A stretch of DNA of 64,000 bases, from contig WBUH01000001.1 in assembly GCA_008933805.1 (NCBI GenBank), positions 62,001-126,000 of the forward strand, written 5' to 3'. Positions 1 through 64,000 of the stretch are shown piece by piece. The position numbers and the translations under genes are program-made. Origin of the DNA: Bacteroidota bacterium (lineage in GTDB: Bacteria; Bacteroidota; Bacteroidia; UBA8524). The stretch's first letter is position 1. Every line of letters begins with the position of its first letter. The notes under the pieces are model-generated. The model saw only the letters and a program-made list of their open reading frames with translations, did no database searches and had not been told where the DNA came from.

Positions 1-271
1 GCCAAGGCGGGGTGAGATGGATAAGAGGCAAAGAATGAACGGTGTAGCTGATTTAACAAGCCCGGTATAGTATTTAGCAAACGTTTGCAGGTGTAACTGC
101 ATGGTGCATTGCACCCTGATATTTATAAAACCTCTCCCCTGATGGGAATGGAATACGAATACCTGCCAAGCAATCCTAAATACTTTAATAAACCTCTGTC
201 AATCAAACAACTGCCCTATATGCCATCGGCCGCTGCATATAAAATTTTTACTAAACGGAGAAGAAACGTAT

Positions 272-1594
272 ATGGGATGTGGTTCATGCGGAACGGGCGG
301 CGGATGCTCGCCAAAAGGGTGCAAAAATAACGGCACCTGCAACACCGGAGGGTGTAATAAACTTAATGTGTATGATTGGTTGGGCGATATGGAACAGCCC
401 AACGGATATAAACCTTTTGATGTTGTTGAAGTACGCTTTAAAGGAAGCAGAAAAGAATTTTACCGTAACGACAGCAATTTTGAACTTTTTATTGGCGACC
501 CGATTGTTGTGCAGGCCGAAAACGGCTACGACTACGGGCACGTATCTCTTAGCGGCGAATTAGTGCGCCTGCAACTTAAAAAACATGGGGTAGATGCTGA
601 CAGTCCCAATATGTTCAAAATATACCGTCGTGCTAACGAAAAGGATACCGAAAAATACGACGAACTAAAGGCCAGAGAACCCTACACGCTTGAAAGGGCG
701 AGAACAGTAGCTCTTGAACTGAACCTGCAAATGAAACTGAGTGATATTGAGTTTCATGGGGATGGACGTAAGGTTACTTTCTTTTACACTGCTGAAGAGC
801 GTGTGGACTTTAGGGAGCTGATAAAACGCTACGCCGAAGAGTTTAAAGTGCGTATTGAGATGAAGCAGATTGGTTATCGTCAGGAAGCTGCAAGGCTGGG
901 CGGTATCGGTTCATGCGGCAGGGAGTTGTGTTGCTCAACATGGCTTACCGATTTTAAGTTGGTAAACACATCGGCAGCCCGCTACCAAAACCTGTCCATC
1001 AATATGCTAAAACTTTCAGGTCAGTGCGGTAGGTTAAAGTGCTGTTTGAACTACGAGTTAGACACTTACCTCGAAGCCTTGAGCGATTTCCCCAAAGGAG
1101 ATAATGTTACCATTGAAACCGAAGTAGGATATGCCCGTTCACAAAAAACCGATATTCTAAAACGTCAGATGTGGTTTGTGTACGAAAACAGCACTGATTG
1201 GTTTCCGTTGGATATTAAAAAAGTGAACGAGATAATAGCCTTGAACCGTGAGGGTAAGAAGGGTGAGATTTTGGTAGATACACCAAAAGGAACAACCGCC
1301 TTGCAACGCTCTATGGATGAAGATATTATCAGCGAAAACGACCTAACCCGTTTGGATAAAGGCGGTAACCGTCGTGATAACAACCGTCGCCGCGATAACA
1401 GGGGTGGGGGAGATAGGGGTAACCGACCTACCAACAACCGTAACCCAAACAACACACGTAACCCCAACCCTAATCCTAATCCCAACCCTAACCCTAACAA
1501 TCAGAACAGAAGTAACGAACCGCGTGAAAACGGTGGTGATAATGCCAACAACGGCGGAAATAATAACAACCGCAGAAGGCGTAAGAAAAAGTAA
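272..1594 (+). CDS. PSP1 domain protein (RicT-like)
   Basis: A 440-residue cytosolic protein of the PSP1/RicT family. The Bacillus RicT member works in a complex with RicA and RicF that modulates RNA processing; the role in Bacteroidota is less clear. The first 30 residues hold six cysteines (MGCGSCG, GGCSPKGC, GTC, GGC), and the core has the family's cysteine motifs GSCGRELCC and GQCGRLKCC near residues 213-260. From about residue 370 the tail is low complexity, rich in Arg, Asn and Gly with an NP dipeptide run. The start is the ATG at 272, which includes the cysteine-rich head. gldH follows 10 bases downstream and is probably cotranscribed. The domain call is secure; function is inferred. 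Confidence 0.9.
   Translation: MGCGSCGTGGGCSPKGCKNNGTCNTGGCNKLNVYDWLGDMEQPNGYKPFDVVEVRFKGSRKEFYRNDSNFELFIGDPIVVQAENGYDYGHVSLSGELVRLQLKKHGVDADSPNMFKIYRRANEKDTEKYDELKAREPYTLERARTVALELNLQMKLSDIEFHGDGRKVTFFYTAEERVDFRELIKRYAEEFKVRIEMKQIGYRQEAARLGGIGSCGRELCCSTWLTDFKLVNTSAARYQNLSINMLKLSGQCGRLKCCLNYELDTYLEALSDFPKGDNVTIETEVGYARSQKTDILKRQMWFVYENSTDWFPLDIKKVNEIIALNREGKKGEILVDTPKGTTALQRSMDEDIISENDLTRLDKGGNRRDNNRRRDNRGGGDRGNRPTNNRNPNNTRNPNPNPNPNPNPNNQNRSNEPRENGGDNANNGGNNNNRRRRKKK
1462..1497 (+). repeat. CCCTAA-type hexamer repeat inside the PSP1 gene
   Basis: Six consecutive hexamers of the form YCCYAA encode the alternating Asn-Pro stretch of the PSP1 protein tail. The units differ at the first and fourth base, which looks like replication slippage followed by drift. 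Copy number would be expected to vary between strains. Confidence 0.8.
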
Positions 1595-1604
1595 TTTAGC
1601 AGTA

Positions 1605-2081
1605 GTGAAAAAAACCGCAGTTATTTTAATAGCCCTTGTGGCAATGCTGATGCAAAGCTGCAACAGCAATACAGTATACGATCAGAATTTGTTTTTGCCC
1701 GAAGACGGCTGGCATTATAAAAACCGGGCGGCTTTTGATATTGAAATAACAGATACTACACACTACCACAACTTTTTCGTAAACCTGCGTATTACGCCTG
1801 ATTACGAATACAGTAATTTATATGTGCTGGTGTATGCAAAAAGTCCGACTGGTGATAGCACTATGACCCGCGAAGAGCTGAAACTTGCAGAAACCGACGG
1901 ACGCTGGACAGGGAAAGGCTCGGCAAGTATTATCACTTACCGCATACCCATTGCTGAAAAATTTGTTCCTAAAAAAACAGGTGTGTATCACTTTGAGATA
2001 GAACAGAATATGCGTACCAATACCCTTAAAGATGTTGTAAACATTGGTATGGCGGTTGAAAAGGGGGATGTAGTTTTTTAA
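1605..2081 (+). CDS. gldH: Gliding motility lipoprotein GldH
   Basis: A 158-residue lipoprotein matching GldH. The open frame extends upstream inside the PSP1 gene, but the GTG at 1605 gives a typical lipoprotein signal (VKKTAVILIALVAMLMQSC) with the lipobox Cys at residue 19. GldH is required for gliding in Flavobacterium johnsoniae and is linked to the type IX secretion apparatus. It follows the PSP1 gene by 10 bases, an arrangement common in Bacteroidota. The rest is a compact beta-rich domain with no catalytic motif. A type IX cargo protein is present at about 40 kb, so the presence of the system in this organism is consistent. Confidence 0.85.
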   Translation: MKKTAVILIALVAMLMQSCNSNTVYDQNLFLPEDGWHYKNRAAFDIEITDTTHYHNFFVNLRITPDYEYSNLYVLVYAKSPTGDSTMTREELKLAETDGRWTGKGSASIITYRIPIAEKFVPKKTGVYHFEIEQNMRTNTLKDVVNIGMAVEKGDVVF

Positions 2082-2102
2082 ACAATAGCACTCGTATTTT
2101 TG

Positions 2103-2110
2103 TTACTTTG
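2103..2110 (+). promoter_or_regulatory. Probable -7 promoter element for dps
   Basis: TTACTTTG fits the Bacteroidota -7 consensus TAnnTTTG at seven of eight positions and lies 29 bases before the dps ATG. No convincing -33 element is seen. Confidence 0.4.
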
Positions 2111-2139
2111 TAATAGGTCTTAGTTAAAATACCATACGG

Positions 2140-2607
2140 ATGAAAGCAAACATTGGCATATCAGAAGAACACTCAAACAGCATCGCTAAGAAGTTAAACA
2201 CTTTATTGGCCGATGAGCATATTTTATACGTTAAAACCCGCAACTTTCATTGGAACGTAACAGGACCTAATTTCAGCAGCCTGCACCTGATGTTTGAGGG
2301 GCAATACACTGCCACAGCACTAAACATTGATTTGATTGCCGAGCGTATCCGTACGGTGGGCTATCCTGCGGCGGGCAGCATGAAAGAGTTTTTGGCTCTT
2401 AGCAATTTAAAAGAAGCAGAAGGCAAGCACAAAGCCGACGATATGGTTCGCGGATTGTTGGCAGACCACGAGAGCATTGCTACCATGCTGCGCAGTTTTA
2501 TTGAAGAATGCGACGGCTTTGGCGACGAAGCTACTGTTGATTTACTTACAGGCTTATTGGAGCAACACGAGAAAACAGCGTGGATGTTGCGTTCGTACCT
2601 TGAATAG
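2140..2607 (+). CDS. dps: Dps family ferritin-like DNA protection protein
   Basis: A 155-residue protein of normal Dps length. Dps forms a 12-subunit shell that oxidises Fe(II) with peroxide and stores iron, protecting DNA. The inter-subunit ferroxidase ligands are all present: His37 in NFHWNV, His49 in SLHLMFE, Asp64 and Glu68 in DLIAERIR, with the usual spacings of 12, 15 and 4. It stands alone between gldH and the HU/SPOR gene with its own promoter-like element. The N-terminal tail is short and not strongly basic, so DNA binding is not evident from sequence. Confidence 0.95.
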   Translation: MKANIGISEEHSNSIAKKLNTLLADEHILYVKTRNFHWNVTGPNFSSLHLMFEGQYTATALNIDLIAERIRTVGYPAAGSMKEFLALSNLKEAEGKHKADDMVRGLLADHESIATMLRSFIEECDGFGDEATVDLLTGLLEQHEKTAWMLRSYLE

Positions 2608-2649
2608 TTGTTAACAAAACAAAATAGTACACTTTAAAAAACAAGGTAG

Positions 2650-2657
2650 TAACTTTG
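2650..2657 (+). promoter_or_regulatory. Probable -7 promoter element for the HU/SPOR-exbBD-tonB operon
   Basis: TAACTTTG is a perfect TAnnTTTG match and ends only 10 bases before the ATG at 2668, so the transcript would have a leader of a few bases. Confidence 0.5.
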
Positions 2658-2667
2658 TTGTAATACG

Positions 2668-3732
2668 ATGGAAATATCACCCAACTTAAGCCTCTTATTA
2701 TTCCAGCACGATTGTTTAATTGTGCCGGGCTTGGGTGGTTTTGTCGCCTCGTATAAAAGTACTGAGTTCAATACTCAGGGGCAATACATCAATCCTGCCC
2801 GCAAAACTATAGCTTTCAATCAAAACCTTAATACTAACGACGGGTTGCTTGCCCATCACATTGCTCAAAAAGCAAACGTGGGTTTCAATTCGGCATTGGA
2901 TAAGATAAACGCTTGGGTAAGCGGGTTGCACAGTAAGTTGCAACAAGGTGAAACGATAACCATTGAAGGAATCGGCTCATTAAAGCTGAACGAAGAAAAA
3001 CGGATTGTATTCACTCCGATTGCTGATGCAAACTTTTTACCCGAAACGTATGGCTTAGGTAAATTATCGCTGGGTAATACTGTTGTAAAACAAGCAGCAG
3101 TGGCACCTAAAGCAGCAAAAAGCGAAGAGCCTGCTTCGTCTAAAGCAATCGTTTCTGAAAAGAGCAAACAAACACAGCCTGCACCCACTATAAAACCACC
3201 AAGGCAAAAACGCAAAACATCATTGTTGCGTAAGGTATTTGTGGCTGTTATCATATTGATAGTTATTGCGGCATTGGCCATCCTTCCGGATTTTATGTAC
3301 CATGCCAAAATAAGCACAGGCAGTATTATTCCTCCTAATGGGGTAAATACATCCCGATCTTCATCCGATATTGAAACAGGGCAGGTGCAAACTGCTGAAG
3401 TACAAAAGGCAAGCCCTTTGCACGCTGAAAGTTCAGAAAAAAATACAGATGCACAACCTCGTGTAGATACTATTACTCCCAAAACGTCTAAAACCGATTC
3501 GGTTTACTATATTATTGCGGGTGCCTTTAAAAGCGAAAGCAATGCCCGAGGCCTTGTAAATGCGTTGGAACAAAAAGGTTATGAGCCAAAAATCATAAAC
3601 CTTCATGGTTCTTCGTTATACAGAGTAGGGTATAAGCAATACATTTCGCGCAATGAGGCTGAAACCCACCTTGATGCCGTGCGCAGCCAAGAGAACAACA
3701 GCGCCGCATGGGTGTTGGCAGTTAAACAATAA
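2668..3732 (+). CDS. HU-CCDC81 and SPOR domain envelope protein
   Basis: A 354-residue protein with a Bacteroidota-specific layout. Residues 1-120 form the HU-CCDC81 region (N-terminal LIVPGLGGFVA, then an HU/IHF-like fold). A low-complexity linker follows, then one membrane helix at about 188-210, and a C-terminal SPOR domain at about 278-354 that starts YYIIAGAFKSE. SPOR domains bind denuded septal peptidoglycan, so the protein probably links the cytoplasmic side to the division site. Three bases separate it from exbB, so it is likely the first gene of the TonB operon. Domain calls are firm; the role is inferred. Confidence 0.88.
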   Translation: MEISPNLSLLLFQHDCLIVPGLGGFVASYKSTEFNTQGQYINPARKTIAFNQNLNTNDGLLAHHIAQKANVGFNSALDKINAWVSGLHSKLQQGETITIEGIGSLKLNEEKRIVFTPIADANFLPETYGLGKLSLGNTVVKQAAVAPKAAKSEEPASSKAIVSEKSKQTQPAPTIKPPRQKRKTSLLRKVFVAVIILIVIAALAILPDFMYHAKISTGSIIPPNGVNTSRSSSDIETGQVQTAEVQKASPLHAESSEKNTDAQPRVDTITPKTSKTDSVYYIIAGAFKSESNARGLVNALEQKGYEPKIINLHGSSLYRVGYKQYISRNEAETHLDAVRSQENNSAAWVLAVKQ

Positions 3733-3735
3733 TAT

Positions 3736-4425
3736 ATGCTTTTACAAATAGTACAGGACAGCGCGGCCGGTTTGACCGACGCATCAGCAGCACCCCAACA
3801 ACAAGCTCAACTTGATTATTTTGAACTTGCGCTAAAGGGCGGTATCATTATGATACCCATTGTTATTCTTTTGGTAATGGCCCTTTACATCACCATCGAA
3901 CGTTGGCTCACCATTGGCAAAGCGGGCAAAGTTGACCCTAACTTTATGGCTAATGTAAAAGACATGGTTGCCAATGGTAATATTGCAGGTGCTAAAAACC
4001 TGTGCCAGCGTGCATCAACCCCTATTGCTCGTATGCTTGAAAAAGGTATCTCACGCATAGGCAAGCCTATGAAAAACATTGAGGTATCTATAGAAAACAC
4101 AGGAAAACTTGAAATTTATAAACTTGAAAAAGGCTTGGCTACCCTTGCTACTGTTTCGGGTGCCGCCCCCATGCTTGGGTTTTTGGGTACTGTAACAGGT
4201 ATGGTTACCGCCTTTTTTGATATGGCAAAATCGGGTAACAACGTTGAAATTAACACCCTAGCAGGTGGTATTTACGAGGCGTTGGTTACCACCATTGCGG
4301 GACTTATTGTAGGAATTTTTGCTTACATCGCTTACAATATGCTTACTGCATCTATTGAGCGTGTAGTGCACCGCATGGAAGCAGCAGCCGTTGAATTTTT
4401 AGATTTATTACAAGAGCCTGCCTAA
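3736..4425 (+). CDS. exbB: ExbB/TolQ/MotA-type proton channel protein
   Basis: A 229-residue inner-membrane protein of the MotA/TolQ/ExbB family. With ExbD it forms the proton channel that energises TonB. The first helix lies at about residues 34-55 and the paired helices of the family at about 133-165 and 178-205, with the motif PMLGFLGTVTGM between them. The last base overlaps the exbD start (TAATG), indicating translational coupling. A Tol-type role cannot be excluded, but the following TonB-like gene favours ExbB. Confidence 0.92.
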   Translation: MLLQIVQDSAAGLTDASAAPQQQAQLDYFELALKGGIIMIPIVILLVMALYITIERWLTIGKAGKVDPNFMANVKDMVANGNIAGAKNLCQRASTPIARMLEKGISRIGKPMKNIEVSIENTGKLEIYKLEKGLATLATVSGAAPMLGFLGTVTGMVTAFFDMAKSGNNVEINTLAGGIYEALVTTIAGLIVGIFAYIAYNMLTASIERVVHRMEAAAVEFLDLLQEPA

Positions 4426-4817
4426 TGGATTTTAAACGAAAAAGCAAAATATCAACAGAATTCAGCCTCGCTTCTATGAGCGACATGATATTCTTGTTGC
4501 TGATATTTTTCCTTATTACCTCCACGATGGTAAGCCCTAACGGGGTTAAAATTGTACTGCCTAAAGCAGGTGTACAGGCTCCGGTGAAGCAAAACGTAGT
4601 TGTAAGTGTAAAACCTGATTTAACCATTTACATTAATCAGGAACAAACCACAATCGACCGTTTACCTTCACAACTCCAAACGGAATTAAGTGGTCAGCAA
4701 GACCCTGTAGTAGCCATCGCGGCTGATAAAACCGTCCCTTATGAACACGTGATGGAAGTAATAAAAGTGGCTACTAAGCTAAAATACAAGATATTACTTA
4801 AAACCGATAAAGAATAA
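4425..4817 (+). CDS. exbD: ExbD/TolR-type biopolymer transport protein
   Basis: A 130-residue single-pass protein. The membrane helix (SDMIFLLLIFFLITSTM) carries the essential proton-carrying Asp at residue 20, followed by the periplasmic ExbD/TolR domain. The start overlaps the exbB stop and the stop overlaps the next start, so exbB, exbD and the TonB-like gene form a tightly coupled unit. Confidence 0.92.
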   Translation: MDFKRKSKISTEFSLASMSDMIFLLLIFFLITSTMVSPNGVKIVLPKAGVQAPVKQNVVVSVKPDLTIYINQEQTTIDRLPSQLQTELSGQQDPVVAIAADKTVPYEHVMEVIKVATKLKYKILLKTDKE

Positions 4818-5611
4818 TGAACGCGGTAGCAATAAGGCTTGAAGAAGAAAGTAAAGAGGAAAAAAGGCGCAAACTGATAAGTGCCTTGGGAACTCTTTTA
4901 ATTATTGCAGGCATGTTGGCCTTATTGTGGTTTTTTGGTTTCAAATACATGAACCCGCCGCCGCCCGAAGAAGGTGCTATGGTAGCGATGGGAGAACCTG
5001 ATGCAGGTAACTCTGACGATTACGCACAGCAATCACCGGAAGAAACTCCTTCTACGCCTGAAACTTCTGAGCAGAGCACCGAAACACAAGATTACGAAGA
5101 GGCTCCTACAGAGCAAGAAACGCCGCCTAAAAAGCAGACTGAACCTACCCCTGATAAAACAAAACCGAAGGAAGACCCTAAGCCTAAAGTTGACCCCAGT
5201 ACACTGTTTAACCCAAGTAAAAAAGGTGATGGAACAGGCAAAGGTGATGGGGGTAAACCCGGTAACCAAGGCAAACCTGACGGTACTGGAGATGACCCTT
5301 TGGGTACAGGTATCGGCACCAGCGGTGATGGTACTTGGATGATGGGTAACGGCCGCAAACCCGAAACTAAAATTGCTGCATCGTGCAAGTTTCCACGGCG
5401 TGAAACCGTAGTGGTAAAAATCAAAGTTGATAACAACGGGTATGTATCAAGTGCCGAGTGTGTTTTGAAATACAAAACATTTACAGCAACAACTGTAGAA
5501 TCAACCTATTGTAACTGTGCTAAAAATGCAGCTAAAGCAGTGAAGTTTACTGCCAAAAGCGATGCCCCTATTCAGGAAGGTGCAATTAAATTCGACTTTA
5601 AAGTACAGTAA
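4817..5611 (+). CDS. TonB-like energy transducer
   Basis: A 264-residue protein with one N-terminal membrane helix (about residues 20-45). A long Pro/Glu/Lys/Thr-rich periplasmic spacer and a Gly-rich stretch follow, then a C-terminal domain (about 185-264) that ends in FKVQ. Gene order after exbB and exbD and the domain order indicate the TonB role of delivering proton-motive energy to outer-membrane receptors. The C-terminal domain has four cysteines (ASCKF, AECVL, YCNC), which is unusual for TonB and could give disulfides. The C-terminal domain is divergent, so the TonB name rests largely on context. Confidence 0.75.
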   Translation: MNAVAIRLEEESKEEKRRKLISALGTLLIIAGMLALLWFFGFKYMNPPPPEEGAMVAMGEPDAGNSDDYAQQSPEETPSTPETSEQSTETQDYEEAPTEQETPPKKQTEPTPDKTKPKEDPKPKVDPSTLFNPSKKGDGTGKGDGGKPGNQGKPDGTGDDPLGTGIGTSGDGTWMMGNGRKPETKIAASCKFPRRETVVVKIKVDNNGYVSSAECVLKYKTFTATTVESTYCNCAKNAAKAVKFTAKSDAPIQEGAIKFDFKVQ

Positions 5612-5684
5612 TCAACTGTCCGCTTTTCTTTCCCGTACTATTCCCCCAAATTTGCAGCACTAAACCAACGAGTACTGTTTTGTG

Positions 5685-6971
5685 ATGGACTACAAGCAAA
5701 CGCTTGATTATATGTATGCGCAGTTGCCAATGTTTACCCGCATCGGAGCTGCTGCACTTAAACCTGATTTAACCAATACCCTTGCTTTGTGCGAGGCATT
5801 GGGCAATCCCCACAAAAAATTTAAGACTATACACATCGCGGGCACCAACGGAAAAGGTTCTACCTCGCACATGCTGGCTTCGATATTACAGGCCGCAGGG
5901 TACAAAACAGGTCTGCATACCTCTCCCCACTTAAAAGACTTTAGGGAGCGAACCCGGGTGAACGGGCAAATGATGCCTGAAGATTTTGTAATCCGCTTTG
6001 TAGAAGAAAACAATACACTGTTCGAAACCATTAAACCTTCGTTTTTTGAAATGACGGTAGCCATGTGTTTTGATTACTTTGCTAAACAGCAGGTGGATAT
6101 CGCCATTATTGAAACAGGCTTGGGTGGCAGGTTAGATTCTACCAACATTATTCTACCCCAACTTTCTGTGATTACCAATATCGGCTGGGACCATACCGAT
6201 TTATTGGGCGATACACTTGCCAAAATTGCCTTTGAAAAGGCAGGGATTATAAAACCTAATACTCCCGTAGTGATAGGGGAGAGCGACGCAGAAACAGCCC
6301 CTGTTTTTATAAATAAGGCAACAGAAGAAAATGCACCCATCGTGTTTGCCGATGCACAACTGCAACTTCAAAACTTTGATAATAGGGGGGATGTCGCCGT
6401 GTTTGATGTGTGGCAAAACAATCAAGTATTGTTTAGTGGGGTTGAGTGTGATTTAACAGGCATCTACCAAAAGAAAAACATTACCACAGTGTTGGCTGCC
6501 GTATTACAGTTGCAGGAACAAGGGTGGGAAATCACAGAGGCACACATACGGCAAGGGCTTCAATCAGTAAAAAGTAGTACAGGATTAATGGGACGTTGGC
6601 AAAAACTGTCTGACAATCCACTAACCTATGCCGATACCGGCCATAACCTGAATGGAATTCAGGAAGTATTGAAACAAATATCCCTCACTCCCCATAATCA
6701 ACTGCACATTGTTTGGGGCATGGTAAAGGATAAGGACATTACCAAAGTGCTGGGCTTACTTCCTCAAAAGGCCCATTACTATTTCTGTAATGCGCAATTA
6801 CCCCGTGCACTTCCAGCCGCTGAAATGCAACAACAGGCAACAGCGTTTGGGTTACAGGGTAATCATTATTCCACTGTGGCAGAAGCTCTAAAGGCAGCGC
6901 AAACCACTGCCCAACAAGGTGATTTAGTGTTTGTTGGTGGCAGTACCTTTGTGGTGGCTGAGGTGGTATAA
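5685..6971 (+). CDS. folC: Folylpolyglutamate / dihydrofolate synthase
   Basis: A 428-residue Mur-ligase-family enzyme that adds glutamate to folates (and may convert dihydropteroate to dihydrofolate). The ATP loop is HIAGTNGKGSTS near residue 50, followed by the folate-side motif HTSPHLKDFRERTRVNG and the ligase motif VITNIGWDHTDLLG. The C-terminal Mur ligase domain closes with VFVGGSTFVVAEV. A GTG three bases upstream is an alternative start; I use the ATG. A CAAATTTG element at 5647-5654 may be its promoter. Confidence 0.95.
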   Translation: MDYKQTLDYMYAQLPMFTRIGAAALKPDLTNTLALCEALGNPHKKFKTIHIAGTNGKGSTSHMLASILQAAGYKTGLHTSPHLKDFRERTRVNGQMMPEDFVIRFVEENNTLFETIKPSFFEMTVAMCFDYFAKQQVDIAIIETGLGGRLDSTNIILPQLSVITNIGWDHTDLLGDTLAKIAFEKAGIIKPNTPVVIGESDAETAPVFINKATEENAPIVFADAQLQLQNFDNRGDVAVFDVWQNNQVLFSGVECDLTGIYQKKNITTVLAAVLQLQEQGWEITEAHIRQGLQSVKSSTGLMGRWQKLSDNPLTYADTGHNLNGIQEVLKQISLTPHNQLHIVWGMVKDKDITKVLGLLPQKAHYYFCNAQLPRALPAAEMQQQATAFGLQGNHYSTVAEALKAAQTTAQQGDLVFVGGSTFVVAEVV

Positions 6972-7026
6972 GTCAACATTGGCTTACAGGCTTCGATACT
7001 CGTAAAACTTCATATAATCTTTAAAA

Positions 7027-7127
7027 CATGGGGTTGAAACCCCATGCTGTTAAAATTACCTTCCGGAATAGGACTTAAGTCCTATTCCGGAAGGTAATTA
7101 CAAAGAGCGGCAGGTTTTAACCTGTCG
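7027..7127. repeat. Triple-hairpin intergenic element, copy A
   Basis: This 101-bp element has three consecutive inverted repeats. Hairpin 1 (7027-7046) has 9-bp arms, CATGGGGTT and AACCCCATG. Hairpin 2 (7054-7099) is a perfect 46-bp palindrome centred on GGACTTAAGTCC. Hairpin 3 (7108-7127) has arms CGGCAGGTT and AACCTGTCG with one G-U pair. It fills much of the 318-base gap between folC and the TPR gene. The same architecture recurs at 47748-47845 and 50822-50923. There is no coding potential. A role as terminator, RNA stability element or REP-like mobile repeat is possible. Confidence 0.85.
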
Positions 7128-7289
7128 TAAAAATGCGGCAACAGTTTTATGCATTAATTTTTTGTGTAATCTATCCCACGTGGATATTCCACTAAACAAT
7201 CCCCGTGATGCTGTTAACAAATAAACACACTGAAAACCCATTAGCCGTCGTTTTACTAATAAATTCGGGCAGTTTATTTTGGGCTAATT

Positions 7290-10200
7290 ATGTTTAAGAA
7301 GGGAATAATTTTAGCAGTAGGGTTAGGTTTGTGGCTGCCGGCAGTACTTTGGGGTCAGAAAACCGCTGCGGTGAGCGACCCCGTGAATTTGTACAACCAC
7401 GGGATAGAGTTGTATGACAAAGAAAAATACGGCAGTGCCATACAAGAGTTTGAGGAGTTTTTAAAACTGACTCGCGACCGTGAGCTTGCCATTAGCGCAA
7501 AGTATTACGTGGCAGTTTCATCGTTGTTGCTTGAGAACGATGGGGCAGAAGAGCGGTTGGAGGCATTTATAGATGCACACCCCAATCATATCAAAACACA
7601 GCTGGCACATTTTCAATTGGGTCGCCATTACTACAACACCGGTAAATACAACAAAGTAGTGCCTGAGTTGAAGAAGACCAACGACGAGGCACTTACCATT
7701 GATGAAAGTTTGGAGTACCATTTTATGCTGGGCTACAGCAATTTTAAACGTGCCAAATGGGAAGAAGCCATTCCGGAGTTTAAGATAACTGCCAACGACC
7801 CCACCAAATACTATTATCCGAGTCATTATTATTTAGGTTATATAGCTCTTAAGGAAAACAGGTTTAACGAAGCCCTTACCCATTTTGAAAAGGTGAAAGA
7901 CTCTAAAGTGTACGGGCCTGAAATTCCGCTTTACATTGCCATGATATACTTTGGCGGCGGTCAATACAAGCAAGTGCTTGAGATTACCGACACTATGAAG
8001 AGCAATGTGAACCAAAGGGAGATTGGCTGGATGCGCGGCCAATGCTATTACCAGCTTGACCAGTTTGACAAAGCCTTGCCATTGTTGGAAGAACACCAGC
8101 CCCAACTTTCAAAAATGACGCCTAACGACCGTTATATCTTGGGCTATGCGTATTACGCTAATAAGAAGTACGATAAGGCTTATCAAGAATTTACACTAAT
8201 TAACCGTACAAAAGATACCATTACCCAATATGCGTATTACAATGCAGCCGAGTGTTTCTTACACCTCGACCGTAAAACCAATGCAAGGGATGCTTTTTTG
8301 CAAGCCTCGTTATTACCCTACAATGCAAAACTTAAAGAACGTTCGGCGTTTAATTATGCCAAACTTAGCTACGATTTGGGCTTTAACAGCGAAGCGTTAA
8401 CGGCCATCGGTAAGTTTTTAAAAGACTTCCCTAAATCAGAATTGCTTACCGAAGCAAAAACCTTGCAAGGTGAAGTATTGCTGGTAAACAAAAACTACAA
8501 AGAAGCCATTGAGGTATTGGAAACCATTACCAAAATGAACGAGCAAACCCAACGTGTGTATCAGCAAATAACCTTTTACTATGCGTTGCAATTGCTTGAG
8601 GACGGATGGGAAAACTCAAACAACTCGGTTGGGTTCTTAGATAAATCAAAGAAATATCCGTTGGATAGCAAGCTAAATGCCCTTGCTGATTTTTGGAAAG
8701 GGGAGATAGCCTATAACAATGGAAAGTATTGGGATTGTATTAAATACACCCGCGAGTTTTTAAAATACAGTGCTGCCGATAACACCGATGTTTACGATGC
8801 CGCCCACTACAACATGGGGTATTCATACATTAAAATAGCCAACGAGGATAACAATGCCCCCGATTTGCTTACCCACTATGGTAAAGCAGCCGAAAGCTTT
8901 AAAACCTTCACACAATCGGTTAAATATGTAAACCAACAACAACCCCGCTATTTAGACGGAATGACCCGCTTAGCCGATTGTTATTTTATACAAAAGAAGT
9001 ACGACGATGCGTTGGAGGCCTATAACTTTATCATCACCAAATCAGCACCCAATAGCGATTACGGATATTTTCAGAAAGGGATGATTTTTGGATTACAGGG
9101 TAAAGACGAACTTAAAATATCTACCCTGAAAAAGGTACCCGGCCAGTTCCCTAAATCAGAATTGGTGGATGCTGCCTTGTTTGAAATAGCAATGGTGCAC
9201 CTGAACATGAACAATTTTGCCGAGGCCGAACGTGGCTTCGGGTATTTATTGGGCGAAAACCCTAACGGTGCGTATGCCGTTAAATGTCGTTTGCGTTTGG
9301 GTATACTGCACTATCAGCAAAACCGAAACGATAAGGCCATCGAAGATTTGAAGGTGATTATTGAAAATTACAGCAGCTATCCTGAGTATAACGAAGCATC
9401 GCAAGTGCTGGAAGAAATATACCGCAGCAAAGGCCAAGTAGAGGAGTTTTTTGATTACATGGCTACCAAAGGTAAGAAACGTTATAAAGACAGTTACCGC
9501 GACAGCGCGATGTATGAAACTGCTCTTAGCCGTTACCAAGATGATAACTGCCCTGATGCGATAAAAGAATTTGCCAAATACCTGAAAGCCTTTCCACAAG
9601 GGTTGTATTCAGTTGAGGCTAACTACTACAAAGCCAACTGTGAGAACAAACAAAAGAACTTTGATGCAGCGCTTGAAGGCTATTTATATGTGCTGGATAA
9701 AAAACGGTACGAGTTTGCCGAACCCTCTACCCGTTGGGCGGCTACTATATATTATCTGAAAAAGGATTATGCCAATGCGCTGCCTTTGTACGAAAAACTG
9801 GAAGACCTTGCCCGCGAGAAAGACAATATGCTGGTGAGTCTTTTAGGACAAATGCGTTGCAGTTATTACCTGAACCTTGATGATAAAACCCTAGCCTACA
9901 GCAAAAAACTGCTGGCCTATGAAAAAGTAACCCGCGAGGGAATAATAGAGGCCAACTTGTACTTGTTGCGTCTTAACCTGAAAAAATCACAATGGCAAGA
10001 AGCAGAGGATGCAGCCAAAGAAGTGCTGAAACTTACCGACAACCAATACGGTGCCGAAGCTAAATACAGTATTGCAGTAGTGCAGTATAATAAAAGCCGT
10101 GCTGCCGATGCAGAGAAAACCATTATGGAAGTGGTGAAAAACTTTGCATCGTACGATTATTGGAAGGCTAAAGCATTGCTGCTACAAGTTGAAATACATG

Positions 10201-10325
10201 TGGACAGGAAGGAACTTTTCCAAGCGAGGGCGATACTAAAAAGTATAATCGACGGTTACGAAGACCAAGAAGACGGTATTGTTGAAGAAGCAAAAACCAT
10301 TTTGGAGGATATTGGCGAAGAATAG
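7290..10325 (+). CDS. Large secreted tetratricopeptide-repeat protein
   Basis: A 1011-residue protein with an N-terminal signal peptide ending near VLWGQ (residue 23). After that it is essentially all TPR-type helical hairpins, seen as repeated Y-x-x-G/A and A-x-x-x-F/Y patterns (for example GSAIQEFEEF, EEAIPEFK, DKALPLLEEH). No enzymatic motif is visible. It is probably periplasmic or on the outer membrane's inner face, acting as a scaffold. Large TPR proteins of this kind are common in Bacteroidota and mostly uncharacterised. It is monocistronic, bounded by element A upstream and a terminator downstream. A near-consensus TTATTTTG ends 8 bases before the ATG. Confidence 0.85.
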   Translation: MFKKGIILAVGLGLWLPAVLWGQKTAAVSDPVNLYNHGIELYDKEKYGSAIQEFEEFLKLTRDRELAISAKYYVAVSSLLLENDGAEERLEAFIDAHPNHIKTQLAHFQLGRHYYNTGKYNKVVPELKKTNDEALTIDESLEYHFMLGYSNFKRAKWEEAIPEFKITANDPTKYYYPSHYYLGYIALKENRFNEALTHFEKVKDSKVYGPEIPLYIAMIYFGGGQYKQVLEITDTMKSNVNQREIGWMRGQCYYQLDQFDKALPLLEEHQPQLSKMTPNDRYILGYAYYANKKYDKAYQEFTLINRTKDTITQYAYYNAAECFLHLDRKTNARDAFLQASLLPYNAKLKERSAFNYAKLSYDLGFNSEALTAIGKFLKDFPKSELLTEAKTLQGEVLLVNKNYKEAIEVLETITKMNEQTQRVYQQITFYYALQLLEDGWENSNNSVGFLDKSKKYPLDSKLNALADFWKGEIAYNNGKYWDCIKYTREFLKYSAADNTDVYDAAHYNMGYSYIKIANEDNNAPDLLTHYGKAAESFKTFTQSVKYVNQQQPRYLDGMTRLADCYFIQKKYDDALEAYNFIITKSAPNSDYGYFQKGMIFGLQGKDELKISTLKKVPGQFPKSELVDAALFEIAMVHLNMNNFAEAERGFGYLLGENPNGAYAVKCRLRLGILHYQQNRNDKAIEDLKVIIENYSSYPEYNEASQVLEEIYRSKGQVEEFFDYMATKGKKRYKDSYRDSAMYETALSRYQDDNCPDAIKEFAKYLKAFPQGLYSVEANYYKANCENKQKNFDAALEGYLYVLDKKRYEFAEPSTRWAATIYYLKKDYANALPLYEKLEDLAREKDNMLVSLLGQMRCSYYLNLDDKTLAYSKKLLAYEKVTREGIIEANLYLLRLNLKKSQWQEAEDAAKEVLKLTDNQYGAEAKYSIAVVQYNKSRAADAEKTIMEVVKNFASYDYWKAKALLLQVEIHVDRKELFQARAILKSIIDGYEDQEDGIVEEAKTILEDIGEE

Positions 10326-10351
10326 AATCTATTTTGCTATTAAATGTTTTA

Positions 10352-10391
10352 AAAAAAGCGGTTATCGGTGTTCATCGGTAGCCGCTTTTTT
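10352..10391 (+). terminator. Rho-independent terminator after the TPR gene
   Basis: The stem AAAAAAGCGG / CCGCTTTTTT encloses a loop of about 20 bases and ends in a T run. It separates the TPR gene from the oxidase operon. Confidence 0.8.
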
Positions 10392-10527
10392 ATTTTGGCT
10401 ACGGGTCATGAAATTTAAAACCGTTCTAAACACCTTCAAAGGCCTTGTTAAATAGGCAGTTTGCAAAAACATTTCGATATGAAGTATTTAATTTTTGTCA
10501 AATGTTAGTTAAATATTGATTTTGATA

Positions 10528-10535
10528 TAAATTTG
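10528..10535 (+). promoter_or_regulatory. Probable -7 promoter element of the oxidase operon
   Basis: TAAATTTG is a perfect TAnnTTTG match, 87 bases before the ATG at 10623. An upstream in-frame TTG (10533) lies inside this element, which argues against using that TTG as the start. Confidence 0.5.
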
Positions 10536-10622
10536 CGCAAGCTCCAAAAATCGTGGTTATTGCTAAAAGATGTAGTAACTACAAGGGTTTTAGGCAACTT
10601 TGGTAATCGCTTATATAAAGTA

Positions 10623-12341
10623 ATGAACCTCAGAACACTCATTAAAAAACTAACCTCGGCACTTACTGTACTACTAGCCGTTGTATTATTCGCCCCCACA
10701 GCATACGCTGATGGTAATGTAGAAACGGGCAAGAAATTGTTTGAAGAAAACTGTACTTCATGCCACTTTTTTGGTAGGGACGGTCAAGGCCCTGCTCTGA
10801 AAGACGTGACCACACGTAGGCCGGAAGCATGGTTAAAACAATGGATTAAGCAAGCCGATAAAATGATTGACGCTGGCGACCCCGTTGGTAAACAATTAAA
10901 AGAAAAGTTCGGGGTTGTGATGACCAACTTTGAGTGGATGACTGATGCTCAAATTGGCGATATCATCGCTTACTTGAAGACTAATCCTACGGATCTTCCT
11001 GGCGGTGGTGGTGATGAAAAAAAGGAGGATGGACCGAAACCCCCAATCAATCCAGATAATCCTGATGTTAAAGATAAAGAAGCCACCAGCAGTGTAAAAA
11101 GCCTTATCAACTTTTTGATAGTGCTGATACTTATTGCGGTACTTATTATAATGGGTGCTGTATTTAATGTATTAGGGCTTATCAGCCGTTATACAGGCAT
11201 ACCTTTCTCAAACCCTCACAGAATCAACGCTTGGTTGATGATTGTGTTTATGGTTGTGGGCTTGGGTGCTACCTTCTGGGAATTTAAAGTTCACGGTAAA
11301 TTTGCCTTGATAGATAATGCTGCTTCTGAGCATGGTGCTTCGGTTGATAGTATGTTGATGACCACCTTATACATAACAGGTTTTGTGTTTGTAGTAACAC
11401 AAATTGCCCTGTTTGTATTTGCGTTTATGTATCGTCACAAACCAGGCCGTAAAGCGTTGTTCTACCCTCACAACAATATGTTGGAGTATATCTGGACTAT
11501 CATCCCTGCAATAGCACTTACCGTGTTGGTAATTAACGGTTTCACCAAATGGTCGTCAATTACCAAAAAAGCTCCTGAGAATGCTGAAACCGTTGAGGTA
11601 TTTGCTTACCAATTCGGCTGGAACGTTCGTTATGCAGGTGCCGATAAAAAATTGGGCGAATTCAGCTTTAACCTTATTTCAGGTACCAACCCGCTAGGTT
11701 TGGGTGTTGAAGACCAATATACTAAACTAAAAGCCGAGGTTGATACTAACCTTGCTAAAAACGAAGATCTTTACAAGCGTATGCAAACCATACCTGATCC
11801 AACTTCTGAAGAAAAAGAAGAGATGGCCGGTTTGGTACAAAAAATACGTTTGCAAAAAGCTCACCTATCACGTTTGGCCGCTTTAGAAGGCGACAAAAAG
11901 ATGTTTAACAAAACAGCTGACGATGACTTGGTGTTGAAAGAAATAGTATTGGTTAAAAACAAACCTATCCACTTTGTATTCCGTGCCCGCGATGTAATAC
12001 ACAGTGCTTACTCACCTCACTTCCGTATGCAGATGAACTGCGTACCCGGTATGCCAACTACTTTCTGGTTTACCCCTACTAAAACTACTGCCGAAATGCG
12101 CGGTATTTTGGAAGACCCTAAATTTGATTACTACTTGTATTGTGCCAAAATATGCGGTGCTGCCCACTATAACATGAAGATTAAAATACGTGTGGTTGAA
12201 ACTGAGGCAGAATACCAAAAATGGATTGCAGAACAAAAACCTGCATTTGCTCCAGCTGCTGAGGCAGTACCTGCAAACGCACCTGCACCTGCTGATACAG
12301 ATACTACCAAAACACAGGTAATGGCTTTGAACGCCAAGTAA
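10623..12341 (+). CDS. coxB: Cytochrome c oxidase subunit II with N-terminal cytochrome c domain
   Basis: A 572-residue fusion protein. A signal peptide ending at AYA is followed by a class I cytochrome c domain (CTSCH with Cys44, Cys47, His48; likely axial Met100 in VVMTNF). Two extra membrane helices come next, then the two usual subunit II helices and the periplasmic CuA domain. CuA ligands are His460 (VIHSAY), Cys507, Cys511, His515 and Met518 in CAKICGAAHYNM. The Glu normally between the cysteines is Lys here. The CuA domain carries a charged helical insertion of about 90 residues (around 355-435). Classical caa3 enzymes have the cytochrome at the C-terminus; here it is N-terminal. First gene of the oxidase operon. 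Start: the ATG giving a clean signal peptide. Confidence 0.93.
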   Translation: MNLRTLIKKLTSALTVLLAVVLFAPTAYADGNVETGKKLFEENCTSCHFFGRDGQGPALKDVTTRRPEAWLKQWIKQADKMIDAGDPVGKQLKEKFGVVMTNFEWMTDAQIGDIIAYLKTNPTDLPGGGGDEKKEDGPKPPINPDNPDVKDKEATSSVKSLINFLIVLILIAVLIIMGAVFNVLGLISRYTGIPFSNPHRINAWLMIVFMVVGLGATFWEFKVHGKFALIDNAASEHGASVDSMLMTTLYITGFVFVVTQIALFVFAFMYRHKPGRKALFYPHNNMLEYIWTIIPAIALTVLVINGFTKWSSITKKAPENAETVEVFAYQFGWNVRYAGADKKLGEFSFNLISGTNPLGLGVEDQYTKLKAEVDTNLAKNEDLYKRMQTIPDPTSEEKEEMAGLVQKIRLQKAHLSRLAALEGDKKMFNKTADDDLVLKEIVLVKNKPIHFVFRARDVIHSAYSPHFRMQMNCVPGMPTTFWFTPTKTTAEMRGILEDPKFDYYLYCAKICGAAHYNMKIKIRVVETEAEYQKWIAEQKPAFAPAAEAVPANAPAPADTDTTKTQVMALNAK

Positions 12342-12386
12342 TTTTAGTAAAGTAATTTTTAAAACGATATTAACTGTAATTAGATA

Positions 12387-14294
12387 ATGGCCCACTCGCA
12401 AACACATACAGCACATGCCGGGCATCATGATGCCGAGCACCATCACAAAGAGACCTTCATTTCGAAGTATGTCTTTAGTATGGACCATAAAATGATCTCA
12501 AAGCAATTCCTTGTAACAGGGATTATTATGGGTTTCATTGGTATGTTCATGTCCGTATTGTTCAGGCTTCAACTTGCTTGGCCTGATGAAACCTTCCCAT
12601 TCCTAGAAACCATTTTGGGTAAATGGGGTAAAGGAGGTCGTATCGACGCAGGCTTTTATATGGGTTTGGTTACCATACACGGTACCATCATGGTATTTTA
12701 TGTACTTACAGCCGGTCTAAGCGGTACTTTTAGTAACCTTCTTATTCCATTGCAGGTAGGTGCACGTGATATGGCATCGCCCTTTATGAATATGTTATCA
12801 TACTGGTTCTTCTTCATGTCGAGCGTAGTGTTGGTAATTTCAGTATTCGTAGGTTCAGGTCCTGCATCAGGTGGTTGGACAATCTACCCTCCGTTGAGTG
12901 CCAATGAGATATTCATGTCGGGTTCAGGTTTGGGTATGACGTTGTGGCTGATAGCTATTGTGTTGTTTATCGTATCATCACTATTGGGTGGTATTAACTA
13001 CATCGCTACAGTGCTAAACATGCGTACCAAAGGTATGAGCATGAACCGTCTGCCACTTACTATTTGGGCATTTTTCTTAACTGCGGTACTTGGTTTGCTT
13101 TCATTCCCTGTACTACTTAGCGCAGGTTTACTATTGATATTCGACCGTAGCTTCGGTACCAGCTTCTACTTGTCTGATATTTGGGCAAACGGTTTAGGAG
13201 CTTTGGATAACATTGGCGGTAGCCCTATTTTGTTCCAACACTTGTTCTGGTTCTTAGGTCACCCTGAAGTATATATCATTTTGATGCCTGCTTTGGGTAT
13301 CACTTCTGAAGTAATTGCAACCAATGCCCGCAAGCCAATCTTTGGTTACACCGCGATGATTATATCATTGTTGGGTATTGCGTTCCTTTCATTCCTTGTA
13401 TGGGGTCACCACATGTTTATCACAGGTATGAACCCATTCTTGGGCGAAGTATTTATGATATTGACGTTGATTATCGCTGTGCCTTCAGCTGTTAAAACCT
13501 TTAACTACTTAGCTACATTGTGGCGCGGTAATATCCACTTCACCCCCGGTATGTTGTTTGGTATCGGTTTGGTGTCGTTGTTTATCACCGGTGGTTTAAC
13601 AGGTATTTGGTTGGGTAACGCAACCCTTGACATTAACTTGCACGATACTTATTTCGTAGTTGCCCACTTCCACTTGGTAATGGGTAGTGCTGCTATATTT
13701 GGTATGTTGGCCGGTATTTACCACTGGTTCCCACGTATGTATGGCCGTATGATGAACAATACCTTGGGTTATGTTCACTTTTGGTTAACATTTGCAGCAG
13801 CATACATGGTATTTTTCCCAATGCACTTTATGGGTATGGCCGGTGTACCTCGTCGTTATGCATTCTTTAACCTAATGCCTGAGTTTGCACAATGGCAAAA
13901 CGTTAACGAGTTTATAACCATCGCTGCTATATTGGCTTCTATCGCTCAGGTGATTTTCTTGTACAACTTTGTACGTTCAATCTTCTGGGGTAAGAAAGCA
14001 GAGCAAAACCCATGGAAATCAAACACTCTTGAGTGGACTGCTCCTGTTAAACACGTTCACGGTAACTGGCCCGGTGAAATACCAACCGTTTACCGTTGGC
14101 CTTATGATTACAGCAGGCCTGATGCTGAGCAGGATTTTATCCCTCAAAACGTGCCTGATGAAGGACAGCTTGAGCCTATTGAACATACTGAAACTGCTCC
14201 GATACACAATGCTAACGCACCTGAAACTTCACACGAAAGCACCGAATCTAAAGTATTGTTTGCAGTACTAAGAAGGTGGTTTAGTTTCAGATAA
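12387..14294 (+). CDS. coxA: Cytochrome c oxidase subunit I (type A1)
   Basis: A 635-residue catalytic subunit that reduces O2 to water and pumps protons. Ligands are intact: His98 and His429 (heme a), His427 (heme a3), and His292, His341 and His342 (CuB), with the cross-linked Tyr296 in GHPEVY. Glu294 in HPEVY, Asp128 (VGARDM) and Lys370 (AVPSAVKTF) mark the D and K channels of a type A1 oxidase. The first 20 residues are rich in His. The C-terminal tail past residue 560 is an acidic extension. It lies 45 bases after coxB in the same operon. Confidence 0.97.
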   Translation: MAHSQTHTAHAGHHDAEHHHKETFISKYVFSMDHKMISKQFLVTGIIMGFIGMFMSVLFRLQLAWPDETFPFLETILGKWGKGGRIDAGFYMGLVTIHGTIMVFYVLTAGLSGTFSNLLIPLQVGARDMASPFMNMLSYWFFFMSSVVLVISVFVGSGPASGGWTIYPPLSANEIFMSGSGLGMTLWLIAIVLFIVSSLLGGINYIATVLNMRTKGMSMNRLPLTIWAFFLTAVLGLLSFPVLLSAGLLLIFDRSFGTSFYLSDIWANGLGALDNIGGSPILFQHLFWFLGHPEVYIILMPALGITSEVIATNARKPIFGYTAMIISLLGIAFLSFLVWGHHMFITGMNPFLGEVFMILTLIIAVPSAVKTFNYLATLWRGNIHFTPGMLFGIGLVSLFITGGLTGIWLGNATLDINLHDTYFVVAHFHLVMGSAAIFGMLAGIYHWFPRMYGRMMNNTLGYVHFWLTFAAAYMVFFPMHFMGMAGVPRRYAFFNLMPEFAQWQNVNEFITIAAILASIAQVIFLYNFVRSIFWGKKAEQNPWKSNTLEWTAPVKHVHGNWPGEIPTVYRWPYDYSRPDAEQDFIPQNVPDEGQLEPIEHTETAPIHNANAPETSHESTESKVLFAVLRRWFSFR

Positions 14295-14311
14295 TATAAA
14301 CAGGGGCAATA

Positions 14312-15385
14312 GTGAAGAGGATTTTATCAGAAACGTTTTTCAGAAAAATCGGACTTCTTTCTGTTGCCTCTATCCTCTTCCTGATTTTTGTAGGAGGGTT
14401 AGTACGAATCACAGGTTCAGGAATGGGTTGCCCAGACTGGCCTAAATGTTTTGGTTACTACATCCCGCCTTCAGACGAAAGCGAATTAATATGGAAGCCC
14501 AACCATGAATACAAAAAGGGGCAAATGATAATAAAAGACGAAAAGCTGTGGGTGGCACAAAGCAATTTCACCACTTCACAAAGTTTCGAGCCGACCCAAT
14601 GGTCGGTGTATACCAAACACGATTACGCTCTTTATAATCCTACCCATACATACATTGAATGGGTAAACCGTATGGTGAGTGTGTTTGTGGGTATTTTTAT
14701 GGTGCTTACACTGTTGTCGTCTTTCCAATATTGGAAAACAAAAAAGTCGATTACCTTATTAAGCATCGCATCGTTCTTATTTACGTTGTTTCAGGCATGG
14801 CTTGGCGCCAAAGTAGTAGAGAGTAATTTAAAGGGAGATACCATCAGCATACACATGCTGGCCTCTTTAGTTACCGTGGGATTGATGATGGCTGCCGTTT
14901 TTAGAAACCATGCCGCCGAAGGTCTTGACCGGATTAAACACTTAGGCTGGCTTAAAGTGCTGGTGTATGGTGTTATTCTTCTTACGTTAGTTCAGATTTA
15001 TTACGGGACTAAAGTGAGGGAAGCGGTTGATGAGTGGATGCCGAAAGCACAAGGCAGTGGACACAGTTGGACACAACTTGTAGATTATGTTTTGGCATCG
15101 CACAAAAGCCTTTCGGTATTTGTAATGGCCGCCATGATGGTACTATACATGATGGTTGCCAACCGGTTAGAAAAAAGTAATATGCTGGTGCGCGCCCTTA
15201 GTTGGGGATTAGGCATAGCTGCATTACAGATTGTGCTGGGCACAGCAAATATCTTTTTCGACCTTCCCGCGGTTGCACGCTTACTGCACGTTACCCTTGC
15301 AGGTATGCTGATAGCCGCACAATTTTATGTTGCCATTCTTGTATTCAATTACAAGGGCAGTGTTATAGAAGAAAAAAGTACTTAA
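14312..15385 (+). CDS. ctaA: Heme A synthase with an unusual periplasmic insertion
   Basis: A 357-residue COX15/CtaA enzyme that oxidises heme O to heme A. The signature GGLVRITGSGMGCPDWPKCFG is at residues 28-48, catalytic-type Glu117 lies in YIEWVNR, and His ligands are seen in SIHML, ASHKS and LLHVT. The position equivalent to the first Bacillus His (E-x-x-H) is Asn. Residues 61-100 of the first periplasmic loop hold a W-Y-x-x-G-L-W-x-A-W pattern resembling a CBM5/12-type carbohydrate-binding motif. Start is GTG 14312, 17 bases after coxA. The stop overlaps ctaB. Confidence 0.92.
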   Translation: MKRILSETFFRKIGLLSVASILFLIFVGGLVRITGSGMGCPDWPKCFGYYIPPSDESELIWKPNHEYKKGQMIIKDEKLWVAQSNFTTSQSFEPTQWSVYTKHDYALYNPTHTYIEWVNRMVSVFVGIFMVLTLLSSFQYWKTKKSITLLSIASFLFTLFQAWLGAKVVESNLKGDTISIHMLASLVTVGLMMAAVFRNHAAEGLDRIKHLGWLKVLVYGVILLTLVQIYYGTKVREAVDEWMPKAQGSGHSWTQLVDYVLASHKSLSVFVMAAMMVLYMMVANRLEKSNMLVRALSWGLGIAALQIVLGTANIFFDLPAVARLLHVTLAGMLIAAQFYVAILVFNYKGSVIEEKST

Positions 15386-16287
15386 TGATTAGCAAAACCA
15401 TAGATAATGTAAGCCCTGTTTCGTTTTCGTTGAAAAGCAAACTGCGTGATTACAGCCAATTATTAAAACTCAGGCTGACACTTACCGTAGTGTTTTCAGC
15501 TGCTATGGGTTTTATATTGGCACCTGCTGCAACAATAGACTGGCCATTGTTTTGGCTGCTTGTATTGGGCGGTACTATGGTAGTTGGTGCAGCCAACGGT
15601 ATTAATCAGGTAATCGAACGTGATTACGATAAAATGATGGTGCGCACAGCCAATCGTCCTGTGGCAACCCAGCGTATGGGAATAAACGAGGCTATCATAT
15701 TTAGTCTTGTTACAGGATTAGGCGGTGTGTTTTTACTAGGATACTATTTTAATGATGTAACAGGCTATTTGGCCTTGTTTTCATTGATATCTTATGCATT
15801 TATCTATACTCCGCTTAAGCGTATATCGCCCATAGCAGTATTTGTAGGTGCATTTCCCGGTGCAGTTGCCCCCATGTTGGGTTGGACTGCTGTAACGGGT
15901 AGTATTGATGCAGGTGCAATTGCCCTGTTTGTAATTCAGTTCTTTTGGCAGTTCCCCCATTTTTGGGCAGTAGCGTGGATATTAGACGATGATTACCGTC
16001 GTGCAGGTTTTTACCTGTTACCTTCGTTTGAAGGACGCGGCAAGAAAAGTGCATTCCAAGTACTGATTTGGACTACCGTATTGATACCCGCAGTACTATT
16101 GCCTTTGCAAATAGGAATTGTAGGAATGGTATCAACCATTATTGCTTTGATAGCTTCAGCAGCTATGGTGTGGCTAGCCGCCCGCTTGTATAAAGATTGC
16201 AGTATAAAAAATGCCCGCACGCTTATGTTTGCAGCATTTATATACTTGCCCGTAGTGTTGCTGGCTTTTGTATTTGATAAAGTGTGA
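15385..16287 (+). CDS. ctaB: Protoheme IX farnesyltransferase (heme O synthase)
   Basis: A 300-residue UbiA-family prenyltransferase that converts heme B to heme O for the oxidase. The prenyl-diphosphate/Mg motif is NGINQVIERDYDKMMVRTANRP, and the second conserved segment is SYAFIYTPLKRISPIAV; about eight membrane helices. The open frame runs 61 codons upstream inside ctaA, but the ATG at 15385 overlapping the ctaA stop (TAATG) gives the normal family length. Confidence 0.96.
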   Translation: MISKTIDNVSPVSFSLKSKLRDYSQLLKLRLTLTVVFSAAMGFILAPAATIDWPLFWLLVLGGTMVVGAANGINQVIERDYDKMMVRTANRPVATQRMGINEAIIFSLVTGLGGVFLLGYYFNDVTGYLALFSLISYAFIYTPLKRISPIAVFVGAFPGAVAPMLGWTAVTGSIDAGAIALFVIQFFWQFPHFWAVAWILDDDYRRAGFYLLPSFEGRGKKSAFQVLIWTTVLIPAVLLPLQIGIVGMVSTIIALIASAAMVWLAARLYKDCSIKNARTLMFAAFIYLPVVLLAFVFDKV

Positions 16288-16299
16288 GGGAAATAAACA

Positions 16300-16935
16300 A
16301 TGAATACAGTGGTAACTAAACAACCGACAGAAAACTACGCCGTACACCCCAAAAAGTTCTCTTTATGGGTAATGATTGTGGCTATGATAATGTTGTTTGC
16401 TGCTTTCACCAGTGCATACATTGTACGCAGGGCCGAAGGGAACTGGGATATTTTTCCGTTGCCGATGCAGTTTATGTATAGTGTGGTGATTGCCATACTA
16501 GGCAGTATTGCAATGCAATGGAGCTACTATGCCGCCAAGCGCGATGAACTTGGACAAGTAAAAATAGGGTTAGTGATAACATTGGCGTTAGGAATTGTGT
16601 TTTGTGTATCACAATACCTTGGCTGGGCCGAAATGACTCAAAACGGGTTTACGCTTACCGGCGATAATGCACCCAGTAAAGAGTATATAAACCAATACGG
16701 TGTTACCCATGTAGGTAGCCAAAACCCCGCCAGCAGTTTTGTTTATATCATATCAGCCACACACGTATTGCACGTATTGGGCGGTATTATATTTCTGCTG
16801 GTTATGACAGTGCAAAGTTTTAAATTAAACATTCATAAGAAGAACCTGCTTAGCATCAGTATGTGCAAAACATACTGGCATTTTGTAGGCCTACTATGGA
16901 TATATCTTTATTTGTTTTTATTTTTGAACCGCTAA
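16300..16935 (+). CDS. Heme-copper oxidase subunit III family protein (first copy)
   Basis: A 211-residue membrane protein with five predicted helices, including AMIMLFAAFTSAYIVRR and the C-terminal CKTYWHFVGLLWIYLYLFLFL typical of subunit III. Bacteroidota oxidase operons often encode two subunit III-like proteins; this is the shorter and more divergent one. It lies 12 bases after ctaB and 12 bases before the second copy. It probably stabilises subunit I. Confidence 0.88.
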   Translation: MNTVVTKQPTENYAVHPKKFSLWVMIVAMIMLFAAFTSAYIVRRAEGNWDIFPLPMQFMYSVVIAILGSIAMQWSYYAAKRDELGQVKIGLVITLALGIVFCVSQYLGWAEMTQNGFTLTGDNAPSKEYINQYGVTHVGSQNPASSFVYIISATHVLHVLGGIIFLLVMTVQSFKLNIHKKNLLSISMCKTYWHFVGLLWIYLYLFLFLNR

Positions 16936-16947
16936 GAAAAAACAGAA

Positions 16948-17709
16948 ATGTCAGGACACTCAGTAGCAACAGCCAACCCCACAAACGCATGGTCGGGCGG
17001 GCGTTCACCCTTCAATGTAAGCTATGGCAAATTGATGATGTGGTTTTTCCTGTTATCAGATGCCTTCACCTTTTCAGGTTTGCTGATAACCTATGGTGTA
17101 CACCGCTTTAGTGCCGCAGGCGATACCAGCTTGCCTTGGCCTTTGCCTGATATGGTGTTTAATCACTTTCCGTTTTTGCACGGAATCCACTTGCCTTTGT
17201 TCTTTGTTAGTTTGATGACTTTCATCCTTATCTTCAGTTCGGTAACCATGGTGTTAGCGGTTGAGGCAGGACATCGTAACTCTAAGAAAGAAGTAGCCCG
17301 TTATATGTTGATGACCATTATTGGTGGTGCAGCATTTTTGGGTTGCCAAGCTTGGGAATGGACTCAGTTTATTGGTGACGGTGCTACCTTAAACGGTAAC
17401 CACTTTGCTCTAAGTGCTGAAGGAATAAAGAAAACCGAACATTTAGGTTTATTTGGGCACATACATTGGGAACTTGCTGACCGTATAAGCGGAGCACCTA
17501 CCTTCTCTGCTCTATTCTTTATTGTAACAGGCTTCCACGGTTTCCACGTATTAAGCGGCGTGGTGCTAAACATAATAACTTATATCAACGTGTTGAGGGG
17601 TACTTACGAAAAACGCGGCCATTACGAGATGGTTGAAAAAGTAGGACTTTACTGGCACTTTGTAGATTTGGTTTGGGTATTCGTGTTTACCTTCTTCTAC
17701 CTGATATAA
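16948..17709 (+). CDS. coxC: Cytochrome c oxidase subunit III
   Basis: A 253-residue subunit III. Family motifs include the long helix around FFVSLMTFILIFSSVTMVLAVEAG, TGFHGFHVLSG and the terminal VGLYWHFVDLVWVFVFTFFYL. These match CoxC of aa3 oxidases. It sits directly after the shorter paralogue and 49 bases before the subunit IV gene. Confidence 0.93.
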   Translation: MSGHSVATANPTNAWSGGRSPFNVSYGKLMMWFFLLSDAFTFSGLLITYGVHRFSAAGDTSLPWPLPDMVFNHFPFLHGIHLPLFFVSLMTFILIFSSVTMVLAVEAGHRNSKKEVARYMLMTIIGGAAFLGCQAWEWTQFIGDGATLNGNHFALSAEGIKKTEHLGLFGHIHWELADRISGAPTFSALFFIVTGFHGFHVLSGVVLNIITYINVLRGTYEKRGHYEMVEKVGLYWHFVDLVWVFVFTFFYLI

Positions 17710-17758
17710 TTTTTAAATAATAAGAGATTCACCGTAACATTTAAATTAATAGCAAATA

Positions 17759-18115
17759 ATGTCACACGTAGAATATAAAGATAAAGATACTTACCTGTAC
17801 GAGAACGCACAGGAGAAACTATACCACGTAGAAAGCCATGGTACTAGCGAAATCTGGAGGACTTTCTGGATTTTGACTGCCATTACTGTTGTGGATATTA
17901 TATTGTACTTCGTATTACCGGCAAGCATGGGTCGTAACATTTTGTTTATCGGCTTAGGTTTGGTAAAAGCCGTACTTATTGTAGGGTTCTTTATGCACTT
18001 AAAACATGAACGCACAAGCCTTATTCTTAGTGTTGTGGTTCCTACCATGTTTATCGTGTTTTTTGTAGCGTGGATGTTGTACGAAGGCAATTTTTGGAGC
18101 ACATTTAACAGCTGA
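17759..18115 (+). CDS. Cytochrome c oxidase subunit IV family protein
   Basis: A 118-residue protein with three membrane helices (about residues 36-55, 60-80 and 88-110). The segment LVKAVLIVGFFMHLKHE is the hallmark of the prokaryotic COX4/CyoD family. It is a small accessory subunit that helps assembly of the CuB site in related enzymes. Its stop overlaps the SCO start (TGATG). Confidence 0.9.
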   Translation: MSHVEYKDKDTYLYENAQEKLYHVESHGTSEIWRTFWILTAITVVDIILYFVLPASMGRNILFIGLGLVKAVLIVGFFMHLKHERTSLILSVVVPTMFIVFFVAWMLYEGNFWSTFNS

Positions 18116-18771
18116 TGAGCAACCCCGCACGGAAAAAGATTTATCTAGTATTACTTTTTATACTACCCATAGGTTTTGTAGCACTATTAAAACAAGGCAC
18201 TTTTAAAGCCGGAGCTATACTACCCATATACGGCGACCGTTATTTAGCCGCGGGAGCAAAAGATACTACATACCATACTGTTGGCCCTTTTAGTTTTACA
18301 GACCAAAAGGGCTTTTTGCTTACTAACGATAGCGTAAAGGGTAAAATACGCATCGTAAACTTCTTTTTTGCCCGTTGTCAGGGTGTTTGCCCTAAGATGA
18401 ACAACAACCTTACTTTGGTGTATGATAAATACAAGCAAAGTCCTGATATAGTATTTATATCTCATACTGTAGACCCAGAGAATGACAGCACAGAAGTGCT
18501 TGCAGAATATGCCCGGGTGAGAGATATACGCTACGGTAATTGGTTTTTTGTTACCGGTAAATACGAGCAAATAGCCTTTATACAAAATCAATATTTGCTG
18601 CCTAAGGCTGATGGTGCCAGTGCCGACCAAATTGCACATTCGCAGCACCTTATTTTGGTAGATAAAGAAGAACGCATTCGCGGTGCATACGACGGTTTAA
18701 AGATGAACGAGGTATTGCAACTGAAAGAAGATATTAAACTGTTATTAGCTGAATACAAGAATCCTTTATGA
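18115..18771 (+). CDS. SCO1/SenC copper chaperone
   Basis: A 218-residue membrane-anchored thioredoxin-fold protein that delivers copper to, or reduces, the CuA site of subunit II. The anchor is at residues 10-25. The copper-binding CxxxC is Cys88-Cys92 in ARCQGVCPK, and the conserved His is His175 in AHSQHLILVD. Starts and stops overlap the neighbours on both sides (4 bases with DUF420), so it is cotranslated with the oxidase genes. Confidence 0.94.
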   Translation: MSNPARKKIYLVLLFILPIGFVALLKQGTFKAGAILPIYGDRYLAAGAKDTTYHTVGPFSFTDQKGFLLTNDSVKGKIRIVNFFFARCQGVCPKMNNNLTLVYDKYKQSPDIVFISHTVDPENDSTEVLAEYARVRDIRYGNWFFVTGKYEQIAFIQNQYLLPKADGASADQIAHSQHLILVDKEERIRGAYDGLKMNEVLQLKEDIKLLLAEYKNPL

Positions 18772-19355
18772 ACACCTTTGCAACTAACGATAAACTATAC
18801 TTCCGCATAATACTGGGTATATCTATTGCCATACCCTTGGTAGTTGCGCTACTGCTGTTTATTCCCGGAAAAGAGGGGTTGCAAGGCAGTTTTGATGTAA
18901 CCTTCCTTCCCAAGCTTAATGCGTTTATCAACTCAGCAGTTTCAATACTTTTGGTAGCCGGTTATTTCGCTATCCGCAATCAAAAAAAGGGTACGCATAA
19001 AGCATTGATGTTGTCGGCATTTTTCCTTTCGGGCTTGTTCTTAGTGTCGTATGTTACTTACCATTATTTGGCAGCTGAAACCAAATTTGGTGATATTAAC
19101 CATGATAGCTTGATAAGTGCTGAAGAAGCTGCAGCAGCAGGTGGTTTGAGGTATATTTATTACTTCATACTATTAACACACATATTATTAGCTACTGCAA
19201 TTGTGCCAATGGTATTATTTACCATTTACCGCTCGTTTGCCGGGCAATTTGATAAACACAGAAAACTTGCACGGTGGACATTTCCCCTATGGTTATACGT
19301 TTCGGTAACCGGTGTTGTTGTATATTTGCTCATTGTTCCATATTACCTTACATAA
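18768..19355 (+). CDS. DUF420 membrane protein with an EF-hand-type loop
   Basis: A 195-residue protein of the DUF420 family, usually found with SCO and oxidase genes and thought to help oxidase assembly. It has four to five membrane helices with conserved His in VTYHYLA and LLTHILLA. Between those two helices is DINHDSLISAEE (residues 109-120), which fits the 12-residue EF-hand loop: Asp109, Asn111, Asp113, backbone Leu115, Ser117, Glu120. It is followed by an alanine run. The insertion suggests Ca2+ or another metal is bound at the periplasmic face. The function is inferred from context only. Confidence 0.88.
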   Translation: MNTFATNDKLYFRIILGISIAIPLVVALLLFIPGKEGLQGSFDVTFLPKLNAFINSAVSILLVAGYFAIRNQKKGTHKALMLSAFFLSGLFLVSYVTYHYLAAETKFGDINHDSLISAEEAAAAGGLRYIYYFILLTHILLATAIVPMVLFTIYRSFAGQFDKHRKLARWTFPLWLYVSVTGVVVYLLIVPYYLT

Positions 19356-19356
19356 T

Positions 19357-19602
19357 ATGAAAAGCCTGACCAAAATCATAGTATTAGTAGTGCTTGTATG
19401 CTTATTTGCTACCGTAAACGAGGCAGCAGCGCAATGCCCCATGTGTAAAACCTCCGTTGAATCAGGTTTGAAAGAGGGAAATACTGTGGGTATGGGCTTA
19501 AACGACGGTATCTTATACTTACTGGCAATGCCCTATATATTGGTAGGTGCGGTAGGTTTCTTTTGGTACCGTAGTTACCGTAAGCGCAGAGCAACGGCTT
19601 AA
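19357..19602 (+). CDS. Small CxxC membrane protein of the oxidase operon
   Basis: An 81-residue protein. It has a signal peptide (cleavage near EAAAQ), then CPMCKTSVESGLKEG right after the mature N-terminus, a short polar segment, and one C-terminal membrane helix (LYLLAMPYILVGAVGFFWY) followed by a basic tail. The frame extends upstream inside DUF420, but the ATG at 19357 gives the clean signal peptide. The periplasmic CPMC pair next to SCO suggests copper handling or thiol exchange. I recognise no named family. Confidence 0.8.
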   Translation: MKSLTKIIVLVVLVCLFATVNEAAAQCPMCKTSVESGLKEGNTVGMGLNDGILYLLAMPYILVGAVGFFWYRSYRKRRATA

Positions 19603-19614
19603 TTTTTCATATTC

Positions 19615-20013
19615 ATGTGCAATAAACAGGAAAACAGTTCGCTAATGGCATTTATTAAATGTAAATGCCCGCAATGCCGTAGCGGAAAGTTCTTCACGCA
19701 TTCTTTCTACAATCCCACCAAATTTCTACACTTTAATGAGCATTGTCCCGTTTGCGGATTAAAGTTTGAAAAAGAAACCGGTTTCTTTTGGAGTGCTATG
19801 TACATAAGCTACGGAATAAATGTAGCTATTGGTGTAATAGTTGGGGTATTGTTAAACCTCTTTTTAGATGATCCGAGCGTTAATACCTATTTATTTTGGA
19901 TATTGGGTATAGTTATCTTAGGCTCTACACTAATATTCAGGTATTCACGTATGATTGCCCTGCATTTTGTAAGCGGCTACAAATACGATAAGAATGCAGT
20001 GAAGAAACAGTAG
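19615..20013 (+). CDS. DUF983 family membrane protein
   Basis: A 132-residue protein with two N-terminal zinc-ribbon-like pairs (KCPQCRSGK and HCPVCGLKFEKETGFFWSAMY) followed by two membrane helices (about 65-85 and 93-112). This is the DUF983 pattern. The family occurs beside oxidase genes in several phyla; its role is unknown. It is the last gene clearly belonging to the oxidase cluster. Confidence 0.88.
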   Translation: MCNKQENSSLMAFIKCKCPQCRSGKFFTHSFYNPTKFLHFNEHCPVCGLKFEKETGFFWSAMYISYGINVAIGVIVGVLLNLFLDDPSVNTYLFWILGIVILGSTLIFRYSRMIALHFVSGYKYDKNAVKKQ

Positions 20014-20016
20014 TGC

Positions 20017-20658
20017 ATGGAGGAAGAGAAACCAATAATTGTTTCTAAGTTTAGCACAAGACTTTATTTATTTTGGTTGCTCCCATTAGCCATTTTATGG
20101 CTAATAATCGAACTATCAACTCTAATGCTAGGTAACGGGAATCTATCATTTTCTGCTGCAATATTCATCTTGATTTTGCTATTCTGCTTTTTAATCTTAC
20201 TGAGCCTAACGATTCATTTATACAAAAAAATTGAAGTGTATAATGATTACATACTGTATAAAGGGCTTTTTGGATACAAAAGAAGAATACTGCGTACAGA
20301 TATAACACATTATGAACAAACATCATTTATTAATAGAATAGGAGAAAATATGCTTAATGTGAAGATTTGCTATTCAGATAAATCTATTTCGATTGGGAAC
20401 AAGCAATATTCTAATTATTCGGAATTAAGAGAAATACTAACAAAAAAACTCCCAAACAAATCCGGAAACGGATGTCAGGAAATCGAAGAACAAAGCCGAA
20501 AAGGTGTTTCAATCGTATTACTTCTTTTTATGATAGGCAGCTGGGGTTGTTGTGGGTATGAATTAATATCCAATATAAGCAGTCTAAATAGGGTTAGTAT
20601 TATTGTGCCAATATTTGTTACAGTGTTATTTCTATTTCGTAAAAGAAAATTTATTTAA
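20017..20658 (+). CDS. Unknown membrane protein with PH-like domain
   Basis: A 213-residue protein I do not recognise. It has two N-terminal membrane helices (about 14-37 and 45-68), a cytosolic middle of about 80 residues that reads like a bacterial PH-like strand bundle (YNDYILYKGLFGYKRRILR), and two C-terminal helices (about 168-185 and 192-208). It starts 3 bases after the DUF983 stop. Base use is clearly more AT-rich than in the oxidase genes, with many AAA and ATA codons, so it may be a recent arrival. Confidence 0.7.
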   Translation: MEEEKPIIVSKFSTRLYLFWLLPLAILWLIIELSTLMLGNGNLSFSAAIFILILLFCFLILLSLTIHLYKKIEVYNDYILYKGLFGYKRRILRTDITHYEQTSFINRIGENMLNVKICYSDKSISIGNKQYSNYSELREILTKKLPNKSGNGCQEIEEQSRKGVSIVLLLFMIGSWGCCGYELISNISSLNRVSIIVPIFVTVLFLFRKRKFI

Positions 20659-20757
20659 CAGAAGTTAATCATATTGCATTTTGCTCCTATAAAAATCTGT
20701 TACTTTAAATAACTGAAATACCGTGAAAAAACGGTAACGCAGTTAGTTCACTTCCAT

Positions 20758-20765
20758 TATATTTG
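20758..20765 (+). promoter_or_regulatory. Probable -7 promoter element upstream of the diheme cytochrome
   Basis: TATATTTG is a perfect TAnnTTTG match, 154 bases before the cytochrome ATG. A small hairpin (TACCGT / ACGGTA, 20719-20736) lies just upstream and could be an operator. The long leader includes a 45-codon open frame that I do not call a gene. Confidence 0.45.
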
Positions 20766-20919
20766 CACCCATTTTTTTACAAACTATGAAAATTTCAAAA
20801 TCACACCCGTGGCGGAGCTTGGGTTATTTTATCGTTCCGCAACTTGCTGCCATCCAGCAAATTACTCTTTACAAACAGAAAACAAACATTTATCTTAGCT
20901 GTACAAACCTACAAAGTCA

Positions 20920-21873
20920 ATGAAAAAATTCCTGAAAATACTGGGCATATTGCTCGGTTCATTAATTATTATTGTCGCTTCTGTTGCGGCTTATGTTCAT
21001 TTTAAAGGCATACCTACTTACGATGCCCCAAAAATACCCGAAGTAAAAGTTGAATCAACCCCTGAACGAATTGCTAAGGGCGAGAAAATTGCATCAATGT
21101 TATGTATTCATTGCCATAGTGATGCCAACAATAAATTGGTGGGTAAGCGTATCATTGATTTACCTCCCGCATTTGGAGAAATATATTCAATGAATATTAC
21201 CCATGATGCAACTAAAGGTATTGGTAATTGGACCGATGGTGAACTTATTTATTTCTTGCGTACAGGTTTACGTAAAGACGGAAGCTATGCGCCTCCTTAT
21301 ATGCCTAAATTCCCTTTGTTGAGTGATGAAGATATGAATAGCATTATATCTTGGTTGCGCAGTGATGCATACGGGTTGAAGGCCAGCAGCGAAGAACCTC
21401 CTGCCAGCAAACCCGGATTTTTGATGAAAGCTCTTAGTAATTTTGTTGATGGTGCAAAACCATTGCCATTTCCGGCTTCTGCAACTCCGGTACCCGATAC
21501 CACTAATAAAGAAGTTTGGGGTAAATATTTAGCAAATAACCTGTATGCCTGTTTTGCCTGTCACAGTGCTGATTTTGCTACCAATAGCGAGCTTGCCCCT
21601 GAACAGTCAAAAGGATTTTATGGCGGTGGAAATAAACTATTGGATTTACAGGGTAAATTAATCCTGTCTAAAAATATTACTCCTGACGGTACAGGTATCG
21701 GTACATGGACAGAGCAGGATTTTGTGAATGCCATGCGTTACGGTAAACGCAAAAACGGCAAACAATTGCGCTACCCCATGTTGCCCTACAATCAATTAAC
21801 TGAGGGTGAAATAAGTGCTATCTACGCATACTTGCGTACAATACCTGCAATAAATAATACCATTGCTGATTAA
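20920..21873 (+). CDS. Diheme cytochrome c
   Basis: A 317-residue membrane-anchored periplasmic protein with one N-terminal helix (about 7-27) and two cytochrome c domains. Heme sites are Cys62-Cys65-His66 (CIHCH) and Cys211-Cys214-His215 (CFACH). Likely axial methionines are in PPYMPKF and LRYPMLPY. The layout is like alcohol-dehydrogenase-type or thiosulfate-type diheme cytochromes. It probably carries electrons, possibly to the nearby oxidase, but it has its own promoter and no catalytic partner beside it. Confidence 0.9.
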   Translation: MKKFLKILGILLGSLIIIVASVAAYVHFKGIPTYDAPKIPEVKVESTPERIAKGEKIASMLCIHCHSDANNKLVGKRIIDLPPAFGEIYSMNITHDATKGIGNWTDGELIYFLRTGLRKDGSYAPPYMPKFPLLSDEDMNSIISWLRSDAYGLKASSEEPPASKPGFLMKALSNFVDGAKPLPFPASATPVPDTTNKEVWGKYLANNLYACFACHSADFATNSELAPEQSKGFYGGGNKLLDLQGKLILSKNITPDGTGIGTWTEQDFVNAMRYGKRKNGKQLRYPMLPYNQLTEGEISAIYAYLRTIPAINNTIAD

Positions 21874-21892
21874 TTTAATAATAGCTATAAAT

Positions 21893-21924
21893 AAAAAAGG
21901 TTGGGCATTTACCCAACCTTTTTT
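21893..21924. terminator. Bidirectional terminator
   Basis: The stem GGTTGGG / CCCAACC with a 6-base loop is flanked by six A on the left and six T on the right. It serves both the diheme cytochrome gene and the convergent DUF4139 gene. Confidence 0.9.
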
Positions 21925-21946
21925 ATTTACCGAATTAGATAAACGA

Positions 21947-23563
21947 TTAATAATAATTATCCCTGCGCAGTTCTTGTAGTTTTTGGCGGGCAACACTATT
22001 ATTTTTTGGATATTTAAGCGTGAACCCAAAACGTAGTTTAATAGTTTCGCCCGGTTGTAAAGTTTTATTCCAGGTTAATAAACCGGTTTCAGCATTTAGT
22101 TCAGCACCTCCTAAATCATCTTTTATTACTTCCAAATCATCGTTTTTAGATACAGGTATTTGGTCTTGTACCTCAACAGTAATTGCTTCTTTTTTGGTGT
22201 TACGTAATTCAATTTCCCAAACCACACTTTGCACTATTTTGTTGCCAAAGAAGTTTTTACCGTTTTTCTCAGCCGCTTTTGTACGTTTTACTACCAAACG
22301 ACGGTCTTTACCCATGTATAATGATAGTGTATCTTCAATCTGATTAGGATTTATACCTGTTTTGCCTAAAAAAGTACCTTCAAGGTACAGATTAGCATCA
22401 CCTTCTAATAAATTAAGGTCTTCCCATCCTGTTATCTGGGCTTTTAAGAACGAGGTACACTCAGCCTTAGGTACGGTAAAGTATTTATAAGAAACCGGAA
22501 GCTGATTTTTCTTCACTTCTGTTACCATTGGACGGTTATCGCTGGCAAGGCGCACCGCAAAAGGAACTTCAAAAGAAATATCGGTATTTACCTCGGCATT
22601 AGAATACTGACTTGTGAATGCGTTGGTCTTACCTTTATCAAAGTTATATTGATAATTATTGTCAGCTTCGTTAGGCATGGCTTGACGGTTTTGCATATAC
22701 CACCCGTTCAAATCAACAAAATTGGTAAACAACTGCGGAAGGGCAGGGGTGTACATGGGGTTATTGGTAGAAAGTATCATTTTCACTCCGTCCCAGTTTT
22801 CGCCTGTATTTTGACGCATCTCAGCTTTGTAGGCAAGCGTAATGGGGTCGGTAATTTTTACACTGCGTATGTCATACTTCGGAGTCCAACTTGCATCAGC
22901 AACATAGTATTGCAGGCTTAGCGTTACTTTCACTTTTTTATCGGCATTAACCGTCAAATGCACTTCGCGTGTGGTTTTTTCATTATTACGCTTAAACTCA
23001 TTAAAGCGATTGTTCAACGTATCTAACTGAGTTTGCAACTTACGCTGGCGAATGGACGACAACAGCATTTTGCGTTTAATTTCAGGCAATTCGCGACGGT
23101 ATAAAGCAAGAGCGTCTTCAAGTTCGGGTACCACAACACCTTTTTCACCGGCTATTTTCATATTGGCCAGTAGCAGGTTTTGTTCTTGAGTTAGCACATC
23201 GGCATTATTACGTTCAGTTTCCAATTCAAACTTTACAGCATCAATAGAGTCGCGTAGAAAATTAAGAATAGGCATTTTTTTGGGGTCGATAGTTGTAGAA
23301 GAGTTATCACTCACCGATAGGATATTCACATCAGTACCCATTCCCACTTGTACACTTCTACTGTCCAGATAGGGGCTCAAGCCGGATAAAATCAAATGGT
23401 TAGTGCCTTGCTCTACATCCACTTGACCTGTTCTCGAAACTGTAACTCCTGATAGGTACAGGGTAACCTCGCTGATAGTTGTTGGTACTTCTTTTAGTTT
23501 GTCCTGTCCGAAACAACTTGCCGCAACCAACAGCAACAAGCAAAAGACCTGTATTTTTTTCAT
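21947..23563 (-). CDS. DUF4139 (mucoidy-inhibitor MuiA-like) secreted protein
   Basis: A 538-residue protein with a signal peptide ending at SCFGQ. An N-terminal DUF4140-type domain comes first (SEVTLYLSGVTVSRTGQVDV), then a coiled-coil stretch (about 105-190) and the DUF4139 beta domain (SLQYYVADASWTPKYDIR, GENWDGVKMILST). The family occurs from bacteria to animals and has no defined biochemical function. The frame runs 25 codons further upstream, but the Met at 23563 begins a canonical signal peptide. Confidence 0.88.
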   Translation of the reverse strand: MKKIQVFCLLLLVAASCFGQDKLKEVPTTISEVTLYLSGVTVSRTGQVDVEQGTNHLILSGLSPYLDSRSVQVGMGTDVNILSVSDNSSTTIDPKKMPILNFLRDSIDAVKFELETERNNADVLTQEQNLLLANMKIAGEKGVVVPELEDALALYRRELPEIKRKMLLSSIRQRKLQTQLDTLNNRFNEFKRNNEKTTREVHLTVNADKKVKVTLSLQYYVADASWTPKYDIRSVKITDPITLAYKAEMRQNTGENWDGVKMILSTNNPMYTPALPQLFTNFVDLNGWYMQNRQAMPNEADNNYQYNFDKGKTNAFTSQYSNAEVNTDISFEVPFAVRLASDNRPMVTEVKKNQLPVSYKYFTVPKAECTSFLKAQITGWEDLNLLEGDANLYLEGTFLGKTGINPNQIEDTLSLYMGKDRRLVVKRTKAAEKNGKNFFGNKIVQSVVWEIELRNTKKEAITVEVQDQIPVSKNDDLEVIKDDLGGAELNAETGLLTWNKTLQPGETIKLRFGFTLKYPKNNSVARQKLQELRRDNYY

Positions 23564-23871
23564 AGGCAGTAGTATAAGTGATTTGTTTTGTATTAAGCTC
23601 AAACGCTGTGCCACAGCGAGTAACGTTTGTCGAAACACTTTGCAGCCGCTATAAACAATAGATTATTAACGGACACAGAGCAATAATAAGGTTTTTGGGT
23701 GATACAGACGAAAAAGAAGCTACCCCGTAAAAATACCTGTTTTTGAAATAGCGTATTTTACCTGTATCCGTCAAACCCTTGGTAAATCTAACTTGCCCTC
23801 AGTAATTATCCCATAAAAGAAACACTGAAAAAAGCGGTTTCTATAACTGAAAAACCTGATTACTAAATTAA
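23564..23871. other. Divergent intergenic region of 308 bases
   Basis: This gap lies between the divergent DUF4139 and amine oxidase genes and must contain both promoters. I see no full TAnnTTTG match. A 7-bp inverted repeat CGCTGTG-C-CACAGCG at 23604-23618 is a possible operator. There is no gene-like open frame. Confidence 0.4.
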
Positions 23872-25488
23872 ATGGCTAAACAAACTACAGCAAAAAAAGG
23901 TACACCCACGGCATCAAAAAAGGTGGATGTAGCCGTAATAGGTGGCGGTGTTGCGGGAGCATACAGCGCATGGCGACTACAAAAGGCTAACGGGAAAAAA
24001 AGCAAAGTGGCTTTGTATGAATATAGCGATCGCATTGGCGGACGTTTATTCTCGCGCACATTGCCCGGTATGCCCAATGTAGTGGCTGAATTGGGCGGAA
24101 TGCGCTACATACCTGAAACGCAGCCATTGGTTACCGGGTTGATTAACTATCTGAAACTTCCTACTAAGGATTTTCCGATGGGTAACCCTGACCCTGAAAT
24201 CGGCGCGTCGCAAAATTATTATTACCTGCGCGGTGAGCACCTTACGCTGGAAGAGTTAAGCATTAAAGGCGCAGTGCCTTATAACCTGAGTTGGAGCGAA
24301 CAAGGGATGAACCCCGATCAGTTGCAGGCTTATGTAATGAATGTATTAGTTCCTAATGCTAAAAACCTTACGCTTGAAGACTGGTTTAAGGTAGAGGTAT
24401 TTGGTACTCCTTTGTATAAAATGGGGTATTGGAACTTGCTAAATGTGTTTCTAACCAATGAAGCATTTAGCTATATGCGTGATGCCGGTGGTTATGATGC
24501 CAACGTGGCCAACGCCAGTGCAGTAGCACAATTACCAGTGAGTGATTTCGGTCCTACCACCAGCTTCCGTACCCTTACAAAAGGGTATCAGGATTTGCCG
24601 CTAACCCTTGCCGAACAATTTGAAGCAGATGGCGGTGAAATAAATATGAACCACAAGCTGCTGTCTATTAAGCGACTTAAAAACGGTGAGTATGAGTTGG
24701 TATTTACCCGCACTAAAACCCAAGATTTTAAAACCCATTACGATAACAACAGCGATGAGCGTATAGTGGTGCATGCAGATAAAATAATACTTGCAATGCC
24801 ACGCCGATCACTTGAACTGATTGAATGGGATCAATGGCAAGAAAACGAGTTTTTAAAGAACAACGTGGGTAGCGTTTTGATACAACACGCCTTTAAACTG
24901 TTTATGGGGTATGATTACCCTTGGTGGCGTGCACTTAATCTTTGGGCAGGACGTTCGATTACTGATATGCCCATTAGGCAAGTATATTATTTTGGTTGTG
25001 AAGGCGACCAACCCGGTGCAGACCCTAACAATACAAAATCGCTACTGATGGCTTCGTACAACGATATAAGCACAGTGCCATTTTGGAAAGCATTGCAAAA
25101 CGACGAGCCATACGGTGGTAACGACAAACCCGAAAACAAAAGCATTGACCCCGTACCCCCTGCGCAATTTGTAGCTACCCAAAGCATGGTAGAGATTGCA
25201 CACAAACAGGTGGAAACCATGCACGGCCAGCAAAAACTGGATATGCCCTATGCAGCTATTTTCCACGATTGGAGCGAAGACCCATACGGTGGTGGCTGGC
25301 ATGAGTGGAAAGCAGGCTACCGTTACGATGAAATTATTAAAAAGATGGTGAAACCCGTAGAAGACCAAGACGTGTTCATCATCGGGGAGGCTTACAGCAA
25401 CAACCAAGGTTGGGTGGAAGGCTCTCTGGAAACCGCTGAAGACATGATGAAGCGGTACTTTAAACTCGACTATCTTCCGCGTAAATAA
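23872..25488 (+). CDS. Flavin-containing amine oxidase family protein
   Basis: A 538-residue FAD enzyme of the amine oxidase superfamily. The dinucleotide-binding motif is VIGGGVAGAYSAWRL (Gly24-Gly29), followed by YEYSDRIGGRLFSR and ELGGMRY. The C-terminal FAD segment is FIIGEAYSNNQGWVEGSLETAEDMM. Substrate cannot be read from sequence; amines, polyamines or L-amino acids are all possible. There is no signal peptide, so it is cytosolic. The next gene is a 2-oxoacid decarboxylase 77 bases downstream, which would fit an L-amino-acid oxidase feeding a decarboxylase, but a terminator-like hairpin sits between them. Confidence 0.88.
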   Translation: MAKQTTAKKGTPTASKKVDVAVIGGGVAGAYSAWRLQKANGKKSKVALYEYSDRIGGRLFSRTLPGMPNVVAELGGMRYIPETQPLVTGLINYLKLPTKDFPMGNPDPEIGASQNYYYLRGEHLTLEELSIKGAVPYNLSWSEQGMNPDQLQAYVMNVLVPNAKNLTLEDWFKVEVFGTPLYKMGYWNLLNVFLTNEAFSYMRDAGGYDANVANASAVAQLPVSDFGPTTSFRTLTKGYQDLPLTLAEQFEADGGEINMNHKLLSIKRLKNGEYELVFTRTKTQDFKTHYDNNSDERIVVHADKIILAMPRRSLELIEWDQWQENEFLKNNVGSVLIQHAFKLFMGYDYPWWRALNLWAGRSITDMPIRQVYYFGCEGDQPGADPNNTKSLLMASYNDISTVPFWKALQNDEPYGGNDKPENKSIDPVPPAQFVATQSMVEIAHKQVETMHGQQKLDMPYAAIFHDWSEDPYGGGWHEWKAGYRYDEIIKKMVKPVEDQDVFIIGEAYSNNQGWVEGSLETAEDMMKRYFKLDYLPRK

Positions 25489-25515
25489 ATCCATACACAC
25501 AGGCTATCAACGCAG

Positions 25516-25549
25516 GTTCCCCTCAGCAAACGCTTTGGGGAACTTTTTT
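25516..25549 (+). terminator. Terminator between the amine oxidase and decarboxylase genes
   Basis: The stem GTTCCCC / GGGGAAC, with an inner AGC / GCT pairing, is followed by a run of T. It should end or attenuate the amine oxidase transcript. Confidence 0.7.
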
Positions 25550-25565
25550 AAACAATACTCTGAAA

Positions 25566-27239
25566 ATGACAACTAAACCTGTTACCTATACCATATCGGA
25601 CTACATAGCTGAGCGACTTAAAGAAATGGGACTTACCCATTTGTTTGTAGTTCCCGGCGATTTTATGACTCCGTTTTTGGATATTCTTGAGGAAAAGCAC
25701 CCCGATATTCAATTGATTAATGCTCCCAACGAATTGTGCGGAGGATATGCCGCCGATGCGTATGCCCGATTAAAAGGGTTTGGAGCCATTAGCGTAACCT
25801 ACGGTGTAGGAGCTTTTAGTTTGATTAACGGTATTGCAAGTTCGTGGGTTGAGCGTAACCCCGTAGTGTTTTTAAACGGGCATCCATCGCACAGCGATAT
25901 GTTTTACGAAAACGAGTTGGGGGTGCTAATACATCACTCAACGGGCAATTTTACTTCCAACAAAAAAGCCTACGAAAACATCACCGCGGCTGCCGTTACC
26001 ATTGGAGATATTCCTAACGCGCCTGCCTTGATAGACGAAGCTATTGTGAAATGCTATATCCACAAGAAACCCGTATATATTGAGTGCTACAAGGATATGT
26101 GGCAAGCACCTTGCCCCCGACCTTTGAAAAAGCTGGATTTAGAGTTACCGCAAAGCGACCCTGAACAGTTAGAAGCGGTATTGAGTGTGATAACCGCAGC
26201 ACTTCAAAATGCTGAACAGCCCATTATTTGGGGTGGTATAGAGCTACAACGGTATGGTTTGCAAAACACATTTGAGAATCTGCTAAAAACCACAGGGTTG
26301 GGCTATATAACAACATTGCTTGCCAAAACCTTACTGGCTGAAGATAATCCGTACTTTATCGGGACTTACACTGGAGCTGCGAGCAGTGCTGATTTAAGGG
26401 CAAAGGTAGATAACAGCGACTTTTTACTTTGCTTAGGCACCATCATTACGGATGATTACCTGGATATCATTAACAGCAGTTATAAGTATATGGCCGTTGC
26501 TTACGACGGAGGTGTAAGAGTTGGATATCAGAAATTCCCCAGAGTTTATACATACGATTTATTGCCCGCTTTAGTAAAACGACTACAATCTGCAAAATAT
26601 AAAAGCCCCACAGGAAAGCCCGTTAGAGCGCAAGGCTTATTGGATGTGCCCGATAAAGGCAACGAGATAACCTTTAACGGATTTTTCAGAAGGATGCAGG
26701 ATTTTATTACCGACGATATGATAGTGTTGGTAGATGAAAGCGACTCGATGTATGTGGTAAGCGATTTGGTGATTAAAAAGCAAAACGGCTTCGTGTCAGA
26801 GGCTGCTTGGGGTTCAATAGGTGCAGCCGCACCCATGGCAGCAGGCGTTGCACTGGCATCGGGCAAACGAGCCGTATCGTTTAGCGGGGATGGCGGTTTC
26901 CAAATGGTCGATCAAGCCCTATCCATGTTATCCAACCATTGCCCCGGAAGTATTGTGTTTGTAATGAACAACGGTATCTACGGCATTGAGCAAGCATTGG
27001 TTGATTTAGCTCCCTTTGAAGGTCAAGGTGAATTCAGACCTTACAACATTCTACCTGTTTGGCAATATTACAAGCTGGCCGAAGTGATGGGCGGCAAAGG
27101 ATATTTGGTGAAAACCTATAAAGAACTTGATAAAGTGCTGGCCGAAGTGAAGAAGAATACCAAAACACTATCAGTAGTGCAGGTAGATATTCCTTCAACT
27201 GATTTACCGCCACAGATTAAGCGGTTAGCAACTATGTAA
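25566..27239 (+). CDS. Thiamine-diphosphate 2-oxoacid decarboxylase
   Basis: A 557-residue enzyme of the pyruvate/indolepyruvate decarboxylase family, which turns 2-oxo acids into aldehydes and CO2. Catalytic residues of the family are present: Asp32 (VVPGDF), Glu56 (NELCGGYAADAYAR), His123-His124 (GVLIHHST), and the ThDP motif from SGDGGF to NNGIYGIEQ near residues 440-475. The small-residue context does not tell pyruvate from phenylpyruvate or indolepyruvate. Paired with the preceding flavin oxidase it may complete an Ehrlich-like route from amino acid to aldehyde. Confidence 0.92.
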   Translation: MTTKPVTYTISDYIAERLKEMGLTHLFVVPGDFMTPFLDILEEKHPDIQLINAPNELCGGYAADAYARLKGFGAISVTYGVGAFSLINGIASSWVERNPVVFLNGHPSHSDMFYENELGVLIHHSTGNFTSNKKAYENITAAAVTIGDIPNAPALIDEAIVKCYIHKKPVYIECYKDMWQAPCPRPLKKLDLELPQSDPEQLEAVLSVITAALQNAEQPIIWGGIELQRYGLQNTFENLLKTTGLGYITTLLAKTLLAEDNPYFIGTYTGAASSADLRAKVDNSDFLLCLGTIITDDYLDIINSSYKYMAVAYDGGVRVGYQKFPRVYTYDLLPALVKRLQSAKYKSPTGKPVRAQGLLDVPDKGNEITFNGFFRRMQDFITDDMIVLVDESDSMYVVSDLVIKKQNGFVSEAAWGSIGAAAPMAAGVALASGKRAVSFSGDGGFQMVDQALSMLSNHCPGSIVFVMNNGIYGIEQALVDLAPFEGQGEFRPYNILPVWQYYKLAEVMGGKGYLVKTYKELDKVLAEVKKNTKTLSVVQVDIPSTDLPPQIKRLATM

Positions 27240-27296
27240 ACATAGGCTATAATATTCTGTCCGTAGTTTTAGCAACTCTCTCTCCCGATTCATATT

Positions 27297-27330
27297 CCCC
27301 TTGGTACTTGCTACTAAGGGGATTTCTTTT
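27297..27330 (+). terminator. Terminator after the decarboxylase gene
   Basis: The stem CCCCTT / AAGGGG, with a short inner GT/AC extension, is followed by ATTTCTTTT. It separates the decarboxylase gene from the O-acylation cassette. Confidence 0.6.
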
Positions 27331-27402
27331 GTACTGCTTACCTAAGCCTATAATACTATACACCCTTTAGCGTTGAGTTTATAATTATACACTGGCTTTT
27401 AG

Positions 27403-27410
27403 TACTTTTG
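27403..27410 (+). promoter_or_regulatory. Probable -7 promoter element of the ACP-MBOAT cassette
   Basis: TACTTTTG is a perfect TAnnTTTG match 31 bases before the ACP start. It is the only good candidate upstream of the four-gene cassette. Confidence 0.5.
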
Positions 27411-27441
27411 CTCCGCCAAAATATACACTCACACAAACAAA

Positions 27442-27684
27442 ATGACTTCCGAAGAGATAAAAGAGCAAACTACCGCTGTTTTCCGCAAGGTGTTTGCAGA
27501 TACTAACTTAGAAATTCACGATGCAATGACCGCCAAAGATGTTGAGCGTTGGGACTCATTGAACCACCACACGCTTATTTCAACCGTTGAAGAGCAGTTT
27601 GGCATAAAATTTAAATTGAAAGAAGTAATAGGCATGAAAAACGTTGGTGATTTACTGCGTCTTATCGAAGCCAAAAAGAACTGA
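27442..27684 (+). CDS. Acyl carrier protein of an O-acylation cassette
   Basis: An 80-residue acyl carrier protein. The phosphopantetheine attachment Ser is Ser39 in ERWDSLNHHTLI, a variant of the usual DSL motif. This is not the fatty-acid-synthesis ACP, which normally sits with fabF; it leads a cassette with two SGNH proteins and an MBOAT acyltransferase. By analogy with DltC it should carry the acyl group handed to the membrane enzyme. The stop overlaps the next start. No adenylating enzyme is encoded nearby to load it. Confidence 0.92.
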   Translation: MTSEEIKEQTTAVFRKVFADTNLEIHDAMTAKDVERWDSLNHHTLISTVEEQFGIKFKLKEVIGMKNVGDLLRLIEAKKN

Positions 27685-29222
27685 TGAATAAAATATGGAA
27701 AGCCGTTGCCATTTTGTTTGTCCTTAATGGGGCACTGGTACTGTTTTCTTTTGTGTATGAGAATACGTTTGCTGCCTGGGATAGTAAAGTAACCGGTGAT
27801 AAAAGCGGCAGACTGCAATTCATTACTCTTTCAGACATACTTACCCCCGATACGGCCACGGTGAACGAAAACGCCGAACAACTGGCCGATAAGCTGATGA
27901 CACAAGATACCATTAGCGTACAAAAAATTAAAAAGAAGGGGAGGGTTGATTCAGCATTTTTAGTAAAACCGGGCGATACCTCTTCGCGCGATAATAAAAT
28001 TTACAACGCAACCGCGTTGGATGCCTTTTTTGCTTCACTAATTGACGAGAAAGACAATACAGTGGTGCGCGTGGCCCACTACGGCGATTCACAATTAGAA
28101 GGCGACCGTGTTACCGAACACATTCGCAGCAACTTGCAGGCAAAATTCGGGGGCAAAGGACTTGGATTTGTGCCCTTGGACGATGTGGCAAGCTGTGCGT
28201 CTTATACTCGAACAAACACAGGTACATGGACGCGCTACAATGTATTTAACAACAAGATTAAAGGCAGTTACTACGGATTGAGTGGTTCGGTATTTCGTTT
28301 TGCAAAAGGCGAAGTGCTGCCCGAAGTTCCCAAACCTGCCATTGATTCATTGGGTAATACTGATAGCTCACAACCCAAAACCGATAGCCAGCCGGTACCT
28401 GCTGCAAAGCAGAAGTTGGTAAAATATACCCGAAATGCAGGGGTTACCTACCGCTTTTCAAGCGGGGTGAAGTACAACGATGTATCGTTAATGTACGGGC
28501 GCAGCAGCGAAGGTTTCGGTGTGCGTTGTTACACATTAGGTAATGAATTGTTAAGTGCCGATACCATAAAACCCCAATTAGGTTTTGCCAAAACAAAACT
28601 TAAAATACCAGCGGGATTAAGCGGTTTTAGGGTAGAGTTTTTGGGTAATAACAGCCCTGATATTTATGGATTGCTGGTGGATGACTCAACAGGTATCACC
28701 GTTGATAATTATGCCATTCGCGGACATAGCGGCGACGGCTTAATGCGTATCGACGATAATTATCTGGCTACACAAGCAAAACTTACCAATACCCGCCTTA
28801 TTGTGTTTCAATACGGTGCCAATATGATACCGTATTTAGAAAGTGAAAAAGAATGCAAGTATTACGAAGATGCCTTTTACCGCCTGTTTATGAAGTTTAA
28901 AAAAGCAGCCCCCAATGCCAGTATTTTGGTAATTGGTAACGGCGATATGGGCTATAAGCAAGGGAGTGATGCACAATCGTACCAGCAAGTGCGCTGCCTG
29001 AGCGATGTGCAGAAAGCGGCTGCCTTGCGCGCCAACTGTGCTTTTTGGAGCTTGCTGGATGCAATGGGCGGTGATAACTCAATACTTACGTGGAATAGAA
29101 AGGGTTTGTGTGCGCTTGACGGGCATTTATCACCCAAAGGACAAAAGATAATGGCAAACCTTATATTTACGGCGTTGATGCGTGAGTACAACAACTACGT
29201 AATTAAACAACAAAACTTATAA
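27684..29222 (+). CDS. SGNH/GDSL-type membrane-anchored protein
   Basis: A 512-residue protein with an N-terminal signal anchor (about 6-25) and an extracytoplasmic SGNH hydrolase-like domain. Block I is HYGDSQLEGDR with Ser136, a block III-like segment is QYGANM, and the C-terminal Asp/His block is DGHLSPKGQ (Asp479, His481), one residue tighter than the usual DxxH. A long insertion separates blocks I and III. In related cassettes (alginate, DltD, OatA-like) such proteins transfer or remove acyl groups at the cell surface. It overlaps the ACP gene by one base. Confidence 0.85.
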   Translation: MNKIWKAVAILFVLNGALVLFSFVYENTFAAWDSKVTGDKSGRLQFITLSDILTPDTATVNENAEQLADKLMTQDTISVQKIKKKGRVDSAFLVKPGDTSSRDNKIYNATALDAFFASLIDEKDNTVVRVAHYGDSQLEGDRVTEHIRSNLQAKFGGKGLGFVPLDDVASCASYTRTNTGTWTRYNVFNNKIKGSYYGLSGSVFRFAKGEVLPEVPKPAIDSLGNTDSSQPKTDSQPVPAAKQKLVKYTRNAGVTYRFSSGVKYNDVSLMYGRSSEGFGVRCYTLGNELLSADTIKPQLGFAKTKLKIPAGLSGFRVEFLGNNSPDIYGLLVDDSTGITVDNYAIRGHSGDGLMRIDDNYLATQAKLTNTRLIVFQYGANMIPYLESEKECKYYEDAFYRLFMKFKKAAPNASILVIGNGDMGYKQGSDAQSYQQVRCLSDVQKAAALRANCAFWSLLDAMGGDNSILTWNRKGLCALDGHLSPKGQKIMANLIFTALMREYNNYVIKQQNL

Positions 29223-29244
29223 GATAGCGTTAACTTACAAACGG

Positions 29245-31056
29245 TTGAAAGTAGTTAAATATATATTAGTCAGTATTTTCGGAGTGGTTAGCTTCCTGAC
29301 TGTTAGTGCCCAGAATACGGGCATGAAGGGGCTGAAACTGAACGATACTTTCACCGATGAAAGATACCTTTCACAATTTGCCCGTTATCAGCGCTATTTA
29401 CCTTTTATAAAGTACAGCAGCAACTTTGTTGAGTGGGACAATGCAACTGCAGTAGATAACTTCTTTAGTAAGCTGGCAAATGCCAACAGCAAAAAAGTGA
29501 ACATACTGCACATTGGCGACTCGCACATACAAGCCGACTTTTTTACAGGGTATATCCGTGAGAATATCCAGCAGATATTCGGGTACGGCGGACGTGGTTT
29601 CATATTCCCGTACGCTTGTGCAGGCACACACTCTACCTACGATTACCGCACGTGGAAGTACGGCGATTGGGAAGGCGCGCGCAACGTTAAGAACCCCAAC
29701 TTTATGGATATTGGTTTGGCGGGAGCGGTGGCCAAAACCAAGGATAACGAAGCAGGCTTTAAGTTTGGGTTTAAGGGTGGGATATTGATGCCCGATTTTA
29801 CGGTGCTTAAAATCTACTGCAAGAAAGACAGCGCCAGCTTTGACCTTAAAATTAAGCTGAACAACCTTGATGATACTATTTACCTGAAAACCAATACCCA
29901 GCTTCACCTGCCATACGTTACCGTTGATTTGCCAATGGTGAGCGATACGTTTGCTGTTTTTATGAACCAAACCGATAGCCTTCAAAATCATTTTGAGTGT
30001 TACGGTTTGATGATTGAAACCCCGCACAACAAAGGAGTGGTGTATAATAGTGTAGGTATAAACGGTGCGGGATATAACAGCATTTTAGGCCAAACCCTTA
30101 TGAACAGCCATTTGCAGGAAATGCAGCCTGATATGGTGGTGATAGATTTGGGAGCCAACGACTTTTACGGATTCACGTTTAAAGAGGATGAGTTGGGCAA
30201 TAACCTTACACTGGTGATACAAGCCATTAAACAGGCTGCTCCCAATGCGTCTATTATCGTGTCTTGTTCGCAGGATATTTACCGCAAACGTAAAAATGTA
30301 TTTGCCACGCTTCAGTTTTCGCAGCTTACCCAAAAAATAGCACAACAAAACGATGTCTCTTGGTACAATTACTTTTCGGTATCAGGCGGACGGTACTCTA
30401 TGCTTAAATGGCGCAGGCACCAACTGGCTAAGAAGGACAAAGTGCATTTAACCACGGCAGGGTATCACCTAAAAGGCGATTTATACCTGAATGCCTTTTT
30501 AAACTCGTACATGCACTACCTAAAAGGCCGACCTGAGCGTTTAGTAGTGGCCGACGGAAACTTAGCAACGGTTAACGACGGCTTGTTTATTACTAAAGAT
30601 AACTTGGTTGACCCTGAAAACGACAGTACCAAAACCAAGGTGGTACACACCGTGAAGAAGGGTGAAAAACTTACCGCCATTGCCAAAAAATACAAGGTGG
30701 ATGTAGACGATATAATGGATTGGAACGGTTTAGAAACCGTAGTGGTGCGCAGGGGGCAAAAGCTGGATATATACATTGATAAGCCTGCACCCAAAACTGC
30801 TTCGGTGACTGAGAATACGGAAACAGTGGTGGAAGAAACCGTTACTCCGACCCCTAAAAAAGAAACTGCCAAGCCAAAGAAAACGCCTGCCAAGAAGAAA
30901 GAGACTGATGGAATAGTTCGCTATAAAGTGAGGAACGGAGACACATTGTGGTCGATAGCCAAGAAACACGGAGTAACCGTGGCTCAAATTAAAAAGTTGA
31001 ACAACCTGCGTGGCGATGCAATACGCATAGGACAAACATTAATTATAAGCAGGTAA
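29245..31056 (+). CDS. SGNH/GDSL protein with two C-terminal LysM domains
   Basis: A 603-residue secreted protein. The signal peptide ends near TVSAQ, and the SGNH domain has Ser93 in IGDSHIQAD, LGANDFYG and DKVHLTTAGY. Two LysM domains lie at about 466-511 and 558-603, joined by a Lys/Thr/Pro-rich linker. LysM binds the glycan strand of peptidoglycan, so the esterase or transferase domain is probably held at the wall. The start is TTG 29245; the next Met (residue 27) would remove the signal peptide. It is a distant paralogue of the preceding gene, 22 bases away. Confidence 0.87.
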   Translation: MKVVKYILVSIFGVVSFLTVSAQNTGMKGLKLNDTFTDERYLSQFARYQRYLPFIKYSSNFVEWDNATAVDNFFSKLANANSKKVNILHIGDSHIQADFFTGYIRENIQQIFGYGGRGFIFPYACAGTHSTYDYRTWKYGDWEGARNVKNPNFMDIGLAGAVAKTKDNEAGFKFGFKGGILMPDFTVLKIYCKKDSASFDLKIKLNNLDDTIYLKTNTQLHLPYVTVDLPMVSDTFAVFMNQTDSLQNHFECYGLMIETPHNKGVVYNSVGINGAGYNSILGQTLMNSHLQEMQPDMVVIDLGANDFYGFTFKEDELGNNLTLVIQAIKQAAPNASIIVSCSQDIYRKRKNVFATLQFSQLTQKIAQQNDVSWYNYFSVSGGRYSMLKWRRHQLAKKDKVHLTTAGYHLKGDLYLNAFLNSYMHYLKGRPERLVVADGNLATVNDGLFITKDNLVDPENDSTKTKVVHTVKKGEKLTAIAKKYKVDVDDIMDWNGLETVVVRRGQKLDIYIDKPAPKTASVTENTETVVEETVTPTPKKETAKPKKTPAKKKETDGIVRYKVRNGDTLWSIAKKHGVTVAQIKKLNNLRGDAIRIGQTLIISR

Positions 31057-31065
31057 GCAGGGAAG

Positions 31066-32556
31066 ATGGACAAGGCGTTGGCATTTTTTAAGCAGTTTGA
31101 GTACAGCAAATTCAATCCCCTGCAATTCAATTCGGTATTCTTTTTCGCACTGTTTTCGGTCTTTTACCTCGTTTATGCCGGGGTATTTAATAAAGTAAAA
31201 ACGCGCAACACTGTGCTGTTGCTGTTTAGCTTGTTTATCTATTACAAACTTAGCGGCTTGTATGTGTTGCTGATGATGGCCGTTGCGGCAAGCGACTTTC
31301 TTATCGGCAAACAAATTCTTAAAACTCACAGCGAAGGAAAGAAGAAAGCGTGGCTGCTGCTTTCGTTGGTGGTAAGTTTGGGCTCGTTGCTGTATTTTAA
31401 ATACTCTCCTTTTATTCTTGAAAACGTAGATGTGTTACTGGGCACCAAACTAACGCCGCCCCAAGGCAGCTTTTTAATGCCCATCGGGATATCGTTTTAT
31501 ATTTTTAAAACCATCAGCTATGTGATTGATTGCTACAACGAAATGATTGACGAGCCCGAAGAAAGCTACATCAATTACCTGTTGTATGTATCATTGTTTA
31601 CCACCATCATAGCCGGCCCCATTGCACGTGCCCGCGACATATTGCCTCGTTTGCAGGCCAAACTAACCGTAACCGAAGAGTTTATCGGGAAAGGGTTCTT
31701 TTTAATATTGATTGGAGCTGTAAAGAAATACCTGATTGCCGATTTCTTATGGGTGAATTTTATCGAGCGGGTATTTATATCGCCTACACTGTTTTCGGGC
31801 TTTGACAACCTGATGGCGGTGTTAATGGGCACGATACAGTTTTACTATGATTTTGCCGGATATACCGATATGATGCTGGGTATATCATTACTATTGGGGT
31901 TGGAGTTGCAAGGCAATTTTAACCGCCCGTTTATGGCGCAAAACATCAGCGATTTTTGGCGACGCTGGCACATAACCCTGTCCAGCTGGCTAAACGAATA
32001 CGTGTTTATGCCCATGTCGTTTGCATGGCGGGGTATGAAGAAGACAGGTATTGTAATGGCCAGTCTTTTCACGTTTGTAATATCGGGCGTGTGGCACGGC
32101 CCTAAGTTTACCTACATACTTTGGGGTACGTTGCACGGTGCTGCCATTGCTTGGGACGTAGCCAGCCAAAACTGGCGGGCATCGCTAAAAAAGAGTATCA
32201 ACGGCAATGTATATTCAGTAGTAAGTATAGTGCTTACGTTTGCCTTTATAAGCCTTACCATGGTGATATTCAACGTGCGCGAAGTACCCGTGGCTTGGGA
32301 TATGTACGAAATGATGTTCGTGAAAATGGATTGGAGCATTGCCTTGCAATGGTTTCCTATTTATTACCGCGAGTTTATAGTATTTGCATTGGCCGCATTG
32401 ATACATTTCTTGCCCTTGCACCTTAAAGATACAATGGTGCAGTATTTTACACAGTTGTATTGGCCTTTAAAGGCAGTGGTTGGGCTTGTGGTGATATTGT
32501 TTATCTACCAATTCTATTCTTCAGAAACACAACCGTTTATTTACCTACAATTCTGA
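31066..32556 (+). CDS. MBOAT family O-acyltransferase
   Basis: A 496-residue polytopic membrane protein of the MBOAT family (AlgI/DltB/PatA type) with about eleven helices. The conserved His pair is His302 in DFWRRWHITLSSWL and the catalytic His344 in SGVWHGPKF. MBOAT proteins move an acyl group from a cytosolic donor to an acceptor outside the membrane. It lies 9 bases after the SGNH-LysM gene, and the cassette's ACP is the obvious donor. The stop codon lies inside the first unit of the GAGCTTGTCGAAG repeat array. Confidence 0.93.
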   Translation: MDKALAFFKQFEYSKFNPLQFNSVFFFALFSVFYLVYAGVFNKVKTRNTVLLLFSLFIYYKLSGLYVLLMMAVAASDFLIGKQILKTHSEGKKKAWLLLSLVVSLGSLLYFKYSPFILENVDVLLGTKLTPPQGSFLMPIGISFYIFKTISYVIDCYNEMIDEPEESYINYLLYVSLFTTIIAGPIARARDILPRLQAKLTVTEEFIGKGFFLILIGAVKKYLIADFLWVNFIERVFISPTLFSGFDNLMAVLMGTIQFYYDFAGYTDMMLGISLLLGLELQGNFNRPFMAQNISDFWRRWHITLSSWLNEYVFMPMSFAWRGMKKTGIVMASLFTFVISGVWHGPKFTYILWGTLHGAAIAWDVASQNWRASLKKSINGNVYSVVSIVLTFAFISLTMVIFNVREVPVAWDMYEMMFVKMDWSIALQWFPIYYREFIVFALAALIHFLPLHLKDTMVQYFTQLYWPLKAVVGLVVILFIYQFYSSETQPFIYLQF

Positions 32557-32670
32557 GCTTGTCGAAGAATGGGTCTGTCGAAGAGTGAGCTTGGCGGGAT
32601 TGTTTCCAGAGCCTGCACAAGGTTGTTTCCTGAGCTTGTCGAAGGGAGTTTCCTGAGGCCTGTCGAAAGG
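32554..32670 (-). repeat. Degenerate CTTCGACAAGCTCAGG repeat array
   Basis: Read on the minus strand, the gap between the MBOAT and TonB-receptor genes is made of four to five degenerate units of about 24 bp, of the form CTTCGACAAGCTCAGGAAAC. The clearest units lie at 32629-32645 and 32554-32567; the others are decayed. The array abuts both stop codons. This motif is a dispersed repeat seen in many bacterial genomes. No terminator hairpin is recognised here, so the array may serve as the transcript end. Confidence 0.7.
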
Positions 32671-32671
32671 C

Positions 32672-35131
32672 TTAAAACCTCATCAACACAGTTAAGTTAA
32701 TACGGCGACTGGTTAGGTAGTTAGGAACACCAAAAGTAGTACCCTCTACATCGCGCACCCAAATGTATGAAATGGTATTGTTGGCTTGGGTTAGATTGAA
32801 CACCTGTAAGCTAAGAGCCAATCCTTTGAACCATTTACCCACTTTTGAAGTAACACTATCACCCTCGGTAATAATATCGCGAGAGAAACCAATGTCGATA
32901 CGGCGGTAAGCAGGGAGTTTAAAGCCTTCCTTATAACGGTTATCAGCACCTAAATAAAAGGGCAGGTTAGAGCCGTACACAAGATTTAGCTGCATTTTGT
33001 AACGTGGCCACCTGTCTAACTCGTCTTGGAATAAGATACCCAAATTAAAACGTTGGTCGGTGGGGCGGCGTATATAACCTGATTCACGTTGTACACCCTT
33101 TGTATCAGTGTAAGTAATGTTTTCTTTGATACTCATGATAGAGAGGCTGAACCACGATTCCAAATCCTCAATAAACTCGCCGTTGATACGGGCATCCCAA
33201 CCAAAAGCACGGCCTTTTGAGTTGTTATTGGCATAATAACGGATACGGACGTTCTCAATTTGGTAGGGCACAAGGTTATCCAGTTGTTTGTAGTACACCT
33301 CTGAATAAAACTTGAACGGCCTACCCCAAGCAGTAAAGTTCATATCGCCGCCAAAAACATAATGGATACTGCGTTGGGCTTTTACGTTGGTATTTACCTT
33401 GCCGTCAAGTCCGCGCAATTCACGGTAAAACGGAGGTTGGTAGTAATGGCCGAACGCAAAGTGGAAGCTCCAGTCTAATTTTTTAAGGCTATCGTGTTTT
33501 ACGCGGCGGTTATAAGCACGATAAGGCTCAAACGAAATTTGTACCCGCGGGCTGATAACGTTTTGTTGGTTTAGCGACCAATAGTTAGTTCTGATACCGT
33601 AAGTAACCTGCAAGCGGATAGAATCTATCAGCATGGTAGTGTTTTGTATATAGCCCGATATACGTTGCGATTGTAGGGCATTAGAGCCTTTTACAAAACT
33701 GTTAATGTTAAGTGTATCGCCGCTGTTAAACGGCACAGAGTAACCTGCTGAATCAACATAATACCATTCGCGTACCCTGTCTTTTACCGATTCGGTTTGG
33801 AAGGTAGCACCCCAAAACAGCTGTGTTTTTTTAGTAATGTGATTACCCTTGTGGCTGATAGAGGCTACTTGTGCGTCAAGTTTGTTGCGGGCATGGTTGA
33901 TAAAGTATCCTACGCCGCGGTTAAATTTTGCCTGCCCGAAATCATCACTGCCCAGTTCGTTGTCCAACTGGTCTAAGCGGTAAGCACCTTCGGTGGTAAA
34001 GTACTCTGTTTCGCTGCTGGTATAGTATGAGCCTAATAGTTTAAGGTTGGTGTTTTTGCTTGCATCCCAATCAAACGTAAGGCCGTTCATAAAGGTATTG
34101 TAGCGCATCAATTCGCTACCGTCAAAAAACACAGTCAGTTGTAAAGCGTTAGTAACTGTACCAAACGATGTGCGTTGGGTTTCAGGTACCAACAAAAAGC
34201 GGTTTAAGGCATAGTTACCCAAATAACTCAGGCGCATTTTTTTGCTGATATCGTAGGTAAATAACCCTTGTATATCCACAAACAAAGGCTTGTAGCTGCC
34301 TTGTACGTCTAAACTGTTTAGTATGTATTGGTTGCTGCGTATGCGGCTACCCAGCATCCAGCTAAGACGGCGTTTGCTGCGCCCGCCTGCAAACAAGCTG
34401 GCACCCATAAAATTTAGGTTAGCGCCTGCTTCAAGCTTTTCGGGTTTGCGGTATTTCACATCCAGCACACTCGAAAGTTTATCGCCGTATTTTGCTTCAA
34501 AACCACCTGCCGAAAAGCGCACACTCTCCACCATATCAGGGTTGATAAAACTTAACCCCTCTTGCTGGCCGCTGCGCACAATCTGCGGGCGATAAATCTC
34601 AATATCGTTTACATACACAAGGTTCTCGTCAAAATTACCCCCGCGAACGTTGTAGGCTGAACTTAGCTCGTTGTTAGATGTAACACCGGGCAGGGTGCGC
34701 AAAATGCTTTCAAAATTACCCGATACGTTGGGGTTGAGACCTGATACTTTGGGGTTAAGCGTGATAATGGGTAAACCCCTGTCGCGCTCGTATTCAAACT
34801 CGGTTTCAGCAAGTTCAAAGTATTTAAACCCAAGCGATACGTTTAGCTTGTTTTTGCTATCGGGGGCAAACGGCCCAACGGTTTTAACCACTGACTTAGC
34901 ACTAATGTGGCTAAATATCAGCGTAACTTCAGTGTTTGCGGGTATGTATAGCGTGTAACTGCCGTTTTTTGCTGTGAAAGTGCCTTTATCGCTACCCTTA
35001 ATGTTTACGCCTGCGTCTTCAACACTACGCCCGAGTGAATCAGTAACAATGCCCGTGATAACGGCATTTTTTTGCCCAAACAAGGCAATACTTCCCAACA
35101 ACGTAAATAGTAATATGGTATAGCGCAGCAT
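32672..35131 (-). CDS. TonB-dependent outer-membrane receptor
   Basis: An 818-residue receptor. The signal peptide ends at IALFGQ, and a carboxypeptidase-regulatory-like domain follows (about 22-100, ITGIVTDSLGRSVEDAGVNIKG). Then come the plug (ILRTLPGVTSNN, YNVRGGNFDENLVYVNDI) and a 22-strand-type barrel ending in the aromatic residue Phe. Substrate is unknown; there is no SusD partner, so it is not a typical polysaccharide locus. The frame also allows a start 7 codons upstream (35152). It lies 30 bases after rpe in a likely two-gene operon. It would be energised by an ExbBD-TonB system such as that at 3.7-5.6 kb. Confidence 0.9.
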   Translation of the reverse strand: MLRYTILLFTLLGSIALFGQKNAVITGIVTDSLGRSVEDAGVNIKGSDKGTFTAKNGSYTLYIPANTEVTLIFSHISAKSVVKTVGPFAPDSKNKLNVSLGFKYFELAETEFEYERDRGLPIITLNPKVSGLNPNVSGNFESILRTLPGVTSNNELSSAYNVRGGNFDENLVYVNDIEIYRPQIVRSGQQEGLSFINPDMVESVRFSAGGFEAKYGDKLSSVLDVKYRKPEKLEAGANLNFMGASLFAGGRSKRRLSWMLGSRIRSNQYILNSLDVQGSYKPLFVDIQGLFTYDISKKMRLSYLGNYALNRFLLVPETQRTSFGTVTNALQLTVFFDGSELMRYNTFMNGLTFDWDASKNTNLKLLGSYYTSSETEYFTTEGAYRLDQLDNELGSDDFGQAKFNRGVGYFINHARNKLDAQVASISHKGNHITKKTQLFWGATFQTESVKDRVREWYYVDSAGYSVPFNSGDTLNINSFVKGSNALQSQRISGYIQNTTMLIDSIRLQVTYGIRTNYWSLNQQNVISPRVQISFEPYRAYNRRVKHDSLKKLDWSFHFAFGHYYQPPFYRELRGLDGKVNTNVKAQRSIHYVFGGDMNFTAWGRPFKFYSEVYYKQLDNLVPYQIENVRIRYYANNNSKGRAFGWDARINGEFIEDLESWFSLSIMSIKENITYTDTKGVQRESGYIRRPTDQRFNLGILFQDELDRWPRYKMQLNLVYGSNLPFYLGADNRYKEGFKLPAYRRIDIGFSRDIITEGDSVTSKVGKWFKGLALSLQVFNLTQANNTISYIWVRDVEGTTFGVPNYLTSRRINLTVLMRF

Positions 35132-35161
35132 TAGCAATGTTGTAAACGGCAATATGGGGTA

Positions 35162-35818
35162 TTAAATTGTTATATTTTTAAATTGTTCTATTGTTTGCAA
35201 TGGGTCGGGAGTAGCAAAAACTGCATTACCTGCAACCAATACATCGGCACCGGCTTTTACCAGTGCGGCAGTATTATCCAAATTTACTCCGCCATCTATC
35301 TCAATTACAGCCTGCGAGTTTTTACGCAGTATAATTTCTTTCAAGGTGTTTATTTTGGCGTACGTGTTTTCAATAAATTTTTGACCGCCGAAACCGGGGT
35401 TCACGCTCATCAGCAACACCAAATCAACGTCGGCAACAATATCTTCCAATACGTTTACGGGCGTATGCGGGTTGAGCACAATACCTGCCTTCATTCCCTC
35501 GCCTTTTATAGCGTAAACAGTGCGGTGCAAATGCACAGCTTCTTCATAATGCACGCTAAGTATGTCAGCACCGGCTTCCTTAAACTCTTTTACATAACGT
35601 TCGGCTTTTGTAATCATCAAGTGAACGTCCAAAGGTTTTTGGGCGTATTTTTTTATCACCTTAACGACGGGAAACCCGAACGAGATGTTGGGTACAAAAA
35701 CACCGTCCATAATATCCACATGAAACCAATCCGCCTTGCTGCGGTTAATCATTTCAATATCGCGTTGTAAGTTGCCAAAATCGGCTGAAAGTACTGAGGG
35801 TGCCAATAAAAAACTCAT
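35162..35818 (-). CDS. rpe: Ribulose-phosphate 3-epimerase
   Basis: A 218-residue TIM-barrel enzyme that interconverts ribulose 5-phosphate and xylulose 5-phosphate in the pentose phosphate pathway. Family motifs are complete: LAPSVLSADF, HVDIMDGVFVPNISFG, DVHLM, MSVNPGFGGQ and EIDGGVN, which hold the metal ligands and catalytic Asp residues. A perfect -7 element lies 5 bases upstream of the ATG. Confidence 0.97.
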   Translation of the reverse strand: MSFLLAPSVLSADFGNLQRDIEMINRSKADWFHVDIMDGVFVPNISFGFPVVKVIKKYAQKPLDVHLMITKAERYVKEFKEAGADILSVHYEEAVHLHRTVYAIKGEGMKAGIVLNPHTPVNVLEDIVADVDLVLLMSVNPGFGGQKFIENTYAKINTLKEIILRKNSQAVIEIDGGVNLDNTAALVKAGADVLVAGNAVFATPDPLQTIEQFKNITI

Positions 35819-35823
35819 GCGGG

Positions 35824-35831
35824 CAAAGGTA
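35824..35831 (-). promoter_or_regulatory. Probable -7 promoter element of rpe
   Basis: On the minus strand TACCTTTG matches TAnnTTTG exactly and ends 5 bases before the rpe ATG, which implies an essentially leaderless mRNA. Confidence 0.55.
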
Positions 35832-36017
35832 GTTTTTTTACGTTGGGTATGAAACCGTTATCAAGAGTGACCTTAAAACAGACCTGTTTGTTGCTTTATT
35901 ATGACTAATCTTGATATTAGTTTCGGATATTGGAGAGGGTTAGCCCTATTCTACAGGTATTACGTTATGATGTCAATTTTGCAGCAACAAAAACAGTCGA
36001 TTACACATCTGTTAAAT

Positions 36018-38942
36018 ATGGGGAGCCTTATCAAAAAGTATTGCATTGCGGTGTTGATTACGGTATTGGTTCAAACAAACGCATTTACACAAAACTTAGC
36101 ACATACTGTTTACACGTTTGAGGATGGTATGCCATATACAAATACCTATTGTGTTGAGCAGGATACGCTGGGATATATATGGGCAATTACTGATTACGGG
36201 CTTAGCAGATATAACGGGGAAACATTTACAAATTTTAACCTTTCGAATGGTTTTCCCGACCGTGGAGGCTTTCATATTTATAAAGACCGGAAGAATGTTT
36301 TGTGGTTTCTACCGTTTAACGGTAAGGTGTGTTATTACAACGGGAAAACCTTTGTGGTACCAAAGTTTATTGATACGGAGAAGTTTGAGCCGGTATCATG
36401 GGTGACTGAAGATTCCCAAGGCAATATGTGCTTTCTTACCAGACAAGGAACCATTATTGTTCAATACCCCAACGGAAGCACAAAAAGTTACTCAGTACCC
36501 AGCGGCAATTCTTTTTGCTTTATTGAGCAAACTCCGGGTACTTTCTTGATTTTGTTAGATGATAGAATGATGTGGCTGGATACAAAAATAGGAAGCAGCG
36601 GATATATAAAAGAATTTACCAATAATGCTTGGCAGGCGTATTATCCCCGTATGACAATGCTGCGAAACGGCAGGTTATTGCTTACTACATCAAATGGTGT
36701 TTTTGAAGTGCTGAAAAACAGGAACATTAAACAATTGATAAGCGCAAATGAAAACTACGGGGGTAATAATGAGATATATAATATATATGAAGAGAGCAAC
36801 GGTGATGTGTGGATGCCTACGAAAAAAGGGTTGGTGAAGTATGATAAGAACCTGAATGTGAAAACGAGCAAAATGTTTTTTGCTAATCAGCACGTTTATA
36901 CGATAAAAAGGGACAAAGAAGATAATATATGGATGGCTACACCGTGGGGATTGGTAAAAGTGTTTTCAGAGGGAGCAAGATATATTAACAAGATCAATTA
37001 TCCGGCTAGTGATAACATAGTGAGAGCGGTTGATGACGGAGAAGGTGGGATTTGGGCAATAAATCTTGAGGGTATTGTTTACAGATATACTAAGAGTGGT
37101 GGGGTGGAAGAATTTAAAGACCATGCTAACGGAGTTTCGGATGCATTTTTCTTTAAAAAATTAGATGTAAACGAAATTTTGATAAACAGTTCCAGAAAAA
37201 CAGTGGTATTTAATACCAAAAACAAAACGGCAAAACAGGAACTCCCGGTTACAAACATTGTTTTTTTGCTTAAACATAATGATACGACATTTTATATTGA
37301 TTTGGAGGGTGTAGGATATTTTGAAGGCAGTAAGAAAAAAAGGATAACGGATTCTGCCGACGGTTGGAGTATCACATATTTTCCAAGAGTTTTTGAGAGA
37401 GACCGGGACAGAAATGTTTGGATTGGCTTTGAAAAGCACGGGTTAATGAAGTTAACGCCCGACGGGGTAATGATAAAAATGAGGGATAAATATCCCGTAT
37501 GCGGGATTGGCGTGTCTAGTCTTCATGTGTGCAAAAATGGAGCAGTGTTGGTAGCAACATCATCCAACATATTATATTGTTTATACAATGGACAGTTGCA
37601 ACAGTATTTGCTGGGTGAGCCATCGGATAATCGTATCAGGGGGATTACGGTAAAGGGCGATTCAGTCTTATGGGCCGCAACCAGCAACGGAGCTTATAAA
37701 TTCAGCATATCAGAGAAAGGAGTATTGCATAAAATATTTCATTACACCGTTAATAATTCGCTGATTTCAAACGATGTGAATGATGTTGTTGATAATGGTG
37801 AGCGGGTATATTTTGCCACAAGAAGGGGTATTTCGGTTATTTATCAATCATTGTATAAATTAAAAGAAATAAACCCTGTAGTACTGATAGATAAATTTGC
37901 AGTAGGGGATATAACCGGCTCCTTTGAGTCGGGAAAAATTATTGAAGTTGGATATAAAAATAATTTTTTCAGTATCAATACAGAAACAAGTACTTACAGT
38001 TGGGGAAAAGTAAGGTACAAATACAAACTTGAACCGCTGGATACAGCGTGGGAATACTCGTTGTCAAACAATATTAAATATTCATCATTACCGCCCGGTA
38101 AATATGTGTTTAGAATAAAAGCGGCAAGCATATTTGGTAACGAAAGTATACACGAGCGGCAAATAGTGTTTTATATTAAAAAACCATACTGGCAAACTGT
38201 TTGGTTTTGGGTATTGGTTGTAGCGGCGGTTTCAGCAATGGTGTATGCAGGGGTAAGATACCGGCTTAATGCAGTGCGGCGCGAGGCAAGTTTGCAAAAG
38301 GGATTGGTTGAGGCCCAGCTAAAAGCATTGCGTTTACAAATGAATCCTCATTTTATTTTTAATACCCTGCAATCTATTCAGGATTTTATTATTACTAAAC
38401 AAAACAAACTAGCGGTTATATATCTTTCTAAGTTTTCGAAACTGATTCGCAGCGCATTAGACTACAGTAAACAAAATTTTATTACCCTGCAAGAAGATGC
38501 GGATATGCTTAATTTATATGTGGAGCTGGAGAAGGCAAGGTTTGACGGCAAACTTGAGTTTGAGAGGCAAATTGATAACGGCATTGATGCCGAGCGTGTG
38601 CTTATACCACCGATGATGATACAACCGTTTATAGAGAATGCGATAAAACATGGGATAGGCCCGAGAGGGGAGGGGAAAATAAAGTTTATTGTAACAAAAT
38701 CATCAACGCACTTGCATATTGAAGTGACGGATAACGGAGTAGGTCGTATGGCAGCGTATAAAACAAGCCAATTGAAAGCTAAGCATAAATCAACAGGCAT
38801 AAATCACACTATTGATCGTTTAGAAATGCTGTTTGCCAATTATGGGTTAAACGGGGCAAATGTGCAAATAAATGATTTATTTGATAACCAATCACCGGCG
38901 GGTACGCAAGTACTAATTAAAATTCCTTATGCAAACGGATAA
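36018..38942 (+). CDS. LytS-type sensor histidine kinase with beta-propeller sensor
   Basis: A 974-residue sensor. The signal peptide ends near NAFTQ, and the periplasmic two-component-regulator propeller occupies about 22-640 (repeated D-x-x-G-x-I/L-W motifs such as DTLGYIWAITDYGLSRYNG). A Y_Y_Y domain follows (about 655-735), then one membrane helix (TVWFWVLVVAAVSAMVYAGV), and a His_kinase/HATPase pair with phospho-acceptor His in LQMNPHFIFNTLQS and N-box FIENAIKHG. The signal is unknown. The frame is open 39 codons further upstream, but the Met at 36018 precedes a clean signal peptide. It overlaps the response-regulator gene by 14 bases. Confidence 0.9.
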   Translation: MGSLIKKYCIAVLITVLVQTNAFTQNLAHTVYTFEDGMPYTNTYCVEQDTLGYIWAITDYGLSRYNGETFTNFNLSNGFPDRGGFHIYKDRKNVLWFLPFNGKVCYYNGKTFVVPKFIDTEKFEPVSWVTEDSQGNMCFLTRQGTIIVQYPNGSTKSYSVPSGNSFCFIEQTPGTFLILLDDRMMWLDTKIGSSGYIKEFTNNAWQAYYPRMTMLRNGRLLLTTSNGVFEVLKNRNIKQLISANENYGGNNEIYNIYEESNGDVWMPTKKGLVKYDKNLNVKTSKMFFANQHVYTIKRDKEDNIWMATPWGLVKVFSEGARYINKINYPASDNIVRAVDDGEGGIWAINLEGIVYRYTKSGGVEEFKDHANGVSDAFFFKKLDVNEILINSSRKTVVFNTKNKTAKQELPVTNIVFLLKHNDTTFYIDLEGVGYFEGSKKKRITDSADGWSITYFPRVFERDRDRNVWIGFEKHGLMKLTPDGVMIKMRDKYPVCGIGVSSLHVCKNGAVLVATSSNILYCLYNGQLQQYLLGEPSDNRIRGITVKGDSVLWAATSNGAYKFSISEKGVLHKIFHYTVNNSLISNDVNDVVDNGERVYFATRRGISVIYQSLYKLKEINPVVLIDKFAVGDITGSFESGKIIEVGYKNNFFSINTETSTYSWGKVRYKYKLEPLDTAWEYSLSNNIKYSSLPPGKYVFRIKAASIFGNESIHERQIVFYIKKPYWQTVWFWVLVVAAVSAMVYAGVRYRLNAVRREASLQKGLVEAQLKALRLQMNPHFIFNTLQSIQDFIITKQNKLAVIYLSKFSKLIRSALDYSKQNFITLQEDADMLNLYVELEKARFDGKLEFERQIDNGIDAERVLIPPMMIQPFIENAIKHGIGPRGEGKIKFIVTKSSTHLHIEVTDNGVGRMAAYKTSQLKAKHKSTGINHTIDRLEMLFANYGLNGANVQINDLFDNQSPAGTQVLIKIPYANG

Positions 38943-39687
38943 TATACGTGTAGTTATTGTTGAAGACCAATTGAGTACCCGTGAAAGCCTCAAATATATG
39001 TTGGAGGATATGGGTAAGCATATAGAGATTGTGGGCGAAGCCGGAAGCGTAGCCCGGGCTTATGAGCTGATTGTGAAAACCGAACCGCAATTGGTTTTTT
39101 TGGATGTGGAGCTTACTGATGACAACTCCTTCAGCTTGCTTGAAAAATTTGAAAAACCCGCTTTTAATACGGTGTTTATTACCGCACACGATGAGTATGC
39201 AATACGGGCAATTAAATTTTCAGCATTAGATTATTTGCTAAAACCTATTGATCCTACCGATTTGGAAGGGGCTGTAAACAGGTATTTGGAAAAAACGGAC
39301 GGGTATACAAAAAAGCGTCTTGAAGTGCTGATACACAATACAAATACGGATAATAAAACCAATCAGAAAATAGCTTTACCGTCGGCAAGAGAGATATACT
39401 TTGCAACGCTTTCAGAGATTATCAAGCTGGAGGGGGAGAAAAACTATACCACATTTTACCTGAACAACGGCAAAAAGGTAACCGTGAGCAGAACCTTAAA
39501 AGAGTACGAAGAGTTGTTAGAAGATTTTGGTTTTTTCAGGGTGCATCAATCCCACATTGTAAACCTCTCACGCATCAGTAAGTACTTAAAAGGCAAAGGA
39601 GGCTATGCCGTAATGGACGATGGAAGCAAGGTTGAAATATCAGTGCGTCGCAGGGACGATTTTTTGAGAAATCTGCAAATAGGCTAA
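38929..39687 (+). CDS. LytTR-family response regulator
   Basis: A 252-residue regulator with a receiver domain (Asp13, phospho-acceptor Asp59 in LVFLDVEL, conserved Lys in YLLKPID) and a C-terminal LytTR DNA-binding domain (about 150-250: LEGEKNYTTFYL, FFRVHQSHIVNLSRI). It is the evident partner of the overlapping LytS-type kinase. The secreted beta-helix gene immediately downstream is a possible target, though no LytTR box was recognised. Confidence 0.95.
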   Translation: MQTDNIRVVIVEDQLSTRESLKYMLEDMGKHIEIVGEAGSVARAYELIVKTEPQLVFLDVELTDDNSFSLLEKFEKPAFNTVFITAHDEYAIRAIKFSALDYLLKPIDPTDLEGAVNRYLEKTDGYTKKRLEVLIHNTNTDNKTNQKIALPSAREIYFATLSEIIKLEGEKNYTTFYLNNGKKVTVSRTLKEYEELLEDFGFFRVHQSHIVNLSRISKYLKGKGGYAVMDDGSKVEISVRRRDDFLRNLQIG

Positions 39688-39820
39688 AAACGGTTGTTCA
39701 AAAACTGGGCACAACTGTCACCCAAAACCGTACGCTTGTTCCTTTCAGGTTTTTTAAATTAATGTAATGTGAAAACTTAGCCGTGTACTAAACCAAACAC
39801 ATTACCTAATTTTTTAATCT

Positions 39821-42800
39821 ATGAATGCACTGTCAGTAATTAAGCAGCGTTTATTTTCCACGTTTTTACTCTTATTTCTATTATTTGCAAAAGGGTCTGT
39901 TTTTGGGCAACAAAACCCTGAAGCATTTCTATGGGCACAAACTCCCACCAGTGCACCCAATACCGATTGGGGAAGCAGTATTGCCCAAGAATGGGGTTCA
40001 TCTAACTTTTATGCAGCGGGTTTTTTTACCGGTACGATAACTTTTGGCGCTACCACCCTTACCAGTGCGGGCGATGAAGATATTTACCTGGTTAAATATG
40101 CCTGCGATGGTTCGGTATTGTGGGCCAATTCAATCGGTGGGTCATTAAAAGACAACACCGACTTAAACAAGGTGGCTATATCCACGTCGGGCGGTGGTGT
40201 TTATATCACCGGTTCAGTAAACAGCAATGTGGGCGTAACCTTTGGCGGAAAATCAGGCACATCAATATCTATTCCTGCCAATATTGGGCAAGGCAACGAT
40301 ATTTTTCTTGCACATTACAATCCTAATGGTAACCTGTATTGGGCAAAAACATACGGCAGCGGTGGCGAATGCCAAGAAACCGGAACAGCAGTGTATGGAA
40401 TTGCAACAGGAGGGGCTGTGGTTACAGGCCGTTTTTGCGGTACCACTGTTTTTGGTTTTAATGCATCCCAAGGTACGCCCGGGGCTCTCCCTATTTCAAT
40501 AAGCAGTAACGGAGGTTACGATGCCTTTGTGATGTATACCCATAGTTCAGTATCAGGAGCGTATTTTAATACTGCTTGGGTATCAAAAATAGGCGGCACT
40601 CAAAACGACATGGGGCTTGATATAGCTTGTCGTGAAGGTAGCCAAAATGCTGATATTTATGTCTCAGGTCAATATGCACAAGGCGGGGGTAATGCTATTG
40701 CATATCAGCCTTATAGAGGCGTTGGTTCTCCTGTTCCCTACACTACAATGCTTACTAATTTTGGAGGTAGTGCCGCCTATGTAGGCCGAATTAATTCAAA
40801 CATGCAAGCAGCTACGTTTTCATGGTCATGGGTAAATGAAATGATTGTTGTAAATTCAGTAGGTGTTAGCGGGATAAATGCTTATATCGATTTTGATTAT
40901 TTTGACTACAAATTATACGTAGCCGGAAACTTTGATTATCAAGTGAGCATTACTGATAATGCATCTGCTACAGCATCGGTATCACCTTCTGCAATAGGTA
41001 ATAATGATGTTTACACCACAGCATATACTCCAACGGGACTCTTCCAGTGGTCGCCTACCCGAGTTGTTAAGCTAACCAATACTACCGGATCACAAGAAAA
41101 AGTAACCTCAGTTCGCCATGATTTTAAAAGCGGAGGTACAACCTATAAAATCGGAGGCTCTTTTACAGGTACTACTACTTTTAACGGTACTACCCCATTA
41201 TCGGCAACCAGTGCCGGTGGTACAGATATTTACATATCGCGGGTGAGCGAAAGCAACGGTAATCTGCAAGGGTTATGGCGTGCGGGAAAAACGGGTAATG
41301 AAACTGTTGGGGGCATGGATAACCATATAGGTTTAAACAGCACTTTTGTTACCGGTAAGTTTGAGAACAGTACACAAATAGGTTTAACCAGCTTGAGCGG
41401 TTCATCCGAAGAGAGCTATATTACCTACATGACGCCTGATTACTTACGTATTGTAAATACAGGCGGTCCTAACGTGCCAGCTGCCAGCTTAAGTGTTGAC
41501 CCTTCAGTTGTATCATTATATAGCGGTTATAGCTGGTACTTAAACGGAGTGCCTTTGCTTGTTGGTGGTACAACGTATGTGCCTACCGTAAAAGGGTTGT
41601 ATCATGTTGAGGGATATGATGTAAACTGCCCATCACGTCGCTACGTCTCAAATGCAATTTTTGTGGGCGAAGATTGTACCCAAGGGTATAAAATGAATTA
41701 CCCCCGCAACAATAAATTCTACGGGTCAACTGTAATCAATGGTGTGAACGAAATTTTTGAAGGTGAGATACGGGTAATGTCTGGAGCGATGCTTACCATT
41801 AGAAACTCAAATATACTGATGCGCCCTTGTTCAAAAATTGTGGTTGAACCCGGTGCCCGTTTAAACATTGAGCATTCAACATTGTTTAGCTGCCAGCAAT
41901 GGAAAGGTATAGAAGTGATGCGCGATGGTATGATAGTTACCTCACTTACTTCAGTAATTAAAGATGCTGTGGTAGCCATATATGCTAATGATGCTACAGT
42001 AAGGGTGGATGAAACATCTTTCACTAACAACAAGGTGAGCATAGCTCTTACAAACTTTACTTCCCCCGGGGCGTTGATCCAGAACAGCAGTTTTAGTAAT
42101 ATGTATGTGGCAAAGCCATACTGTGCACTTACCGAGGTCGATGCTGCGTTTAACTATCAAGCCTCTAATCATTATATCGACATACATAACAATTCAGCCG
42201 CTGATGGTATTTTTAGAAACACTTTCACAGGGGTTGCTAATTCTTTTGCCGGAATTGAAAACATGAGGAGTATTCATATCGATGAGGCCCTAAATACCTA
42301 CATTGATGCTAACACTTTTAGCGGTTGGATGGGTACAGGTATTAATATAACCAATGGCGCAGGCTATATACAAGTAGTAAACGCTAATAATTTTACAGGT
42401 TACGAGATAGGTATTGCAATAGGGGTATATGAAAGTAACCATATCGAAATTACCGATTTCAACACCTTTACCAGTATGGGTAATAGAGCGATTGAAGTTA
42501 AAAACAGTTTCAAAGTAACCATAGCTAAGGGTAATGAGTTTAACTCAGTAAGGGGTATTTTATTAGAAAAAACGTTGCCATATTTTGTGTGGAATAACAT
42601 ATTCAACTCATGCTCATACGGTGTTGAATCGTACATTGATGATTTTGCTCCCGCTTACCAAACATACCCTCCTCCATGTGTAATTTCTGAAAACCTGTTT
42701 GCAAGCAATACCTATGGTGTAATTGTGAGCCCTAAAATGAATCCGTTCATTTGTCCATCTCCCGCACAAAACGATATGTTACCAGGCAACACCTATCAGT

Positions 42801-43387
42801 CTGTATTAGTGTCGTGCAATACATTTGATAACAACATATATGGTTTCACAACCACCGGGTTGGTAATAGACCACTACATGGGTCAAGACCCTGCGAACAT
42901 ATTTGCACCCGGAGGAGCAAGCGAGTGGGATATTTTGGTTGATGCTTACATGGTTTACTTTTACTCTTCTACAATGCCTAATACAAGCACGCTTAATAAT
43001 CCTACAATCTTAAATGGTGCTGTTGTTAATAGCGGGACTGTATCAAGTAGCTTATCACTTATATACAGCCCCTCACAATACGGCGATTGTAGCTATGACC
43101 CAACCAGCAGCTACCCCGATTCTAAAGCTTCGTCAGTTAAAGAAAACAACCTAAAATATACTGCGTATCCTAACCCTGCCAACGATGTGTTGAACATTGA
43201 GGGAGTGCAAGGTGCAGTTACTTACACGGTTATTGATATTAACGGTCGTCAGGTTTCAGCAGGAACGTTACAAGCAGGTGCAGCCTTTATCAATGTTTCA
43301 AATATGGCCGAAGGAGTTTACATGGTTAAACTACTGGATGAAAGCGGTCATTTGTCGGTATTTAAATTTATGAAGACAAATCAATAA
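39821..43387 (+). CDS. Large type IX-secreted surface protein with beta-helix region
   Basis: An 1188-residue protein with a signal peptide ending at SVFGQ. The first half (about 30-550) has SBBP-like blade repeats of the form DIYLVKYACDGSVLWANSIGG and DIFLAHYNPNGNLYWAKTYG. The middle (about 625-1000) is a right-handed parallel beta-helix (many N-x-F/I turns such as IDANTFSGW). The last 75 residues form a type A sorting domain (YPNPANDVLNIEG to FKFMK) that targets the protein to the type IX secretion system. It is probably on the surface or released. Binding or carbohydrate-acting function is unknown. Confidence 0.88.
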   Translation: MNALSVIKQRLFSTFLLLFLLFAKGSVFGQQNPEAFLWAQTPTSAPNTDWGSSIAQEWGSSNFYAAGFFTGTITFGATTLTSAGDEDIYLVKYACDGSVLWANSIGGSLKDNTDLNKVAISTSGGGVYITGSVNSNVGVTFGGKSGTSISIPANIGQGNDIFLAHYNPNGNLYWAKTYGSGGECQETGTAVYGIATGGAVVTGRFCGTTVFGFNASQGTPGALPISISSNGGYDAFVMYTHSSVSGAYFNTAWVSKIGGTQNDMGLDIACREGSQNADIYVSGQYAQGGGNAIAYQPYRGVGSPVPYTTMLTNFGGSAAYVGRINSNMQAATFSWSWVNEMIVVNSVGVSGINAYIDFDYFDYKLYVAGNFDYQVSITDNASATASVSPSAIGNNDVYTTAYTPTGLFQWSPTRVVKLTNTTGSQEKVTSVRHDFKSGGTTYKIGGSFTGTTTFNGTTPLSATSAGGTDIYISRVSESNGNLQGLWRAGKTGNETVGGMDNHIGLNSTFVTGKFENSTQIGLTSLSGSSEESYITYMTPDYLRIVNTGGPNVPAASLSVDPSVVSLYSGYSWYLNGVPLLVGGTTYVPTVKGLYHVEGYDVNCPSRRYVSNAIFVGEDCTQGYKMNYPRNNKFYGSTVINGVNEIFEGEIRVMSGAMLTIRNSNILMRPCSKIVVEPGARLNIEHSTLFSCQQWKGIEVMRDGMIVTSLTSVIKDAVVAIYANDATVRVDETSFTNNKVSIALTNFTSPGALIQNSSFSNMYVAKPYCALTEVDAAFNYQASNHYIDIHNNSAADGIFRNTFTGVANSFAGIENMRSIHIDEALNTYIDANTFSGWMGTGINITNGAGYIQVVNANNFTGYEIGIAIGVYESNHIEITDFNTFTSMGNRAIEVKNSFKVTIAKGNEFNSVRGILLEKTLPYFVWNNIFNSCSYGVESYIDDFAPAYQTYPPPCVISENLFASNTYGVIVSPKMNPFICPSPAQNDMLPGNTYQSVLVSCNTFDNNIYGFTTTGLVIDHYMGQDPANIFAPGGASEWDILVDAYMVYFYSSTMPNTSTLNNPTILNGAVVNSGTVSSSLSLIYSPSQYGDCSYDPTSSYPDSKASSVKENNLKYTAYPNPANDVLNIEGVQGAVTYTVIDINGRQVSAGTLQAGAAFINVSNMAEGVYMVKLLDESGHLSVFKFMKTNQ

Positions 43388-43408
43388 TAGTTCTTCGCTA
43401 TTTCTTTC

Positions 43409-43440
43409 AAAACCCGCCCGTTGAGGCGGGTTTTGTTTTT
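43409..43440 (+). terminator. Terminator after the type IX cargo gene
   Basis: The stem AAAACCCGCC / GGCGGGTTTT with a 6-base loop runs into a T-rich tail. Confidence 0.9.
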
Positions 43441-43559
43441 TACTTTGGATGGGATTGATAATGATTGTTTAATGCCTTGTAGTTAATAATTTGTCTAAAT
43501 TACCCATAGCTATACTTTGCTTTCTATATATTCGTTGTTTTGATGAATTTAGGAGAACT

Positions 43560-44912
43560 ATGAACAAAAAAACTATACTATATATTGTTGTTGCTTTGCT
43601 GGTTGCATTAGCTGTTTGGTGGCTGTTTTTCTCAGGTAACGAAGGCCCCGAGTCTAATGTTACTGCCAAAGTTACCAAGGGGCGTTTTGATGTGGTGATA
43701 ACCGTTACGGGTGAATTGCGAGCAAAAACGCAAACCGATATTACCGCCCCCACAGGGCTGCGTAATGCCGGTATTTACCAGATAAAAATTAACGACATTA
43801 TCGCTGAAGGTTCCGTGGTGCAACCCGGTGATTATGTGGCTTCGCTGGATAGAACTGAGGTAATGAGCAAGCTGAATGAAGAATTGCTGAACGTTCAGAA
43901 AAAGGAATCAGAGTATAATCAAACCCAGTTGGATACAGCCATATCGCTGCGTGAAGCCCGCGATGAACTGGTGAATTATGATTATGAGTTGAAGCAGAAA
44001 AAGCTGGAGTTGGAGCAATCTGAATACGAAGCCCCCGCTATTAAACAGCAAGTACAAATCTCTTACGAAAAGGCTGAACGGGCTTTAAATCAAAAGAAGG
44101 ATACGTATAAAAATAAAGTGGCACAGGCAAAGGCTAAGATGAGCATTGTATCATCAGACCTTACCAAAGCCCAAAATAAACTGAAAGTATTTCAGGATTT
44201 GCTATCAGAGCTAACCGTTACAGCCCCCAAAGGCGGTATGATTATTTATGCCAAAGAGTGGAACGGGCGTAAAAGGGTAGTGGGTAGTACTATAAATGTA
44301 TGGGACCCAGAAGTAGCCAACCTGCCCGATTTAAGGGAAATGGAAGTAGTATCGTATGTGAACGAGGTAGACATACAAAAAGTAAAAACAGGTCAAAAGG
44401 TAGAAATAGGTTTGGATGCCGACCCTTCAAAGAAATTGGAAGGGAAGGTAAAAGCAGTAGCCAGTATTGGTGAGCAACGTCCCAACCAAAACAGCAAAGT
44501 GTTTGAAGTGGTGATTGATGTACTATCAAAAGACAGCACGTTGCGCCCCTCAATGACTACCAGTTGCAACATACAATACAGTGGCTTTGATAATGTACTT
44601 ACCGTTCCCGTTGAGGCGGTGAATGTATCGGGTAATAAATCGTTTGTGTTTAAAAAAGACGGTTCAAGTGTGGTGCGCCAGCAGGTAATTATTGAGGCTA
44701 CCAACAGCAAAGATGCGTATGTGAAATACGGTCTGGAAGAAGGACAAACAGTGTTTTTGAAAGATATGGCCGATACTGCCAGTATGAAGTGGGCATTGTT
44801 GCACGATAGCCTTACCAGAGTAAAAGTAAACCCTGCTGATACGGCTAAAAAAGATACCTCACCCCCAAAACAAGGTGCCGGCGGGGGAGACTTTATAATT
44901 ATTGAAGACTAA
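43560..44912 (+). CDS. Efflux periplasmic adaptor (MacA/HlyD type)
   Basis: A 450-residue membrane-fusion protein. It has an N-terminal anchor (about 5-24), then a lipoyl-like beta region, a long coiled-coil hairpin (about 105-225, rich in Lys, Glu, Gln), a second lipoyl half (LTVTAPKGGMIIYAKEWNGRKR) and beta-barrel and proximal domains. The upstream-extended frame is rejected because the ATG at 43560 follows AGGAG by four bases, one of the few Shine-Dalgarno-like sites here. The adaptor bridges the permease and the TolC-like channel encoded next. Confidence 0.9.
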   Translation: MNKKTILYIVVALLVALAVWWLFFSGNEGPESNVTAKVTKGRFDVVITVTGELRAKTQTDITAPTGLRNAGIYQIKINDIIAEGSVVQPGDYVASLDRTEVMSKLNEELLNVQKKESEYNQTQLDTAISLREARDELVNYDYELKQKKLELEQSEYEAPAIKQQVQISYEKAERALNQKKDTYKNKVAQAKAKMSIVSSDLTKAQNKLKVFQDLLSELTVTAPKGGMIIYAKEWNGRKRVVGSTINVWDPEVANLPDLREMEVVSYVNEVDIQKVKTGQKVEIGLDADPSKKLEGKVKAVASIGEQRPNQNSKVFEVVIDVLSKDSTLRPSMTTSCNIQYSGFDNVLTVPVEAVNVSGNKSFVFKKDGSSVVRQQVIIEATNSKDAYVKYGLEEGQTVFLKDMADTASMKWALLHDSLTRVKVNPADTAKKDTSPPKQGAGGGDFIIIED

Positions 44913-44929
44913 ACACCGACAGGAGTTAT

Positions 44930-46282
44930 ATGAATTTAAAACGCCTGTTATTCAACTTTCAAATAGGAATAGATGCCATCGGGTACAACCGGTTTAGGGC
45001 ATTGCTTACCTCTTTGGGTATTATTTTCGGGGTAGCGGCAGTAATTGCCATGCTTGCAATAGGCAAGGGTACCGAAAAAGAAATTGCCGAACAGCTAAAA
45101 CAAGTAGGTTCAAACAATATTACCATCAATGCCCTTTGGAAGGAAGAAAAAGAGAAAACCAAAGAAGAAAAGGAGCAAGCCAATGCCAACGAGGGCGACG
45201 AGAAGGTGAAACGTTTTACCCCCGGACTTACGCTTGCTGATGGTGAAAACATTGTGCAAACGTTGAGTGAATACGTAGATTTTTACAGCCCTGAAATAGA
45301 GGTGGAAACCCCTGTGATGCGTGGCGGTAAAAGGTATCAGGGTAAGGTAATCGGGGTAAACAATAACTTTTTTGATGTAGCAGTGCTAAACGTTGGGGAT
45401 GGTCAGTTGTTTTCTGATGTCAATTTCAGTTTGGCTCAACCCGTTTGTATTATTGGTAAATCGTTGCGGGCAAAACTCTTTACTGATGTTGAACCCGTGG
45501 GACAGCAAATAAAATGTGGGGACGTATGGCTAAAAGTAGTGGGTGTATTGGGTGAAAAGAATGTATCAGACCAAACCATTTCATCCTACTCAGTACGTAA
45601 TGCCAACGAAGAAGTATATGTACCTGTTACCACTATGTTGGTACGGTTTAAAAACCGTGCAAAAATTACCCCCGGTGATATGCGCCGGAATATGTGGGAC
45701 GATGACGACGGGGAGAAGAAGCCTGAAAACTACCACCAGATTGATAAGCTGGTGATAAAGGTAAAAAATACCGAGATGATGAAAGAAGTATCAGAAGTGG
45801 TAAAAAAACTACTGATGCGTCGTCACAATCTGGTGGAAGATTTTGAAGTGCAAATACCTGAACTTTTGCTGAAACAACAACAGAAAAACAAACGCCAATT
45901 CAATAATATGCTGGCCTTTATTGCAGGTATATCGCTTATTGTGGGTGGTATAGGTATTATGAATATTATGCTTGCCAGCGTAATGGAGCGGATAAAAGAA
46001 ATTGGCTTGCGGCAATCGTTAGGCGCTACTCGTTTGGATATTTCGATGCAGTTTATCAGCGAGGCAGTAGTGATAAGCATTTCAGGCGGAGTTATCGGAG
46101 TATTACTGGGTGTTGCGTTTTGTTACATTATCGATTCGAGTATGGAGACCAAAACCATTATCACTCCTTTTTCAATCATATTATCATTCACCATTTCTAT
46201 TGTAGTGGGCTTAATTTCGGGCATTGTTCCTGCACGTAGAGCCGCCCGTCAAGACCCTGTAGAATCATTAAGGCATGAATAA
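44930..46282 (+). CDS. MacB/FtsX-type ABC transporter permease without ATPase domain
   Basis: A 450-residue permease with an N-terminal helix (about 20-42), a MacB periplasmic core (about 45-310) that contains a charged Lys/Glu-rich insertion (about 68-95), and three C-terminal helices of the FtsX fold ending ARRAARQDPVESLRHE. E. coli MacB has an N-terminal ATPase domain; it is absent here and no ATPase gene is adjacent, so the nucleotide-binding subunit must be encoded elsewhere. It lies 17 bases after the adaptor and overlaps the TolC-like gene by 8 bases. Confidence 0.9.
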   Translation: MNLKRLLFNFQIGIDAIGYNRFRALLTSLGIIFGVAAVIAMLAIGKGTEKEIAEQLKQVGSNNITINALWKEEKEKTKEEKEQANANEGDEKVKRFTPGLTLADGENIVQTLSEYVDFYSPEIEVETPVMRGGKRYQGKVIGVNNNFFDVAVLNVGDGQLFSDVNFSLAQPVCIIGKSLRAKLFTDVEPVGQQIKCGDVWLKVVGVLGEKNVSDQTISSYSVRNANEEVYVPVTTMLVRFKNRAKITPGDMRRNMWDDDDGEKKPENYHQIDKLVIKVKNTEMMKEVSEVVKKLLMRRHNLVEDFEVQIPELLLKQQQKNKRQFNNMLAFIAGISLIVGGIGIMNIMLASVMERIKEIGLRQSLGATRLDISMQFISEAVVISISGGVIGVLLGVAFCYIIDSSMETKTIITPFSIILSFTISIVVGLISGIVPARRAARQDPVESLRHE

Positions 46283-47726
46283 AAAATACAGTTTACTGCT
46301 ACTTATTACAGTATTTGTTTTGCCGCTTTTGGGGCAAATGAGATTTAACCTAAAGCAAGCTATCACTTACGGACAAGAGCATAGTCCCAGTGCGCGCAGT
46401 ATAAAGGCAGCCTATAGCAGTGCCGAGTGGAATTATGTCGCCTCGCGTTCGGCATTGTTACCCAGTCTTTCATTGCAGGGCAATGTGCCGGGTTTTGTCC
46501 GCAGTATATCGCAAATACAGCAGCCCAACGGCGATATAAGTTTCCGCGAGCAACGCCTTGCCAGTTCATCGCTTTCAATGATGCTTTCGCAAAACGTAAC
46601 CCCTACGGGTGGTAGCATCTTTATGTCGTCAGACCTTTCCCGCATTGATTTGTTGGGTACAAACCCCACTACTACTTGGCAGGCATCGCCTTTGCAAGTT
46701 GGTTTCACACAGCCATTGTTCAGGGTGAATAATCTTCGCTGGGATTGGAAGCAGGCTAAGCTGCAATATGAGTTCGCTAAAAAGCAAGCTACTGAGTCGT
46801 TAGAGGATTTATCAATAGCCATCACCACTGCTTTTTTTGATTACTACATCGTACGCAAGCAAATGATAAATGCCGAGTACAACGTAGCCATGAACGATAC
46901 TTTTTACCGCATAGCCGAAGGCCGTTACAGTGTTGGCAAAATTGCAGAAAACGAAAAGCTGCAAGCCGAGTTGAGTTTGATGAATGCCCAAAATATGCGC
47001 GACCAAATACAGATACAAATATTAACCACCGAAAAACGCCTTAAAAACTTGTTGGGAGTACCCGATAACCAGCGTGTGGATGTAGATTATGAAGAGAGTC
47101 TGCCTTTATATACCGTGAGTTTGGAAAAAGCGTTGGCCGAAGCAAGGGAAAACCGCAGTAATTATGTTGGGTTTAAAATACAAGAAACCGATGCTGAGTT
47201 GAACGTTCGCAGGGCTATGGCAAATAGACGCTTTAACGGTGATTTAACAATGAGTTTCGGCTTAACAAATACTTCGGCGCAGTTTAATGATGCGTACAAC
47301 AATTTGCAGGATGCACAACGGTTAACGGTTGGATTTTCGATGCCGATACTCAATTTTGGTCGTAACAAGGCGGCTTATATGGTGGCTAAAAACGACAAGG
47401 AAAGCCGTATGGCGCAAATTGAGAACAACCGCAACAGCCTTGAGTTGGAGATAATGAACAACGTATTACAGTTTAACCAATTGAAACAAATACTGGCTAT
47501 ATCGGCAAAATCGGATACCATTGCCCGCCAACGATATGATATTAGCACCAAGCGGTTTGTGCTGGGTAAAATTGATCTTACCAACCTTACCATCGCCCAA
47601 AACGAGAAAGACCAGGCATTAATAAACTACATACGCAACCTGCAAAACTTTTGGGTATCGTATTACCAGCTTCGTCGCCTTACCCTGTTTGATTTTGAAA
47701 CCGGTAATAAGATATTGGTCCAGTAG
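46275..47726 (+). CDS. TolC-type outer-membrane efflux channel
   Basis: A 483-residue outer-membrane factor. A signal peptide ends near LPLLGQ, and two long helical OEP repeats follow (LKQAITYGQEHSPSARSIKAAY; LEKALAEARENRSNYVGFKIQETDAELN). It completes the tripartite system with the two preceding genes. Substrate is unknown: macrolides, lipids or peptides are all known for MacAB-type systems. Confidence 0.9.
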   Translation: MNKKYSLLLLITVFVLPLLGQMRFNLKQAITYGQEHSPSARSIKAAYSSAEWNYVASRSALLPSLSLQGNVPGFVRSISQIQQPNGDISFREQRLASSSLSMMLSQNVTPTGGSIFMSSDLSRIDLLGTNPTTTWQASPLQVGFTQPLFRVNNLRWDWKQAKLQYEFAKKQATESLEDLSIAITTAFFDYYIVRKQMINAEYNVAMNDTFYRIAEGRYSVGKIAENEKLQAELSLMNAQNMRDQIQIQILTTEKRLKNLLGVPDNQRVDVDYEESLPLYTVSLEKALAEARENRSNYVGFKIQETDAELNVRRAMANRRFNGDLTMSFGLTNTSAQFNDAYNNLQDAQRLTVGFSMPILNFGRNKAAYMVAKNDKESRMAQIENNRNSLELEIMNNVLQFNQLKQILAISAKSDTIARQRYDISTKRFVLGKIDLTNLTIAQNEKDQALINYIRNLQNFWVSYYQLRRLTLFDFETGNKILVQ

Positions 47727-47747
47727 AGAATGAAATTATTGATTTTT

Positions 47748-47845
47748 AACAGGATGTAAAATCCTGTTTTGATAAATGATAAGTTCGGGAGGGTTTTAAA
47801 CCCTCCCGAACTTATCATTTGATAGCGATAGGTTTCAAACCCATC
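47748..47845. repeat. Triple-hairpin intergenic element, copy B
   Basis: This 98-bp element lies between the TolC-like gene and hpt. Hairpin 1 (47748-47768) is AACAGGAT / ATCCTGTT with a 5-base loop. Hairpin 2 (47774-47820) has perfect 23-bp arms around a single T, with the core GGGTTTTAAACCC. Hairpin 3 (47827-47845) has arms GGTTT / AAACC extended by GAT / ATC across one mismatch. Arm sequences differ from copies A and C, but the three-hairpin layout and total length are the same. Confidence 0.85.
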
Positions 47846-47866
47846 ACAAAGTTTATCATAAAACAC

Positions 47867-47874
47867 TTCCTTTG
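47867..47874 (+). promoter_or_regulatory. Possible -7 promoter element of hpt
   Basis: TTCCTTTG matches TAnnTTTG at seven of eight positions and ends 5 bases before the GTG start of hpt, supporting that start and a near-leaderless transcript. Confidence 0.4.
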
Positions 47875-47879
47875 CAGTT

Positions 47880-48416
47880 GTGAGCATACAACTGCACGAT
47901 AAAACCTTTGTTCCTTTTATTTCGACCAACGATGTACAGCAGGCCGTTGTACGTGTTGCTGGGGAAATAAATACTCATTACGCAGCTAAATCACCCGTCT
48001 TGCTTCCTGTGCTTGATGGCGCATTTATGCTCGCCGCTGATTTGGCAAAACACCTCAGCGTAAAAGCCCATTTTTCATTTATCAAGTACAAGTCATACCA
48101 TAACACCCAAAGCACTGGGAAAGTAGCTTCATTACTGGGGTTAGATATTGATATTGCGGGTAAAGACGTAATTATAGTAGAAGATATTATTGATACCGGT
48201 CTCACGGTAAGCTATTTGTTGCAAGAACTGGCTAAACACAACCCTGCCAGTGTAAAAGTTGCCGCACTGCTTACCAAGCCCGACGCCTTACAAGTGCCGC
48301 TTACCATCGACTTTAAAGGAATTGAAATAGAAAACCGTTTTGTAGTTGGCTACGGAATGGACTATAATGGCTTAGGCCGTAACTTGGATTGTGTTTATGT
48401 GTTGGCCGGCAATTAG
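47880..48416 (+). CDS. hpt: Hypoxanthine phosphoribosyltransferase
   Basis: A 178-residue purine-salvage enzyme that makes IMP or GMP from the base and PRPP. The PRPP motif is DVIIVEDIIDTGLTV, the N-terminal loop is LLPVLDGAFMLAADLA, and the C-terminal hood has FVVGYGMDYN. The GTG start at 47880 gives the usual length. Its position before adk and obgE is a common Bacteroidota order. Confidence 0.95.
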   Translation: MSIQLHDKTFVPFISTNDVQQAVVRVAGEINTHYAAKSPVLLPVLDGAFMLAADLAKHLSVKAHFSFIKYKSYHNTQSTGKVASLLGLDIDIAGKDVIIVEDIIDTGLTVSYLLQELAKHNPASVKVAALLTKPDALQVPLTIDFKGIEIENRFVVGYGMDYNGLGRNLDCVYVLAGN

Positions 48417-48536
48417 TCAATCGCTTGCTAATAAAGGCATTTGAGCCTCCCTTGAATTCCTGTTTTTTAATCCGCAATCATTCAACCAATAAATCCCTAT
48501 CTTCGCACCCCTAAACAAAAAAATTTTAGAACGCTG

Positions 48537-49118
48537 ATGCTCAATATAGTTCTTTTCGGCCCTCCCGGCTCGGGCAAGGGTACCCAATCTGCCAAACTGG
48601 TTGAGAAATATGGGGTGATACAATTATCTACCGGCGATTTGTTGCGTGCTGAAATTTCAGCAGGTACACAACTTGGCTTAGAAGCTAAACAGCTGATGGA
48701 TAAAGGTATTTTGGTTTCAGATGAGATTGTGATAGGTATGATAAGCAACAAGTTAGATGCTAACCCACAGGCCAAAGGCTTTATTTTTGATGGGTTTCCT
48801 CGTACAGTTGCGCAAGCCGAAGCATTGGATAATTTGTTAGAAGACAGGGGATTGGGAATCACTTGTATGCTTGCTTTAGAAGTTCCCAACGATGAATTGA
48901 AAACCCGTTTGTTGTTGAGGGGTAAAGACAGCGGCCGTGCAGACGACCAAAACCCCGAAGTGATACAAAACCGTATCAATGTTTATAACGAGCAAACTTT
49001 GCCCGTGGCTAACTATTACCAAGCACAAGGTAAATACGTTGAGTTGAATGGTGTGGGGGGAATTGATGATATTTTTGGTGTGATATGCACACATATTGAT
49101 GCTGCAAAAGCAAATTAA
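48537..49118 (+). CDS. adk: Adenylate kinase
   Basis: A 193-residue enzyme catalysing ATP + AMP to 2 ADP. The P-loop is [12 protein letters not shown], the AMP site is STGDLLRAE and [12 protein letters not shown], and the lid is the short form ([18 protein letters not shown]), without the zinc-finger cysteines. It overlaps obgE by one base, so the two are translationally coupled. Confidence 0.97.
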
Positions 49119-50110
49119 TGGCGGATAGTAACTTTATAGATTACGTTAAAATATGTTGCCGTAGTGGTAAGGGCGGGCAAGGTAGTACACACTTGCACCG
49201 TGATAAACTTACTGCTAAAGGCGGACCTGACGGCGGAGACGGCGGACGTGGCGGACATATTATTGTGCAGGGTAACGACCAGCTTTGGACGTTGCTGCAT
49301 TTAAAATACCGCAAACACGTTATTGCTGAATCGGGGCAACCCGGCAGCAGCGGACTGAAAACAGGTGCCAGCGGTAAGGATGAGATTTTGGAGGTGCCTT
49401 TGGGTACCGTTGCCAAAGACGAAGAGACCGGTGAAATATTGTTTGAAATTACCGAACACGGCCAAACCGAAGTACTGCTGAAAGGCGGTCGCGGCGGACA
49501 AGGTAACCATCACTACAAAAGCCCTACCAACCAAACCCCTCGCTTTGCCCAACCCGGAGAACCCGGTGATGAGAAGTGGCGTATTTTGGAATTGAAGGTG
49601 TTGGCCGATGTAGGCTTGGTGGGTTTTCCCAATGCGGGTAAATCAACCTTGTTGTCGGTGGTAACGGCTGCAAAACCTGAAATTGCCGATTATCCGTTTA
49701 CTACTTTAGTACCCAATTTGGGTATTGTGAAATACCGCGATTACAAATCGTTTGTAATGGCGGATATTCCTGGTATTATTGAGGGTGCGCACGAAGGTCG
49801 CGGATTAGGTCATCGCTTCTTGCGCCACATCGAGCGTAATGCTTTGCTGTTGTTTATGATTCCTGCTGATAGCAAGGATATTAAAGCAGAATTTGCCATA
49901 TTGAACAATGAATTGGAGCAGTTTAACACTGAATTGTTGCACAAAAAACGTTTGTTGGCCATTACCAAAACCGATATGTTAGACGATGAACTGATGGAGG
50001 AAATGAAAAAAGAACTGCCAAAAGATGTTCAAACGATTTTCATCTCATCGGTAACAGGCAAAAACATCCAAGAACTTAAAGACATCATCTGGCGTGAATT
50101 AAATGATTAA
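49118..50110 (+). CDS. obgE: Obg family GTPase
   Basis: A 330-residue GTPase involved in late 50S ribosome assembly and stress control. The glycine-rich Obg fold covers residues 1-158 ([18 protein letters not shown]). The G domain follows with G1 [10 protein letters not shown]3 DIPGIIEG and G4 TKTD. There is no long C-terminal extension, as is usual in Bacteroidota. It is followed by a bidirectional terminator. Confidence 0.97.
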
Positions 50111-50149
50111 CAAAAATCATTTGTATTTATAACGGATGCTATAAAAAAT

Positions 50150-50180
50150 AAAGCCCGACTTTTATAAAAAGTCGGGCTTT
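50150..50180. terminator. Bidirectional terminator between obgE and bioY
   Basis: The stem AAAGCCCGACTTTT / AAAAAGTCGGGCTTT has a 2-base loop, A-rich on the left and T-rich on the right. It serves both convergent genes. Confidence 0.9.
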
Positions 50181-50198
50181 ATTTTTAAGCTGTATTAA

Positions 50199-50741
50199 TT
50201 AAGCAGGAGTTTCTGTTTTAAGGTATTTTCGAGTAAGCCAGTACACCAACGATACAACCACCGATTTGGCTATTGCGCCCGGCAGCAGGTTGAAGAAGCC
50301 ATTGGTAAGTGCATAATCAATATCCATTTTGTGGTATAAAATACCCCAAGCTGTTCCAAAAATCATAATTACCGCGTGGGTCATTAATATCCAAGCAAAT
50401 ACACCAAACCAATCTTTAAAATATTGGCGTGCTGCGGTTAGCAAAATAACCGCAAACGGAAATCCGTATATGTAACCTGCTGTGCGGCCAAAGTAAAACT
50501 CTTTGCCAAAAAATTCTCCGCTAAAAACGGGCAAATACATCCCCGCCAACATATATAAGAACGTGCCCAATAAATTGGCCTGACGGCTAAAATACAGGCA
50601 AGTAAAACACAATATCAGCGATTGCAGCGTTATGGGCACTGCACCCACATCTATCTTCATTTTTGCACCGGCCACCAAGCCTATCAGCACCACAGGAGCT
50701 TGCCACAATAAGCCTTTCTCGGGTTTGTAATTCAATTTCAT
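50199..50741 (-). CDS. bioY: BioY-type biotin transporter subunit
   Basis: A 180-residue membrane protein with about five or six helices. Family features are AGAKMKIDVGAVPITLQSL near the N-terminus and FGRTAGYIYGFPFAV in the middle, both typical of BioY, the substrate-binding component of biotin ECF transporters. No ATPase or EcfT partner lies nearby. A perfect -7 element sits 8 bases upstream of the ATG. No biotin-repressor operator was recognised. Confidence 0.88.
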   Translation of the reverse strand: MKLNYKPEKGLLWQAPVVLIGLVAGAKMKIDVGAVPITLQSLILCFTCLYFSRQANLLGTFLYMLAGMYLPVFSGEFFGKEFYFGRTAGYIYGFPFAVILLTAARQYFKDWFGVFAWILMTHAVIMIFGTAWGILYHKMDIDYALTNGFFNLLPGAIAKSVVVSLVYWLTRKYLKTETPA

Positions 50742-50749
50742 TCAGGGCG

Positions 50750-50757
50750 CAAAGCTA
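50750..50757 (-). promoter_or_regulatory. Probable -7 promoter element of bioY
   Basis: On the minus strand TAGCTTTG matches TAnnTTTG exactly, 8 bases before the bioY ATG. Confidence 0.5.
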
Positions 50758-50821
50758 CTGTTTTTTGTATTACGCTAATAAAGGATGACAGTAAAGGCAC
50801 TAAGGTGCAAATTGCTGCTTT

Positions 50822-50923
50822 GGGCGGGTTGAAACCCACCCCTTGCTAAATTACAGTAGTGCGGGGGACTTAAGTCCCCCGCACTACTGTAATTTCAACA
50901 GCATAGGATTTTAATCCTATGCT
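50822..50923. repeat. Triple-hairpin intergenic element, copy C
   Basis: This 102-bp element lies between bioY and the pentapeptide-repeat gene. Hairpin 1 (50822-50841) is GGGTT / AACCC around GA, extended by GGG / CCC across one mismatch. Hairpin 2 (50848-50895) is a perfect 48-bp palindrome centred on GGGACTTAAGTCCC. Hairpin 3 (50900-50923) has 11-bp arms AGCATAGGATT / AATCCTATGCT around TT. The layout equals copies A and B. It lies upstream of both flanking genes, so it is not simply a terminator. Confidence 0.88.
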
Positions 50924-50960
50924 TAATTAATTATATTTACAGTAAGGAATATTGTATTGT

Positions 50961-52442
50961 ATGACAGAAGAAGAAAAGCGTTTACAGGAGCTTGAAACAG
51001 AGAATCAGAAACTTCGGGAAGAAATAGCAAAGCTGCGTCCTTCGTTAAAGAAGAGAGCAAAAAAAGTCTTCAAACGCGGAAGGATAATAACAGAAGCCTA
51101 TTTAGGCAGGGGACTTAAAACCAGTATCCAAAAATTTCTTACTGAATTAACGGAACAAAAAACGGTTAGTAAAGATACAGTGTCCGACCTCTCCGCACGA
51201 TTGGTAATGAGGTTTACCCGCTTGGGGAGAATTGGTTTTTTGTTAGCTCTAATCCCCATTTTATTTACTCTTTTTCAAACATGGTTGTTGTTTAATCAAA
51301 ATGCAATGATTGAAAAGCAAAATCAAATTGCGGAGAAGCAAACTGAAATTGCAAAAAACCAAGCGGATTTAATGGGGGTGCAAAACAGCATGGTGCAAAA
51401 TCAAACTGCATTAATGGATAGCCAAACCAATATTATGAAGTTCCAAAACCAAATGTTTGGTGAGCAAAACAAAATGGTAGAAAAACAGACAACTATGATT
51501 GACTGGCAGAATCGGTTGTTTGAAAACCAAAATTTGATGGTGCAGGCTCAAAATAACCGTCTCGATCAACAAACCTATTTGCAAGAAGCCGAACGTCGTA
51601 GTGCATTGGTATTTTTAATGGGCAATATTTTTGATGAAGTAAATAATGAGTTACGGGAAGATTATGGCAATGATGGTATACGTAACTTATCACCTCAGTT
51701 AATTGGACGTATCATTGCATTGAGTCATAGCTTAACCCCTTATAAGTTTCTAGTTAAGGATGAATTAACTGGTAGTGAATATAGTCCTGAAAGGGGGCAA
51801 TTGCTTATAACACTTGCCCATAGTCGTATCGATTGTAGTAGCCTAGATGAGATATATAGCAAAGCAGATTTTTCAAACTCTTTCTTATCAAAAGCAAAAT
51901 TAAGTGGAGCATATTTACGATACGTTGATTTATTCAATGCTAATTTAAGCGATGCCGATTTAAGCGATGCCGATTTACAAAGAGCCAAGTTAGGGAGTTC
52001 GATTTTAATCAGTGCCAATTTAGAGAATGCTAATTTGAGCAGCACCGATTTATGGGCAGCTGATTTACGTAGTACTAATTTAAATGATGTTAATTTATTT
52101 TCTGCAAACTTAAGCTATGCCTATATGAGCAATGCCAACTTAACAAGAGTCGATTTACGTTACGCCAATTTACGCAATGCCAATTTACACAATGCAGTGT
52201 TAACATCTTCCCTGTTAAATCAAGTCAAACTAGAGAATGCCGATTTAAATAATTCTCTTTTCAAGTATTCTAATTTATGGGAAGCTGATTTACATGGGGT
52301 TGATTTAGAAAATATTAGGATAAATAAAACTAACTATTTGGCTCTAATTGGCACTAAAAGTTACGTTTATAATTATCAAAAGCACTTTTTATACAATGAT
52401 ATAGTTACACAAGATTCTATTTTCAAGCTTATCAAAAAATAA
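50961..52442 (+). CDS. Membrane pentapeptide-repeat protein with glutamine heptads
   Basis: A 493-residue protein. An N-terminal coiled coil comes first (about 2-25), then a basic segment and one membrane helix (about 88-111). A 98-residue stretch of 14 heptads (113-210) follows, in which every heptad starts with Gln and has hydrophobic residues at positions 4 and 5. A globular stretch (about 211-300) precedes about 25 pentapeptide repeats (about 305-450, of the form A-N/D-L-x-x) that should form a square beta-helix. I recognise no named family. The start is the ATG at 50961; a TTG three codons upstream is also open. It appears monocistronic. The pentapeptide part is AT-rich. Confidence 0.85.
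   Translation: MTEEEKRLQELETENQKLREEIAKLRPSLKKRAKKVFKRGRIITEAYLGRGLKTSIQKFLTELTEQKTVSKDTVSDLSARLVMRFTRLGRIGFLLALIPILFTLFQTWLLFNQNAMIEKQNQIAEKQTEIAKNQADLMGVQNSMVQNQTALMDSQTNIMKFQNQMFGEQNKMVEKQTTMIDWQNRLFENQNLMVQAQNNRLDQQTYLQEAERRSALVFLMGNIFDEVNNELREDYGNDGIRNLSPQLIGRIIALSHSLTPYKFLVKDELTGSEYSPERGQLLITLAHSRIDCSSLDEIYSKADFSNSFLSKAKLSGAYLRYVDLFNANLSDADLSDADLQRAKLGSSILISANLENANLSSTDLWAADLRSTNLNDVNLFSANLSYAYMSNANLTRVDLRYANLRNANLHNAVLTSSLLNQVKLENADLNNSLFKYSNLWEADLHGVDLENIRINKTNYLALIGTKSYVYNYQKHFLYNDIVTQDSIFKLIKK
51297..51590 (+). repeat. Coding repeat: 14 heptads beginning with Gln
   Basis: Fourteen consecutive 21-base units encode Q-x-x-h-h-x-x (for example QNAMIEK, QNQIAEK, QTALMDS, QNKMVEK, QNLMVQA). 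Codons vary freely between units, so the pattern is kept at protein level rather than by recent duplication. Confidence 0.9.
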
Positions 52443-52488
52443 CAGTTAGTCCTCAAAATCCCCATTCCCACATTTGCACATTGAAACC

Positions 52489-52496
52489 TATCTTTG
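52489..52496 (+). promoter_or_regulatory. Probable -7 promoter element of pheT
   Basis: TATCTTTG is a perfect TAnnTTTG match and ends 7 bases before the pheT ATG. It overlaps the 12-bp palindrome CTTTGCGCAAAG (52492-52503) that abuts the start codon, a possible operator. Confidence 0.55.
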
Positions 52497-52503
52497 CGCA
52501 AAG

Positions 52504-54891
52504 ATGAAAATTTCGTACAACTGGTTAAAAACCCTGATAGATATAGAGCAATCGCCCGAAGAATTGGGTGTATTGCTTACCAATTGCGGATTAGAAGTAG
52601 AAGGTATTGAGGCTGTGAGCAGTATACAAGGCGGCTTGCAGGGCTTGGTGATAGGCGAGGTGAAGGAGCGTTGGCAGCACCCCAATGCCGACCGTTTAAG
52701 CGTTACCAAAGTAGATGTGGGCGGGTCTGAGTTGCTGCAAATAGTGTGCGGTGCCCCTAACGTGGCTGCCGGACAAAAAGTGCTGGTAGCAACCGTTGGC
52801 GCAACGCTATACCCTACAGGCGGCGAACCTTTTAAAATCAGCAAATCAAAAATACGCGGCGAAGTTTCGGAAGGCATGATATGCGCCGAAGACGAAGTAG
52901 GTTTGGGAACCAGCCACGACGGTATTATGGTGCTGGATACCGCAGCCGTAGTAGGCTCTCAAGGGGCTGATTATTTTAAAGTAGAAAACGATTTTACGAT
53001 AGAAATAGGTCTTACTGCCAACCGTGGTGATGCTGCTTCGCATTTGGGTGTAGCCCGCGATGTAGCCGCTCTTACGGGCAAAAAAGTAAACGTAAAGTAT
53101 GCTCCATTACCCGCACCGCAAGGCAGCAATCTTGTAGAAGTGGTGATAGAAGATGCCGAAGGTTGCCCCCGATACAGCGGTATCAGCATTAGCGGGGTAG
53201 AGGTGAAACCCAGTCCCGCATGGTTGCAAAACCGCTTAAAAGCTATTGGCTTAAGCCCCATTAACAATATTGTAGATGTTACCAACTTTGTGCTGCACGA
53301 GTTGGGTCAACCCATACACGCCTTTGATGCCGATAAAATCACAGGCAGCAAAATTGTGGTAAAAAAGGCTACGCAAGGGCAAAAATTCACTACGTTGGAT
53401 AAAACCGAGCGTACCCTTACCGGTAACGAGTTGTTGATTTGCAACGCTGCCGAACCGATGGCCATTGCAGGGGTGTTTGGCGGTTTACACAGCGGTGTAA
53501 GTGCTGAAACTAAAAACCTGTTTATTGAAAGTGCTTATTTCGACCCCGGCACCATTCGTAAATCGGCAAAAGGGCAGGGGCTAAACACCGATGCCTCGTT
53601 CCGTTACGAGCGCGGCACCGACCCTGAAATAACCGTTAATGCCATCAACAGGGTGGTAGAATTGATTTTGGCAACCGCAGGCGGCAGTGTTAGCAGCCCC
53701 GTGGTGGATGTGTATGCCCGCAAAATCAATCCTTCAAAAATTACCCTGCGTTATAAAAAGCTAAACGAAGTATTGGGTCAAACTGCTTCTGTGGATGAAG
53801 TGAAAGCCATCATCACAGGGTTGGATATTACTGTTGAAGGCGAAGACGAAAACGGCTTGCAATTAAGCGTGCCTGCTTACCGTCCCGATGTAACCCGCGA
53901 GATTGACGTGATAGAAGAGTTTATCCGTATTTACGGGCTGAACAGGATAGAGATACCGTCGTCAGTAAAACTGTCTTACAATACCTCAACAGGCATTAAC
54001 AAAGAGAAACTGTACAACCGCGCTGCCGATATGTTGGCGGCTAACGGCTACTACGAGTTGGTAACTAACTCGCTTACCAAAGTATCGTATTATACCGAAG
54101 AAGAGTTGGAGCAGGCCGTGCGTATGCTCAATCCACTGAGTGCTGATTTGGAGGTGATGCGCCTTAATACATTGTACTCAGGGTTAGAGGCAGTAACCTA
54201 TAACCGTAATCGTAAGGCCAATAACCTTAAGTTTTTTGAGTTGAGCAAAACCTACCGCAAGGTAGAGGGCAAATACGAAGAAAAATGGTGGTTAAGTCTT
54301 TGGTTGTGTGGCGATGAGCAAAACGAAAGCTGGAAATATCCCACCCGCGCAAGCGATTTTTATACCCTTAAGCAAACTTGCGATAATTTGTTTACTGCAA
54401 TGGGTGTAGAAGTGCCTTTTACTGAACGTAACATCATTGGCAGTCCTGCTGAAATTGATGGAAATAAGCTGGTAAACTATGGCCCCGTATCACCCAAAAT
54501 AACCAAAAGTTTTGACATACAGGGCACGGTATTTTATGCGGTGATTGATTGGGAACGCTTGTTGCAAAAAGCCACTGCACAAAAATTCACCCTGAAAGAA
54601 ATTTCAAAATTCCCCGAAGTTCGCCGCGATTTATCGTTGGTGATAGATAAAAAAATTACCTTTGAGCAACTACACACCATTGCTCGTCAAGCAGAGCGTA
54701 AACTGCTGCGCGCTATTGATGTGTTTGATGTGTATGAAGGGGATAAGATTGAGGCAGGAAAGAAGGCGTATGCGTTGAGTTTTATTTTGCAAGACGAAAC
54801 AAAAACCCTTACTGATGCTGAAATTGAAAAGATTATGAACCGTTTGATGCAAGGGTTTGAAAAGGAAGTAGGGGCTGTAATTAGGAAATAG
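52504..54891 (+). CDS. pheT: Phenylalanine-tRNA ligase beta subunit
   Basis: A 795-residue beta subunit. It has an N-terminal B1/tRNA-binding OB domain (MKISYNWLKTLIDI, HPNADRLSVTKVDVG), the B3/B4 editing region (LTANRGDAASHLGVARDVAALTG, NNIVDVTNFVLHELGQPIHAFD), the B5 domain, the catalytic-like core and the FDX-ACB anticodon domain at the end (KFPEVRRDLSLVIDK). The alpha subunit gene is not in the window. The frame is open 10 codons upstream, but the promoter element and family N-terminus support the ATG at 52504. Confidence 0.97.
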   Translation: MKISYNWLKTLIDIEQSPEELGVLLTNCGLEVEGIEAVSSIQGGLQGLVIGEVKERWQHPNADRLSVTKVDVGGSELLQIVCGAPNVAAGQKVLVATVGATLYPTGGEPFKISKSKIRGEVSEGMICAEDEVGLGTSHDGIMVLDTAAVVGSQGADYFKVENDFTIEIGLTANRGDAASHLGVARDVAALTGKKVNVKYAPLPAPQGSNLVEVVIEDAEGCPRYSGISISGVEVKPSPAWLQNRLKAIGLSPINNIVDVTNFVLHELGQPIHAFDADKITGSKIVVKKATQGQKFTTLDKTERTLTGNELLICNAAEPMAIAGVFGGLHSGVSAETKNLFIESAYFDPGTIRKSAKGQGLNTDASFRYERGTDPEITVNAINRVVELILATAGGSVSSPVVDVYARKINPSKITLRYKKLNEVLGQTASVDEVKAIITGLDITVEGEDENGLQLSVPAYRPDVTREIDVIEEFIRIYGLNRIEIPSSVKLSYNTSTGINKEKLYNRAADMLAANGYYELVTNSLTKVSYYTEEELEQAVRMLNPLSADLEVMRLNTLYSGLEAVTYNRNRKANNLKFFELSKTYRKVEGKYEEKWWLSLWLCGDEQNESWKYPTRASDFYTLKQTCDNLFTAMGVEVPFTERNIIGSPAEIDGNKLVNYGPVSPKITKSFDIQGTVFYAVIDWERLLQKATAQKFTLKEISKFPEVRRDLSLVIDKKITFEQLHTIARQAERKLLRAIDVFDVYEGDKIEAGKKAYALSFILQDETKTLTDAEIEKIMNRLMQGFEKEVGAVIRK

Positions 54892-54996
54892 TTATTAGTT
54901 TACGGTTTAAGGTTTTCAGTTACGACTTTAAACCTGTAAATTAGAAACGTAATTGTAGAATTTAAAACTGAAGACATAAAACTGTAAACGCGAAGC

Positions 54997-55287
54997 ATGG
55001 ACGCATTGGCAAAACAATTACTGGAAATAAAAGCGAAGGTTGAAAAACTGGCTGCTGCCAATGATGCTTTGCGGGATGAAAATATCCGTTTGGTAAATGA
55101 GAATAAACGGTTGACGGAAACACTGGATATTCAAAAAAACACCATTAAGGATTTAGAAGAGTATAATAAAATCATTAAAATTGCAGGAGGTTTACACCTT
55201 TCTAAAACCGATGTACGGGAAGTGAAGTTGAAAATAAATGAGTACATTAGAGAGATAGACCGTTGTATTGCAAGATTAAGCGAATAA
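54997..55287 (+). CDS. Small coiled-coil protein (ZapB-like)
   Basis: A 96-residue protein that is nearly all heptad coiled coil over residues 1-60 (LAAANDALRDENIRLVNENKRLTETL), then a short C-terminal helix. It lies 13 bases before zapA and after pheT, the usual Bacteroidota position of an uncharacterised cell-division coil. By analogy with ZapB it may tether ZapA and the Z-ring. There is no sequence motif to prove this. Confidence 0.75.
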   Translation: MDALAKQLLEIKAKVEKLAAANDALRDENIRLVNENKRLTETLDIQKNTIKDLEEYNKIIKIAGGLHLSKTDVREVKLKINEYIREIDRCIARLSE

Positions 55288-55300
55288 AGAAAGATAAGCA

Positions 55301-55588
55301 GTGGAAGAGATTTCGATAAAAGTGAATATTTGCGACAGGTTTTACCCGTTGCGTATACATGCGGGGTTTGAGGAAAGCGTTAGAGCTGCCGCTAAACTGG
55401 CCAATGATAAAGCAAAAAACTATACCGAAAACTACTCGGTAAAGGATAAACAGGATGCCCTTGCAATGGCATCGCTTGATTTGGCAACCGATTTGATATC
55501 TTCTACAAAGCAAACTTCAGGTCCTACCGCCGAAGTAGATATGCTGTTAAAAGACATAAACCGCCTTTTAGACAGTAAGCTTGTATAA
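55301..55588 (+). CDS. zapA: Cell division protein ZapA
   Basis: A 95-residue ZapA, which bundles FtsZ filaments. The N-terminal domain is EISIKVNICDRFYPLRIHAGFEESVRAAAKLANDK and the C-terminal coil follows from about residue 45. The start codon is GTG at 55301. It is grouped with the coiled-coil gene upstream and rny downstream. Confidence 0.9.
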   Translation: MEEISIKVNICDRFYPLRIHAGFEESVRAAAKLANDKAKNYTENYSVKDKQDALAMASLDLATDLISSTKQTSGPTAEVDMLLKDINRLLDSKLV

Positions 55589-55645
55589 CAACCCTTTCTT
55601 ATTCAGCCTACCTTGCTTAAAAAATAATTAAGCCAAAGAAAACGT

Positions 55646-57187
55646 ATGGACAGTATTATCCTAGTAATATCCATTTTGGGCTCGCTTGCCATAGGCGCGG
55701 GTGCAACGTGGGTGCTCATCAGCAAAAAGAACAAAAGTGCGGCTGCCGCTATTATTGATGAGGCAAAACACAAAGCAGAGATTTTTAAGAAAGACAAGCA
55801 ATTAGAGGCTAAAGAACATTTTATGCGCCTGAAAGAGGAGCATGAAAAAGAAGCTAACTCACGCAACAATAACCTTCAACAAGCTGAAAACAGGATTAAG
55901 CAAAAAGAGCAAAGCCTGAATCAGAAAATGGAGAACATGAACAAGAAGGAAAAAGAGGTGGAAACCATTAAGGAGAGCCTTACCAACCAACTTGAACTTG
56001 TTGCCAAAAAGAAAGAAGAGTTAGACAAATTTCACCAAGCACAAGTAAAACAATTGGAAAAATTGGCAGGCCTATCGGCCGAAGAAGCCAAAGCCCAGTT
56101 GGTTGAAAACCTGAAAGCCGAGGCGCAAAGCGAGGCATCGGCATTTGTGAAAGACATTGTTGACGAAGCTAAACTAACTGCTACTAAAGAAGCCCGTCGT
56201 ATGGTAATACAAACCATACAACGTACTGCCGCTGAACAAGCGATAGAAAACTCGGTATCGGTGTTTAACATCGAAAGCGACGAAGTAAAAGGCCGTATTA
56301 TCGGTCGTGAAGGTCGTAACATCCGCGCCCTTGAAGCCGCTACCGGTATTGAGATTATTGTGGACGATACCCCTGAAGCAATTATCCTTTCAGGTTTCGA
56401 CCCTATCCGCCGCGAAATTGCCCGTCTTTCATTGCACAGGCTGGTAACCGATGGTCGTATCCACCCTGCCCGTATTGAGGAAGTGGTGGCCAAAACCAAA
56501 AAACAACTGGAAGAAGAAGTTATTGAAATAGGCGAACGTACTTGTATCGACTTAGGTATACACGGCCTTCACCCTGAATTAGTGCGTATGGTAGGTAGGA
56601 TGCGTTACCGCTCATCATACGGTCAAAACCTGTTGCAGCACAGCCGCGAGGTTGCCAATCTTTGTGCTACAATGGCCGCTGAACTTGGTTTGAACGTTAA
56701 ACTAGCTAAACGTGCCGGATTGCTGCACGATATTGGTAAAGTGCCCGATGACGACGCTGAAACTCCACACGCATTGTTGGGTATGAAATTGGCCGAGAAG
56801 TACAAAGAACACCCCGAAGTGGTGAACGCCATCGGTGCCCACCACGACGAGATTGAAATGACTTCGATGCTTTCGCCAATCGTTCAGGCGTGTGATGCTA
56901 TCTCAGGTTCACGTCCCGGTGCCCGTCGCGAAGATGTTGAAAACTACATGAAACGTTTGAAAGACTTGGAAAGCCTTGCACTTTCTTATGACGGTGTAGA
57001 AAAAGCATTTGCGATACAAGCTGGTCGCGAGTTGCGTGTAATGGTAGAAAGCGAGCGCGTGAGCGATGAAAAAGCAGAAATGCTTTCGTTTGATATCAGC
57101 CAACGTATTATGAAAGAAATGATTTACCCCGGCCAGATTAAAGTAACGGTTATCCGTGAACGCCGTGCGGTGAATTTTGCTAAATAA
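55646..57187 (+). CDS. rny: Ribonuclease Y
   Basis: A 513-residue membrane-bound endoribonuclease that starts mRNA decay. It has an N-terminal membrane helix (about 4-24), a long coiled coil (about 30-190), a KH domain ([28 protein letters not shown]) and an HD domain with the metal motif [11 protein letters not shown]. Length and domain order are normal. Confidence 0.96.
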
Positions 57188-57213
57188 TAATTTTTTAAAC
57201 GATTTCGTTATAT

Positions 57214-57243
57214 AGTCCGGAGGTACAACCTTCGGACTTTTTT
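57214..57243 (+). terminator. Terminator after rny
   Basis: The stem AGTCCGGAGG / CCTTCGGACT, with one G-U pair and a 5-base loop, is followed by a T run. Confidence 0.88.
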
Positions 57244-57267
57244 ATTTTTAACCTAATTATTAAACCA

Positions 57268-57867
57268 ATGAAAAGCACTTTACTTATCATAGCTTGTTTG
57301 CTTGTAAACATGCTATCAGCCCAGCTTAAACTTTCGGTTCACAACATTGCACCGCGTGTGGGTGATGAAATTTGGGTAACCATTACATTTCCTGAATCAG
57401 AAATTTCCTCAAACGGCAGTGCAGCATCAAAAACCGATATTCAAATCAGTAAATTAATAACAAAAGTCGGCGATGTTTGGGTGGGACCGTTTACATTTAA
57501 GGTTGGAGACAACACCCTTACCAGCGACTCTGTTTTAATACAAGTAGCTGAAAAATTACCCAATGACAAAGAAGATTTTATAGTTAGGCAAGTAACCTGT
57601 AACGGTAAAGAATACTTGGTGGTAGAAGAGTTTAATAAGAAAAATAACTTCACAAAATTAAAAACCGGCTCAGTAGACGGGGATATTAGTTTGAAAGAAA
57701 CAGGCAGCACTGCTATCTCAAGTAAAGGCAAAGGCGGCCTGCCGTTTAAAGCTACAGTTTATGAGATTAAAAAAGGGAGCGGGTATAACGGAAATGCCAT
57801 GATAACCGCAAAAAACTTCTCAGATTTTCCTGAAAATATCCCTTTTGAAGGGTACACAATACACTAA
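57268..57867 (+). CDS. Unknown secreted protein
   Basis: A 199-residue protein with a signal peptide ending near MLSAQ. The mature part begins LKLSVHNIAPRVGDEIWVTITF, which reads like the first Ig-like domain of BatD-type proteins, but no transmembrane helix or second domain follows. It contains a Lys/Gly-rich stretch near residue 155. It stands alone between two terminators. The function is unknown. Confidence 0.75.
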   Translation: MKSTLLIIACLLVNMLSAQLKLSVHNIAPRVGDEIWVTITFPESEISSNGSAASKTDIQISKLITKVGDVWVGPFTFKVGDNTLTSDSVLIQVAEKLPNDKEDFIVRQVTCNGKEYLVVEEFNKKNNFTKLKTGSVDGDISLKETGSTAISSKGKGGLPFKATVYEIKKGSGYNGNAMITAKNFSDFPENIPFEGYTIH

Positions 57868-57889
57868 ACCGTTTGGTATAGCATACAGT

Positions 57890-57925
57890 AAAGCTGCCTG
57901 TGCATAAAACACTGGCAGCTTTTTT
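57890..57925 (+). terminator. Terminator
   Basis: The stem AAAGCTGCC / GGCAGCTTT, extended inward by GTG / CAC, ends in a T run. It separates two unknown secreted-protein genes. Confidence 0.85.
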
Positions 57926-57938
57926 GTTTTTGTAGTAA

Positions 57939-57946
57939 TACCTTTG
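57939..57946 (+). promoter_or_regulatory. Probable -7 promoter element
   Basis: TACCTTTG is a perfect TAnnTTTG match that ends 5 bases before the ATG at 57952. Confidence 0.5.
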
Positions 57947-57951
57947 AAAAA

Positions 57952-58749
57952 ATGAAAAATTTCAAAATAGCTGCCGCAGTTGTTGCCACACTAATTTTTG
58001 GAAGTGTATCTGCCCAAACCGCTGATTATTACACAACGGCTATGCCCGGTGCAAAAGGAAGTAATTACTTGTTTTATAAGCCCGACAGTACTTTTGCCGA
58101 TATTATTAAGTTTGACGATGGCATTGCTAAAAGCGAATTGAAACCGGTAATTGAGAATTACGGCGAACGCGCCGTATTATTTGCCTCCGATAGTTTTAGC
58201 ATAGAAATGGATAGGACTACGGCCATTTATTTCAAAGCTAAAAACGGTAAACGTGAGTTATTTTTATCAAAATATGCCAACGAAATGCCTTGTTGGACTG
58301 CGGGCGCAGTGCTGTATGCAAAACCTGAGGGTAAAAATAATATCACGGTATATTTAGTAAACACGCAGGGTAAAGAAATTACCAAAAACGGCGAAAAAGT
58401 AACTTGCGAAACTCCGTTGTTGCAAACCAATATTGAAGAAAATTATGCCAACGCTACGGGTACGCGCGCCAAAACCGATTTGCAAAAAGCTGCAAGCGGT
58501 GTAAGTGTGGTGCAAGAGAATAAAGTGTTGATAATAAAGGTTTCACGCGATGCGTTAAAACAGTTTACATCGCTTAATTTTAAACTTTATAATAGTGCCA
58601 AGAAAGAGGTAAAAGACTTTTTGAATATTAAGGCTACTGAAAGTATTTTATACATAAATGATTTACCAAAGGGCAAGTACAAGTATATAGTTGAAGTATA
58701 CGACGGAACATTAGTTACCGAAGGAACTATTACAATCTCTAAAAAATAA
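57952..58749 (+). CDS. Unknown secreted protein
   Basis: A 265-residue protein with a signal peptide ending at SVSAQ. The mature part is beta-rich with alternating strands and no catalytic motif. The C-terminal 80 residues (VLIIKVSRDALKQFTSLNFKLYNS, KGKYKYIVEVYDGT) look like an Ig/FN3-like or gliding-type beta sandwich. The next gene starts 7 bases downstream, so the two probably form an operon. Confidence 0.75.
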   Translation: MKNFKIAAAVVATLIFGSVSAQTADYYTTAMPGAKGSNYLFYKPDSTFADIIKFDDGIAKSELKPVIENYGERAVLFASDSFSIEMDRTTAIYFKAKNGKRELFLSKYANEMPCWTAGAVLYAKPEGKNNITVYLVNTQGKEITKNGEKVTCETPLLQTNIEENYANATGTRAKTDLQKAASGVSVVQENKVLIIKVSRDALKQFTSLNFKLYNSAKKEVKDFLNIKATESILYINDLPKGKYKYIVEVYDGTLVTEGTITISKK

Positions 58750-58756
58750 TACCGCC

Positions 58757-59686
58757 TTGCATGGTTTTTTAAACCATATTAAAAAATTGATTTTACCGGC
58801 TGTGTGCCTGCTGCAAGTTCTTGTGGCAAATGCACAGCAAACCATCTCTTTTGATATAACCACCGCCAGCGATAATAAACGAATATTCTTATTTAATACG
58901 CTGTTGCCGGGTGATAGCGTGGTGTTTAAAAACAAGCAAGGGAAAAAACTACCTGCCGAAAGTGTAATCCCGTCAGAATTTAGCCATTTGCTTGCCCCTG
59001 AGATTATTTTGTTTGAATCGGACGGGAGTATGCTGTTTATTGACAGCGGTGGGAATTTTTTTATCAGGGATGCTGAAAATTTTGATGCAAAGCCCATCTC
59101 GTTAAAAATCAATCTTGATACGTTGAAATTGGGCAAGAAAAACCTTGTTATAGAGTGCAGCAGCCGCGACCTTGAAAACCTTGAAATATTTGTTGTTCCG
59201 TTTGAAAAGTATGCGGTATCAAACGCAGTACCGCAAGTAACCACAAAACTCTCGTTTAGGCTTGAGGACATTATTTACGGTGCAAAAGGGGTAACACCGC
59301 CTCGTTTGCTGGATTTGTGGAAGGAGCAAATAACCTTTGACCCTGCCGACCGTAAGGTGATGTATGATTACAAGCTGATTTTGCCCAAAGACATGGTGAA
59401 ACGCGGAAAGGTAACGCTGATGATTTACGACCTTTCTTACCAAGTGGTAGCAATCTATCCCGATTTGGCCAAACCTGTAAATGTTATCAAGCGCGATAAT
59501 ATTATGAGTGCTACGTATGTGTACAAGATATTTATGAACGGGAAAGAAGAGGTGAAAAAAGGGCTGATACATTACTTGTCTCCCGAAGATGAGCAGAAAA
59601 AGCTGGAGGAGCAAAAGAAGCAAGAGGAAGAAGAACAGCAACAGCAAGACCCCGCTCAGGAAGACCCGTTTAAACAACCTGAATAA
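58757..59686 (+). CDS. Unknown secreted protein with charged Gln/Glu tail
   Basis: A 309-residue protein with a signal peptide (KKLILPAVCLLQVLVANAQ). The only start that keeps the signal is TTG at 58757; no ATG or GTG is available before it. The body is beta-rich, and the last 40 residues are a Lys/Glu/Gln run (DEQKKLEEQKKQ onward). Function is unknown. Its stop codon directly abuts the stop of the convergent minus-strand gene at 59687, with no terminator between. Confidence 0.75.
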   Translation: MHGFLNHIKKLILPAVCLLQVLVANAQQTISFDITTASDNKRIFLFNTLLPGDSVVFKNKQGKKLPAESVIPSEFSHLLAPEIILFESDGSMLFIDSGGNFFIRDAENFDAKPISLKINLDTLKLGKKNLVIECSSRDLENLEIFVVPFEKYAVSNAVPQVTTKLSFRLEDIIYGAKGVTPPRLLDLWKEQITFDPADRKVMYDYKLILPKDMVKRGKVTLMIYDLSYQVVAIYPDLAKPVNVIKRDNIMSATYVYKIFMNGKEEVKKGLIHYLSPEDEQKKLEEQKKQEEEEQQQQDPAQEDPFKQPE

Positions 59687-60556
59687 TCAGAGTTGTTTTT
59701 TATGCATGGTATAGTGCAAGGTCATAAACGTGAGGCCGTGAAACTTAAACGTATGGGTGGCCTTTAGAATATTGCCTTCATCTACAAATACATCCAATGT
59801 TTCGTGCATTGCCTTTACGTACTTTACCCAATAATCACCCGTGCCGTTTTCAAGTAAAAAGTAAAAACCCGGTTCTCCGTCTCTTTTTCCTTTTGAGGTA
59901 AGTCGCAGGCTGCCGTTTTCAAGCACTTGTATGTTTAAGATTATAGTGGCATTGCCATTAGGCAGTGGGAATACAATTTTGAGGCAGGTGCGGTTTTCAG
60001 CAGGCACAAACGTATATCCGTAAATTCCTGAAAATACAACCGTGCCTTTTTTCTTTTGAGTGCGGTACCAAATGGTGTATTTAGCCCTCTTTTGGTCATC
60101 AGAGAACAGCTTAATCAAATTGCTTTCAAGTCCTTGTGCGGTATCTTCGGCAGTAAGAGGCAAGTTTAACTGTTGCAGCCTGCGGCTGAAAATAAGTGTC
60201 AGTAACCAACCGAAAGGGTAGAATATCCCTTTCCACGTTGATTTTACCTCAAAACCGTAATTATATGTGTGGGTATAAAAATCGATGATGGTAGGATGCA
60301 GGCGTTTTTCATCGGCAGCAGGTAGTTGCCACTCGCTTATTTCATCAATCAGCCCGAAATCGGGTTGGTTCTTTTCAAGGCGCAAGTTTTCAGTCTTGCA
60401 CAGCCTATAAATGTACTCATCTTTTATCTCGCGGGTATCCCCCGAAGGACCTGTCAGCCAGCTCTCTTTTTCAGGATAAAAACGGCGGCCTGTGGTTTTT
60501 ACCCATGCCTGCGTAATCCAGTCTTGCAAATAACCCCGTTTTCTGCCCAACCACAT
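59687..60556 (-). CDS. Unknown protein downstream of murQ
   Basis: A 289-residue protein with no signal peptide and no clear membrane segment apart from a weakly hydrophobic stretch (GIFYPFGWLLTLIF). I recognise no family. It starts 2 bases after murQ, so it is cotranscribed with it and might act on muropeptide or sugar metabolism, but nothing in the sequence shows this. Confidence 0.75.
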   Translation of the reverse strand: MWLGRKRGYLQDWITQAWVKTTGRRFYPEKESWLTGPSGDTREIKDEYIYRLCKTENLRLEKNQPDFGLIDEISEWQLPAADEKRLHPTIIDFYTHTYNYGFEVKSTWKGIFYPFGWLLTLIFSRRLQQLNLPLTAEDTAQGLESNLIKLFSDDQKRAKYTIWYRTQKKKGTVVFSGIYGYTFVPAENRTCLKIVFPLPNGNATIILNIQVLENGSLRLTSKGKRDGEPGFYFLLENGTGDYWVKYVKAMHETLDVFVDEGNILKATHTFKFHGLTFMTLHYTMHKKQL

Positions 60557-60558
60557 CG

Positions 60559-61359
60559 TTATCCCTCTATTGCCTTCCTCACGCTGCCTTTCTCAAGCAA
60601 TAGTGTCTTAGCAGCCTCGTAATCAAGTCCGGTGCTTTCCATTATCATTCGGCTGCCCCGCTCAATTAATTTCTGATTGCTAAGTTGCATATCCACCATG
60701 CGGTTGCCCTTTACCCGCCCCATGCGTATCATCGTGGCGGTACTAATCATATTCAGCACCAGCTTTTGTGCCGTTCCTGCTTTCATACGGGTGCTTCCGG
60801 TAACAAACTCAGGGCCTGTGTCCACCTCAACGGCAAATTTGGCAAGTTTGCCCAACGGGCTATTGGGGTTGCAGCTAATTCCGCCGGTGGTGATGCCGTT
60901 CGCATTGCATTTTTCTATTGCACCCAACACATAGGGAGTTGTGCCGCTGGCTGTAATGCCAATTACCACATCACTCTTGTTTATTGCATACGCCTCAAGG
61001 TCTTTCCAACCTTGCTCGCGGTCGTCTTCAGCAAATTCAACGGCCTTGCGTATGGCACCGTCGCCGCCAGCAATAATGCCTACCACCAAACCATGCTCCA
61101 CACCAAAAGTTGGGGGGCACTCGCTGGCATCAACAATACCCAAACGACCGCTGGTTCCGGCACCCATGTAGAACAATCTGCCGCCTAATTGCATATTGGC
61201 CACAATTTCTTCCACCAAAGCTTCAATTTGGGGCAATACCTTTTCAATGGCAAGAGGCACGCTTTTGTCCTCGTTGTTAATACCTTGCAGCAGTTCAGCT
61301 GTGGTCATTGTATCAAGGCTACTGTAATGCGAAGGTTTTTCAGTATTTCTCAGTTCCAT
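60559..61359 (-). CDS. murQ: N-acetylmuramic acid 6-phosphate etherase
   Basis: A 266-residue SIS-fold enzyme that removes the lactyl ether from MurNAc 6-phosphate, giving GlcNAc 6-phosphate, in cell-wall recycling. Motifs are YMGAGTSGRLGIVDASECPPTFG and GITASGTTPYVLGAI, with the family segment ITTGGISCNP. The open frame extends 16 codons upstream, but a promoter-like element at 61370-61377 lies inside that extension. The kinase (AnmK, MurK or PTS) that would supply the substrate is not nearby. Confidence 0.95.
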   Translation of the reverse strand: MELRNTEKPSHYSSLDTMTTAELLQGINNEDKSVPLAIEKVLPQIEALVEEIVANMQLGGRLFYMGAGTSGRLGIVDASECPPTFGVEHGLVVGIIAGGDGAIRKAVEFAEDDREQGWKDLEAYAINKSDVVIGITASGTTPYVLGAIEKCNANGITTGGISCNPNSPLGKLAKFAVEVDTGPEFVTGSTRMKAGTAQKLVLNMISTATMIRMGRVKGNRMVDMQLSNQKLIERGSRMIMESTGLDYEAAKTLLLEKGSVRKAIEG

Positions 61360-61369
61360 TTTACAAAAG

Positions 61370-61377
61370 CAAAGATG
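61370..61377 (-). promoter_or_regulatory. Possible -7 promoter element of murQ
   Basis: On the minus strand CATCTTTG matches seven of eight positions of TAnnTTTG and ends 10 bases before the murQ ATG. Confidence 0.4.
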
Positions 61378-61446
61378 GTGTTTTTTAAGGAACGATATTT
61401 GCGCCACTTTCGCCGTTTTTATAGCACGTTGATATAAACAAAAATG

Positions 61447-61454
61447 TAGTTTTG
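61447..61454 (+). promoter_or_regulatory. Probable -7 promoter element of the S41 protease gene
   Basis: TAGTTTTG is a perfect TAnnTTTG match, 30 bases before the GTG start at 61485. Confidence 0.5.
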
Positions 61455-61484
61455 ACGTTTAGGTGAATTAACACAGGTACTGAA

Positions 61485-63125
61485 GTGGAAGAACGAAAAA
61501 TAAATAAATGGCAGCCCCTTATTTATGCGGGGTTATTGGCTGCGGGCGTTGCCGGTGGTTTTATGTTGCAAGGGAATAAGGGAGGCTTTACGCTCACCGG
61601 CAATAGTAAAATCGACCATGTGATGTCGTTGATAAACAAAGAGTATGTAGATACGGTGGATGATGAACGCTTGGCAGAGATTGCGATTGAGCAAATGCTG
61701 CACGACCTCGACCCGCACTCTAACTACATACCCGCTGCTGAGTTGACTGCCGTTAATGAGCAGTTGCAAGGTAATTTTGAGGGGATAGGCGTGGAGTTTA
61801 ACTTGTTGAACGATACCATTTTTATTGCTACGGTATTACCCGAAGGACCATCGGAAAAGGCAGGCATTATGCCCGGCGACCGAATTATAAAGGTGAATGG
61901 TGAAACGGTGGCAGGGGTAAACATCAGTAACAACGATGTTATTAAAAAATTAAAAGGAACTAAGGGTACAAAGGTAGAAGTGGAGCTGAAACGCACAGGC
62001 ATGAAAGGCTTGTTGAAATACACCATTGTGCGGGACCGCATACCCTTGAAGAGCGTGGATATTGCCTACATGATAAACCCAACAACGGGGTATTTGAAGG
62101 TGAACAGCTTTGCTAAAGATACCTACGACGAGTTGAAAGCAGGGCTTGATAAGCTGAAAAAGGAAGGGATGGAAAGCCTTGTACTGGATTTGAGGGGTAA
62201 CCCCGGTGGTTATCTGCACGCAGCTACGATGATAACGTCAGAGTTTTTGGGTGAGGGTAAATTGATGGTGTACACTGAGGGACGTAATCAAAAGAAAAAG
62301 GAATATGTTACTGACCGTGCCGGAGAATTTACCGAGGGCAAACTGGTGATTTTGGTAGATGAAGGTTCTGCCTCAGCCAGTGAGATTGTTTCGGGTGCGG
62401 TGCAAGATTGGGATAGGGGAATTATTGTTGGTCGCCGTTCGTATGGCAAAGGATTGGTGCAAGAGTCGTTTAACCTTAGCGACGGTTCGGCAGTGAGGCT
62501 TACCATTGCAAGGTATTATACCCCAACAGGCCGAAGCATACAGAAACCTTACGACGAAGGCTACGATACTTACGAGGCTGAAGTAGGCGAACGATTGAAA
62601 GGCGGCGAGCTTGACCATCCCGATAGTGTGAAGAAAAACGAAAAGATGGTATTTAAAACTCCTGCCGGACGTAAAGTATATGGTGGCGGAGGAATATACC
62701 CCGATGTATTTGTGCCCGTGGACAGTGCCATCCACACAGAACTAATGACCCATATATACCGCAACGGACTTGCCACACGCTTGGCCTACCAATATGCGGA
62801 TAATAACCGTGATGCATTGAAAAAGACGTATAAAGATGCCCAAGACTTTGGTAAACGCTTTGATTTTAGCAGCCAATTAGAAGGCAAACTGCGCCAAATG
62901 CTGGCCGATGCTCACATTACATACAGTGCTGCGGAATTTGATGCTTCGCGCAAGTTGATAGCCAATCAAGCGAAAGCGTTGATAGCAAGACAGATATATG
63001 GAAAAGAGGCGTATTACCAAGTATTAAACCAAGGCGATGTGGTGTTTAACACTGCTTTAAAAGCACTGGCTGAATACGATGCAGTACTTAAAGGAACCGC
63101 CAAAACAGCAATGAACCGAAAATAA
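61485..63125 (+). CDS. C-terminal processing peptidase (S41)
   Basis: A 546-residue periplasmic serine protease with an N-terminal signal anchor (about 10-28), a PDZ domain (about 95-175, with GDRIIKVNG) and an S41 catalytic domain. The Ser/Lys dyad is Ser297 in DEGSASASEI and Lys322 in RRSYGKGLVQ. The family trims C-termini of envelope proteins. A helical C-terminal extension (about 425-546) is typical of Bacteroidota members. The start codon is GTG. Confidence 0.95.
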   Translation: MEERKINKWQPLIYAGLLAAGVAGGFMLQGNKGGFTLTGNSKIDHVMSLINKEYVDTVDDERLAEIAIEQMLHDLDPHSNYIPAAELTAVNEQLQGNFEGIGVEFNLLNDTIFIATVLPEGPSEKAGIMPGDRIIKVNGETVAGVNISNNDVIKKLKGTKGTKVEVELKRTGMKGLLKYTIVRDRIPLKSVDIAYMINPTTGYLKVNSFAKDTYDELKAGLDKLKKEGMESLVLDLRGNPGGYLHAATMITSEFLGEGKLMVYTEGRNQKKKEYVTDRAGEFTEGKLVILVDEGSASASEIVSGAVQDWDRGIIVGRRSYGKGLVQESFNLSDGSAVRLTIARYYTPTGRSIQKPYDEGYDTYEAEVGERLKGGELDHPDSVKKNEKMVFKTPAGRKVYGGGGIYPDVFVPVDSAIHTELMTHIYRNGLATRLAYQYADNNRDALKKTYKDAQDFGKRFDFSSQLEGKLRQMLADAHITYSAAEFDASRKLIANQAKALIARQIYGKEAYYQVLNQGDVVFNTALKALAEYDAVLKGTAKTAMNRK

Positions 63126-63137
63126 ACTGAAAATATT

Positions 63138-63170
63138 AAGCCCAAGTACTAAATGTATTTGGGCTTTTTT
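63138..63170 (+). terminator. Terminator after the S41 protease gene
   Basis: The stem AAGCCCAA / TTGGGCTT with a 13-base loop is followed by six T. Confidence 0.85.
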
Positions 63171-63176
63171 ATTGGA

Positions 63177-63380
63177 TTATTTGGCAGGTAATGAATCAGG
63201 AGCAGCGCCGGCTTTCTTCTTGTAATATTCTAGTACAGAGTCGGCCTTTTCTTTATCGCTTTTTACTATGGTTTCAGCTTTTTGCTGTTCAGGGGTTTTT
63301 GTTTCTGCTTCGGGTTTTGATTTACAGGCAACCGCCGATAAAGCGATAATGGAAATATATAAAGCGAGTATTTTTTTCAT
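63177..63380 (-). CDS. Small lipoprotein
   Basis: A 67-residue protein with a lipoprotein signal (MKKILALYISIIALSAVAC; Cys at residue 19). The mature peptide is short and charged, rich in Lys, Glu and Ala, probably one helix. Its plan resembles that of the next minus-strand gene, 112 bases away. The function is unknown. Confidence 0.75.
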   Translation of the reverse strand: MKKILALYISIIALSAVACKSKPEAETKTPEQQKAETIVKSDKEKADSVLEYYKKKAGAAPDSLPAK

Positions 63381-63432
63381 ACTGCAATTTAAGTCAATCT
63401 TTTTCTATTGTAAAAAAGCTACAGTTAAGAGC

Positions 63433-63461
63433 AAAAAAAAAAGAGTGCCTTGGCACTCTTT
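63433..63461 (-). terminator. Terminator of the second small lipoprotein gene
   Basis: On the minus strand the stem AAAGAGTGCC / GGCACTCTTT with a 2-base loop runs into a long T tract (the A run at 63433-63442 on the plus strand). Confidence 0.85.
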
Positions 63462-63492
63462 AATTTCGTTCTTGGTTCTGTAATCTCACTGA

Positions 63493-63714
63493 TTAGTGAG
63501 CAGCAGGAGCAGCAGCAGTAGTGTCTTTAGCACCAGTGTCAGCAGCTTGTGCAGCAGCAGCAGCTTCTTCAGCAGCTTTAACTGAATCAGCTATCTTTTG
63601 TAGTGAATCAGCAGCGCGTTTTGAGTCAGCAGCATGATCAACAGCAGGAGTGTTTTTGCAAGCTACGAATGACATTACAGATACGATGGTTAACAGAGCA
63701 AATACTTTTTTCAT
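63493..63714 (-). CDS. Small Ala-rich lipoprotein
   Basis: A 73-residue protein with a lipoprotein signal (MKKVFALLTIVSVMSFVAC; Cys at residue 19). The mature part is Ala/Asp/Lys-rich, predicted one amphipathic helix (KRAADSLQKIADSVKAAEEA). It has its own promoter-like element and a strong terminator, so it is an independent and possibly abundant transcript. The function is unknown. Confidence 0.8.
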   Translation of the reverse strand: MKKVFALLTIVSVMSFVACKNTPAVDHAADSKRAADSLQKIADSVKAAEEAAAAAQAADTGAKDTTAAAPAAH

Positions 63715-63742
63715 TTTTTTGTGATACTTTTAAAATTCCGTG

Positions 63743-63750
63743 CAAAGGTA
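63743..63750 (-). promoter_or_regulatory. Probable -7 promoter element of the Ala-rich lipoprotein gene
   Basis: On the minus strand TACCTTTG matches TAnnTTTG exactly, 28 bases before the ATG at 63714. Confidence 0.5.
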
Positions 63751-63780
63751 GCCAAAGAAACAAATTATGCAAGAATACCC

Positions 63781-64000
63781 TTATTTTTTTCTAAAAAATA
63801 TTCTCAAAGGTGTTCCGCTAAAGTCAAAATTTTCACGGAGTTTGTTCTCTAAGAAGCGTTTGTAGGGATCCTTAAAATATTGGGGCAGGTTGCAAAAAAA
63901 TGCAAAGCTGGGAACCTTGGTACGTAATTGGGTGATATATTTAATTTTGATGTATTTTCCTTTGTATGCCGGAGGGGGAGTAGCCAATATTATCGGCAGC
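63781..64000 (-). CDS. der: GTPase Der (EngA), C-terminal end only
   Basis: The last 72 residues of Der, cut by the window edge; the frame stays open to base 64000. The segment [24 protein letters not shown] and the ending [21 protein letters not shown] are characteristic of the KH-like C-terminal domain of this ribosome-assembly GTPase. The two G domains lie outside the window. Confidence 0.9.

Follow-up and report, generated by a model that had tools for sequence, protein, structure and literature searches.

The closest described systems all involve a Y1 transposase. The REPINs of the REPIN/RAYT system of Pseudomonas fluorescens (PMC3116915) consist of two inverted terminal repeats and a spacer that is preserved in length and pairing but not in sequence; their spacers show compensatory changes, they are intergenic, their three families each lie beside a Y1 gene of their own, and a clover fold has been proposed for the transposase. 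IS200/IS605 elements (IS608, ISDra2) encode a Y1 HUH transposase and carry subterminal hairpins as ends. TnpA-Y1 subclass 1.2 is distinguished by the signature Y---Q--HH, along with DHVH and WQ motifs, a length of ~140-150 aa, low copy number and occurrence in Bacteroidetes and Cyanobacteria; according to its survey it has no REP and, as a rule, lacks IS200-type ends (Quentin et al. 2018, PMC6006769). Moreover, TIRtrons/TIRYTs (PMC3733652), as far as the parts of that paper considered here go, are Y1 genes flanked by inverted repeats, with possible genomic families that lack the GTAG tag. Apart from the lack of REP and IS200-type ends in subclass 1.2, the traits listed for these systems recur in the element family described below, which we met in a 64-kb stretch of DNA (hereafter the window) and followed through the 4.29-Mb draft genome containing it.

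Three-hairpin elements in the window

Three intergenic gaps of the window each hold an element of ~104 bp with the same build, i.e., a short hairpin, a perfect palindrome of 46-48 bp and another short hairpin (Table 1), as an earlier note on this DNA had described. The three central palindromes are the strongest three inverted repeats of the window, and folding of each element as single-stranded DNA yielded three hairpins (z of about -12 against dinucleotide shuffles). The same note held that the arms differ almost completely between copies, which is true of one block only: the 7027 and 50822 copies have both an outer AATTAC and an inner GGACTT in common, and only the ~10 bp between these differ. 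Similarly, eight of the nine hairpin apices have the TTnAA-like form that it reported, the ninth (GGATGTAAAATCC) being TGTAA. The 50822 copy does lie upstream of both its neighbors, between divergent ORFs (50199-50741 on the minus and 50952-52442 on the plus strand). A second dialect is represented by the 47748 copy, which has the apex GGGTTTTAAACCC and, as its first hairpin, AACAGGATGTAAAATCCTGTT; this hairpin is one base off a hairpin flanking a Y1 gene at G000:C2:244547; two of the three Y1-gene dialects (see below) are present in the window.

Table 1. Elements of the three-hairpin family found in the window, with their parts (R1, covariance model).
Feature	Position	Strand	Evidence	First hairpin	Central palindrome	Last hairpin
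Dialect-1 three-hairpin element	7025..7129	+	CM R1 104.1 bits, fold, palindrome	7027-7046 (hairpin A)	7054-7099 (arms 23, no loop)	7107-7128 (hairpin B)
Dialect-2 three-hairpin element	47746..47848	+	CM R1 62.4 bits, fold, dialect pattern	47748-47768	47774-47820 (arms 23, 1-nt centre)	47827-47845
Dialect-1 three-hairpin element	50820..50923	+	CM R1 106.4 bits, fold, ORFs	50822-50841 (hairpin A)	50848-50895 (arms 24)	50900-50923 (hairpin B)

Elsewhere in the window, gene ends at 50144-50186 and 21888-21929 bear AT-rich inverted repeats whose loops measure 3 and 6 nt; these have the look of ordinary bidirectional terminators and are not part of the three-hairpin family.

A dispersed intergenic family

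In the draft genome, a covariance model (R1) built from 25 copies returned at least 132 strand hits, corresponding to at least ~67 loci of the ~104-bp element (lower bounds, as R1 scored 150 of the 3125 first-look candidates). Thus the palindromes of the window, which the earlier note had allowed might prove to be just three unrelated ones, belong to a family that keeps the three-hairpin order in most copies: hairpin centres are 40 bp apart in the 26 scanned copies of one length, and most copies retain this spacing. The same model found no match in four genomes of the same family and one weak locus in 25 genomes of the same class. Chance palindromes were ruled out by model specificity together with pattern controls, the core GGACTTAAGTCC occurring 49 times in the genome and GGGTTGAAACCC 24 times, against 0 for the reversed control of each. 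Each of the 49 GGACTTAAGTCC centres was inspected.

Identity of related halves was 0.87-0.94 from 20 to 50 nt off the centre, fell to 0.39 at 50-60 nt and was ~0.25 beyond 80 nt (half pairs were picked for similarity at 22-50 nt, which inflates the identity inside and leaves the drop outside unaffected). Homology between copies ends abruptly ~50-54 nt off the centre, and this sharp loss outside the element indicates that it was dispersed as one unit into unrelated intergenic sites. Long flanks were available for 40 copies, of which 36 lie clear of any major ORF; across all 40, the neighboring genes are co-directional for 23, convergent for 10 and divergent for seven. Read inward, the terminal hairpins have conserved apices, GGnTTGAAAnCC at one end and in most cases GGnTTAAAAnCC at the opposite end, with 36 mixed and 11 like pairs, so that apex type gives the element a tendency in orientation and not a strict one.

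Two arrangements that involve other repeats were also seen. At L080:5781-17521 (G000:C2:385780-397520), pairs of three-hairpin elements enclose a ~200-bp module starting TTGTCATTCTGACCGCAGGGAAGAA; this composite, present at least twice, may have dispersed as one unit. At L036:1500-1600, a dialect-1 element is interrupted just past its centre by a repeat-like stretch that starts with TCATTGCGAGGTCTCCCGAAGCAATC.

Concerted variation of the central stem

Across copies the central stem keeps its outer AATTAC and inner GGAC, and the ~10 bp in between vary almost freely. Yet this block stays paired: of 590 variable stem cells, 578 were Watson-Crick, three G-T and nine other, with all four pair types seen. 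Paired cells made up 95.5% against 69.5% after shuffling, the side stems, which are short, being less well paired than the central one (92% versus 98%). Along a minimum-spanning tree of the arms, the changes between nearest copies comprised 84 concerted transversions as against 58 concerted transitions, a further 25 being one-sided or of other kinds. For example, two copies in one region differ at seven arm positions, all of them concerted, and at only 9 of 64 nt outside the arms. Moreover, identity between related copies was 0.61 for the arms versus ~0.9 for hairpins and spacers, i.e., the arms diverge faster.

Compensatory changes in RNA stems are commonly held to proceed via G-U and hence to appear as transitions. 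The scarcity of G-T and the excess of concerted transversions over transitions therefore fit copying of one arm onto the other at the DNA level, which the earlier note had raised and which we infer from this pattern, better than they fit selection on an RNA. DNA template switching, through which perfect stems are known to be both generated and mended (PMC8794818), would be the simplest explanation of the concerted arms. On the other hand, selection for a DNA hairpin could contribute to arm pairing and, if strong, could likewise leave few mismatches, which keeps arm copying at the level of a probable mechanism. That the arms were taken from the insertion site is unsupported for dialect 1, where the variable block lies inside conserved ends.

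Y1 transposase genes and their hairpin dialects

The Y1 transposase that the earlier note had proposed to look for is represented in the genome by three Y1_Tnp genes (IS200-like HUH), all three flanked by multi-hairpin elements and each with a dialect of its own: dialect 1 at C1, dialect 2 (the GGGTTTTAAACCC apex) at C2 and dialect 3 (CAACAGGTATAAAACCTGTTG) at C3, the central stem of the last being the weakest of the three. Signature hairpins occur genome-wide eight times for dialect 2 and 22 times for dialect 3, with 0 in controls. Thus location and dialect, both read from sequence, support a link between the Y1 genes and the elements. Dialect-3 hairpins (CAGGTATAAAACCTG) were also seen to lead repeats spaced at 180-245 bp (G000:C5:31003-31507, 34331-34576 and 73200-73448; C9:161679-161873), and the C5 repeat copies that were read contain a GCCACGAAGTCGCAAAG-like stretch.

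The Y1 proteins (140-151 aa) carry the Y---Q--HH signature as YIQNQQKHH, YIQNQQQHH and YIRYQEKHH, retain the catalytic DHVH and Tyr and possess the WQ motif; compared with the first protein, the second and third show 60% and 45% identity. They scored 80-96 bits against the IS200 model (cut-off 55) and 30.7-37.8 bits against the TnpA-REP model (NCBIfam NF047646, REP_Tyr_transpos), under its cut-off of 80, and their relatives of solved structure include the ISHp608 transposase. Judged by the relatives of these Y1 proteins, the host probably belongs to Bacteroidota. The gene is of low copy number with divergent copies, and none of the three is a near-identical multicopy transposase gene of the IS200/IS605 kind in this genome. 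In common with REP/RAYT systems, a repeat flanks the Y1 gene and one dispersed intergenic repeat family accompanies each transposase; in common with REPINs, two inverted terminal repeats enclose a pairing spacer of fixed length. GT[AG]G was not enriched at the hairpin foot (7 of 118 halves versus 11 in the reversed control). The REP/RAYT-like mechanism suggested earlier is thus supported by three Y1 genes, each with its own flanking hairpin dialect, but the enzymes are not classical TnpA-REP (RAYT) and there is no GTAG.

Related Y1 loci in other genomes

We compared 86 Y1 loci: 80 related ones from other genomes, mostly Bacteroidota, and a further six drawn from this genome and its family. Near the Y1 gene, long perfect palindromes were 17 times denser than farther off (0.43 versus 0.025 per kb), and the triple architecture, with short hairpins ~40-46 bp on either side, was found at 10 of 34 palindromes versus 1 of 567 control points. 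Hairpin-flanked Y1 genes cluster on the tree (eight label changes versus 28 when shuffled), and most of them fall in a single clade (33 of 37 rows) of this tree, whose deep branches are weakly supported. Dispersed copies number 44 in Cnuella takakiae, 20 in Larkinella knui and 11 in a Sphingobacteriales MAG, while in several other genomes copies occur only at or near the Y1 gene. The layout differs (two hairpins in Cnuella, four in the Sphingobacteriales MAG), and the flanks of elements from other genera align poorly.

In another large group of the tree, likewise with weak deep branches, Y1 proteins of ~146 aa with Y---Q--HH had flanking hairpins in 1 of 33 rows; subclass 1.2 may therefore comprise two groups that differ in function. 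The genome of L119 contains a MITE-like element (L224-L245) with ends GGTTCTCTGACAATTTTTGTGG and the palindrome TAACGTAGGGGTTGCAACCCCTACGTTA in both orientations, and other copies with unrelated perfect arms of up to 32 bp. There, arms of 20-32 bp differ outward from a shared core, and in this genome the arms may have come from the insertion site.

Alternative explanations

Strong covariation and folding would be expected of a structured RNA or cis-regulatory 3'-UTR element whose pairing is kept by compensatory selection at the RNA level. We consider this very improbable: G-U (3 of 590 cells) is no commoner than other mismatches, the concerted changes are mostly transversions, the gene context is mixed, the boundaries are abrupt and insertion-like, and no Rfam family was matched at gathering score (weak miRNA and leader matches being hairpin noise). 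Ordinary intrinsic terminators or attenuators, which are likewise intergenic GC-rich hairpins, are less credible still, and gene context and flank composition rule them out: 7 of 40 copies lie between divergent genes, the T-rich stretch stands before each outer hairpin read inward so that an exiting transcript meets A-rich and not U-rich sequence, and the design of three hairpins at 40 bp is fixed. The earlier note was right that a pure terminator role does not fit.

Greater weight, though still well short of an even chance, attaches to Y1-mobilized elements whose perfect arms result from selection for a recognisable ssDNA hairpin, through double mutations and with no arm copying. The Y1 link agrees with this, and length and pairing as selected features have a parallel in REPIN spacers (PMC3116915); but such selection sits poorly with the low identity of arms next to hairpins and spacers in related copies, and with entire 7-bp blocks that shift concertedly where the outside differs at 9 of 64 nt. 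Somewhat more doubtful is a block-wise swapping of the central palindrome among copies, with recombination or gene conversion acting at the conserved stretches AATTAC and GGACTTAAGTCC. Copies with similar sides and wholly different arms, C2:397101 and C2:397417 among them, look like products of such exchange, yet the donor pool must itself have diversified concertedly, and a stepwise arm series is present in the C4/C11 subfamily.

Proposed mechanism and comparison with known systems

The reading that we consider probable is that the elements are REPIN-like, non-autonomous single-strand mobile repeats, moved in trans by a Y1 enzyme, with arms renewed by copying. Beyond the family, its boundaries, its Y1-gene link and its concerted arms, this invokes transposase action, a single-strand intermediate and arm copying, which we infer as follows. 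As ssDNA, the element would form a clover in which two terminal hairpins are joined by the long central stem. The terminal hairpins are most likely recognised by a small Y1 HUH enzyme, of the kind found in TnpA-Y1 subclass 1.2 and encoded in trans, which would move or copy the element via single-strand chemistry as in IS200, with a separate dialect for every one of the three Y1 genes. The central stem would need mainly pairing and fixed length, leaving the middle 10 bp to drift freely, and a mutation in one arm would be either transferred to its partner or eliminated, most likely through DNA synthesis templated by the hairpin (template-switch or quasipalindrome). A more speculative and improbable extension is that the Y1 enzyme itself drives the renewal, the hairpin 3' end of a nicked central palindrome priming on the opposite arm. 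If true, the stem would be rewritten at every transposition and each copy would bear its own perfectly paired 10-bp tag, amounting to a dedicated generator of matched inverted sequence that is coupled to the transposase.

On the main reading, an orphan branch of single-strand transposases would gain a likely natural substrate, testable with short oligonucleotides, and the REPIN idea would extend past GTAG-tagged REPs and RAYT proteins. Moreover, perfect stem covariation, which is usually taken as proof of RNA selection, is here probably of DNA-level origin, making the family a clean example of a trap that also touches the discovery of non-coding RNAs from covariation.

In its workings the element resembles a REPIN, its closest known counterpart, but it is not a classical REP. 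Unlike REPINs, i) it lacks the GTAG tag and has terminal-hairpin apices TTGAAA/TTAAAA; ii) its central stem is perfect, in most copies along 22-26 bp, and both its ends and its apex are conserved; and iii) its transposase is closer to IS200 TnpA than to RAYT. In contrast to IS200/IS605, only the hairpin elements are multicopy and not the gene. TIRtrons/TIRYTs have other repeats (with a GGGGWSAS motif in some) and other transposase groups, and the parts of PMC3733652 considered here contain no three-hairpin element. Finally, in contrast to the subclass 1.2 survey (PMC6006769), the clade described here, which has the subclass signature, possesses multi-hairpin flanking repeats that are dispersed in some genomes.
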